Virus record (IMG/VR): IMGVR_UViG_3300035010_000009
Location: 1-34,151 of that record
Direction: 5' to 3' (one strand)
DNA length: 34,151 bases
From: a virus
In this document: positions 1-34,151 of the stretch, in pieces
Layout: every line of letters starts with the position of its first letter
Numbering within the stretch: position 1 is the first letter of the stretch
The notes under the pieces: generated by a model
Databases searched by the model: none
Told to the model about the DNA's origin: nothing
Seen by the model: the letters and a program-made list of their open reading frames with translations, nothing else
Program-made: the position numbers and the translations under genes

Positions 1-411
1 GTGAAGTCTAAAGATTTATCTCTTTTCTTCATCTTCTTTTTTTCTTTAAACTTTAAAGCTCAAACCACAATGACGGGGCTAGATAAAGGTCTGGTAATCG
101 GCAACATACTTGTACAGGGTTATATAGCTTTAAAAGGAAATGGCGCAAAACAGGTTGATCCTAATGCTAAAACCGTGGACAGCTTTTGTTTTAAAAACAA
201 AATGGACGAAAAAATCATTATAAAGCTATTGGGAAAAATTGAAGATGAAGAAATAAAAAAAGAGTTCGTTATTCAAAGAGACGAAAAAGAGTGTACGTAT
301 AATTTACCAAAAGGAATCTATACTTATGAAGTTTTACTATCGAGTAAAGATATCTATCAAAAAGGTGAATATAAGATTTCAGAAGAAACTTTAATGACGA
401 TAAACCGTTAA
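1..411 (+). CDS. Small secreted protein of unknown function
   Basis: A 136-residue ORF opens with GTG at the first base, so the true start could lie outside the window. Residues 1-21 look like a signal peptide: charged MKSK, a Phe/Leu-rich core, and a KAQ end typical of Bacteroidota secreted proteins. The mature part is about 115 residues with no recognised domain and no lipobox. Its Lys/Glu-rich C-terminal half suggests a small beta-rich periplasmic or outer-surface protein, but this is a guess. An intrinsic terminator follows within 10 bases. Because it lies to the left of the repressor and the presumed phage end, I infer that it is a host gene flanking the prophage; a phage cargo gene is the alternative. 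Confidence 0.65.
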   Translation: MKSKDLSLFFIFFFSLNFKAQTTMTGLDKGLVIGNILVQGYIALKGNGAKQVDPNAKTVDSFCFKNKMDEKIIIKLLGKIEDEEIKKEFVIQRDEKECTYNLPKGIYTYEVLLSSKDIYQKGEYKISEETLMTINR

Positions 412-418
412 TATTTAA

Positions 419-453
419 TAAACTGCTTTATTAAGAGCGGTTTATACTTTTTA
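419..453 (+). terminator. Intrinsic terminator after the secreted-protein gene
   Basis: TAAACTGCT (419-427) pairs with AGCGGTTTA (436-444) with one G.T pair and an 8-nt loop, followed by TACTTTTT. It lies just after the stop codon at 409-411. Confidence 0.55.
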
Positions 454-527
454 AAAGTACCCCCCATAAAACAAAAAGGTCAAAAATAAAAAGAAAAAAA
501 ATGAGTTGAAAAGCCGATAAACAAAGG

Positions 528-556
528 AAAAAGAGTCAAAAATGGCTCTTTTTTTT
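528..556 (+). terminator. Intrinsic terminator
   Basis: Bases 528-537 pair with 544-553 (10 bp including one G.T), with a 6-nt loop and an eight-T run at 549-556. The A-tract/T-tract symmetry means it could work in both directions. It would insulate the left flank from prophage DNA and from the leftward repressor transcript. Confidence 0.6.
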
Positions 557-593
557 ATTTGCACAAAATATCCCTAAAATACTATTTAAATAC

Positions 594-705
594 CATTTTA
601 GCCGTTTTTAAATACGATTAAAAAGCTTAATATTTCTCATAACTGTTTTTATCTACAACTATTGACTATCAACCACTTTATAACACTTTAGCAGTTTTCT
701 AATAC
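594..705 (+). repeat. Pair of 22-bp direct repeats, candidate transposase-binding end sites
   Basis: Bases 594-615 and 684-705 match at 18 of 22 positions (core TTTAGCnGTTTT then AATAC) and lie 90 bp apart in the same orientation. A shorter copy of the TTTAAATAC core is at 585-593, 22 bp before the one at 607-615. MuA binds 22-bp sites at the Mu ends, so size, number and position fit, but binding is inference. Confidence 0.4.
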
Positions 706-745
706 ATAAGCTTTATAAAACAGTATAAAAAATATAAAAATTAAA

Positions 746-779
746 AAGAACTACACTAAGAACTACATTAAGAACTACA
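746..779 (+). repeat. Three AAGAACTACA direct repeats, 12-bp period
   Basis: AAGAACTACA occurs at 746-755, 758-767 and 770-779, exactly 12 bp apart. The ACTACA core recurs at 827-832. The array lies between the 22-bp repeats and the repressor gene, so it could bind the transposase, the repressor or a host factor. Confidence 0.5.
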
Positions 780-795
780 AAAAATATAAATTCGC

Positions 796-835
796 TTATG
801 TAGAGTGAAGTATATTTCAAAAAAACACTACATAA
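796..835. repeat. Imperfect inverted repeat TTATGTAG(AG)TG / CACTACATAA
   Basis: TTATGTAGAGTG at 796-807 faces CACTACATAA at 826-835 across an 18-bp AT-rich spacer. One arm carries the same ACTACA core as the three direct repeats just upstream. Confidence 0.4.
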
Positions 836-883
836 AACGCTAAAAAAAAGCTTATAATGCAAGCGTAATGACATGAAAATAAA

Positions 884-1726
884 TTAAAAATCAGCAATAA
901 GTCCCTGATTGTTAGCAAGTTGCCTTAAAAGAGTCTTAATTTGATGCGATTCAGCTTCCAGATGGTTTATTCTACCATATAAATCAGATGGGTCAGGGAA
1001 TTCAAATTTAAGTGCTGATTTGAGTTCCCAAACTTCTTTTATGTGTTCAGGATCAATACTTATGTTCGGATAACTGGCTTTATCCAGATTATCAGATTTA
1101 CAAACTAAATTATTATACTTTTTTATTCTATTCAGGCATCTCTTTATCAAAACACCGTCTTCCATTTTGTCTCCATCATCATAGATGATAATGTAAATTC
1201 TACCGTCTTTAATATTATTCACCCAATTATCAACCCATTCTCCTACAGCAATGCTTTTACTCGGAAGAGTATTTCCCATTGATTGGCCTTTAACTTCAAA
1301 CATTCTAAAAATACCGTTATTAATTGCCGGCAAACGGTAGCTCGGAAGTGTTCTTATGAATTCAGGCTTATAATAGCCGTTTAAATATCCTGCTCTAGCT
1401 TTAACCGGAACAAGCACGATATTGTCATCATTATGAGAATCTACAGTAATTACCTGAGGTACTCTATTTTCAAATGATTGTGGAGTATTTTGAATTTTGA
1501 CGAGATTTTTATTTGCCAACATTGGTTCAATGCCTAAAAGAAGCCATTCGAAACTTATTTCGAACTTTTTTGCAATTCTCTCAATTATATTGAATTTTGG
1601 TTCAGTTCCATTAATGTAATTTCTGACATTTGCCTCATTTACATCGATCATTTTACCAAATTCTGAATTATTTCCGTGTGCAAAATGCTCTACAAGCTGC
1701 TTAATTCGAAAATTTATTGTACTCAT
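884..1726 (-). CDS. LexA/CI-type phage repressor (HTH + S24 peptidase-like)
   Basis: This 280-residue protein has an N-terminal helix-turn-helix (about residues 20-45, with SEFGKMIDVNEANVRNYING) and a C-terminal S24/LexA-like domain. Visible hallmarks are a likely Ala-Gly self-cleavage site at 112-113 (KARAGYLNG), the catalytic Ser149 in GQSMG and the catalytic Lys195 in GVLIKR. Proteins of this family bind operators as dimers, keep early phage genes off and can cleave themselves when RecA is activated by DNA damage. It is transcribed away from the early operon, as the Mu c repressor is, and its start lies 17 bp from the first of three palindromic sites at 1743-1775. Function in lysogeny is therefore a strong inference. 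A coiled-coil-like tail occupies about residues 250-275. Confidence 0.9.
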   Translation of the reverse strand: MSTINFRIKQLVEHFAHGNNSEFGKMIDVNEANVRNYINGTEPKFNIIERIAKKFEISFEWLLLGIEPMLANKNLVKIQNTPQSFENRVPQVITVDSHNDDNIVLVPVKARAGYLNGYYKPEFIRTLPSYRLPAINNGIFRMFEVKGQSMGNTLPSKSIAVGEWVDNWVNNIKDGRIYIIIYDDGDKMEDGVLIKRCLNRIKKYNNLVCKSDNLDKASYPNISIDPEHIKEVWELKSALKFEFPDPSDLYGRINHLEAESHQIKTLLRQLANNQGLIADF

Positions 1727-1742
1727 TTTCAGTTTTTTACAT

Positions 1743-1775
1743 CTTTTTCGAAAAAGTTTTCGAAAAAAGTTTCGA
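1743..1775. promoter_or_regulatory. Three-site operator between repressor and early operon
   Basis: Three TTTCGA-centred sites have dyad centres at 1749.5, 1761.5 and 1773.5, exactly 12 bp apart. The first is a perfect 14-bp palindrome (CTTTTTCGAAAAAG), the second a perfect 10-bp palindrome (TTTTCGAAAA), the third degenerate (TTTCGAT). The third overlaps the -7 element of the early promoter, so repressor bound here would block it. Confidence 0.7.
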
Positions 1776-1781
1776 TATTTG
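1774..1781 (+). promoter_or_regulatory. Probable early promoter -7 element
   Basis: GATATTTG matches the Bacteroidota TAnnTTTG -7 box at all but the first base. It would start transcription near 1788, about 36 bases before the ATG at 1824. No clear TTTG -33 box is seen; the upstream bases are filled by operator palindromes. Confidence 0.45.
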
Positions 1782-1823
1782 TACTGTTATCAAGACAAAA
1801 GTAAGACAAAAAATAGACATAAG

Positions 1824-2096
1824 ATGAGGGAAACCGTAAAAACCGTAAAAATACCTACTAAATCAAGGTTTTCATATACTCCGAAAAACAAGGAAGAAAA
1901 ACAACATTTGGAGGCTTTAGAAACTCTTTTAAAAGAAAAAAGGCGTGGAGACTGGTTGCTTGTGGCCGAGATCGTGGGAATTTCCTCAGCATCGGCAGAA
2001 AAAGCATTTTTCAGGGTTTTTCAGAAACATCATTTTGAAGTTGTAGAAGCTCTGAAAGACGTAATCAATAAACGGAAAGAACTTTTAATGAAATAA
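1824..2096 (+). CDS. Small basic protein, first gene of the early operon
   Basis: I start this 90-residue protein at the ATG at 1824. The frame also opens at a TTG at 1779, but that lies within the promoter and operator DNA. The protein is Lys/Arg-rich; residues about 45-65 (LLVAEIVGISSASAEKAFFRV) could form a helix-turn-helix. In Mu this position is held by Ner, a small DNA-binding regulator of the early promoter. That analogy rests on position and a possible HTH only, as no clear sequence match is recognised. Confidence 0.7.
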   Translation: MRETVKTVKIPTKSRFSYTPKNKEEKQHLEALETLLKEKRRGDWLLVAEIVGISSASAEKAFFRVFQKHHFEVVEALKDVINKRKELLMK

Positions 2097-2099
2097 AGT

Positions 2100-2240
2100 A
2101 TGAAAAAGATCAGAAAATTTATCCAGCAAAATCTGTTTTATCACACAACTATTGATGTTGTTGATGCAAAGACAGGAGAATTTCAAAAAGCGACTTACCA
2201 CATTTTATTTGGATTGATCATAAGTGTAAAATACAAATAA
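2100..2240 (+). CDS. 46-residue protein of unknown function
   Basis: ATG at 2100 follows the previous stop by three bases and the frame runs to TAA at 2238-2240. The product begins MKKIRKFIQQ and ends in a hydrophobic stretch (HILFGLIISVKYK). It fills the space before the tRNA-like element exactly. No family is recognised; tight packing in an operon is the main support. Confidence 0.45.
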   Translation: MKKIRKFIQQNLFYHTTIDVVDAKTGEFQKATYHILFGLIISVKYK

Positions 2241-2246
2241 TTTACT

Positions 2247-2318
2247 ACAGAGGAATGCTCAAGGCTGACGAGTTGGTCTCCAAAACCGACTGGGTGGGTT
2301 CGATTCCCACTCTCTGTG
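2247..2318 (+). tRNA. tRNA-Trp(CCA)-like gene, atypical D arm
   Basis: The 72-nt element folds as a cloverleaf. The 7-bp acceptor stem (2247-2253 with 2311-2317) has one G.T. The anticodon stem (2273-2277 with 2285-2289) holds the loop CTCCAAA with anticodon CCA at 2280-2282. A perfect 5-bp T stem (2294-2298 with 2306-2310) carries the loop TTCGATT. The A1-U72 pair and the G73 discriminator at 2318 match bacterial tRNA-Trp identity. The D arm is irregular: CTC/GAG (or GCTC/GAGT) abuts the anticodon stem without base 26, and base 8 is A rather than U. CCA is not encoded. It fits exactly between the small ORF and the transposase. It may be a divergent phage tRNA or a decayed tRNA-like structure. 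Confidence 0.65.
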
Positions 2319-2332
2319 CAATTACTAAAGAA

Positions 2333-4309
2333 ATGAAAACTTATCTATATCATAACAATATACTCTCTATCCCCGCGAGTCTTCTTTATGAAGACTGGGC
2401 GGTGATGAGTTATAGCAATTATAATATAAGATGTCACAGAAGGCAATTGATAAGAAGCCGTGAGGGAAAAGGAGCAGGAAATGAAGCATTATTAAGTTTT
2501 TACCACTTACCTCCTGAGTTACAGGAATTGTGTATCGAAAAACTTGGAAAACCTGAGGAGGTTACAGTAATTAATTTGTTGGAACCTTACATTGAATTTG
2601 ATAAAAACGCTTCTAAATACTATGCAGATCACAGAACGCCTGAAGGCAAATCAATAAGTCCTGAAAAACAGAGACAACGCACATTAAATTGCTGCATTTT
2701 AAATGCTATTCAAACCATATTTAAAGACAATGGTGTAGCAAATAAAATGTTCGGAAAGCGAAAAATGAAAATTTGGGACAACGTTTCAGATGCAGTAAAC
2801 AAATTGGATACAAAAAAATGGGATCATAGTTTACCAACTGCAGCAAAGAATCTCAGATTAAGATATAATGATTATCTAAAAAATGGATATCAAACATTTA
2901 TTCATAAAAATGAGGGTAATCAGAATACAACTAAAATTAAAGGTGATGTAGCTGATTTTATACTGGCTTTTTATAGTCTCCCGATAAAACTTACAATTCC
3001 GATGGTCTTGAGTAAGTACAACGAAGTAAAAGAAGAGCGAAATTTCCCAGAACTCACTGAGGCTGCCATTTATAAATGGCTATATGAACCAGAACAAGAA
3101 AGAATCTGGACACTGGCAAGACACGGCAAAGAAGCATATAATAATAAATATCAGCATAAGACATCAATCGATAAAAGTGGATGGTTCCCTAATATATATT
3201 GGGCGATTGACGGAACAAAGCTTGACTGGATTCACTTTGAAGGTTCCAAATCAAACAAAATGGCTGCCTCATTAAGAATCAATGTGATATTTGATGTTTA
3301 CAGCGAGAAAATTATCGGCTGGAGTTTCTCAGAGTCAGAAGATCATACGGATCACTTCAAAGCAATGAAAATGGCAGCACAACACGCCGGACACAGACCA
3401 TATTTATTTACTTATGATAAACAGTCAGGACACATGTCTGCGAGAATGCAGGAGCTTTACAGCAATGTTGTTGCCAAAGATGGAGGAACTCATTACTCTC
3501 ACCGAGCAAGAAGCCACAGCAGTCCGGCCGAGGGTCTGTTCAAAAGGTTGCAGCAGGAAGTTATTACGAAGTTTTGGTTTTCAGATGGTCAAAGCATAAC
3601 TGTAAAACGAGATGATAATAAAGTAAATACTGATTTTATTTTAGAAAATCAACATCATCTGAAAACTAAGGAGGATTTATTCAGAGCGTGGGAAACTGCA
3701 GTACAAAAATGGAATTCGGCAAAACATCCACATTTCAATGAAAGCCGAACAGCAGTTTATGCACACCCAATGAAGCAAAAAGAACCTCTTACCCTTCCTG
3801 AAATACTTTCTTATATGTGGGTTGAAGAAAGTAAACCGATCACTTATAAAAATGATGGTCTTACAATGAAGCTTAAAGGAGAAACTTATCAGTTTGAGGT
3901 ATACAATCAGGATAGAACAATTGACACGGAGTTCCGCCGAAAAAACATTGGTAAAAAATTCATTGTGCGATATGATCCGGATAATATGGATGTTTTCGTC
4001 CAGCTCTACGAAATAACACCGGACAAACAAAAGATTTTCAGTGCAAACGCGGAACCGAAAAGGAAACAAGTCAATATTCCGATCCTTATGGATGAAGCAG
4101 ATAAAAAGGTTTGGGCGATTGATTACAAAATAAGGGAGGAGGAATTCAAAAGAGATTTAGAGGCCGTTGAAGCTTTAAGAAAAAGAACAGGAATCACACC
4201 TGAAAAGCTTATACAAGAGCAGGATTTAGATATAAAATTCAAAGGCTCCGCTCCAAAAAAACAAGCCATTGCAATGGATGCAGAATCAGCAATACTTCAC
4301 AGAATTTAA
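2333..4309 (+). CDS. MuA-like DDE transposase
   Basis: The product is 658 residues from the ATG at 2333. The same frame opens 78 bases earlier at 2255, but that extension only translates the tRNA-like element. The catalytic core carries the DDE triad: Asp293 in WAIDGTKLDW, Asp362 in LFTYDKQSG and Glu400 in SSPAEGLFKRLQ, with rve-type spacing. The N-terminal about 250 residues should hold DNA-binding domains and the C-terminal about 150 the Mu-type beta-barrel and partner-binding tail. Its length is close to MuA (663 residues). It cuts and joins phage ends during integration and replicative transposition, working with the ATPase gene 11 bases downstream. Confidence 0.93.
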   Translation: MKTYLYHNNILSIPASLLYEDWAVMSYSNYNIRCHRRQLIRSREGKGAGNEALLSFYHLPPELQELCIEKLGKPEEVTVINLLEPYIEFDKNASKYYADHRTPEGKSISPEKQRQRTLNCCILNAIQTIFKDNGVANKMFGKRKMKIWDNVSDAVNKLDTKKWDHSLPTAAKNLRLRYNDYLKNGYQTFIHKNEGNQNTTKIKGDVADFILAFYSLPIKLTIPMVLSKYNEVKEERNFPELTEAAIYKWLYEPEQERIWTLARHGKEAYNNKYQHKTSIDKSGWFPNIYWAIDGTKLDWIHFEGSKSNKMAASLRINVIFDVYSEKIIGWSFSESEDHTDHFKAMKMAAQHAGHRPYLFTYDKQSGHMSARMQELYSNVVAKDGGTHYSHRARSHSSPAEGLFKRLQQEVITKFWFSDGQSITVKRDDNKVNTDFILENQHHLKTKEDLFRAWETAVQKWNSAKHPHFNESRTAVYAHPMKQKEPLTLPEILSYMWVEESKPITYKNDGLTMKLKGETYQFEVYNQDRTIDTEFRRKNIGKKFIVRYDPDNMDVFVQLYEITPDKQKIFSANAEPKRKQVNIPILMDEADKKVWAIDYKIREEEFKRDLEAVEALRKRTGITPEKLIQEQDLDIKFKGSAPKKQAIAMDAESAILHRI

Positions 4310-4320
4310 AAGTTATAGAT

Positions 4321-5166
4321 ATGAAAGATACAGAAAAACAAGCCATCACAGGCGAATTGAAAATACGATTAAGAAAAGGAGAAAGCCAAAATTCACTTGC
4401 ACTCAGGTGTGGAGTTTCATCAGCAACAATTTCTCAGATGATAAACAGAAACTGGACTTTAATTGCTGATAAAATGTGGAGAAGAGTAATGATTGCACTA
4501 AAGATTGATTTCACATGGCAAACTGCAGAAACTGAAAACTTCAAAATGTTGATTGCTCTTCTAAATAATTGTAAGCAAAAAAGTATTAGTGTAGCAATCG
4601 CACACGATGCAGGAGCCGGAAAATCACACACGTATTCTCATTATGAAAGACAGGTTGAGAATGTGTTTTATATAGAATGTAAAACCTTTTGGACTCGCAA
4701 AAATTACATGAAAAATCTCCTGCAGAATTTCGGCCTTCCTAATGATGGTAGCATCGATGTAATGGTAGAAAGATTAATTGATTATCTGGAAGGTTTAGAA
4801 AAGCCGATTGTGATTATAGATCAACTCGACAAGCTGAATGACAGCTCACTTGATTTGTTCATGGATTTTTACAACCCTTTGGATGGATATTGCTCCTTTG
4901 TTGTTTCAGGAGTTCCTGCTTTAAAAAAGAGAATTTTGAGAGGTTGCCAGCTCGATAAATCCGGTTACAAAGAGTTTTACAGCAGAATTGGTAAAAACTT
5001 CATCTATCTGGATGATATCACTCTAAAAGATGTGGCTTTGATCTGTGAGGCAAATGGTTTGACCGATGAAGACACTATTAATCACATTTTCAATATATGT
5101 GATGGAGACCTTAGAAGGGTAAAAAGAGAGATTCAGAAATACTTCATGACTAAAAAAGTGGCTTAA
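4321..5166 (+). CDS. MuB-like AAA+ ATPase, transposition target selector
   Basis: The 281-residue protein has an N-terminal helix-turn-helix (about residues 22-45, NSLALRCGVSSATISQMI), a Walker A motif HDAGAGKS at 95-102 and a Walker B motif IVIIDQLD at 163-170. This is the MuB/IstB-like layout of an N-terminal DNA-binding part and a AAA+ ATPase. MuB forms ATP-dependent filaments on target DNA, brings target to MuA and provides target immunity. The gene lies directly after the transposase, as in Mu. Confidence 0.88.
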   Translation: MKDTEKQAITGELKIRLRKGESQNSLALRCGVSSATISQMINRNWTLIADKMWRRVMIALKIDFTWQTAETENFKMLIALLNNCKQKSISVAIAHDAGAGKSHTYSHYERQVENVFYIECKTFWTRKNYMKNLLQNFGLPNDGSIDVMVERLIDYLEGLEKPIVIIDQLDKLNDSSLDLFMDFYNPLDGYCSFVVSGVPALKKRILRGCQLDKSGYKEFYSRIGKNFIYLDDITLKDVALICEANGLTDEDTINHIFNICDGDLRRVKREIQKYFMTKKVA

Positions 5167-5167
5167 T

Positions 5168-5797
5168 ATGGAAGAGATTAAAGTAAAAAAAGCAAAATCA
5201 ATTACTGATCTCTATAATCAGAACTTTAAAACATTTGATTTTAGAGGCGTTTTTAAAGACAGTTTTGGAGTTCCGGAAACAAATGGTTGCTGGCTTTTGT
5301 GGGGGGAATCTGGGAACGGTAAAACCGATTGCTCTCTAAAGCTCGCTAAATATTTTTCAACATTCAAAAAAGTTCATTACAACACTTTAGAAGAGCGAGG
5401 AAGGAGGTCTTTTGAAATTGCATGTCACAGAAATAACATGGAGGCTTGTGGTTCCCGATTTTCATTTGAAAGTGAAGACTTTGAAACCATGAAAGCAAGA
5501 TTGAGAAAAAAAAGAAGTGCAAAAATAGTTTTCATTGACAGTCTCCAATACCTGAGAATAACAGAAAGGCAATATAAGGAGCTTCTTTCCGAGTTTAAGG
5601 ATGTTCTCTTCATTTTCGTCAGTCACGCAAAAGGAAGCCAGCCAAAAGGCTCTGTAGCAGATGCCATTCGTTATGATGCTGATGTGAAAATAAACGTCAA
5701 AAACTTTGTGGCAAATATACAGTCAAGATTTGGAGGAAATGAACCTTTTGTTATCTGGGAGGAGGGAGCAAGAAAAGCAGAAATAAAACTAACATAA
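5168..5797 (+). CDS. RecA/RadA-fold P-loop ATPase
   Basis: This 209-residue single-domain ATPase has Walker A GESGNGKT (about residues 46-53) and Walker B KIVFIDSLQYL (about 118-128). A Ser-His sensor-like stretch FIFVSHAKG at about 149-157 resembles RecA/DnaB-fold enzymes. It starts one base after the MuB-like gene stop, so translation is probably coupled. Classical Mu has no second ATPase here. A role in remodelling the transposition complex or in recruiting replication proteins is possible but unproven. Confidence 0.72.
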   Translation: MEEIKVKKAKSITDLYNQNFKTFDFRGVFKDSFGVPETNGCWLLWGESGNGKTDCSLKLAKYFSTFKKVHYNTLEERGRRSFEIACHRNNMEACGSRFSFESEDFETMKARLRKKRSAKIVFIDSLQYLRITERQYKELLSEFKDVLFIFVSHAKGSQPKGSVADAIRYDADVKINVKNFVANIQSRFGGNEPFVIWEEGARKAEIKLT

Positions 5798-5799
5798 TC

Positions 5800-6102
5800 A
5801 TGAACAACGATATACTCTTTAAAATCTTACAGCTTGACAGTTTAACCAATTTTTTGCATTGGAAAGACCGGATAAGAATTCACCTTTATATGCTTGGTAA
5901 GATAGAAAAAATCACTCCAAAAGTGAATGATGCTTATCACTGGATTGTTACGTACGGATGGGAATCTCCTCTGATGAAATACGGACAAGATTATTTACAA
6001 TACTTCCAAGAGCCTGACTCAGATTTATGGCTGCCTGTAGAAGATTATCTGGACTTATACTACGAAAAATATCCTGGATTATTAACATTAACAAGATTCT
6101 GA
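5800..6102 (+). CDS. Hypothetical protein, Trp/Tyr-rich
   Basis: ATG follows the ATPase stop by two bases; 100 residues. The protein is rich in Tyr, Trp and Leu (for example HWKDRIRIHLYMLG and LWLPVEDYLDLYYEKYPG) with no membrane segment or known motif. Its stop TGA shares a base with the ATG of the next gene (ATGA-type coupling), which supports it as a real operon member. Function unknown. Confidence 0.7.
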   Translation: MNNDILFKILQLDSLTNFLHWKDRIRIHLYMLGKIEKITPKVNDAYHWIVTYGWESPLMKYGQDYLQYFQEPDSDLWLPVEDYLDLYYEKYPGLLTLTRF

Positions 6103-6275
6103 TGAACACAGATTTATTTCCACCAACAGAAACAGAACTCGAAGAGATAATCTTCATTCTGAAAAAGAAACTCGAAGATGAGCGATACAAGAAGGAATGG
6201 GAAGAAATAGCCGACCTGCTTGAAGAAAAAGAAAATCAACTGAAACAACTAACAATTAAAAATTTTACAATATGA
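6102..6275 (+). CDS. Small coiled-coil protein
   Basis: The ATG at 6102 overlaps the previous stop by one base. The frame is also open back to 6027, but that part duplicates upstream coding sequence. The 57-residue product is almost wholly Glu/Lys/Leu-rich helix (ELEEIIFILKKKLEDERYKK, then EEIADLLEEKENQLKQL), so a coiled coil is likely. It overlaps the next start by 4 bases. Function unknown. Confidence 0.65.
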   Translation: MNTDLFPPTETELEEIIFILKKKLEDERYKKEWEEIADLLEEKENQLKQLTIKNFTI

Positions 6276-6505
6276 GACAACAAGGGAAAACATTTTTAAA
6301 TGAATTATTGGGGAAAGTGGAAAAACAACCCGTAAAACTTAACAGAAGACAAAGGAGACAAAAACGAGGTCGTGAGTTTTCAAATAAGAAAGGTGCTCAG
6401 ATCGTGGTTGCCGGAATCTTTAAATATAAAAAAGTTTTCCAGCGAATAGGCAACAAAACTATTGTTCATTCAATATTAGCTCACCCAATAACCTTAAAAA
6501 AATGA
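6272..6505 (+). CDS. Small strongly basic protein
   Basis: The 77-residue product starts at an ATGA overlap with the previous gene and ends in an ATGA overlap with the next. It carries a dense basic patch (LNRRQRRQKRGREFSNKKG, about residues 23-41), suggesting nucleic-acid binding. No family is recognised. Confidence 0.65.
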   Translation: MRQQGKTFLNELLGKVEKQPVKLNRRQRRQKRGREFSNKKGAQIVVAGIFKYKKVFQRIGNKTIVHSILAHPITLKK

Positions 6506-7131
6506 CATTACAACATACATCAAAAGATCAGTTCTGGACGGATGAAAGCGGGATGCAAATCCCGTTCACCAGAACAACACCAATAGAAAGGAAAAAGGAG
6601 AAAGTTGCATTTTCCTTAGTCAAAAAAGCTCTGAAAGCAAATGAGTTTCTGAAAGAAGTTAAAGAAGCTGTTTCGGAAGCTACAGAACAGATTCTAAATG
6701 CTGAACGAGAAGCCAACAACGTAAAACTTGACGGAAAAGGAAATTATACATGGTACAACTTTGACCGATCTATCAAGGTTCAGGTTGATATCAATGAGAC
6801 TATCAAGTTTGATGAAATCAAAATTGCTTCCGCTAAAGAAAAACTGATGAACCTTATCAGGACAAATGTTTCCGGTGATGATTTTATCATTTCTCTTGTG
6901 GAGGATGCCTTCCAAACGTCAAGAGGTAAACTAGATGCAAAGAAAATCCTCAGCCTTAGAAAACACACGAACCGGATTAAGACAGGAAACATCAAAAAAG
7001 GATGGGATGAAGCGATGAATCTGATTGATGAAAGCATTTCACGGCCAAAGAGCAAATCTTATCACAAAATATGGCTGAAAAATGATGATGGAAAATACGA
7101 ATCAATTGAATTAAACTTCTCAGCGCTGTAG
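6502..7131 (+). CDS. DUF3164 family protein
   Basis: The 209-residue protein fits DUF3164, a family common in early regions of Mu-like phages. It has an N-terminal WTDESGMQIPFTRTTPIERK segment, a central helical part, a WYNFDRSIKVQVDINETI strand-rich segment at about 82-100, and a C-terminal RPKSKSYHKIW motif. Its biochemical role is not established. Membership rests on recognisable pattern and position after the transposition genes. Confidence 0.78.
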   Translation: MTLQHTSKDQFWTDESGMQIPFTRTTPIERKKEKVAFSLVKKALKANEFLKEVKEAVSEATEQILNAEREANNVKLDGKGNYTWYNFDRSIKVQVDINETIKFDEIKIASAKEKLMNLIRTNVSGDDFIISLVEDAFQTSRGKLDAKKILSLRKHTNRIKTGNIKKGWDEAMNLIDESISRPKSKSYHKIWLKNDDGKYESIELNFSAL

Positions 7132-7133
7132 TT

Positions 7134-7232
7134 ATGGACACGGCTTTTATAATATCATTAAGCTTTTTAATAGGCTTTTTGGCTGGTTCGGGAATAACAA
7201 TATTAATGATCTACAAAATTTTAAAAAAATGA
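7134..7232 (+). CDS. 32-residue single-membrane-segment microprotein
   Basis: ATG at 7134 lies two bases after the DUF3164 stop, and its TGA overlaps the ATG of the next gene by four bases, so both ends are coupled to neighbours. The product is one hydrophobic helix (residues 5-27, containing FIISLSFLIGFLAGSGITIL) with a short KILKK tail. The fit between neighbours is the main evidence that it is a gene. Function unknown; a membrane-acting phage microprotein is possible. Confidence 0.5.
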   Translation: MDTAFIISLSFLIGFLAGSGITILMIYKILKK

Positions 7233-8245
7233 AAATAATTGCTCACAAAATCGGAAATAAAATTAACGGTGAAGGAGTCTCTTTTGCTGACGAAGAAATA
7301 CAACTTGACGAAAGTATGTTTGGCCTGTTTGAAAACTATTTTCTTAGTGCTTTTAAAACAGAGGAAACATATCATTTTTACAGTGATTCATACTTAATCA
7401 ATAATCCTCTGTTTTCTTTAGTATCTGATATTTTTCAAAATAATAATTCACTTATTGACAACTCAAAAAATATAGGTCGATTACTTTATGAGGCTGCAGA
7501 AAATCCAAGAGTTCAAAGTGGAGAATTGTTCATAGTGTTTTTTGAGGCCGAAAACGAAAATGATGTCGATAAGATCGGAATCTTTAAAACAGAAAAAAAA
7601 GAATCATTTTTCAATGTGGTGCAATGGAATAACCCTCGGAACGAAAGTGATATCAGAATTGAAACAGAAAAGGGATTCAGTTTTAATAAAATTGATAAAG
7701 CAGCTTTGATCTACAATAAGGATAGAGAAACTGGTTATGTTTTGCAAGTTGTTGACAACAATAAAAACGGTGATATGTATTATTGGTTCGAAGACTTTTT
7801 GAAGGTAAAACAGAGGGCTGATGATTATTTTCACACACAGGAATCATTAACTGTTTTTAAAGAATATATCAGAAAGCAGCTTCCTGTTGAATTTGAAGTT
7901 TCAAAAGCTGATCAAGCGGACTTTCTGAATAAGTCAATAAACTTTTTCAAGGAGAAAGAAGAATTTAATCTGGAAGAGTTCAACAATGAAGTTTTAGCTG
8001 ATGAAAAAGTAATTGAAAGTTTTAACACATTTAAAACCGACTATGAGCAGGATATGCAAATCAATATTGCAGAAGAATTTCCGATTAGTCATAGCGCCGT
8101 AAAGAAGTCACAGAGTAAGTTTAAAAGCATCATTAAGCTTGATAAAAACTTTCATGTCTATGTTCATGGTGACCGAAATAAGATCACACAAGGCCAGGAC
8201 GAAAACGGGCTATTCTATAAACTTTACTATGAAAAAGAACAATAG
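7229..8245 (+). CDS. YejK/NdpA-like nucleoid-associated protein
   Basis: At 338 residues this matches the usual length of the 37-kDa nucleoid-associated protein family (E. coli YejK is about 335). Family-like features include the N-terminal HKIGNKINGEGVSFADEEI segment, the central FIVFFEAENENDVDKIGIFK strand pair, and a late DKNFHVYVHGDRNKI segment. The family binds DNA or the nucleoid; its precise role is not settled. Homologues recur in Bacteroidota Mu-like prophages, where they may help handle phage or host DNA during transposition. Confidence 0.75.
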   Translation: MKIIAHKIGNKINGEGVSFADEEIQLDESMFGLFENYFLSAFKTEETYHFYSDSYLINNPLFSLVSDIFQNNNSLIDNSKNIGRLLYEAAENPRVQSGELFIVFFEAENENDVDKIGIFKTEKKESFFNVVQWNNPRNESDIRIETEKGFSFNKIDKAALIYNKDRETGYVLQVVDNNKNGDMYYWFEDFLKVKQRADDYFHTQESLTVFKEYIRKQLPVEFEVSKADQADFLNKSINFFKEKEEFNLEEFNNEVLADEKVIESFNTFKTDYEQDMQINIAEEFPISHSAVKKSQSKFKSIIKLDKNFHVYVHGDRNKITQGQDENGLFYKLYYEKEQ

Positions 8246-8254
8246 GGGTAAAAA

Positions 8255-8680
8255 ATGAAAGCAATAATTGCATGTGAATATTCAAGAATCGTAAGTGAAG
8301 CCTTTGAAAAAAAAGGCTGGAATGTAACAAGTTGTGATATTTTACCAGCAGATAAAGAAGGTAACCATTATCAGGGAAATGTGCTTGATATTATCAACAA
8401 TGGTTTCGATTTGATGATTGCTTTTCCGCCTTGTACATATTTAACTGTAGCAGCAAACAGGCATGTCCCAAACAATCATGAAAGATGGCAAAAAATGGTA
8501 GATGCTTTAAAATTTGTCCATGAGTTATTAACAGCAGATATAAAACATATTGGCTTGGAGAATCCGGTGGGAGTAATTTCCACATTCATTAGAAAACCTG
8601 ATCAGATAATTCATCCTTACTATTTCGGAGATAACATACCTAAAAAAACCTGCCTTTGGCTTAAAACCTTCCACCGTTAA
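8255..8680 (+). CDS. C5-cytosine methyltransferase-like protein, N-terminal part (frameshifted gene)
   Basis: The 141-residue ORF resembles the catalytic half of a phage DNA C5-cytosine methyltransferase: a nucleotide-binding start (MKAIIACEYSR), motif IV FPPCT (Cys nucleophile) near residue 53, and motif VI ENPVG near residue 102. It breaks off at LWLKTFHR. Dropping back one base at 8665 restores a long matching frame (see the next entry), so the intact ancestor was about 213 residues. The change lies in the run AAAA at 8663-8666 and looks like loss of one A. Even the restored protein lacks a clear target-recognition domain and the later C5 motifs. The motif IV and VI residues are retained in this fragment. 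Confidence 0.7.
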   Translation: MKAIIACEYSRIVSEAFEKKGWNVTSCDILPADKEGNHYQGNVLDIINNGFDLMIAFPPCTYLTVAANRHVPNNHERWQKMVDALKFVHELLTADIKHIGLENPVGVISTFIRKPDQIIHPYYFGDNIPKKTCLWLKTFHR

Positions 8681-8895
8681 AATATACTCTTGAGGATAAC
8701 TTATTTGAAAGTAAAACAGCAGTGGAGCCTGAATACATTGAGTACAATTCAAAAAAAACAAAATCCGGAAAAAGTAAGTACAGTGTTTTTGGGAAATTGG
8801 GAAAAGGTAAGGGACATGAAAGATCAAAATTTCATATAGGAATTGCAGAAGCAATGGCAGAACAATGGACTGATTATTATAAAAAAAATACATAG
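8665..8895 (+). pseudogene. C-terminal remainder of the frameshifted methyltransferase-like gene
   Basis: In the -1 frame from 8665 the translation continues as NLPPLKYTLEDNLFESK and runs open to TAG at 8893-8895. It includes a GKGKGHERSKFHIGIAEAMA segment that fits the C-terminus of phage methyltransferase-like proteins. There is no start codon of its own at the break. The next gene starts two bases later, as expected for an intact operon member. A sequencing error in the homopolymer is the main alternative to a true mutation. Confidence 0.65.
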
Positions 8896-8897
8896 AT

Positions 8898-9359
8898 ATG
8901 ACAGCTAAAGAAGAATTAAAACAATTATTTGCAGACCGTAATCCGATACAGGTTGCAATTGAAATCAATGGTTTTACAGGTTTCAGAACGACACTTGTTG
9001 ACGACCTTACAGATGATGAAGCGATTAGGCTTCTTTCCATCCACACTCCCAGCGAAAAAGAACTGGCAGAAGAGAACAATGCTCTCAAGGAACAACTGCT
9101 CCGAAACGCATGGATTTCAAAAGTGCTAAAACTTGCCGAGACGACAGGAATCAAAGAGGTTGGTAGTTTTCATAAGTTCAACAATTGGATGTTTACCAAC
9201 AGTAAATTTAAAAAGCATTTAAACGCTCATTCAATTGAGGAATTAAAACAACTCCATGTTCAACTCCATGCAGTTCAATCAAATAATGAGAATAGCGCAA
9301 AAAAGCCATTTACAAAGGCATGGTGGGAAAAGGGAAAAGAAAAGATTAAACATAACTAA
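8898..9359 (+). CDS. Hypothetical early-operon protein
   Basis: The 153-residue protein starts two bases after the methyltransferase remnant and its stop overlaps the next ATG (TAATG). The N-terminal part is acidic; residues about 54-70 form a short coiled-coil-like stretch (KELAEENNALKEQLL); the C-terminal half is helical and ends in a basic KPFTKAWWEKGKEKIKHN tail. A faint resemblance to the GemA/DUF1018 group is too weak to assign. Confidence 0.7.
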   Translation: MTAKEELKQLFADRNPIQVAIEINGFTGFRTTLVDDLTDDEAIRLLSIHTPSEKELAEENNALKEQLLRNAWISKVLKLAETTGIKEVGSFHKFNNWMFTNSKFKKHLNAHSIEELKQLHVQLHAVQSNNENSAKKPFTKAWWEKGKEKIKHN

Positions 9360-9661
9360 TGCTCAAAAAAAGAAAAACACCGCTTCATGCTCTTTTTGCT
9401 GAGCGTGAAGCATTAAGAAATACACCTTTAAAAAAAATGGAAACAATTACAATCATCCCGATATCAGGAATAAGCCTGAATAAAGTTGTTAAGATCGATA
9501 ATCATTCTTATCAATACAAAGGTCAACAGACTGTAAAGCGATCAGGTATTAAAAAAACAGTTTACCTGTTCAAAGGAGTAAGCACTGAGATTGACAAAGA
9601 GTTTGTTGTTACTCAAGCTCCTACTTTTAAATTGGTTCATGGAATTTTAGTTAAGGATTGA
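9359..9661 (+). CDS. Hypothetical protein
   Basis: The 100-residue product is translationally coupled to the preceding gene by TAATG. It has a basic N-terminus (MLKKRKTPLHALFAERE) followed by a strand-rich part. An internal Met at residue 27 (METITIIPIS) is an alternative start that would drop the basic segment. No family recognised. Confidence 0.62.
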   Translation: MLKKRKTPLHALFAEREALRNTPLKKMETITIIPISGISLNKVVKIDNHSYQYKGQQTVKRSGIKKTVYLFKGVSTEIDKEFVVTQAPTFKLVHGILVKD

Positions 9662-9662
9662 T

Positions 9663-10202
9663 ATGATATTATCATTTTCAACACAATTAAACGATAAGCC
9701 TACATATTTTGTAGAAAAAATATGGCAAGGCTTCCCAGAAGCCGATAAGTATATAGAAGAGTGGTTTACATTAGGAAAAATATATGAAAAATATGATTTC
9801 CATCCCGATGCTTTTGGAATGTTTCCCAAACTTCATACTATACGGGAAGATAAAACAGAGCGATGGAAACCAGGAATGATGATTGACTTTTTTATCAATG
9901 CGAGAAAGAAAAACATGTTCCGTTTCGCGCCCAGAATTCCAGTGATTTCGGTACAGGAAATATTTATGACCAGAAGAGGCTCAATGCTTGAAATTACAAT
10001 TGCAAAAGAGGACTCATATATTGGAGGCGAAGATTTTTATGTTGATGCATTTACACAAGGCCAATTAGCCACTAATGATGGATTTTCCGAATATGACGAT
10101 TTTAGAAATTACTTTTTGAGTGTAATTGAAATGAATGGAAAAGCTATGGGTAATTATTGGTTTAGCGGTAAAATTATTCACTGGACTAATTTAAAATATT
10201 AA
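9663..10202 (+). CDS. Hypothetical protein with possible ASCH/PUA-like fold
   Basis: The ATG starts one base after the preceding stop; 179 residues. The central PKLHTIREDKTERWKPGMM segment (about 55-74), followed by strand-rich IPVISVQEIF, recalls ASCH/PUA-like proteins, which often carry a K-x-HTIR motif before a strand-rich barrel. ASCH domains are linked to RNA binding or modified-nucleotide hydrolysis. The assignment is a pattern impression only. Confidence 0.65.
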   Translation: MILSFSTQLNDKPTYFVEKIWQGFPEADKYIEEWFTLGKIYEKYDFHPDAFGMFPKLHTIREDKTERWKPGMMIDFFINARKKNMFRFAPRIPVISVQEIFMTRRGSMLEITIAKEDSYIGGEDFYVDAFTQGQLATNDGFSEYDDFRNYFLSVIEMNGKAMGNYWFSGKIIHWTNLKY

Positions 10203-10206
10203 GAAT

Positions 10207-10473
10207 ATGAAAATAACAATTTTTGCAAAACATAAAACAGATGAGAAGTTTGCAATCATCTGTTCACGGGAACAGATTCCGTTAATTCAAAATAAATTAA
10301 ATGAACAATTTGGAGAATCCTGGCTATATGTTGAAGAAATCAATCCATTCGTTGAAGGATTTAAATTTAATGACGGTTTAATCTATTTAGGGTTTCACGG
10401 GCGAAAAGAAAGATACCTCAATAAAATTATTAATTTTTTAAAAAGGGATAATATATGGACTCAGAAACCGTAA
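10207..10473 (+). CDS. Hypothetical protein
   Basis: The 88-residue protein starts at an A-rich AATATG, four bases after the previous stop. It has alternating strands and helices with Phe/Gly-rich segments and no known motif. Its 3' end overlaps the next gene by 19 bases, typical of compact early phage operons. Confidence 0.62.
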   Translation: MKITIFAKHKTDEKFAIICSREQIPLIQNKLNEQFGESWLYVEEINPFVEGFKFNDGLIYLGFHGRKERYLNKIINFLKRDNIWTQKP

Positions 10474-10844
10474 CACCAGAAATTGAGATTCTGAATTTGT
10501 TCAATCAAATTACAGGACACCGTCACAAAGCAGGGAAAGCTAATTTAAGCGGTATAAAGAGAGTTTTGAAAGAAGGCTACACTTTAAGAGAAATTCAGGA
10601 AGTAATTCAGCTTAAAACAATTGAATGGAAGAAAAATGCAAAAATGAGCGTTCATCTCAATCCTGTAACCATCTTTAGAGAGTCAAATTTTGACAAGTAT
10701 ATAAATCAAGTAATCAACGTAAAAGAAAATCCACAAATGTATGCGGAACACTTTGCAGAAATCAACAAAATACGTAGTGGAGGAAATAACAGTACTTCCG
10801 GCGCGTTCAGCAAAATTGATGAAATGTTTAGAAAACGGGGATAA
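10455..10844 (+). CDS. Phg_2220_C-like (conserved phage C-terminal domain) replication-associated protein
   Basis: The 129-residue protein resembles the conserved phage C-terminal domain usually found at the end of DnaD/O-like replication initiators. The matching stretch covers about residues 10-80: EILNLFNQITGHRHK, then NLSGIKRVLKEGYTLREIQEVI, then EWKKNAKMSVHLNPVTIFRE. Here the domain stands nearly alone, with no N-terminal winged-helix part. A role in loading replication proteins is plausible for a phage that replicates by transposition, but unproven. Confidence 0.7.
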   Translation: MDSETVTPEIEILNLFNQITGHRHKAGKANLSGIKRVLKEGYTLREIQEVIQLKTIEWKKNAKMSVHLNPVTIFRESNFDKYINQVINVKENPQMYAEHFAEINKIRSGGNNSTSGAFSKIDEMFRKRG

Positions 10845-11541
10845 GTTTGAACTGGTACAGATTGAACGATCATTGACAATTGAAAAGTGCCTTTCCGCTC
10901 CTCTTCTTATTAACCAAAAGCATAATGAGGCTGATCTGGTCAAAAGTATATTTATGATGGTGAAGCGCTTTAATGATTTGGTGAATGTTGCTAAAAAGAT
11001 GAATGAAGACCAAATGATAGCACTTGCATCTGATTTGTATGAGCGTTTTGGAAGTGAAAGTTTAGATGATATCCTGCTTTTCTTTAAAATGGCACGTTCG
11101 GGTCAATTTGGAGACTTTTACAGGCTTGATTCAACAGTAATACTCTCATGGCTTCCGAAATATTTTGACAAGAAAATACAGGCACGAGAAGATGAAATTC
11201 AGAATGAGAGAAATATCCGCCAACGTGAGGAAGATGATTCAGTTAAAAACCATGTTCCGGATGAAAAGGCAAAGCAGTACCTTGAAAAATTATCAAAGAG
11301 TATCACTGTCACTGCTATAAGTAGGAATACTGGAGTTTTACGAGAAGGAAATCCGCTGTTTGACTATAAAGCATACATCGAAGCGCTTCCAGAAGCCTCG
11401 AAAAAAATGAGTGATGAGCATTTAGAAACCATGATCGGCAACACCTCAAAATACTCTCATCCGGAAGTTTATGAGATTTTAGCACTTGAGCAGGAAAGCC
11501 GGAAAAACCAGAATAAAAAAAGAAAATCAAAAAATGATTAA
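10819..11541 (+). CDS. DUF6633-like early protein
   Basis: I place the start at ATG 10819 (MKCLENGDKFELVQIE), giving 240 residues and a 26-base overlap with the previous gene. The frame opens earlier at 10741, but those residues lie wholly inside the upstream gene. The middle part (SIFMMVKRFNDLVNVAKKM, then LFFKMARSGQFGDFYR, then WLPKYFDKK) matches the pattern of DUF6633 proteins of Bacteroidota phages. It may act in replication, as these sit beside replication genes. The C-terminus is a charged helix ending in a basic tail. Confidence 0.68.
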   Translation: MKCLENGDKFELVQIERSLTIEKCLSAPLLINQKHNEADLVKSIFMMVKRFNDLVNVAKKMNEDQMIALASDLYERFGSESLDDILLFFKMARSGQFGDFYRLDSTVILSWLPKYFDKKIQAREDEIQNERNIRQREEDDSVKNHVPDEKAKQYLEKLSKSITVTAISRNTGVLREGNPLFDYKAYIEALPEASKKMSDEHLETMIGNTSKYSHPEVYEILALEQESRKNQNKKRKSKND

Positions 11542-11809
11542 TATAAGGCCGGAAGGCGCCAATATATACAATATGGAAATCAAAATGCGCTTACCTCATG
11601 AAAGTATTTTTGCATTTCTGCATAAAAGAGGATATGAAACAAAACCGTGGTTATATATTTTTGAAGATGAAACTTTTCCGAACGGAACCACCCTTCATGA
11701 ATATTGGACTTTCACAGCAACTAAACACGGTGAAGAGCAAACGGAAAAAACACTGTTTTTAACAGTATTTGAACGGGAATTAAAAGAACTTTTAAAAGAA
11801 ATTAAATAG
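11534..11809 (+). CDS. Hypothetical protein, last gene of the early operon
   Basis: Start chosen at ATG 11534, overlapping the previous stop by 8 bases (91 residues). ATG 11573 (MEIKMRLPHES) is a good alternative and has a GGAAGG stretch upstream. The protein shows LPHESIFAFLHKRGYET and a C-terminal amphipathic helix (FERELKELLKEIK). An intrinsic terminator overlaps its stop codon. No family recognised. Confidence 0.65.
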   Translation: MINIRPEGANIYNMEIKMRLPHESIFAFLHKRGYETKPWLYIFEDETFPNGTTLHEYWTFTATKHGEEQTEKTLFLTVFERELKELLKEIK

Positions 11810-11838
11810 GTTATGGATTCCCGTAACCTATTTTTTTT
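11805..11838 (+). terminator. Intrinsic terminator ending the early operon
   Basis: AATAGGTTA (11805-11813) pairs perfectly with TAACCTATT (11824-11832) across a 10-nt loop and runs into eight Ts at 11831-11838. It overlaps the last codon and stop of the preceding gene. Confidence 0.8.
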
Positions 11839-11847
11839 AACCTTTAA

Positions 11848-11855
11848 TAACTTTG
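11848..11855 (+). promoter_or_regulatory. TAnnTTTG -7 element directly before the next gene
   Basis: TAACTTTG is a perfect TAnnTTTG box and ends only four bases before the ATG at 11860, just after the terminator. A transcript starting about 6 bases downstream would have little or no leader. No good -33 TTTG is visible, so confidence is moderate. Confidence 0.4.
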
Positions 11856-11859
11856 TCAC

Positions 11860-12186
11860 ATGGCAGAATACAGAATTAACTCACAAAATGACACGATCGA
11901 AAAAGTACTTTTAGCTTTTAAGGAGCTTATGATCGGAGAAGGAATTGCAGCGCGTTGCAACATTGAAACTATTTCGGCTGAAAATTCATCTACTATTGTT
12001 ATTAAAACTAAAGATGAGAAGAAAGAAATTAAACCTGAGGATTTATTCTGGTTTGGTTATTTTATCGGCCGAGATTTTGAGGATTGTCCTATTTGTACAG
12101 AACGTAGACAGCTTGCGATTGACAAACTAAACACAATAGTAAAAAAAAGGAAAAACAACAATACGGATGAACAAAATTTAAAGTAA
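11860..12186 (+). CDS. Hypothetical protein with a CPIC motif
   Basis: The 108-residue soluble protein lies between a terminator and the lipoprotein gene. It contains a single CxxC pair (EDCPICTERR, about residues 75-84) plus Cys33, so metal binding is possible but not shown. The C-terminus is basic (VKKRKNNNT). No family recognised. Confidence 0.62.
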   Translation: MAEYRINSQNDTIEKVLLAFKELMIGEGIAARCNIETISAENSSTIVIKTKDEKKEIKPEDLFWFGYFIGRDFEDCPICTERRQLAIDKLNTIVKKRKNNNTDEQNLK

Positions 12187-12193
12187 TTTTGAA

Positions 12194-12736
12194 ATGAATT
12201 TAAAGATCATGAGAAATATATTTTTACTTATTGTTTTACTTTTTATTTTTAGCTGCAACAAAAAAGAGCAGTCAAAACCTGTGTACAAAGATACTGGATT
12301 GAATACGCTCTTCCATCCTATGTTTGCTCAAATCGATATGAGTAACGATATAGCAAGGTCAAGGATCGAAAAGGAAGCAAAAACTTCTTATCTCGAAAAA
12401 ATGAAAGAGCCTGATTTCATAAAAGATTATCCTGTAGTTTTTGAAACGGGAATTGATGCTGGTTCCGGCTTCTCATGGGTGAAATTTAGAACTGCAGTTT
12501 TAGGCGAATTTGACAATAAAAAGCAATATATCAATTATGACTCTTATTCATTTGAAATTATAGGTAAAATTCCAACTGAAAAGGCTGAAAAATTGCAGAC
12601 AAATGTCCCGTACTATATTAGCGGTTCGCTTATAGAAAAAGGCTGGAAGAATGAACCATATATCGTTTATCTGAATCCGGAAGGGAAAATGAATTTCGGA
12701 ACCGTTACATATAAAATCACCGATATAAAACATTGA
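12194..12736 (+). CDS. Lipoprotein, probable lysogenic-conversion cargo
   Basis: The 180-residue protein has a classic lipoprotein signal: basic start, hydrophobic core FLLIVLLFIFS and lipobox Cys21. The ATG at 12209 (residue 6, MRNIFLLIV) is an equally good start and lies better after a TAATTTTG box at 12184-12191. The mature part is Lys/Glu-rich without a known domain. It would be anchored in the inner or outer membrane. Lipoproteins encoded between early and late phage regions often alter the lysogen surface or block superinfection; here that is inference. Confidence 0.72.
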   Translation: MNLKIMRNIFLLIVLLFIFSCNKKEQSKPVYKDTGLNTLFHPMFAQIDMSNDIARSRIEKEAKTSYLEKMKEPDFIKDYPVVFETGIDAGSGFSWVKFRTAVLGEFDNKKQYINYDSYSFEIIGKIPTEKAEKLQTNVPYYISGSLIEKGWKNEPYIVYLNPEGKMNFGTVTYKITDIKH

Positions 12737-12761
12737 AATTGTTTTTCTGTTACAAAGACAG

Positions 12762-12800
12762 AACGCCGACTTGCTTAGAGTTCGGCGTTTTGTTATTTTT
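12762..12800 (+). terminator. Intrinsic terminator after the lipoprotein gene
   Basis: AACGCCGA (12762-12769) pairs with TCGGCGTT (12782-12789) across a 12-nt loop and is followed by TTTTGTTATTTTT. The stem is unusually GC-rich for this region. Confidence 0.75.
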
Positions 12801-12801
12801 G
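12771..12801 (+). promoter_or_regulatory. Bacteroidota-type promoter overlapping the terminator
   Basis: TTG at 12771-12773 and TATTTTTG (perfect TAnnTTTG) at 12794-12801 are 20 bases apart, fitting the -33/-7 consensus. The -33 box lies in the terminator loop. The -7 box ends six bases before the ATG at 12808, so the transcript would be leaderless or nearly so. Confidence 0.6.
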
Positions 12802-12807
12802 CACTAT

Positions 12808-13092
12808 ATGGATGTCCAAAATACAGTAACTAAAGGCAGGAATGCAGAATTAATAAACTACCGCAATCAAAAATTAGCGGCTCGTTTTTATTTCTATAGC
12901 TGTATAATAGGCTTGAAATTCTCAAAATGCCTTGAGTTCCTTATTCCGGAATTTGATATTTCTGAAAGCCGTATTTGTGACCTACTTGCAGAAAATGCAG
13001 AAATGGTTTCCGGCATGGAAAGAAAGGAAATTGGCCTTAATGAATTAAAACAGCAATATCCTTTTTTAAACTGGCAGTACAAGCCATTTTAA
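12808..13092 (+). CDS. Small protein, candidate middle/late regulator
   Basis: Start chosen at ATG 12808 (94 residues). The same frame opens at TTG 12733, but that would run through the terminator. The protein resembles unnamed proteins of Bacteroidota Mu-like phages: RNAELINYRNQKLAARFYFY, then KFSKCLEFLIPEFDISESRI, which could be a helix-turn-helix, then a C-terminal LKQQYPFLNW. It has its own strong promoter and sits between early and late regions, where Mu has Mor/C activators. The regulator role is inferred. Its stop overlaps the stop of the convergent late operon. Confidence 0.66.
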   Translation: MDVQNTVTKGRNAELINYRNQKLAARFYFYSCIIGLKFSKCLEFLIPEFDISESRICDLLAENAEMVSGMERKEIGLNELKQQYPFLNWQYKPF

Positions 13093-13511
13093 GAAATTTG
13101 CCTCCAACTTGTCTCATAAGTCTGCACTGAGGTTTTTAATCCTTTTCTGATATTTTGATCCCTAACAGTCATGCGCGTTATTTTATCAAAGTCAAAATCA
13201 TTATAACCTTGTAATTTTTTCCATATCTTCTCTGACAGTTCCAAATAATTCAATGATCTTTCCCGTACATCCTCAGGAGCATTACTATTGCTTTCGCTCA
13301 ATATTTTACACACAATAGTCAGTTCAATGGTTCCTGTATACATTTGAAAAAGACCATCAATATCAGTACAGTTTGAATTCAAATTTATCAGAACGGCCGG
13401 ATAAGCAATAGGCGGCTTTTCTTCCTGTAGTTGTCCGCAATTTAGATCAATATATTTCAGTTCCGGTATTTCGGATAACAGCTCTATGAGCTTCAAATAA
13501 AGTGTTTTCAT
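13089..13511 (-). CDS. Tail terminator/head-tail joining-like protein
   Basis: The 140-residue protein has the size and pattern of phage tail-terminator proteins (Mu gp37/DUF1834-like and lambda gpU-like): N-terminal helix LYLKLIELLSEIPELKYI, then PAVLINLN, then a strand TGTIELTIVC, and a late YLELSEKIWKKLQGY helix. Such proteins cap the tail tube and mediate head attachment. It is the last gene of the minus-strand head operon and starts where the gpG-like gene stops. Assignment rests on fold-like pattern and position. Confidence 0.6.
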   Translation of the reverse strand: MKTLYLKLIELLSEIPELKYIDLNCGQLQEEKPPIAYPAVLINLNSNCTDIDGLFQMYTGTIELTIVCKILSESNSNAPEDVRERSLNYLELSEKIWKKLQGYNDFDFDKITRMTVRDQNIRKGLKTSVQTYETSWRQIS

Positions 13512-14026
13512 TATTTTAGATTCTTAAATATTTCCTGCATTACAATTTTTTTTATCCTTTCCTTCAAGAAAGGAGAGTTTCCCACGAATTGACGTTGAGG
13601 GATGTGCTGATTTATGGTTCTGGAGAATGGCTTCACTCTTATAATTTTGCCTTTCTTTCCTCTTCTCAAATGCCCGTCAACGGTTTGGGTTACTAATCCA
13701 TTAAAACCTTCATTATGAGTTTTTGTGTATGGAACATCGGCTCCTCCGACACTCAATTTAATTTTATCTTCGATAATTTGTGCAATTCTGATACTCCTTT
13801 TCATTTTCAGTGTTTTCACTAAAAGTTTACGATCTGTATCATCGGGCTTGCCCCACTTTGTTGGATTTTTCCGCTTTTCCCATGCTTTGCCGTCCCACGC
13901 TTCATCTTCAAAAGCTTCAAGAGAATAATTTACAATCTCTTCACCCATAATTGCCGGAAGTTCCCTGAAGGTATTGGCCAAATTCTGTTGTATTTTATTC
14001 AATTTTTCTTCTACCGATTTTGCCAT
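13511..14026 (-). CDS. Phage virion morphogenesis protein (Mu gpG-like)
   Basis: The 171-residue protein fits the phage virion morphogenesis/tail completion family: an N-terminal helix pair, WDGKAWEKRKNPTKWGK, a LLVKTLKMKRSI segment, PYTKTHNEGFNG, and a C-terminal IPQRQFVGNSP motif (family form iPaRxFlg). These proteins join head and tail. It follows the MuF gene and overlaps the tail-terminator-like gene by one base. Confidence 0.82.
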   Translation of the reverse strand: MAKSVEEKLNKIQQNLANTFRELPAIMGEEIVNYSLEAFEDEAWDGKAWEKRKNPTKWGKPDDTDRKLLVKTLKMKRSIRIAQIIEDKIKLSVGGADVPYTKTHNEGFNGLVTQTVDGHLRRGKKGKIIRVKPFSRTINQHIPQRQFVGNSPFLKERIKKIVMQEIFKNLK

Positions 14027-14062
14027 TTTTAACTGTGTATTAAATTCTATTTAAATAATTTG

Positions 14063-14134
14063 TATATTTGCATTATAGAGAGACCAGGATAAGCTGCTCT
14101 TTATGCTCAAAACCACTTTTATAGTGGTTTTTTT
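14063..14134 (+). ncRNA. Candidate short plus-strand RNA inside the minus-strand head operon
   Basis: A perfect TAnnTTTG box (TATATTTG, 14063-14070) is followed 39 bases later by a terminator hairpin with a T-run, on the plus strand. A transcript would run from about 14077 to about 14134 (near 58 nt) and carry no ORF. It is antisense to the gap between the gpG-like and MuF genes and to the MuF stop. No -33 TTTG is seen at the right distance, so the promoter is uncertain. Confidence 0.35.
14109..14134 (+). terminator. Hairpin terminator, stronger on the plus strand
   Basis: AAAACCACT (14109-14117) pairs with AGTGGTTTT (14123-14131) around a 5-nt loop, with Ts at 14128-14134. On the minus strand only four Ts follow the stem, so it is a weak terminator for the MuF gene. 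Confidence 0.6.
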
Positions 14135-15212
14135 ATTTTACAAAATATATTTTTCCATTAACGATGTAAATGATTTGCTTAAACTCAAAATCACTTTGTC
14201 CTTTATACATTTTGATGCCCGTCTCTAATCTTATTATTGAAAACTTGGAAGCATCAGGAAAATGAAGGATTGCGATATCGGCTCTTTTACTTTTACTATG
14301 ATTTAAAGCATTTTTAATAGTGTTTTTCCCATCTCCCAAAATAGAACTGATATCGAAGCTGTCACCGTTTAAAGTTCCATCGAATTTTTTTCCGGGAATT
14401 TTCGAACTTTCACTCTCGAGAATTATTTCATATCCGTTATTAAAAAACAAGTCCTGAACTTCTTTTTCATACTTTCCTGTATGCTTATTGAAATTATGCT
14501 CTTTGTGGGTGGCTTTTACAGCCAAATTATCCATGTTGAAAGCAACGTCAGTAAAGTCTTTGTCTTTTTGTAATTCGTAGAATTTAAACCACCTTTCCGC
14601 GTGTTTTTCAGAATATGCTAAAACTTCTTTGGGAGTGTTGGCAATGTATGCGTTTTCATTGGTAAAGATTTCACCGTTTGCTCCCACATTATTTTTGAAT
14701 GCTTCTGGAATATCCGGATAGTTCACATTTTTCGTAGGAACGCCATTTCGGAGTTTCCTTACTGTAGTTCTGCAGTTGAAATGGTTCGGAGGAAAATAAA
14801 TCAATAGCATCGGATCATCTACAGCCATAATCACTTTATCCAGCGGGGAGCAAATATCAGAGGTTCTCCCATCCATTACCACATCAAATTGTACAAACGG
14901 AAAAATGTGTTTATCTCTCTGGATTTCCTTCCATAGTCTTGCCATTTGAGCAGCGCCAACTATCGTATTGTATTCAGTTTTTAAATACCTGTTAGAATCG
15001 CCGACAACTTTTGAAGCTTCTTTTTTAAATTCAGACCATGATCGAAGTTTGCCATCATCATCAAGTAATAAGTTTGATAATCTTATGCAGTCATTATGGT
15101 TTTTTGCAACTGAGAATTTCCACACATTGTTTTTAAGAATTTTTCTAAATTCTTCATCCGGGCTGTCCCAGTCTACAGAAGTGTCAATGCTGTCAGCAAA
15201 TTTGCCAGCCAT
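14133..15212 (-). CDS. MuF-type head morphogenesis protein with C-terminal toxin-like domain
   Basis: From ATG 15212 the product is 359 residues. Residues 1-155 match the MuF/gpF head-morphogenesis domain, with DGRTSDICSPLDKV at 114-127 and PPNHFNCRTTVRKL at 141-154. After a linker, residues 233-359 form a separate domain (ATHKEHNFNK, KYEKEVQDLFFNNGYE, KKFDGTLNGDSFDISS, then IKNALNHSKSKRADIAI). This pattern is that of polymorphic-toxin/CdiA-type C-terminal nuclease domains, with Glu249, Asp278 and Asp287 as candidate catalytic residues. MuF proteins with toxin C-termini are a known class in temperate phages. The coding frame continues upstream to about 15394 without a usable in-frame start (see next entry). 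No candidate immunity gene lies downstream. Confidence 0.75.
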   Translation of the reverse strand: MAGKFADSIDTSVDWDSPDEEFRKILKNNVWKFSVAKNHNDCIRLSNLLLDDDGKLRSWSEFKKEASKVVGDSNRYLKTEYNTIVGAAQMARLWKEIQRDKHIFPFVQFDVVMDGRTSDICSPLDKVIMAVDDPMLLIYFPPNHFNCRTTVRKLRNGVPTKNVNYPDIPEAFKNNVGANGEIFTNENAYIANTPKEVLAYSEKHAERWFKFYELQKDKDFTDVAFNMDNLAVKATHKEHNFNKHTGKYEKEVQDLFFNNGYEIILESESSKIPGKKFDGTLNGDSFDISSILGDGKNTIKNALNHSKSKRADIAILHFPDASKFSIIRLETGIKMYKGQSDFEFKQIIYIVNGKIYFVK

Positions 15213-15394
15213 TTTTTGAACCAGCGGTTTATTATAACCTTGTTCCGGAATCTTCTTGTCTTTATAAACATCTCTTATCAGGTTGACAAAATCTGCTGCC
15301 AGAAGATCAGCCCAATTAGGTTGTTTTTCATTAGCTAAATGAACACAACAATTATTATATTCCTGCTCAAGCTTTCTCCAGTCCAGCTCCTCAT
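15213..15394 (-). pseudogene. Out-of-frame 5' end of the MuF gene
   Basis: In the MuF frame the minus strand stays open from 15434 to 15213 and reads as sensible protein (EELDWRKLEQEYNNCCVHLA, then NWADLLAADFVNLIRDVYKD), but has no ATG, GTG or TTG. An ATG at 15394-15392 is one base out: its last G is also the first G of the in-frame GAG. Losing one G there (ATGGAGGAG to ATGAGGAG) explains it. As it stands, translation from this ATG stops after 19 codons, and MuF would be made only from 15212 or another non-canonical start. Confidence 0.55.
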
Positions 15395-15406
15395 ATAGAT
15401 AGAAAT

Positions 15407-16657
15407 CTACAGAGGAGCGTGGTCGAAAAAATCTTTAATTCTTTTCAAAAAACTTAACTCTTCTGCTTTTACTTTTTTCTTGCCTTTTGTGTCAGGTTCC
15501 GGATCAGTGTCTGAATCATCCGAGGAATCATCTTTCTTTTTATTTTTCGGAGTTTTTGATTTGGGAATTCCGGTAAGCTCATACCAGTAATCCTCATCAA
15601 CTCCTGATTCGGTTCTATCATCAACTTTCTCAGCAATTTCAATTTTTTGAAGCATGGTTAAACTATCTTTTTTAGGATAGTTAAACCATCCTTTTCCGGT
15701 TGGATAGCCTCTTTTTTCCAATCTTGGAAGGAACATATAATTGAGAATTTCCAACGTGTAAGTTTTATCATCTTCACTAATCTCGTTTTGAACCTCCTCA
15801 TGAGTTTCAGACTGTGATCTGCTGCTACCGTCTTTTGTTGTCATTGTTTGACCGATCAAACTGATAAGCATTTGTTCATCTATCCAGTCCAGGTATTCTT
15901 TATGAACGGCTCCTTTGCTTTCTGAGGCTATAGATTTAACCTCGCTGTTTTTGCTCATGACAATAGAACCGCCCGCCCCTCTTTTCTCCATAGTGGCTTC
16001 CATCTCTTCTCTTGCATCTTCCTCCTCAGGATCGTAGAGTCCGGCAAGAATAGGAATTCCCCACAATTCGCAGAATTCAGCGTAATCAGCTCCTCCATTT
16101 CTTTTGAAAATAGCAAAGGGAGCCACTTCCATAAGAAGGCCTAAATCATCATCCTCACCAATGTTTAAAAGGAAATCATCATTTTCGTATGGAATACCAT
16201 CATCATCTCCAATTTTTTTGAGAATGAGTTTTTTTGAGGTATCGTAATTTTTCCGATTAATGAGGCTGATATTAAAACCATCCGTAAAACTTAATTCAAT
16301 AATTGATTTTCCGAAAAATCTTGTCATAATAATATTGAAAAGTAACTTCCGGAAAACAGGAGTCTTAATCAAATCCGTCATTTCATCGACTTCTTTATTT
16401 TCATCGCTAAAAAATAGTCCTCCATTGGTTATTTTCCGAACTCTTTTTCTTACAGATTCACCTATCACAGGGTCTTTTAATATATTATCATAGATATCGT
16501 AAAGGCTGTTTCTTTTTCCTTTATCTGACGATTTAACGGCGCCAGTATATTTTGAGATATCAAGTGTTTCTCTTTTTGGAGGCTGAACAATTACAACCTG
16601 AGAAACTTTAAAGTCTGATCCTTTTTTGCTTGCAGCTAATGTTTGTACCGTTTTCAT
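15407..16657 (-). CDS. DUF935 portal protein (Mu gp29-like)
   Basis: The 416-residue protein matches the Mu-like portal family. It shows an early NSLYDIYDNILKDPVIGESV segment, an IKTPVFRKLLFNIIMTRFFG helix-rich part, and the typical FAIFKRNGGADYAEFCELWG stretch at 181-200. A Gly-rich IVMSKNSEV loop lies near 232-240. It forms the dodecameric ring through which DNA enters the head. The C-terminal 60 residues are low-complexity Asp/Lys-rich. It is somewhat shorter than Mu gp29. Gene order terminase, DUF1320, portal, MuF supports the call. Confidence 0.87.
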   Translation of the reverse strand: MKTVQTLAASKKGSDFKVSQVVIVQPPKRETLDISKYTGAVKSSDKGKRNSLYDIYDNILKDPVIGESVRKRVRKITNGGLFFSDENKEVDEMTDLIKTPVFRKLLFNIIMTRFFGKSIIELSFTDGFNISLINRKNYDTSKKLILKKIGDDDGIPYENDDFLLNIGEDDDLGLLMEVAPFAIFKRNGGADYAEFCELWGIPILAGLYDPEEEDAREEMEATMEKRGAGGSIVMSKNSEVKSIASESKGAVHKEYLDWIDEQMLISLIGQTMTTKDGSSRSQSETHEEVQNEISEDDKTYTLEILNYMFLPRLEKRGYPTGKGWFNYPKKDSLTMLQKIEIAEKVDDRTESGVDEDYWYELTGIPKSKTPKNKKKDDSSDDSDTDPEPDTKGKKKVKAEELSFLKRIKDFFDHAPL

Positions 16658-16659
16658 GG

Positions 16660-17085
16660 TTAATAATAGTTTTGTCTTTTAGTATTTGATTTATATGAAA
16701 ATGACGTCGATTTAACTGTTTCCCATTTCGGGAAATCTTTGCTGGATAATTTCATATCCTTATTTTTAAATACTGCTTTAAACCAATTTGAAGCCTCAGT
16801 ATATCTGAATTTTTTATCATCATAATCAATAGACATATTGGCAAGGCCTATTAAGTACCACATTGCAATATCTTTGATGAAGCCAACTAAAAGTTTGCTT
16901 CTCTCTTCACCCTCTTTGGCAAATATGATATCGGTATTATAAAATTTTGAAAGCTTGCTTTCGGCGTATTCAATAGCCATATCTATAGAGGCTAAAGCAA
17001 TGCTCTCATCATCTCTTATGATCTGTTTTAGCTCTTCATCATAAGCGTGAGTTTTAAGTTCGTCAACTGTAATATATTGGCTCAT
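16660..17085 (-). CDS. DUF1320 family head protein (Mu gp36-like)
   Basis: The 141-residue protein begins MSQYITVDELKTHAYDEELK and has the long helical bundle typical of DUF1320 (SIDMAIEYAESKLSKFYN, then LVGFIKDIAMWYLIG). Members are head-tail adaptor proteins in Mu-like phages. Here it lies between terminase and portal, two bases from the portal start, rather than after the capsid as in Mu. Confidence 0.78.
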   Translation of the reverse strand: MSQYITVDELKTHAYDEELKQIIRDDESIALASIDMAIEYAESKLSKFYNTDIIFAKEGEERSKLLVGFIKDIAMWYLIGLANMSIDYDDKKFRYTEASNWFKAVFKNKDMKLSSKDFPKWETVKSTSFSYKSNTKRQNYY

Positions 17086-17102
17086 TATATTTGGTATTAT
17101 GG

Positions 17103-18620
17103 TTAGTATCGTTTTTTTAAGTTTTTAAGATTGTAGTTTTTTGGAGGTTTCTTTACGGTAAAAGTTTTATTATTGATTATCCACACACCACCCTCTACAG
17201 CATCCGGAGCATCATCATGCGCCCTTGATTTTGGAGATAGTGCCAGAAATTGAAACTTTACATCGTCCATGTCCTCGGTTCCTTCCAGATAATCAGCAAA
17301 TATTAAATTCCCGTCACGGTTAAGAGGTTCCAGATTTGATTCTATTCGATAAAATTTATCTGGTTTGTCCCGCTCATCTGCCTTAAGGTTAAGCGTTCTG
17401 TTGTGCTTCTTATTTGCTTTTTTAATTTCCCGTTTTAAATCTGTATCAATCCAGGGGTATTCTATATAGAGATAAAGGGCGCTTCTGTCATTTACAAACT
17501 TTATTGCTTCAAATTGCCAGCTTATCATTTCAGCAACTGTTGTTTTGCGACATCTTGCAAAGAGTACATGATACTGTTCTTTATATTTACCAATAATAAA
17601 CATTGCTTTGAAGTCACCGCCTTTCTTATAAGATGGGTCGGTATATGCCACTAGATATTTATACTTATTTAGTGGTTGAACCTTTCCATAGTTTATTTTT
17701 TTGAATATTTTCCCTAATACAATAGGATTGTTGAAGTATTCTTTCTGCTGGGATGCTTTAGATATTTTAGAGAGAACACGGTCAATCATGGCCTCTGTGT
17801 TTTTGGTCGGCCATGTTGATTTACCATTTTCATCTCGGATGTTTACGATTTCATAAGCATCAGCAATCTCCATTGCTTTTTTAATACAACAATAATCGGC
17901 GATAATGTTTCCGTTGAAAATAACAAGTAATGGGTTCGAAATGGAACGGGTTCCGTAAACTGCTTGTTCAAACCATTCCCATTTCTTATCTATGATATCA
18001 GAGTTTCGGCAATCTTCATCAGTATCAAAATCATCCATTACAACTGAATCCGGCCTGAACTCCTCATTTCTTGCCCCTCTTGGAGCTTGCCCTGCACCTA
18101 CAGCAATAAACATGGAGCCTGAACGAGTTACAAACTCATCCTCAGCCCAATTCCCATAATTGACCTGATTCCCATAATCATTAATTAGTCTCGGGTTTTT
18201 CTCAAAGGCAAGTTTGTAAGGCTTTAAAAGTCTTACTGCAGCATCTTTGTTTGCAGAAATCATCAGGGTGAACTTTTTCTTTCCAGTACAATGCAGATAG
18301 AGCAATTCCATCATAGTACGTCCGGACTTTGAAAGCTCACGAGACCACGGTCTTACTTCATAGAACTCAGGATTCTCAAGAACTCTTTTAGTAGAACGTT
18401 TGTGAAAAGGCATCGGTTCAGCAGTACAGTATTTTTCAAAATAATATTTGAACCACGCTTCCGGATCATTTTCCAGCCTTTTGATACGATCTTCTTTTTC
18501 ATCAGGGGTCTCTGTAGTATCGACAATCTCCGTGTTTTGGAGTGACTTGTAATATTCATCCCAAAAGCTCAGAGCTTCCTTCTCCTCACGGGTATTGATT
18601 AGCTTTTTCTTGATAACCAT
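17103..18620 (-). CDS. Terminase large subunit (Mu gp28-like)
   Basis: The 505-residue protein has an ATPase half and a nuclease half. The P-loop-like stretch is atypical (PWSRELSKSGRTM, 91-103), as often in terminases; Walker B is SVVMDDFDTDE (192-202). The RNase H-fold nuclease shows Asp328 (AYTDPSYKK), Glu387 (YIEYPW) and a late HDDAPDA at 468-474. It pumps phage DNA with short host flanks into heads and cuts it when full. Its start overlaps the stop of the small subunit (TAATG type). Confidence 0.9.
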   Translation of the reverse strand: MVIKKKLINTREEKEALSFWDEYYKSLQNTEIVDTTETPDEKEDRIKRLENDPEAWFKYYFEKYCTAEPMPFHKRSTKRVLENPEFYEVRPWSRELSKSGRTMMELLYLHCTGKKKFTLMISANKDAAVRLLKPYKLAFEKNPRLINDYGNQVNYGNWAEDEFVTRSGSMFIAVGAGQAPRGARNEEFRPDSVVMDDFDTDEDCRNSDIIDKKWEWFEQAVYGTRSISNPLLVIFNGNIIADYCCIKKAMEIADAYEIVNIRDENGKSTWPTKNTEAMIDRVLSKISKASQQKEYFNNPIVLGKIFKKINYGKVQPLNKYKYLVAYTDPSYKKGGDFKAMFIIGKYKEQYHVLFARCRKTTVAEMISWQFEAIKFVNDRSALYLYIEYPWIDTDLKREIKKANKKHNRTLNLKADERDKPDKFYRIESNLEPLNRDGNLIFADYLEGTEDMDDVKFQFLALSPKSRAHDDAPDAVEGGVWIINNKTFTVKKPPKNYNLKNLKKRY

Positions 18621-19087
18621 TACCCGCGTATTTTAGATTTAATGAATGCATCCGCAATGTGTGAAACCTCTTTCGCGTTTTCAAGATCATTCCTCCTGAT
18701 AAATTTTACAAAGGAGGTCATCACCGAAATGATTTCGGGTATTCCGGAATCTTGCTCTAAAGTAGCAATGTCTTTAAGTAAAGACCTTCTCAATTGCGCC
18801 TCTTTAAAGTCTGCGAACTTTTGGCCTGCAGGTTTATTTTGTATATGTGCCTTTAGCTCTGCTAATTCATCGTACCAAGAAGCAAGGAGTTCATCTCTTG
18901 TTAATGGAATGTTTCTTTTGAGCTTAGACCAGCCTTCATCCTCAATCCATTTAGAAACGGTTTTTTCAGTTACATCAACTCTTTCAGCTAGTTCTTTTTG
19001 AGTTACGTCTTCTGTGATATAAATAAGTTTTGCAAGCTCTTGTTTTTGCAAAAGTTCATCTCTGTTTAATCTTCCTTTTTTTGCCAT
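18620..19087 (-). CDS. Terminase small subunit-like HTH protein (Mu gp27-like)
   Basis: The 155-residue protein has an N-terminal helix-turn-helix (about residues 26-53: DVTQKELAERVDVTEKTVSKW, then a conserved GW) and a helical rest (YDELAELKAHI, then AQLRRSLLKDIATLEQDSG). Small terminase subunits recognise packaging DNA and load the large subunit, encoded directly downstream. First gene of the minus-strand head operon. A perfect TAATTTTG box ends two bases before its ATG, but is not paired with a -33 box. Confidence 0.78.
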   Translation of the reverse strand: MAKKGRLNRDELLQKQELAKLIYITEDVTQKELAERVDVTEKTVSKWIEDEGWSKLKRNIPLTRDELLASWYDELAELKAHIQNKPAGQKFADFKEAQLRRSLLKDIATLEQDSGIPEIISVMTSFVKFIRRNDLENAKEVSHIADAFIKSKIRG

Positions 19088-19147
19088 TTCAAAATTATTA
19101 GTAATGCAAAATTGCTTCTATATATGGCATTACAGAAGTTAACAGTT

Positions 19148-19198
19148 TATCATACAGATGCTTTAAGGGTATGATACCCAGAATATTGCGGTATCATA
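19148..19198. promoter_or_regulatory. Late divergent control region with three 22-bp-phased TATCATA sites
   Basis: TATCATA occurs at 19148-19154 and 19192-19198 and its reverse TATGATA at 19170-19176, each exactly 22 bp apart. The last two are part of a perfect 9-bp inverted repeat (TATGATACC 19170-19178, GGTATCATA 19190-19198). The array lies between the two divergent late operons, so it is a good candidate binding site for a late activator. The wider gap 19088-19271 holds no ORF. Confidence 0.6.
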
Positions 19199-19209
19199 AA
19201 ATGAGAACT

Positions 19210-19239
19210 TTTGAGAGCGGTTTTAATGATGAAAATTTG
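19210..19239 (+). promoter_or_regulatory. Probable promoter of the rightward late operon
   Basis: TTTG at 19210-19213 and AAAATTTG at 19232-19239 (one mismatch to TAnnTTTG) are 18 bases apart. Transcription would begin near 19246, 26 bases before the ATG at 19272. The last TATCATA site is 11 bp upstream of the -33 box, as expected for an activator. Confidence 0.55.
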
Positions 19240-19271
19240 CATCATCAAAGTGAACAAAAAAACTAAAAACC

Positions 19272-20234
19272 ATGAGTAAAGCTCCATTATTTGTAGTTAG
19301 TGACGAAGCCGTTTTAAATTCTTACGGATTCGCCGTTCAAACTTCAGGTATTAATATCGAGGAAAGATTCAAAGACAATCCGGTATGTCTTGACGGTCAT
19401 ATCAATGATTCTAAACATGTTCTTGGAAAATGGATCGATATCGAAGTAAAGGACGGGAAATTATATATGAGGCCGTCTTTTGATACTAAAGATTTAGACG
19501 GAGAAGAGGTCGTGAGAAAGGTGCTTAATGGAACCATCAAAGGCAGTTCTATTGGTATCATGTTCGATCCGGTTGATATGGCTAATGTTGACGGAAAGCT
19601 TATCCTTCTTAAATGCATTTTAGTTGAAGTATCAATCGTTCCTGTTCCTTCCAATGGAAATGCAATCGCGTTGTTCTCTATGGACGGAAAAGAGTTAACG
19701 GAAAAAGATATTAAATCACTTTGTCTTTCACTTAAAACAGCAAAACCTTTTAATAACAATAAAATGAAATTAGTAACCGCTCATTTACAGCTTCCTGAGA
19801 CAGCAACGGAGGAGGCGATCTTAACAGCTATTAAAGCTAATGAACAAAAACTCACAGATTCTAAAAACGAATATGCAGCACTAAAAGTAAAATTTGATGC
19901 ACTCGAAGCAGAATCGAAGCAAAAAAACGAAGCAGAATTAACAGCAGAATTAAATGCTGCAGTTAAGGATGGAAGAATTGATGAAGCTGGTAAAGCTCCA
20001 ATTTTAGAACTCTCTCATGAAAGTGCTATGAAGCTGTTAAAATCTTTACCAATCAGAAAGCCTGTTTCATCTCAAGTAGACAATTCGGACGGGAAAACAC
20101 CTCAGGAAGTTTACGGGAAATTAAGCTGGGAGGAGTTAGATAAAGGAAACAAACTCCAAAAGCTTAAAGCGGATCATCCTGAGTATTATGCTGAAAGATT
20201 TGAGCAGAAGTTCGGAAGAAAGCCGTCTAAATAA
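19272..20234 (+). CDS. Head maturation protease/scaffold (Mu gpI-like)
   Basis: The 320-residue protein has an N-terminal prohead protease fold (about 1-135): GHIND with a candidate His43, GSSIGIMF with candidate Ser92/93, and ILVEVSIVPVP. Its C-terminal half is a charged helical scaffold (residues 180-240 rich in Lys/Glu/Ala). In Mu, gpI carries both parts and an in-frame internal start makes free scaffold gpZ. The same layout is visible here with Met165. It processes the prohead with the capsid protein encoded 31 bases downstream. Confidence 0.82.
   Translation: MSKAPLFVVSDEAVLNSYGFAVQTSGINIEERFKDNPVCLDGHINDSKHVLGKWIDIEVKDGKLYMRPSFDTKDLDGEEVVRKVLNGTIKGSSIGIMFDPVDMANVDGKLILLKCILVEVSIVPVPSNGNAIALFSMDGKELTEKDIKSLCLSLKTAKPFNNNKMKLVTAHLQLPETATEEAILTAIKANEQKLTDSKNEYAALKVKFDALEAESKQKNEAELTAELNAAVKDGRIDEAGKAPILELSHESAMKLLKSLPIRKPVSSQVDNSDGKTPQEVYGKLSWEELDKGNKLQKLKADHPEYYAERFEQKFGRKPSK
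19764..20234 (+). CDS. Candidate nested scaffold protein from an internal start
   Basis: An in-frame ATG at 19764 (Met165, MKLVTAHLQLPETA) lies exactly at the junction between protease and scaffold parts and has an A-rich AATAACAATAAA context like other starts here. It would yield a 156-residue scaffold, as Mu gpZ is made within gene I. Expression of the short form is inference. Confidence 0.4.
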   Translation: MKLVTAHLQLPETATEEAILTAIKANEQKLTDSKNEYAALKVKFDALEAESKQKNEAELTAELNAAVKDGRIDEAGKAPILELSHESAMKLLKSLPIRKPVSSQVDNSDGKTPQEVYGKLSWEELDKGNKLQKLKADHPEYYAERFEQKFGRKPSK

Positions 20235-20265
20235 CAAAATTAATAATCATAAAATTCAATAAACA

Positions 20266-21210
20266 ATGGCATTAGAAATTGAAGTATGGCATGATACCAT
20301 ACAAGAAAAACTACTTCAGGATAATAGTTTCCTTACACAGGTTGCAGATGTTTCTTCTGATAATATTATCAACGGAACTATTGTTCACATTCCTCAGGCA
20401 GGAAGCCCCTCAAATGTGGTGAAAAACAGATCGGTTTTTCCAGCTACAGTTTCAAGACGTACGGACGGTGAAGTTTTGTATCTGATTGATGAATTTACAA
20501 CCGATCCGGTTCACATTCAGGATGCAGAAAGCAAAGAGCTATCATACGACAAAAGGAGAAGTGTTCTCGATCAGGATGTAGCAAACCTATCTGATGAAGT
20601 TGCAGAAGGGATGTTGACGAACTTTATTGTTTCGCCCGTTGGAAACAATGCAACATTGCCAACTACAAGCATCTTGGAAACTTCAGGAGAAGCGGTTGCC
20701 AGTGGTCTTACTGGTTCTACCGGAAACAGGAAGGCGTATTCTATTAAAGACCTTCAAACATTAAGAAACTTCCTTATTAAGCAAAAAGCATGGACGGAAG
20801 GTCAAATGAATGTTCTTTTGACTGCTGATGCAGCGGTGCAAATGTTCCCCGCGGATTCAGCGATCACGGCGACTTACATGGCTTCTGTATCTGAAGCCGA
20901 AAGACGTTCTGGTGTTATGTATAAAGCTCAAGGATTCAATATTTTTGTTCGCTCAACAGTGTACATTCTAGCAGCCGATAAAACATTCAAAGCTCACGGA
21001 TCAGTTGTCAGCGGGACAGATTGCGAAGGAATCTTTGCTTGGAATAAGAACATGGTTGAGAAAGCTATCGGACAAACAAAAGCATTTGAAAATATCGGTG
21101 ATCCAACTTACTATGGTGATATTTATTCATTCCTTGTAAGAATGGGAGGCCGTGCGAGACGTAAAAACTTCGAAGGCTTGGTCGTAATGAAACAAGCTTC
21201 TGCTGCATAA
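20266..21210 (+). CDS. Major capsid protein (Mu gpT-like)
   Basis: The 314-residue protein follows the protease/scaffold gene and starts in an AATAAACAATGGCA context, shared with the tail tube gene and typical of highly expressed genes here. It reads as a Mu/HK97-fold capsid: helix EVWHDTIQEKLLQDN, strand-rich GTIVHIPQAGSP, a long central domain, and a C-terminal TYYGDIYSFLVRMGGRARR segment. Its length is close to Mu gpT (about 305). A strong terminator follows. Confidence 0.82.
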   Translation: MALEIEVWHDTIQEKLLQDNSFLTQVADVSSDNIINGTIVHIPQAGSPSNVVKNRSVFPATVSRRTDGEVLYLIDEFTTDPVHIQDAESKELSYDKRRSVLDQDVANLSDEVAEGMLTNFIVSPVGNNATLPTTSILETSGEAVASGLTGSTGNRKAYSIKDLQTLRNFLIKQKAWTEGQMNVLLTADAAVQMFPADSAITATYMASVSEAERRSGVMYKAQGFNIFVRSTVYILAADKTFKAHGSVVSGTDCEGIFAWNKNMVEKAIGQTKAFENIGDPTYYGDIYSFLVRMGGRARRKNFEGLVVMKQASAA

Positions 21211-21238
21211 TTTCTTCTTACTCATATCTATAATCATG

Positions 21239-21264
21239 AAAGCTCCTTTACGGAGGAGCTTTTT
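21239..21264 (+). terminator. Intrinsic terminator after the capsid gene
   Basis: AAAGCTCCT (21239-21247) pairs perfectly with AGGAGCTTT (21254-21262) around a 6-nt loop and ends in TTTTT. It would limit read-through from capsid into the lysis genes. Confidence 0.8.
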
Positions 21265-21288
21265 ATCTAAAAAAAACAACTAATAACC

Positions 21289-21711
21289 GTGAGAACCATA
21301 AAATATATAGTACTGCATTGTACTGCAACTCCTCAAACTGCAACAATTGAAAGTATTAAAAATCACTGGAAAAATGTTCTGCATTGGAAAAGCCCCGGAT
21401 ATCATTATATGATAAAACCAAACGGTGAAATTGTCAATACGCTTTCCATTGATAAAGTTTCGAATGGAGTTGCCGGATATAATACTCCCAGTATTAACAT
21501 TTCATATATCGGTGGTGTAAACTCACAAAACAAAGCTGTTGACAACAGAACAGAAGCTCAAAAACAATCTCAAATAAAGCTTTTAAAAGAGCTTAAAAAG
21601 CAGTTTCCAAACGCTGAAATTTTAGGACATCGTGATTTTCCAAACGTAAAAAAAGATTGTCCGAGTTTCGATGTTAAAAGCTGGTTGAAAGAAATAAATT
21701 TTAAAGTTTAA
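21289..21711 (+). CDS. N-acetylmuramoyl-L-alanine amidase endolysin (Amidase_2/T7 lysozyme-like)
   Basis: The 140-residue enzyme starts at GTG. Zinc ligands of the Amidase_2 family are visible: His10 (VLHCTAT), His114 (GHRDF) and Cys124 (KDCPSFD). The catalytic helpers are Tyr38 (PGYHY) and Lys122, in the order seen in T7 lysozyme. It cleaves the bond between MurNAc and L-Ala in peptidoglycan during lysis. It has no signal peptide, so it needs a holin or similar. It is followed at TAATG by a membrane protein gene. Confidence 0.92.
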   Translation: MRTIKYIVLHCTATPQTATIESIKNHWKNVLHWKSPGYHYMIKPNGEIVNTLSIDKVSNGVAGYNTPSINISYIGGVNSQNKAVDNRTEAQKQSQIKLLKELKKQFPNAEILGHRDFPNVKKDCPSFDVKSWLKEINFKV

Positions 21712-22031
21712 TGACACCAGAACTACCGCAGCCCTTTGAACAAGAGGCGATAAGAAAAGACCCTAAAGCGGTAGTGATAGCACTTTTAATCGGCCTTCTC
21801 CTAATATTTGGAGGTGTAATTGGAGTTCTATATTACCGAAAGGAAAAGCAAGATGATGATTGCAAGGCAGAAACAAAAGGCCTTTATCAAACTATCATCG
21901 AGGAAAGAAATGCGAGAATATTTTTCTATGAAAAGATGATCTTTTACAAAAATGAATCGCAGCAACTCAAAGTGAAAGACAGTGTACTTAAAGATAAAAC
22001 AGCACCATTGGTGCAAAAATTAATACCATGA
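21711..22031 (+). CDS. Single-pass membrane protein of the lysis cassette
   Basis: The 106-residue protein is coupled to the endolysin gene by TAATG. It has one strong membrane segment (about residues 20-42, with VVIALLIGLLLIFGGVIGVL) and a charged, helical C-terminal part. One-segment topology fits a pinholin-like holin or an inner-membrane spanin. Position beside the amidase supports a lysis role; which one is unresolved. Confidence 0.65.
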   Translation: MTPELPQPFEQEAIRKDPKAVVIALLIGLLLIFGGVIGVLYYRKEKQDDDCKAETKGLYQTIIEERNARIFFYEKMIFYKNESQQLKVKDSVLKDKTAPLVQKLIP

Positions 22032-22726
22032 AAACAGTTCAAAAATTATTTATTGGTTTCCTTGTTTTAACGCTCATAGCAAGTTTAGGTGTTATTTTCT
22101 ACCTTAAGAAGGAAGAGAAAAAAAGGGACAAAAACATCTCTTCACTTGTAGAGGGTCAGGGACAAAATAAAATCATTGAAAAGTATGTAAAAGATAGTGT
22201 GACACACACAATTTATGAGGATCGAATTATCAATGATACAAAATCCGAAAAGGTTCTTGCTTTGGGCAAAACTTATGCAGACAGTCTACAAAAAGCCCTC
22301 AAAGTATCGATCGATAAGATTGATCAGGTAACAAAAATTAATGCGAGATTAGAAGCACAACTCGCATTATCTACAAAACAAACATCATCCGGCCAAATAG
22401 TAAAAACCCATAAAGATAAATACCTCGATCTTACCTATTATCCTGATTCAGATTCTGTTAAAATGGCTTATGATATCCGTTTTAATGATGTAAGGTTTAA
22501 AGAAAAAAAATGGTTTTTGGGAAAAGAACACAGATATACTGACCTTTTTCCTGAGGACAAAAGAGTGACCATTAACGGCTTAAAAAGCTACAGGGTTAAA
22601 GAATCTTCCCCTAACCGTTTCGGATTAGGTTTCAGTGTGGGTTACGGATTGGCTAAAGATGGAAACACGCTGAAAGTAGTTCCGTATGTAGGAGCTAGTT
22701 TAAACTATAACGCAATCGAATTTTAA
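22028..22726 (+). CDS. Membrane-anchored coiled-coil protein with beta-rich C-terminus (DUF6808-like); possible spanin
   Basis: The 232-residue protein overlaps the previous gene by four bases. An N-terminal membrane anchor (about 7-26, FIGFLVLTLIASLGVIFYL) leads to a long charged helix (about 28-125), then a strand-rich domain. It ends in an outer-membrane-like pattern of alternating residues (FGLGFSVGYGLAK, then VVPYVGASLNYNAIEF) closing with Phe. The pattern recalls DUF6808 proteins of Bacteroidota phages. Beside the endolysin, an envelope-spanning lysis role is plausible. Confidence 0.62.
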   Translation: MKTVQKLFIGFLVLTLIASLGVIFYLKKEEKKRDKNISSLVEGQGQNKIIEKYVKDSVTHTIYEDRIINDTKSEKVLALGKTYADSLQKALKVSIDKIDQVTKINARLEAQLALSTKQTSSGQIVKTHKDKYLDLTYYPDSDSVKMAYDIRFNDVRFKEKKWFLGKEHRYTDLFPEDKRVTINGLKSYRVKESSPNRFGLGFSVGYGLAKDGNTLKVVPYVGASLNYNAIEF

Positions 22727-22736
22727 ATTAAATATC

Positions 22737-23066
22737 ATGTCAAAAGAAAAAAATCTTACAAACATTGCAGCAGAGATATTTGAAAATTATCCAAATATCA
22801 ACACAATTCATCTTACTGTTGACGGGCAAGGCTTCACCGATGAAGAGAAAGCAAAAGATCACGCTCGTTATCACAAAGACAAAACGGTGAAAACCTTCAC
22901 CAGAAAATCGGAGGAAGTTTCGGCGGATAATGATCCGGAAGAGAGAGAAGCTCTTATGATCAAATATGAAGAGCTTTTCGGACAAAAGGCTCATCATAAT
23001 ATCGGAACCGAAAAACTCAAAGAAAAGATTGATGCCAAAGAAGCGGAGCTGAAAAATCCTGCATAA
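22737..23066 (+). CDS. Small acidic structural-region protein with HeH/SAP-like C-terminus
   Basis: The 109-residue protein lies between the lysis cassette and the tail tube gene. Residues about 20-50 include TIHLTVDGQGFTDEEKAKDH. The C-terminal 40 residues (EALMIKYEELFGQKAHHNIG, then TEKLKEKIDAKEAEL) look like a HeH/SAP-type helical hairpin, seen in many phage head-tail region proteins. Function unknown; minor head or connector protein is a reasonable guess. Confidence 0.6.
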   Translation: MSKEKNLTNIAAEIFENYPNINTIHLTVDGQGFTDEEKAKDHARYHKDKTVKTFTRKSEEVSADNDPEEREALMIKYEELFGQKAHHNIGTEKLKEKIDAKEAELKNPA

Positions 23067-23068
23067 TC

Positions 23069-23101
23069 TTTAAAACCTAATTAATAACTTTTTAAAACCT
23101 A
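23069..23101 (+). repeat. Direct repeat TTTAAAACCTA, 22 bp apart, before the tail tube gene
   Basis: TTTAAAACCTA occurs at 23069-23079 and 23091-23101, both followed by an AT-rich TTAA-like extension, just upstream of the ATG at 23110. It may be a regulatory or RNA-level element for the highly expressed tail tube gene, or a chance AT-rich duplication. Confidence 0.4.
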
Positions 23102-23109
23102 TTTAAACA

Positions 23110-23577
23110 ATGGCAATTTTCGGAACAAAAAAAGTAGAATTTGCAGAAGTAACGCCGGACGGAACTATGCCTCTGGAGGCAGATTGGGAAGAGCTTTGTA
23201 AGACATACAGAGACTCAGTTGAAATTGTGGATAATGATCCTGATATCGCAGAGGAATATTGCGATCAAATGGATGAAGCCATCGAAATTTTCATCGAAGC
23301 AGGGAAGACTGATGGAAAGTTCTCCGGTTATGAGTATGATCCAGTTACGTTACAAAAACTTATGGGAGGTACTGTAGTGGATAACGTTTGGACGGAGGGA
23401 AGTAACCGCGGAATAGACATGGCAATCAGATTCAAAACGGATTCAGGTCATACAATTGCATATCCTGTAGTAAAGCTTTTCGCCAAAAAAAACCTAAAGC
23501 TTGTAAAAAAGAATGTCGCATTGATTGATGTGATTTTCAAACCAAAATCCAAAGTATCAATTACAAAACCAGCATAA
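23110..23577 (+). CDS. Major tail tube protein
   Basis: The 155-residue protein starts in the same TAAACAATGGCA context as the capsid gene. Its pattern (TPDGTMPLEADWEEL, then GYEYDPVTLQKLMGGTV, then a beta-rich half ending in VIFKPKSKVSI) fits a siphovirus-type tail tube protein. The next gene is a tail chaperone with a frameshift, then the tape measure, which is the standard order after a tail tube gene. No sheath gene is found beside it. Confidence 0.72.
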   Translation: MAIFGTKKVEFAEVTPDGTMPLEADWEELCKTYRDSVEIVDNDPDIAEEYCDQMDEAIEIFIEAGKTDGKFSGYEYDPVTLQKLMGGTVVDNVWTEGSNRGIDMAIRFKTDSGHTIAYPVVKLFAKKNLKLVKKNVALIDVIFKPKSKVSITKPA

Positions 23578-23578
23578 G

Positions 23579-24055
23579 GTGGATAATATAGATAAAGAGA
23601 AAAGAGCTGCGAGTCTATTACTTAAAAGAGGTGTAAAGGTGCAAGTCCTCGCACCTCTTTTTTTACGACTGTTCGGCAAGAAAAAAATACAGTTTGTCAT
23701 TACCGCTCCAACTGCAGCAACATTGATTAAGATATCATACAAGTATCTTTCTATGAGAATTGAGGAATCAGATGATTTAACAATTCCAGAAGCATTTACA
23801 ATGTTAAAAAACCATAGCAAATCTATGACGGATATTATTGCTATAGCAATACTTAATGATCCGAAAAAAATGTGGATGTACAAAATATTTTCCAGGTTCC
23901 TCTCAACAAGTCTACAACAGGAAGAAATAAACTATTTATTCCACCTTCTTGTAATTTATGGAGGAGTTGAGGATTTTATCAATACTATCAGATTAATGGA
24001 GACAATGAAGATAACGAAACCGATGAATCTGAGTCCGGAGGAAAAGATGAGTTAA
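23579..24055 (+). CDS. Tail assembly chaperone, short form (lambda gpG-like)
   Basis: The GTG start lies one base after the tail tube stop; 158 residues. The protein is helical, with an early LLLKRGVKVQVLAPLFLRLF segment and a mid part IPEAFTMLKNHSKSMTDIIA. It sits between tail tube and tape measure, where siphophages encode the G/GT chaperone pair that coats the tape measure during tail assembly. The slippery GGAAAAG at 24040-24046 near its end gives access to the -1 frame. The 5' part also encodes a terminator-like hairpin. Confidence 0.75.
   Translation: MDNIDKEKRAASLLLKRGVKVQVLAPLFLRLFGKKKIQFVITAPTAATLIKISYKYLSMRIEESDDLTIPEAFTMLKNHSKSMTDIIAIAILNDPKKMWMYKIFSRFLSTSLQQEEINYLFHLLVIYGGVEDFINTIRLMETMKITKPMNLSPEEKMS
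23625..23664 (+). terminator. Terminator-like hairpin inside the chaperone coding sequence
   Basis: AAAGAGGTG (23625-23633) pairs perfectly with CACCTCTTT (23652-23660), followed by a T-run at 23658-23664. A competing inner stem GGTGC/GCACC is possible. It lies about 45 bases into the coding region, directly after the tail tube gene, so it could attenuate transcription when translation lags. Confidence 0.5.
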
Positions 24056-24264
24056 AAAGTGAAAGCTTCCATAGCATCTTTGGTTTTATAATGATGGTCG
24101 CTGAAAAGACCGGATGGAGTAAAGAACAAATTTTAAATGATGTCAGTTTCTCTGAGCTTAACCTTATGCTCGCTGACTCACCCCGACTTATACGAAAAAC
24201 TAATAATAAGAAACTTACAACAGATGAAGAATATGCTTCATTCTTTAAAACATCACTGGATTAA
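24040..24264 (+). CDS. Frameshift extension of the tail chaperone (lambda GT-like T part)
   Basis: The slippery G GAA AAG (24040-24046) is in register with the upstream frame. A -1 slip gives GGA AAA GAT and enters a frame open to TAA at 24262-24264: DELKSESFHSIFGFIMMVAE, then KTGWSKEQIL and a C-terminal TDEEYASFFKTS. This adds about 72 residues to the short form. No good start codon opens this frame by itself. Programmed -1 frameshifting here is a conserved feature of siphovirus tail chaperones, and the tape measure starts two bases later. Confidence 0.75.
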   Translation, partial: GKDELKSESFHSIFGFIMMVAEKTGWSKEQILNDVSFSELNLMLADSPRLIRKTNNKKLTTDEEYASFFKTSLD

Positions 24265-24266
24265 TC

Positions 24267-27200
24267 ATGGCAGATCAAGACCCTATAGAAATTGAATTAA
24301 ACTGGAACTCAAAAGAATTTATGTCAGAGTTCCAGAAGTTCCTTGCGGGAGGTAAGGATGCTGATTCGCAACTCGACAAATTAAAAGAGAAATTTTCCCA
24401 AATTACCAAAGAGCAGGCTGGTGCAGCAAAAGATTTTCAAAACGTCAATCAATCAATAAAAGACATAGGTGAATCGGCTAAAAAGGTAAACAATGATTTT
24501 GATTCTTTCGGGTTAGATAAGGAAAATATTGATATCCAGAAGGAGGTTATTAAAGATTTGGAGGATCAGATAAAATCTCTTTATAAGCAGATAGATAAAA
24601 CGGCGCCTGGTAAATCACAGGCGGCATTAATTCGTGAAGCAAAGGAAATTGAGAAGGAACTAAATCAGGAGAAAGAGGCTTTAAATGAGGTAGAGTCGGC
24701 TTATAATCAGAATAAGGAAGCGGCTAAAGGACTTACAACTGAATACGAACGTAACCTTGCCCGCCTTAAAGAATTGGCTCTTGCTAAACAGCAAGACTCC
24801 GAGGAGTACAAAAATCTGATTCAAAAGTGCCAGGATTACCGCCAAGTTTTGCAAGGTTTAAATGATGATCTTAACAACACTTCCAGAAGTTCATTTGCTG
24901 CGTTTTTAGGATTGTTAACTCTTATATCATCAGGTTTATCGGTTGCTCAGGGAACAATGGGATTATTTGCTGGTGAAAATGAAAATCTTCAGAGGATAAT
25001 GCTTAAGGTTCAATCTTTAATGGCTATCACTATTGGACTTCAAGAAATCACCGACACTTTAAATAATCGAAATGCAGCATCAACACGAGCATTAATTGCC
25101 GTTCAAAATCTTTGGACTGTAGCAAATGCCAGGGTTACTGCATCTTTGGTTGCAATGGGAGTTTCTGCCACCGCTGCGAACATTGCCGCACGGGTTCTTA
25201 TTGGTACTCTCACGCTTGGATTGTCGGTTGCAATCGGGGCAATACTTGTGTGGTTGGATAAATGGCAAGAAGAGCAAAAGAAGGTAGAAGAAGCTCAAAG
25301 GAGACACGCCGAGGCAGTAGCTGATTCTGCAGCGGAACAAGTAATAGCATACAAAAAATTACAAATTCAGTGGAATTCGTTAGGTAATGATCTCAAATCA
25401 AAGACAAAATTTATCAATGGAAATCAAGATGCTTTCAAGAAGCTCGGAGTTGAAGTTGATAATGTTGCTGATGCTGAAAATGTTTTAGTCACCAATACCC
25501 AGGCTTTTGTCGAATCGATGATGGCAAGAGCCGAGGCCGCCGCCGCCGCTCAGATTGCTCAGGAAAAGTTTAAGGAATATTTGGTTCAACGAAATGAGGA
25601 AAATGAGAAATTATCCAACCCGACAATAGGCCAGAACATCGGGCAATTTTGGCAAATGGGCGTCAGAGGTAAAAGTACCGAAGAATACATCAATCAGGTT
25701 CATGAAGAGTCCGATAAGCTTAAAGCTGAATACGAAAAAAGCATTCAGGATGTTGTTGATTTTGAAAAGAGAAAAGATGAGATTTATAAAAAATACGGCT
25801 TCAAAGAATATTTAGGAAAAGAAAAAAAACCAAAAAAGCCAAAAAAAGAAAAAGAGCTGGCAGAAACCTTTGATCCCGGTAGTGTCATGAAGTTACAGCA
25901 ACAAATAATGTTGCTGGACGGAGCTTTACAAAGAATGGGTAAAAACGGAGAAGTCCGCCTCCGCGCTATTGATAAATATGGAAAACAATATGCTACAAAA
26001 GAAGTTGTAAATCTTAAAACAGCTATGAATATGAGGGCTTCTCTCTTAGATCAACTGGCAGAAGCTGAAAAGAAAATCAGAATTCTTAAGCTTACCGAAG
26101 CCATTTCAGAAATGGAAAGTGGCTGGAAAGCATATTATCAATATGAAAAAGAGTTCGGAACCAAAGCTGCAAAAGAACAATTTTCAGAACTGCGAGCAGA
26201 AGGGATGTCTTATTATGACTGGCTCGGAAGTCAGAGAGATAAATTATTAAACCTTACAGAAAACGGTGGTACTTTGACTGATGAGCAAAAAAAAGCTCTG
26301 GAACTTATTAACCAGAAAAGGGATGAGCTTCTAAATAATAAAAGTGATTTCCAGTTATTTTCTGAGAAAACAGAACAGCAATTAAGTGAACTTCCAACAA
26401 TTTCTCAGCAGATTGATTATTTAGTAGAACAACGGGATAAATTAAATAATGACAAAGTGGATCAGGGGTACTGGTCTTTTCTTGATGTACAGATTGACCA
26501 AAGAAGGCAGGAATTAAAATCCATGATCACCGAATTTATTTCTACCCATCAAAATTTCGAAGCCCAAAAAGCAGCAATTACTGATAGGTACGCTAAAATG
26601 AGGGAGGCAATTGAGAAAAAGAAAAACTTAAGTCCAGAAACTCGTGCAGCGCTTCTCACTGAGCTACAAAGAGATTTAAATCAGGAAATAGCAATGGTTA
26701 CGACTGCTAAATACATGAGGGAGCATTTAGAAGATGAACTTAGTGCCAACCTTTTGGGTATCACAACAAGACAACTGAAAAGCAGAATTCAAACTCTGAA
26801 AGAGTTTTTGAATACTGAAATCAGTCTTACCAAAGAGCAAAAAGACAAACTTACCAACGAATTACAAAAAGCTGAAGGATATCTTAATAAGTCTGAGACC
26901 GATCGAAATGAACAAATTCTTTTGGATCGGAAAGCGCAATTATTAAAGGATATCAACTCACTAAAAAGTAAAGGCAATTCTTTAAGTGTTACAGAAAATG
27001 GGTTAATAATAAATCTACTGGATGAGCTTTCATTTGTAAATGAAAAATTGAGAGATATTAATCTCGAAAAATATCAAAAAGTAGCTGACTGGTCTTCTGA
27101 AATATCTGGAGCTTTTGCTGATTTGGTAGAGTCTATTGATGATAGTAATTCCGGTTTAGCACAAACGCTCAAGACTATTTCAGAGTTAGGAAAAGATGTA

Positions 27201-28493
27201 TCGAATGTTATTGGCGCGTTTCAGAAAGGTTTGGTAGATGGTATTGTTTCGCTCGTTGCTACTGTAATAAAATGGATAGGTAAGCTCTTTACTATGGGTA
27301 AAAGGGCGAGAGAGAGCGAAAGGCAGGCTCAGGAAGAGCTGAAGAAGTATAATGATGAAATCTTTCAAAGTCAGCTTGATTATAATGCAGAATTGAGAAA
27401 ACGGATTTCTCAGGAAGTTAAACTTAATGATCTCTATAAATCGCGGGTTGACAATATCAAAGAAGAGATGGCTGTCAACTCTAAAAATAAGGCTCAAATT
27501 ATTAAAGATCAGCAGGAGGTTTTTAATAGATTATTAAATGCTCAGACTGTTGTGGGAATGCACACTGAAAAGTATGGTGGTTTTTTAGGAATGGGAAGAA
27601 AAACACGTACCGTTGAAGAGATGAAAACGATTGCTGAATTGCTGGGTATCGGAGCAAATATTGCAACAGGCATTCCTAACATTTCTGTTTTTGCACCAGG
27701 TACAGCTGAACTTACAGATGAGATTTTTGATAAGCTGGAAAAGCTTAATGCTCAAAATCCATTTACAGGAGCAGCCAAAGCAGCCTTTGACCAATTAAAA
27801 AAGCTGAGAGATGAGTATGGCAGTATAGAAGAACTTAATAAACAGCTTGAAATCGAGCTTAAGAATACTTTAACCGGAACCACGGCTCAAGCATTAGCAG
27901 ACAGCATCAAAGAAGGTCTTAAATCCGGAAAAAAATCCTTTGCCGATTTTGCGAATGATATCGAAGGTTTTCTTAGAGAAGCTATTCTCTCAGGTATATC
28001 AGCTAAAATGATTGAACCTAAAATTCAAGAATTGCAGGATGCTTTAGCCGATATGATGGGAGATGGAATCCTTTCCGCTGATGAAAGAGCAAAATTCCAA
28101 GAAATGTATATGGCTATCGTTACTCAGTCTCAAGAGTACATGGACGTAATTAACCAGGCAGGAGTTGACCTCACAACAGGCACTGCAAATGCAAATTCTT
28201 TGCAAGGCGCTTTAAGATCAATGAGTCAAGAAAGTGCAGATGTCATGAGTGGTCAACTTGGAGGACTGAGGCTTGCTCAACTTGAGACAAATCAGCTTAT
28301 CAAATCCGGAACAGTACAGCAACTCTCCCAAATGAGTAAAATGGTAGAATTGCAGATCGATATCGAGAAAAACACCCGTAGAACAGCTGAAAATACAGAA
28401 AAACTCTACGATGTAAATCATAACGTTGAAAAGGTTGTCGAAGGGCAACAGCAATATTATCAAGCTTTACAAGCTGCTGGAATTATAACTTAA
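24267..28493 (+). CDS. Tape measure protein
   Basis: The 1408-residue protein is the largest in the window and follows the chaperone frameshift, as expected. It is mostly coiled-coil helix (for example residues 85-200) with hydrophobic segments near 209-240, 295-332 and 985-1010. An Ala-rich VTASLVAMGVSATAANIAAR stretch precedes the second. Tape measure proteins set tail length and help DNA cross the envelope; this length would predict a tail of roughly 200 nm at about 0.15 nm per residue (inference). No lysozyme or peptidase domain is recognised. It is far longer than the Mu tape measure gp42. Confidence 0.9.
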   Translation: MADQDPIEIELNWNSKEFMSEFQKFLAGGKDADSQLDKLKEKFSQITKEQAGAAKDFQNVNQSIKDIGESAKKVNNDFDSFGLDKENIDIQKEVIKDLEDQIKSLYKQIDKTAPGKSQAALIREAKEIEKELNQEKEALNEVESAYNQNKEAAKGLTTEYERNLARLKELALAKQQDSEEYKNLIQKCQDYRQVLQGLNDDLNNTSRSSFAAFLGLLTLISSGLSVAQGTMGLFAGENENLQRIMLKVQSLMAITIGLQEITDTLNNRNAASTRALIAVQNLWTVANARVTASLVAMGVSATAANIAARVLIGTLTLGLSVAIGAILVWLDKWQEEQKKVEEAQRRHAEAVADSAAEQVIAYKKLQIQWNSLGNDLKSKTKFINGNQDAFKKLGVEVDNVADAENVLVTNTQAFVESMMARAEAAAAAQIAQEKFKEYLVQRNEENEKLSNPTIGQNIGQFWQMGVRGKSTEEYINQVHEESDKLKAEYEKSIQDVVDFEKRKDEIYKKYGFKEYLGKEKKPKKPKKEKELAETFDPGSVMKLQQQIMLLDGALQRMGKNGEVRLRAIDKYGKQYATKEVVNLKTAMNMRASLLDQLAEAEKKIRILKLTEAISEMESGWKAYYQYEKEFGTKAAKEQFSELRAEGMSYYDWLGSQRDKLLNLTENGGTLTDEQKKALELINQKRDELLNNKSDFQLFSEKTEQQLSELPTISQQIDYLVEQRDKLNNDKVDQGYWSFLDVQIDQRRQELKSMITEFISTHQNFEAQKAAITDRYAKMREAIEKKKNLSPETRAALLTELQRDLNQEIAMVTTAKYMREHLEDELSANLLGITTRQLKSRIQTLKEFLNTEISLTKEQKDKLTNELQKAEGYLNKSETDRNEQILLDRKAQLLKDINSLKSKGNSLSVTENGLIINLLDELSFVNEKLRDINLEKYQKVADWSSEISGAFADLVESIDDSNSGLAQTLKTISELGKDVSNVIGAFQKGLVDGIVSLVATVIKWIGKLFTMGKRARESERQAQEELKKYNDEIFQSQLDYNAELRKRISQEVKLNDLYKSRVDNIKEEMAVNSKNKAQIIKDQQEVFNRLLNAQTVVGMHTEKYGGFLGMGRKTRTVEEMKTIAELLGIGANIATGIPNISVFAPGTAELTDEIFDKLEKLNAQNPFTGAAKAAFDQLKKLRDEYGSIEELNKQLEIELKNTLTGTTAQALADSIKEGLKSGKKSFADFANDIEGFLREAILSGISAKMIEPKIQELQDALADMMGDGILSADERAKFQEMYMAIVTQSQEYMDVINQAGVDLTTGTANANSLQGALRSMSQESADVMSGQLGGLRLAQLETNQLIKSGTVQQLSQMSKMVELQIDIEKNTRRTAENTEKLYDVNHNVEKVVEGQQQYYQALQAAGIIT

Positions 28494-28497
28494 TATT

Positions 28498-28914
28498 ATG
28501 GCTTTCTTAGATACAATAAACGGTAATAATCTATTATCAACATACAAATTGATAATACAGACAGGAACACACGAGTTATTAGAGTTTCCCGAAAGAAAGG
28601 ATTCTTTAACCAATGATTGGCGCGAGGAAAATGGAACCGAAACAGATTTAGAGCTAGTCAGATTCAAGGACAAGGAAGTAAACCTGAATTGCATTTTCAT
28701 TGTTGACAATGATACAGTGTTTTGGAGTGTTTATAATGCTTTTTTCAATGAAATAACAAAGTCAGGATTACAAAATTTATTTATCCACGATCATTCCAAA
28801 ACCTATCAGGTTTACTACAAGAAAACATCAGGTTTTAAAAAGCAAAGCAAAAGATTGAAGAATGTGCCTAAAGTGGCAGTAAAATTCACTTTAACATTAG
28901 AAGTAAAAATATGA
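28498..28914 (+). CDS. Distal tail-like protein
   Basis: The 138-residue protein is strand-rich (LSTYKLIIQTGTHELLEFPE, then KEVNLNCIFIVDNDTVFW, then VKFTLTLEVKI at the end) and lies between tape measure and tail hub, overlapping the latter by four bases. Position and fold-like pattern suggest a distal tail (Dit-like) or tail-tip adaptor protein that links tube to hub. Confidence 0.6.
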   Translation: MAFLDTINGNNLLSTYKLIIQTGTHELLEFPERKDSLTNDWREENGTETDLELVRFKDKEVNLNCIFIVDNDTVFWSVYNAFFNEITKSGLQNLFIHDHSKTYQVYYKKTSGFKKQSKRLKNVPKVAVKFTLTLEVKI

Positions 28915-31900
28915 TTTACCAAATAAAAAGAGGAGCTGAAGTCATTGCCAGCGTGAGAGCAGAAGGACAAATTTCCACAAAGCTAATGGGTGAGGAATTG
29001 GTAAAAATGAATTTCTCGCTTACTAATAAAATTAATTTTCAGATTGGTGATACAGTAAGTGTTTATGGTAATACTTATTATCTTTTTTCTGATCCATCTT
29101 GCACAAAAAACAGTTCGCGGGAATTTGTATATGAACTGCAATTCGCGGGCGTAAAATACAAGCTTTCAGAGGTTCAGTTTTTTCAGTATGATAACAACCA
29201 TGATCTTACAATTCCCGAGTTTTCAGTAATTACCAATGCTGAAACACTCGTTGAACTTATTGTTTCAAATGCAAACAGAACTCAATCCGGTTGGATAAAG
29301 GGCATAGTTGATACAACAGAATATAAGCAGGTTGATTTCTCAAATCACAATTGCTTATCAGCTTTAAATGTCATTTCCGAGACCTTTGATCTTGAATTCT
29401 GGGTTGATGGTGATCAGTCCATTCACTTTACAAAACGTGACAATTCATCTGGATATACTTTTCGTTATGGGAAAGGAAACGGTTTGAAAAATTTTAGCAG
29501 GAATCAATTACAGGAATCATCTTTAGTAACTCGTATTTATGCAGCAGGGAGTGATAAAAATCTTCCTGCAAATTATCGAAGTGGACAAAAACGGCTGAGA
29601 ATGCCTGTTCCATATCTTGAGAAAAATACCGATATCTATGAGATTATTGAACAAACGCAAAACTTTGATGATATTTTCCCAAAGTACGAAGGAACGGTTA
29701 CGGCTGTAGATGCTTCAAATCCTTTAATTTTTAAAGATGCAAATCTTCCTTTTGATCTTAATGAAACAGACTCCAACGGAAACACTAAAATTCTTATTAA
29801 AGGTGTATCTGCAAAAGTTATTTTTCAAACAGGGCAATTGGCAGGATATACACTTGAGGTCAGAGAATCGGGGTTTAATTCTACTACTAAAACATTCACA
29901 CTTTTGGTCAACAAAGATGAAAAAACGATTGAGGTTCCGTCAAATCTTATTCGTCCGGCTGTAGGTGATAAGTATATCATTGTGGATATCATGATGCCAC
30001 AGGCTTACATTAATGATGCTGAGGCTGCACTACAAGCAAAGGCTCAGGAATACCTTGATAAAAATAGCCGTGTACGTCACCAATATTTTTTTTCTGCTGA
30101 TCCGATTTATTTTAAACAATATGATATCAATATTTCTCTTGGGTTCACAAGCAGATTTATTGATGCAGATTTTGGCCTGAATGATGATATCAGAATAACT
30201 TCTGTTGTTAAAAATATTCAAAATAAGTATGATGTTCAATTTGAGATGGCAGAAGTGAGTTCTTTACCAGGCATCGTTAAAACTTATATAAACAATAGCA
30301 ATACACTTTCCGGAATTATAAAGAATACAAAATTTAATACAGAGCTGGCTCGACAAGCTTATTTCTTTTCCCGTGAAATGTTTGATAAAGTTTTTGATGG
30401 TGAAGGATATTTTGATCCGGAAAACATAAAACCATTGTCGATTGAAACTAAGTCAATTTCGATAGGAAGCCCCATGCAAGCTTTTGCACTTCCAAATGTT
30501 CAGTTTTTTGTTGAAAGTACATTAACGTCTGTCTCACACACTTCCGGCGAAGTTGTTCATTTTGGTTTGATTCCGGACGGGTCGCGTACATGGTTTTTAC
30601 CAGAAAACATTTTGGTTGGATTATCAAGTAAGTTTAATTACATCTATATAAAAGCCGAGAAACAAGGAAATTCTGCTACTGTAGTGATTTCAGAAGCTCA
30701 GATTCTTGTTGATAGTGATCCAGATTATTATTTATTTGAGGCAGGTGTTCTATCATCAATAAATGACGGGTATAGACAAATAAAAATGACTCATGGTTTT
30801 GGTCTGATAAACCCGGCTGAACTTTCCATCGGAAAAATATCTGCTCCTTATGGAGGAAGTTATATTGATATTCAGCAGGATAAAATTAAAATTCATGCAG
30901 ATGTTGAATTTCTTGATGACTCCATTGCGTTTGAGCAAATCAATAATCAAATTTTTATAGGAGGAGAAAATCTCTTAGTCGGAACAATTCAACAGCTTGA
31001 CTATTACGATATGATTGATGATAAAGAAAGATATCTAAATCAAGAGCTACCGTTTACTGTGAGTGTAGACTGTTTATCAACAACCGTTTTTGCCGCGGTT
31101 TTGGTGGTTTTAGGTAAAAATAAGAATACAAATATTTATGAAGTGATAGCACAAAAAGAATTTGAGACACAGGGGTTTTTAGAACGAGTTTGGGTTTCGT
31201 TTAAAGCCCTTTTAAATAAGTATAAAAACATACAGATTAAAATTGTTAAAAATCCATCAGGAGAAGATGTTCCAATGCAGAAACCTAAAATGGAAATTGG
31301 GAACAGGCCTACTGATTATAACCAGTCACAGTATGATGCAGATATGAAAATTGAAGAAATTGAAAAGAAAACCAATTTCTTAACCACTTCAATTTATGGG
31401 AATATTATTGCTACTGGAACCGTATTACTGGGTAATTATGAGACGGGAACCAATGCAGGTATTACAGGAGAAGGAACGGTGAATGATGTTTTCCTTTGGG
31501 GTGGTTCTACATACGGAAATAGAAACCAAGCTAAAGTGAGATTTTACCGAAATGGAAAATTTTACGCAGGTGATGCACATATTGAGGGATATGTGAAGGC
31601 TACAGATGGTGATTTTTCTGGAAATATAAAAGCAAAATCAGGTTGGTTCGGAGAAGGAGATAACGGATTTCAGATATTTAATTTAGGAATAAAGTCGAGC
31701 AAGGGCTATATAATATCAGGTGATTATACAAGCAATATGAAATCGTTCGTTCAAATTGCTGGAACGGAAAGCTCTACAGCATTTGTACATGTCGAAAATA
31801 CAAAATCTTCATCTTATTCTAAAAGCGGAATTCATATATCAGTAAGTGGTTCTACAGCTTCTAATACGGCCTTAAGCATTGGATCAGGAGAAATTGTTGT

Positions 31901-31997
31901 ACGTGACTCTTCGAATCAAGCTTATACTGGTTTTACAGGAATTAAAATAATAAACGGTGTATCATTCACATTCATCAAAGGACTCTTTATCGGATAA
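28911..31997 (+). CDS. Tail tip hub/fibre protein
   Basis: The 1028-residue protein has an N-terminal hub-like part (about 1-430, MIYQIKRGAEVIASVRAEGQ, then ETFDLEFWVDGDQSIHF, then LVTRIYAAGSDKNLP), typical of siphophage tail-associated/hub proteins. A middle region follows. The C-terminal 180 residues are fibre-like: FYAGDAHIEGYVKATDGDFS, then NIKAKSGWFGEGDNGFQI, then Ser/Thr/Gly-rich repeats. Hubs close the tail tip and carry receptor-binding parts. No peptidoglycan hydrolase motif is recognised. It follows the Dit-like gene with an ATGA overlap. Confidence 0.75.
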   Translation: MIYQIKRGAEVIASVRAEGQISTKLMGEELVKMNFSLTNKINFQIGDTVSVYGNTYYLFSDPSCTKNSSREFVYELQFAGVKYKLSEVQFFQYDNNHDLTIPEFSVITNAETLVELIVSNANRTQSGWIKGIVDTTEYKQVDFSNHNCLSALNVISETFDLEFWVDGDQSIHFTKRDNSSGYTFRYGKGNGLKNFSRNQLQESSLVTRIYAAGSDKNLPANYRSGQKRLRMPVPYLEKNTDIYEIIEQTQNFDDIFPKYEGTVTAVDASNPLIFKDANLPFDLNETDSNGNTKILIKGVSAKVIFQTGQLAGYTLEVRESGFNSTTKTFTLLVNKDEKTIEVPSNLIRPAVGDKYIIVDIMMPQAYINDAEAALQAKAQEYLDKNSRVRHQYFFSADPIYFKQYDINISLGFTSRFIDADFGLNDDIRITSVVKNIQNKYDVQFEMAEVSSLPGIVKTYINNSNTLSGIIKNTKFNTELARQAYFFSREMFDKVFDGEGYFDPENIKPLSIETKSISIGSPMQAFALPNVQFFVESTLTSVSHTSGEVVHFGLIPDGSRTWFLPENILVGLSSKFNYIYIKAEKQGNSATVVISEAQILVDSDPDYYLFEAGVLSSINDGYRQIKMTHGFGLINPAELSIGKISAPYGGSYIDIQQDKIKIHADVEFLDDSIAFEQINNQIFIGGENLLVGTIQQLDYYDMIDDKERYLNQELPFTVSVDCLSTTVFAAVLVVLGKNKNTNIYEVIAQKEFETQGFLERVWVSFKALLNKYKNIQIKIVKNPSGEDVPMQKPKMEIGNRPTDYNQSQYDADMKIEEIEKKTNFLTTSIYGNIIATGTVLLGNYETGTNAGITGEGTVNDVFLWGGSTYGNRNQAKVRFYRNGKFYAGDAHIEGYVKATDGDFSGNIKAKSGWFGEGDNGFQIFNLGIKSSKGYIISGDYTSNMKSFVQIAGTESSTAFVHVENTKSSSYSKSGIHISVSGSTASNTALSIGSGEIVVRDSSNQAYTGFTGIKIINGVSFTFIKGLFIG

Positions 31998-32015
31998 AAA
32001 TAAAATATTAAAACT

Positions 32016-34151
32016 ATGCCAATTCAAGTAAACGTAACAGAACAAGTAAGCCCTAAAAATGTGGCTACTATTGATCGTCCTGATCTTAATCTGACAGGAA
32101 ATACTCTCAGCAAACAACAAATTAATAATGCAATTGCAGATGCTGTAATATCAAACCTCAAGGGTGAAGCTACGCCTTCAAGTTCACCAACCCCCTATAA
32201 TCCTACTGATTATCCAAACGGTCTTTATGAAAAATATGACGTCAAAACAGTTGGAACTTACACAAATTTTAAAGATGTAACAAATACCGCGATTACTGTA
32301 AGCTCTAATGATTTAGCAAATAATAACGTTCAATTGTGGGTGCAGAATGGAGTTTCTCAAAAAGCTTTATCAGCAAAAGTACTACCATCTGCTATAGGCG
32401 AAATTGCTCCGAATGAGATACAAGCAATTTCAGGAGATAAAGCATATAAAAGGCTTATTGAAGGAAAAAATATTACTGTTTATAATACATGGGAGAATGG
32501 ATACTATTATACATCAGGAGGAGCATCAACCGGAACAACCTATGGAATGCAAAGAACACAACCATTTTTAGTAAAAAAAGGTCAAAACTTAAAATTTGGA
32601 ATAAATACTTTTAATGCTTCTGGAGGATCAGCTGCAATATTAAACATCTATAATCTTGATGGAACATTTAAGGCTAATATATTTAAACATAATGACTTTT
32701 TAAATCAATTTAAGCAAGATTCTTACGCACCTTTAGAAGATGTTTTGGTCACTTTAACTGATTTTTCAACGTCAAATATGGGACAAAGGTATATTGAAAT
32801 TCACTCTTTAATAGAGACGGCCTTAGAGCCTATAAATAATAGAGTCAAATCTCTTGAAGAAAATCAACAGGAAATATTAAACGGTTCATCAGAATTAATT
32901 CCTGAACAAATTATTCCTATAAATGTTTCTTCATACTATTATTCACATAATGGTCAAGTGGCACCAACAGCATACGGACATAAAAGAACAGGGCTAACTT
33001 TACTGGAAAAAGGTCAAACGGTCTCGTACGGGGTAAATGGTTACACACAGATCGGAAGTGTGGCAGTTCTAAATACTTATAATCTTGACGGAACCTTTAA
33101 AGCTAACATCAGAAAACTTGATTCCAGCACAATAGGAAAATTCTTCACTGGAACATACACTGCATCTGAAAAAGAATATTTTGGAATATCTGATTATACT
33201 GATGGTGCTTACGGTACTGCATTTGTAAAGATACTTGAATCCGAACCAATCAACTATCAAAAAGGTATTACTTATCTAATAAATAAAGACAAATTAAATG
33301 ATGCAAAATTTTCAATATTAAGTCCAAGTGATATAGAAGCTGACAGAATGTATTTTCGTGGCCTCGCCAAGCAGTTAATATCAACGACAAAAGACATTTT
33401 ACTTATTTGTCTGGGGCAATCCAATATTGACGGAAGAAATGATAAAGCTACTTTTCCTGCTCAATATTTAAATGCTCAAGGTCAAGTTAAAGGAGTTTTA
33501 ATCTGGGATGATAGTATAAAAGCATTTACGCCGTTTAAATTTGGCGTTGGCGGAAATACAGGCGGTGGTGCTCCCGGTGCGAAATCAGAATTAGAATGGT
33601 ACGGCTTCGATATAATAGCAGCTGCAATGTTAGCTGAATATTTAGGAAAGACCATTTATATTGTTAAAAGAGCTCAAGGGGGTACAGCAATCGACATAAC
33701 TGGAACGAATGGCGGCGGTTATTGGACTCCATATACTGAAGATATTCCAGCAGGTAAAAATAAGCTTATTGAAGAACTTAAAATAAAAGTTCTTAATGCC
33801 ATGGCTGCCAATCCTAATTTAGAGCCAAAAGCTATTTTGAATCATCAAGGAGAAGGAGATTCAACAGCTTCTGCAAAGGTTAAGTATTATCAAAATGAAA
33901 AAAATGTAATTCGTTATACAAGAGGTATTGTCGGAAATCCAAAGCTTCCTTTTATTTTCGGTACTATAGTTCCAAACTCGTTAGGATTCACAACCGAAGT
34001 CGATAACGCATATCATCAAATTGATACAGAAGATAAATTTGCATATTTAGTAAATATGAGTGACGGTAATTTGTTCGACTCATATCACTTTGATCCTGCT
34101 TCTACTTTATCATTCGCTCAGAGAGTTTTCAATATACTTAAGAATTTATAA
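32016..34151 (+). CDS. Tail fibre/receptor-binding protein with duplicated module and SGNH esterase domain
   Basis: The 711-residue protein ends at the last base of the window. Residues 1-140 look like a tail-attachment part. Two similar modules (about 161-264 and 305-407) are separated by a short coiled coil (about 265-290). The C-terminal about 250 residues form an SGNH/GDSL-type carbohydrate esterase of the sialate O-acetylesterase group: GQSNIDG with Ser469, HQGEGDS at 610-616, and a catalytic Asp688/His691 pair in FDSYHFD. It probably binds and deacetylates acetylated surface sugars of the host during adsorption. The substrate is unknown. Confidence 0.82.
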   Translation: MPIQVNVTEQVSPKNVATIDRPDLNLTGNTLSKQQINNAIADAVISNLKGEATPSSSPTPYNPTDYPNGLYEKYDVKTVGTYTNFKDVTNTAITVSSNDLANNNVQLWVQNGVSQKALSAKVLPSAIGEIAPNEIQAISGDKAYKRLIEGKNITVYNTWENGYYYTSGGASTGTTYGMQRTQPFLVKKGQNLKFGINTFNASGGSAAILNIYNLDGTFKANIFKHNDFLNQFKQDSYAPLEDVLVTLTDFSTSNMGQRYIEIHSLIETALEPINNRVKSLEENQQEILNGSSELIPEQIIPINVSSYYYSHNGQVAPTAYGHKRTGLTLLEKGQTVSYGVNGYTQIGSVAVLNTYNLDGTFKANIRKLDSSTIGKFFTGTYTASEKEYFGISDYTDGAYGTAFVKILESEPINYQKGITYLINKDKLNDAKFSILSPSDIEADRMYFRGLAKQLISTTKDILLICLGQSNIDGRNDKATFPAQYLNAQGQVKGVLIWDDSIKAFTPFKFGVGGNTGGGAPGAKSELEWYGFDIIAAAMLAEYLGKTIYIVKRAQGGTAIDITGTNGGGYWTPYTEDIPAGKNKLIEELKIKVLNAMAANPNLEPKAILNHQGEGDSTASAKVKYYQNEKNVIRYTRGIVGNPKLPFIFGTIVPNSLGFTTEVDNAYHQIDTEDKFAYLVNMSDGNLFDSYHFDPASTLSFAQRVFNILKNL
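32496..33236 (+). repeat. Duplicated about 100-residue module within the tail fibre gene
   Basis: Residues 161-264 and 305-407 align as YYY, then YGxxRT, then KKGQ/EKGQ, then VLN-YNLDGTFKANI, then a strand-rich end. YNLDGTFKANI is identical in both, but its codons differ at several third positions, so the duplication is old. The modules could be carbohydrate-binding jelly-roll domains. Confidence 0.7.

Follow-up and report, generated by a model that had tools for sequence, protein, structure and literature searches.

Within mitochondrial transcripts, tRNAs that lie between genes mark the sites at which the RNA is cut, an arrangement known as tRNA punctuation. The phage elements described here resemble these marks in being tRNA-shaped and intergenic, but the mitochondrial marks are working tRNAs, whereas the elements are mostly top halves incompetent for decoding and are carried by DNA phages. 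Hairpins composed of an acceptor stem, a T-stem and a T-loop are efficient substrates of RNase P RNA (PMC11143913), and along the acceptor/T stack RNase P measures off a fixed distance, starting at the elbow (PMC4919913). AT1-type model substrates of this design (PMC11143913) likewise have the acceptor stacked on the T-stem, a T-loop and a 3' tail that is read by the enzyme; however, they are laboratory constructs, whereas the phage elements are natural and intergenic in operons. RNase P also processes transcripts other than tRNAs, including bacteriophage M3 RNA, C4 antisense RNA and an E. coli polycistronic mRNA (PMC11143913), but these are isolated cases and not a repeated family placed before successive genes. 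The tRNA mimics mascRNA/menRNA (RF01684) and the tRNA-like structures of plant viruses are also cut by RNase P, but they belong to other hosts, lie near the 3' ends of transcripts and have no sequence relation to the phage elements (RF01684 gave only 13.1 bits on an element from a Porphyromonas gingivalis phage). RNase P cuts in mRNAs and organelle tRNA punctuation are already known, and the minihelix family of phages described below is apparently undescribed: the minihelix had no Rfam match, and a literature search outside subscription journals found no published description of the element.

The window analysed here is the whole stretch of 34,151 nucleotides that makes up positions 1 to 34,151 of the IMG/VR virus record IMGVR_UViG_3300035010_000009. 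Across its entire length ARAGORN called a single tRNA, a tRNA-Trp with anticodon CCA at 2247-2319 (+), in agreement with the initial annotation, which had proposed running this program and had read acceptor, anticodon and T arms with CCA, A1-U72 and G73 from the sequence (Table 1). All three arms are present, as are U33 and the T-loop, and the acceptor and T stems form a continuous stack of 7+5 bp with the T-loop TTCGATT, which fits the RNase P substrate type of approximately 12 bp. The D arm had been described as abnormal; it is irregular but apparently not lost, and a stem GCTC-AAGGCTGAC-GAGT is possible. Compared with host tRNA-Trp, this region reads AAT-GCTC-AAGGCTGAC-GAGT, in which the GG at 2263-2264 is the equivalent of G18-G19, AAT replaces the two nucleotides 8-9 and the 3' strand of the arm competes with the anticodon stem. 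In the alignment with host-type tRNA-Trp, the acceptor, T and anticodon stems have diverged with pairing preserved, and the anticodon loop, A1-U72 and G73 are retained. The window element is a real, diverged tRNA-like element and, to judge from this alignment, looks to be of tRNA-Trp ancestry with compensated stems.

Table 1. Coordinates of the tRNA-like element and of neighbouring features in the window, with one element of a hankyphage (numbered in that phage)
Feature	Position	Strand	Basis or remark
tRNA-Trp-like element, putative pre-tRNA mimic	2247-2318	+	ARAGORN; RF00005 23.3 bits; best descriptor match
Acceptor stem	2247-2253/2311-2317	+	7 bp, A1-U72, G73 = 2318
Degenerate D arm GCTC-AAGGCTGAC-GAGT	2257-2273	+	Sequence; alignment with host-type tRNA-Trp
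Anticodon loop CTCCAAA	2278-2284	+	Anticodon CCA 2280-2282, per ARAGORN
T-arm	2294-2310	+	T-loop TTCGATT
T-arm and 3' acceptor strand	2294-2317	+	Half kept among relatives; R1 matches the T-arm
3' tail G73-C-A	2318-2320	+	Form common to host pre-tRNA genes and other phage elements
HTH repressor-like gene	884-1726	-	HTH_3 22.8 bits, just below cut-off 23; divergent from early operon
First early ORF, 90 aa	1824-2096	+	No Pfam match
Small early ORF, 46 aa	2100-2240	+	Ends 6 nt before the element
MuA-like DDE transposase, 658 aa	2333-4309	+	Pfam rve 28.6 bits, below cut-off 32.6
MuB-like ATPase, next early-operon gene	4321-5166	+	Pfam AAA_22; 49% to Peternella_1 transposase B
Hankyphage tRNA-like element	p00 1767-1848		Before an early gene other than MuA

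The element scores 23.3 bits with RF00005, under the gathering cut-off of 29 and below the 41-75 bits of the listed host tRNAs. The Rfam gathering scan of the window returned nothing above threshold. A tRNA-Sec (RF01852) was rejected at 30.9 bits, below its own cut-off of 47 and with anticodon CCA, not UCA, and an intrinsic terminator was rejected because no T run follows the hairpin, GCAATTACTAAAG coming next. The folding energy of the element (z -1.84 versus shuffles) is weak evidence taken alone. The anticodon arm, identity elements and cloverleaf order are common to canonical tRNA-Trp (RF00005) and the window element, from which the latter differs by its score below cut-off, its odd D arm and its placement as an intergenic mark. 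A working, diverged phage tRNA-Trp gene, transcribed together with the early genes and aminoacylated by the host TrpRS, would explain why anticodon CCA, the CTCCAAA loop, A1-U72 and G73 are kept and why the acceptor, T and anticodon stems pair despite their divergence. However, the sub-threshold score and irregular D arm argue against such a gene, as do other elements in the same slot with aberrant or no anticodon arms, which indicate that decoding is not the common function, and we regard this reading as unlikely.

The gap between the small ORF and the MuA-like gene spans 2241-2332 (92 nt), and the element had been described as filling it. Its intergenic, same-strand position directly before an early gene was confirmed, but 6 nt separate it from the preceding stop codon, which ends at 2240, and its G73 is followed by 14 nt (C74, A75 and a further 12) before ATG 2333 begins. 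An ORF start at 2255 was rejected as the start of the MuA-like gene, as it falls inside the element and the A proteins of relatives begin at the residue matching 2333. The MuA-like transposase matches that of Peternella_1 at 43.5%, and the 46-aa ORF has by-eye similarity to the small ORF that precedes the element in L045. The stretch that separates the early operon from the repressor-like gene contains repeated TTTCGA(AAA) motifs (1741-1785), which are perhaps operators.

MuA homologues were gathered from IMG/VR, GTDB genomes and named phages, and the 75 unique MuA loci of this transposase homology set include 27 with a tRNA-like element in the 230 nt that precede A, compared with 1 of 1820 shuffled upstream regions; 27 is probably a lower bound, as the scan is blind to loops without TTCRA, and does not equal the number of independent gains, as some of the loci are related. 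The inspection of this slot in relatives that the initial annotation had called for thus gave a positive result, and its remark that a tRNA at this spot lies outside the classical Mu plan is true for Mu itself, but the arrangement is recurrent in Bacteroidota Mu-like phages. Given the shuffle rate and the scan of the window with an acceptor plus T-arm descriptor, in which the element ranked first (16.3, runner-up 13.3), the window element is not a chance match. No element was found in the 230 nt upstream of A at 48 of the 75 loci or at L082 and L083, the two nearest MuA relatives of the window, and the element is therefore not needed for A expression generally. The gap between ORF and A in Winogradskyella phage Peternella_1 is just 8 nt and contains no element. 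A search for the exact tRNA-Trp piece of the window element in IMG/VR gave no match. The lack of an IMG/VR relative with this piece and of an element in the closest MuA relatives would suit the chance capture of a tRNA-Trp gene that is now decaying and without function, but stems that pair despite divergence and elements of like shape that recur in the same slot make such a remnant extremely improbable.

The elements found in this slot take several forms. Many Flavobacterium prophages have a GC-rich element directly before A, invisible to ARAGORN, in which an acceptor strand, a short linker, the T-arm, the second acceptor strand and AAC follow one another, as in TCCCGCC-ACGGCTTTG-CGTGG-TTTCGACA-CCACG-GCGGGA-AC. 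The canonical form TCCCAAACGGTTTTTT-GGAGCGG-TTCGATT-CCGCTCC-TGGGA-ACA occurs at further loci. In L047, L060, L136, L203 and L214 a slot of this kind holds a longer tRNA-like element, and another such element, before MuA in L228, has an anticodon-like CAT; L209 carries a tRNA-like element and a minihelix in tandem. A point against reading the elements as processing marks comes from some phages of Flavobacterium, where the gene preceding the element is oriented oppositely; the element would there belong to a leader transcribed from a putative promoter. Upstream of MuA in L003 and L091 the same outer form TTCCCG...CGGGAAC encloses a loop without TTCRA, and comparison of the two suggests covariation in the inner stem. 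An F. geliluteum prophage has a tRNA-like element after A and shortly before an ATG (G001:C68:184618-184692; L281 4119-4194); ARAGORN calls it tRNA-Phe, and its anticodon arm is degenerate.

The majority of the elements are minihelices of 40-45 nt, consisting of an acceptor and T-arm of 11-12 bp in total, a T-loop, a GG linker and a 3' R-C-A. A pattern search in which the linker and T-stem were left free matched 107 viral stretches, many of them multi-copy. Arrays of tRNAs on unrelated contigs (L139, L147, L152, L169, L183, L190, L195) were set aside by eye, GC-rich chance matches to the pattern were excluded in the same way, and 26 of 84 unique pattern matches, most of them unrelated, failed a 4-bp T-stem test. 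Full records contain 1-6 copies, always on one strand within a record and mainly in the early region. In five maps, most copies lie a few nucleotides after a stop codon and ahead of an ATG, either ahead of A or, beyond A-B and a DUF3164-like gene (label taken from the Peternella_1 annotation), among small accessory genes. Model R1, built for the minihelix family, matched only the T-arm of the window element (11.8 bits, E 0.42) and gave no whole-model match; the window element is therefore no sequence member of that family, and its link to it rests on position, top-half shape and tail. The traits common to both are the slot, the strand, the top-half geometry and the tail.

The order of accessory genes around the copies varies between related phages (L276, L277, L278, L280), copies inside one phage are nearly identical, and L032/L066 contain three tandem copies 465 and 613 bp apart, of which the first two each precede a plus-strand gene, then a minus-strand gene and then the next element. 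These arrangements would agree with a recombination or cassette boundary acting at the DNA level (attC-like or by simple homology), at which accessory genes upstream of A are exchanged and the hairpin is folded DNA or incidental. However, the conserved positions are those of tRNAs (G53-C61, TTCRA, GG, R73-C74, 11-12 bp), the elements show compensatory changes, a host pre-tRNA tail and one strand per record, and an unsystematic look through the early regions read noticed no recombinase besides the transposase, so that we consider a DNA boundary quite unlikely. A host-wide repeat was likewise judged unlikely, the model matching 8 of the 249 Flavobacterium genomes and, in another genus, 2 of 36; the count from the large host-genome search is a lower bound, as its stricter filters missed known G001 copies.

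The elements vary in sequence and are nearly constant in geometry. Among 58 unique elements with at least 4 T-stem pairs, whose T-stem had played no part in the search pattern, each of T-stem positions 2-5 occurs with 4-5 different pair types. For a nine-pair structure on an alignment of 40 diverse sequences (A4), the covariation score was 0.42 versus 0.099±0.016 for shuffled alignments and at most 0.12 for slid structures, with 54 double-change cells versus 14 shuffled; as the A4 sequences were hand-picked and many were already-pairing matches, this covariation is support and not a blind test. The initial annotation had looked to cloverleaf covariance in homologous prophages as a check: it was found for the acceptor and T arms but does not extend to the anticodon arm, which is not conserved. 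The anticodon half has loops of 8 or 4 nt, is replaced by another hairpin or lacks its arm altogether. Acceptor and T stems sum to 11-12 bp in 103 of 108 elements, mainly partitioned as 7+5, 5+7, 5+6 and 6+6, the upper bound of this stack length being built in by a descriptor that permitted 10-12 bp. One G of the linker GG is invariant and the other present in at least 90% of the 40 diverse sequences, in a stretch unconstrained by the search; this GG could be a stand-in for G18-G19 of the D-loop.

Bacteroidetes tRNA genes are mostly without a templated CCA (PMC5143459). In the tRNA genes of host genomes G001 and G672 (L296-L325), CCA is not encoded, with one possible exception; all 35 of them carry C at N74, and 33 carry A or T at N75. 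The phage elements end in R-C-A or R-C-T, including most of those recovered without a 3' constraint, although in some rows the tail register is off by one, as the program chose a stem one pair too short or too long. Since this tail extends beyond the stems and discriminator base, what it resembles are tRNA genes and hence precursors, and the G-C-A of the window element agrees with the host pre-tRNA form. In arrays, most elements end 10-30 nt before an ATG, and the leader after them is A-rich (51% A). Shine-Dalgarno sites are scarce in Bacteroidota. This spacing and leader are compatible with an RNA element that is left uncut, the tRNA-like fold of which would make the 5' end more stable or attract ribosomes or a protein to the next gene; however, the conserved tail and stack length suit pre-tRNA processing better than translation, and an uncut element appears highly unlikely.

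The minihelix consensus had no match in the plasmid collection and none over more than 80% of its length in the phage collection; despite this null result, divergent forms in named phages surfaced on reading upstream of MuA. Flavobacterium columnare phage fF4 has two elements, before the transposase and before a later early gene, and in Elizabethkingia phage TCUEAP3 one copy lies 15 nt ahead of MuA and another further on. In Mu-like phages of Porphyromonas gingivalis a tRNA-like element lies directly before MuA in all seven examined; that of BK068094 scores 47 bits as a tRNA, but its anticodon loop, judged by eye, has 8 nt, and BK068091 and BK068093 have another hairpin in place of the bottom half. 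Hankyphages p00, BX-TP2 and jmh72_hp carry one element between two early genes, with an anticodon hairpin that differs between the phages. The feature tables of these named-phage records annotate no tRNA or ncRNA at the elements. The element can be used to correct annotated gene starts: in the region 3096-3184 of P. gingivalis phage BK068094 (L284), the annotated transposase start at 3111 lies inside the element, and the likely start is ATG 3184 (MELYNNLLCL). A separate Rfam match, to c4-2 RNA (RF02944, 44.6 bits), was seen at 4384-4462 of L151; in other phages, C4 RNA is cleaved by RNase P.

Taken with these relatives, the window element is probably a pre-tRNA mimic that marks the early mRNA in cis for processing. 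As the bottom half may be a Trp arm, an aberrant loop, a replaced hairpin or absent, decoding cannot be the common function, and the constant elbow, near-constant stack and precursor tail point to RNase P-type processing, as RNase P uses these features. The early transcript would extend from the side of the repressor-like gene across the small ORFs to A and B, and the element would fold in it as a tRNA top half with a 12-bp acceptor/T stack, a T-loop/GG elbow and an R73-C74 tail. RNase P, or possibly RNase Z, would take this fold for a tRNA precursor and cut beside it, and the cut would split the small-ORF message from the A-B message and give the latter a defined 5' end; we infer the transcription and cleavage of the element, the identity of the enzyme and the effect on expression. 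Of the options offered by the initial annotation, the tRNA-mimic processing signal is thus supported by slot, constant top half, covariation and tail, whereas tRNA-Trp decoding is not as a common function. Against the processing mark, the window element keeps tRNA-Trp identity features that would be superfluous for a pure mark. A recognisable tRNA-Trp anticodon arm is still present in this copy, whereas the bottom half is lost or replaced in most relatives. The window copy is filed here as a full-length form working like the other elements, with a smaller chance that it additionally serves as a tRNA-Trp.

On balance, we lean towards a general tRNA punctuation code in transposable phages of Bacteroidota, in which top-half mimics, up to six per genome, would divide the early mRNA by means of host RNase P or Z, full elements like that of the window being an ancestral or alternative form. 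If true, RNA-seq of hankyphages should show RNA ends at p00 1767-1848, and the elements would make up an RNA family widespread among phages whose bacterial hosts live in the gut, the mouth and water, and would be the equivalent in nature of the minimal RNase P substrates familiar from the laboratory. They suggest a way in which phages of Shine-Dalgarno-poor hosts may separate and tune their early genes.
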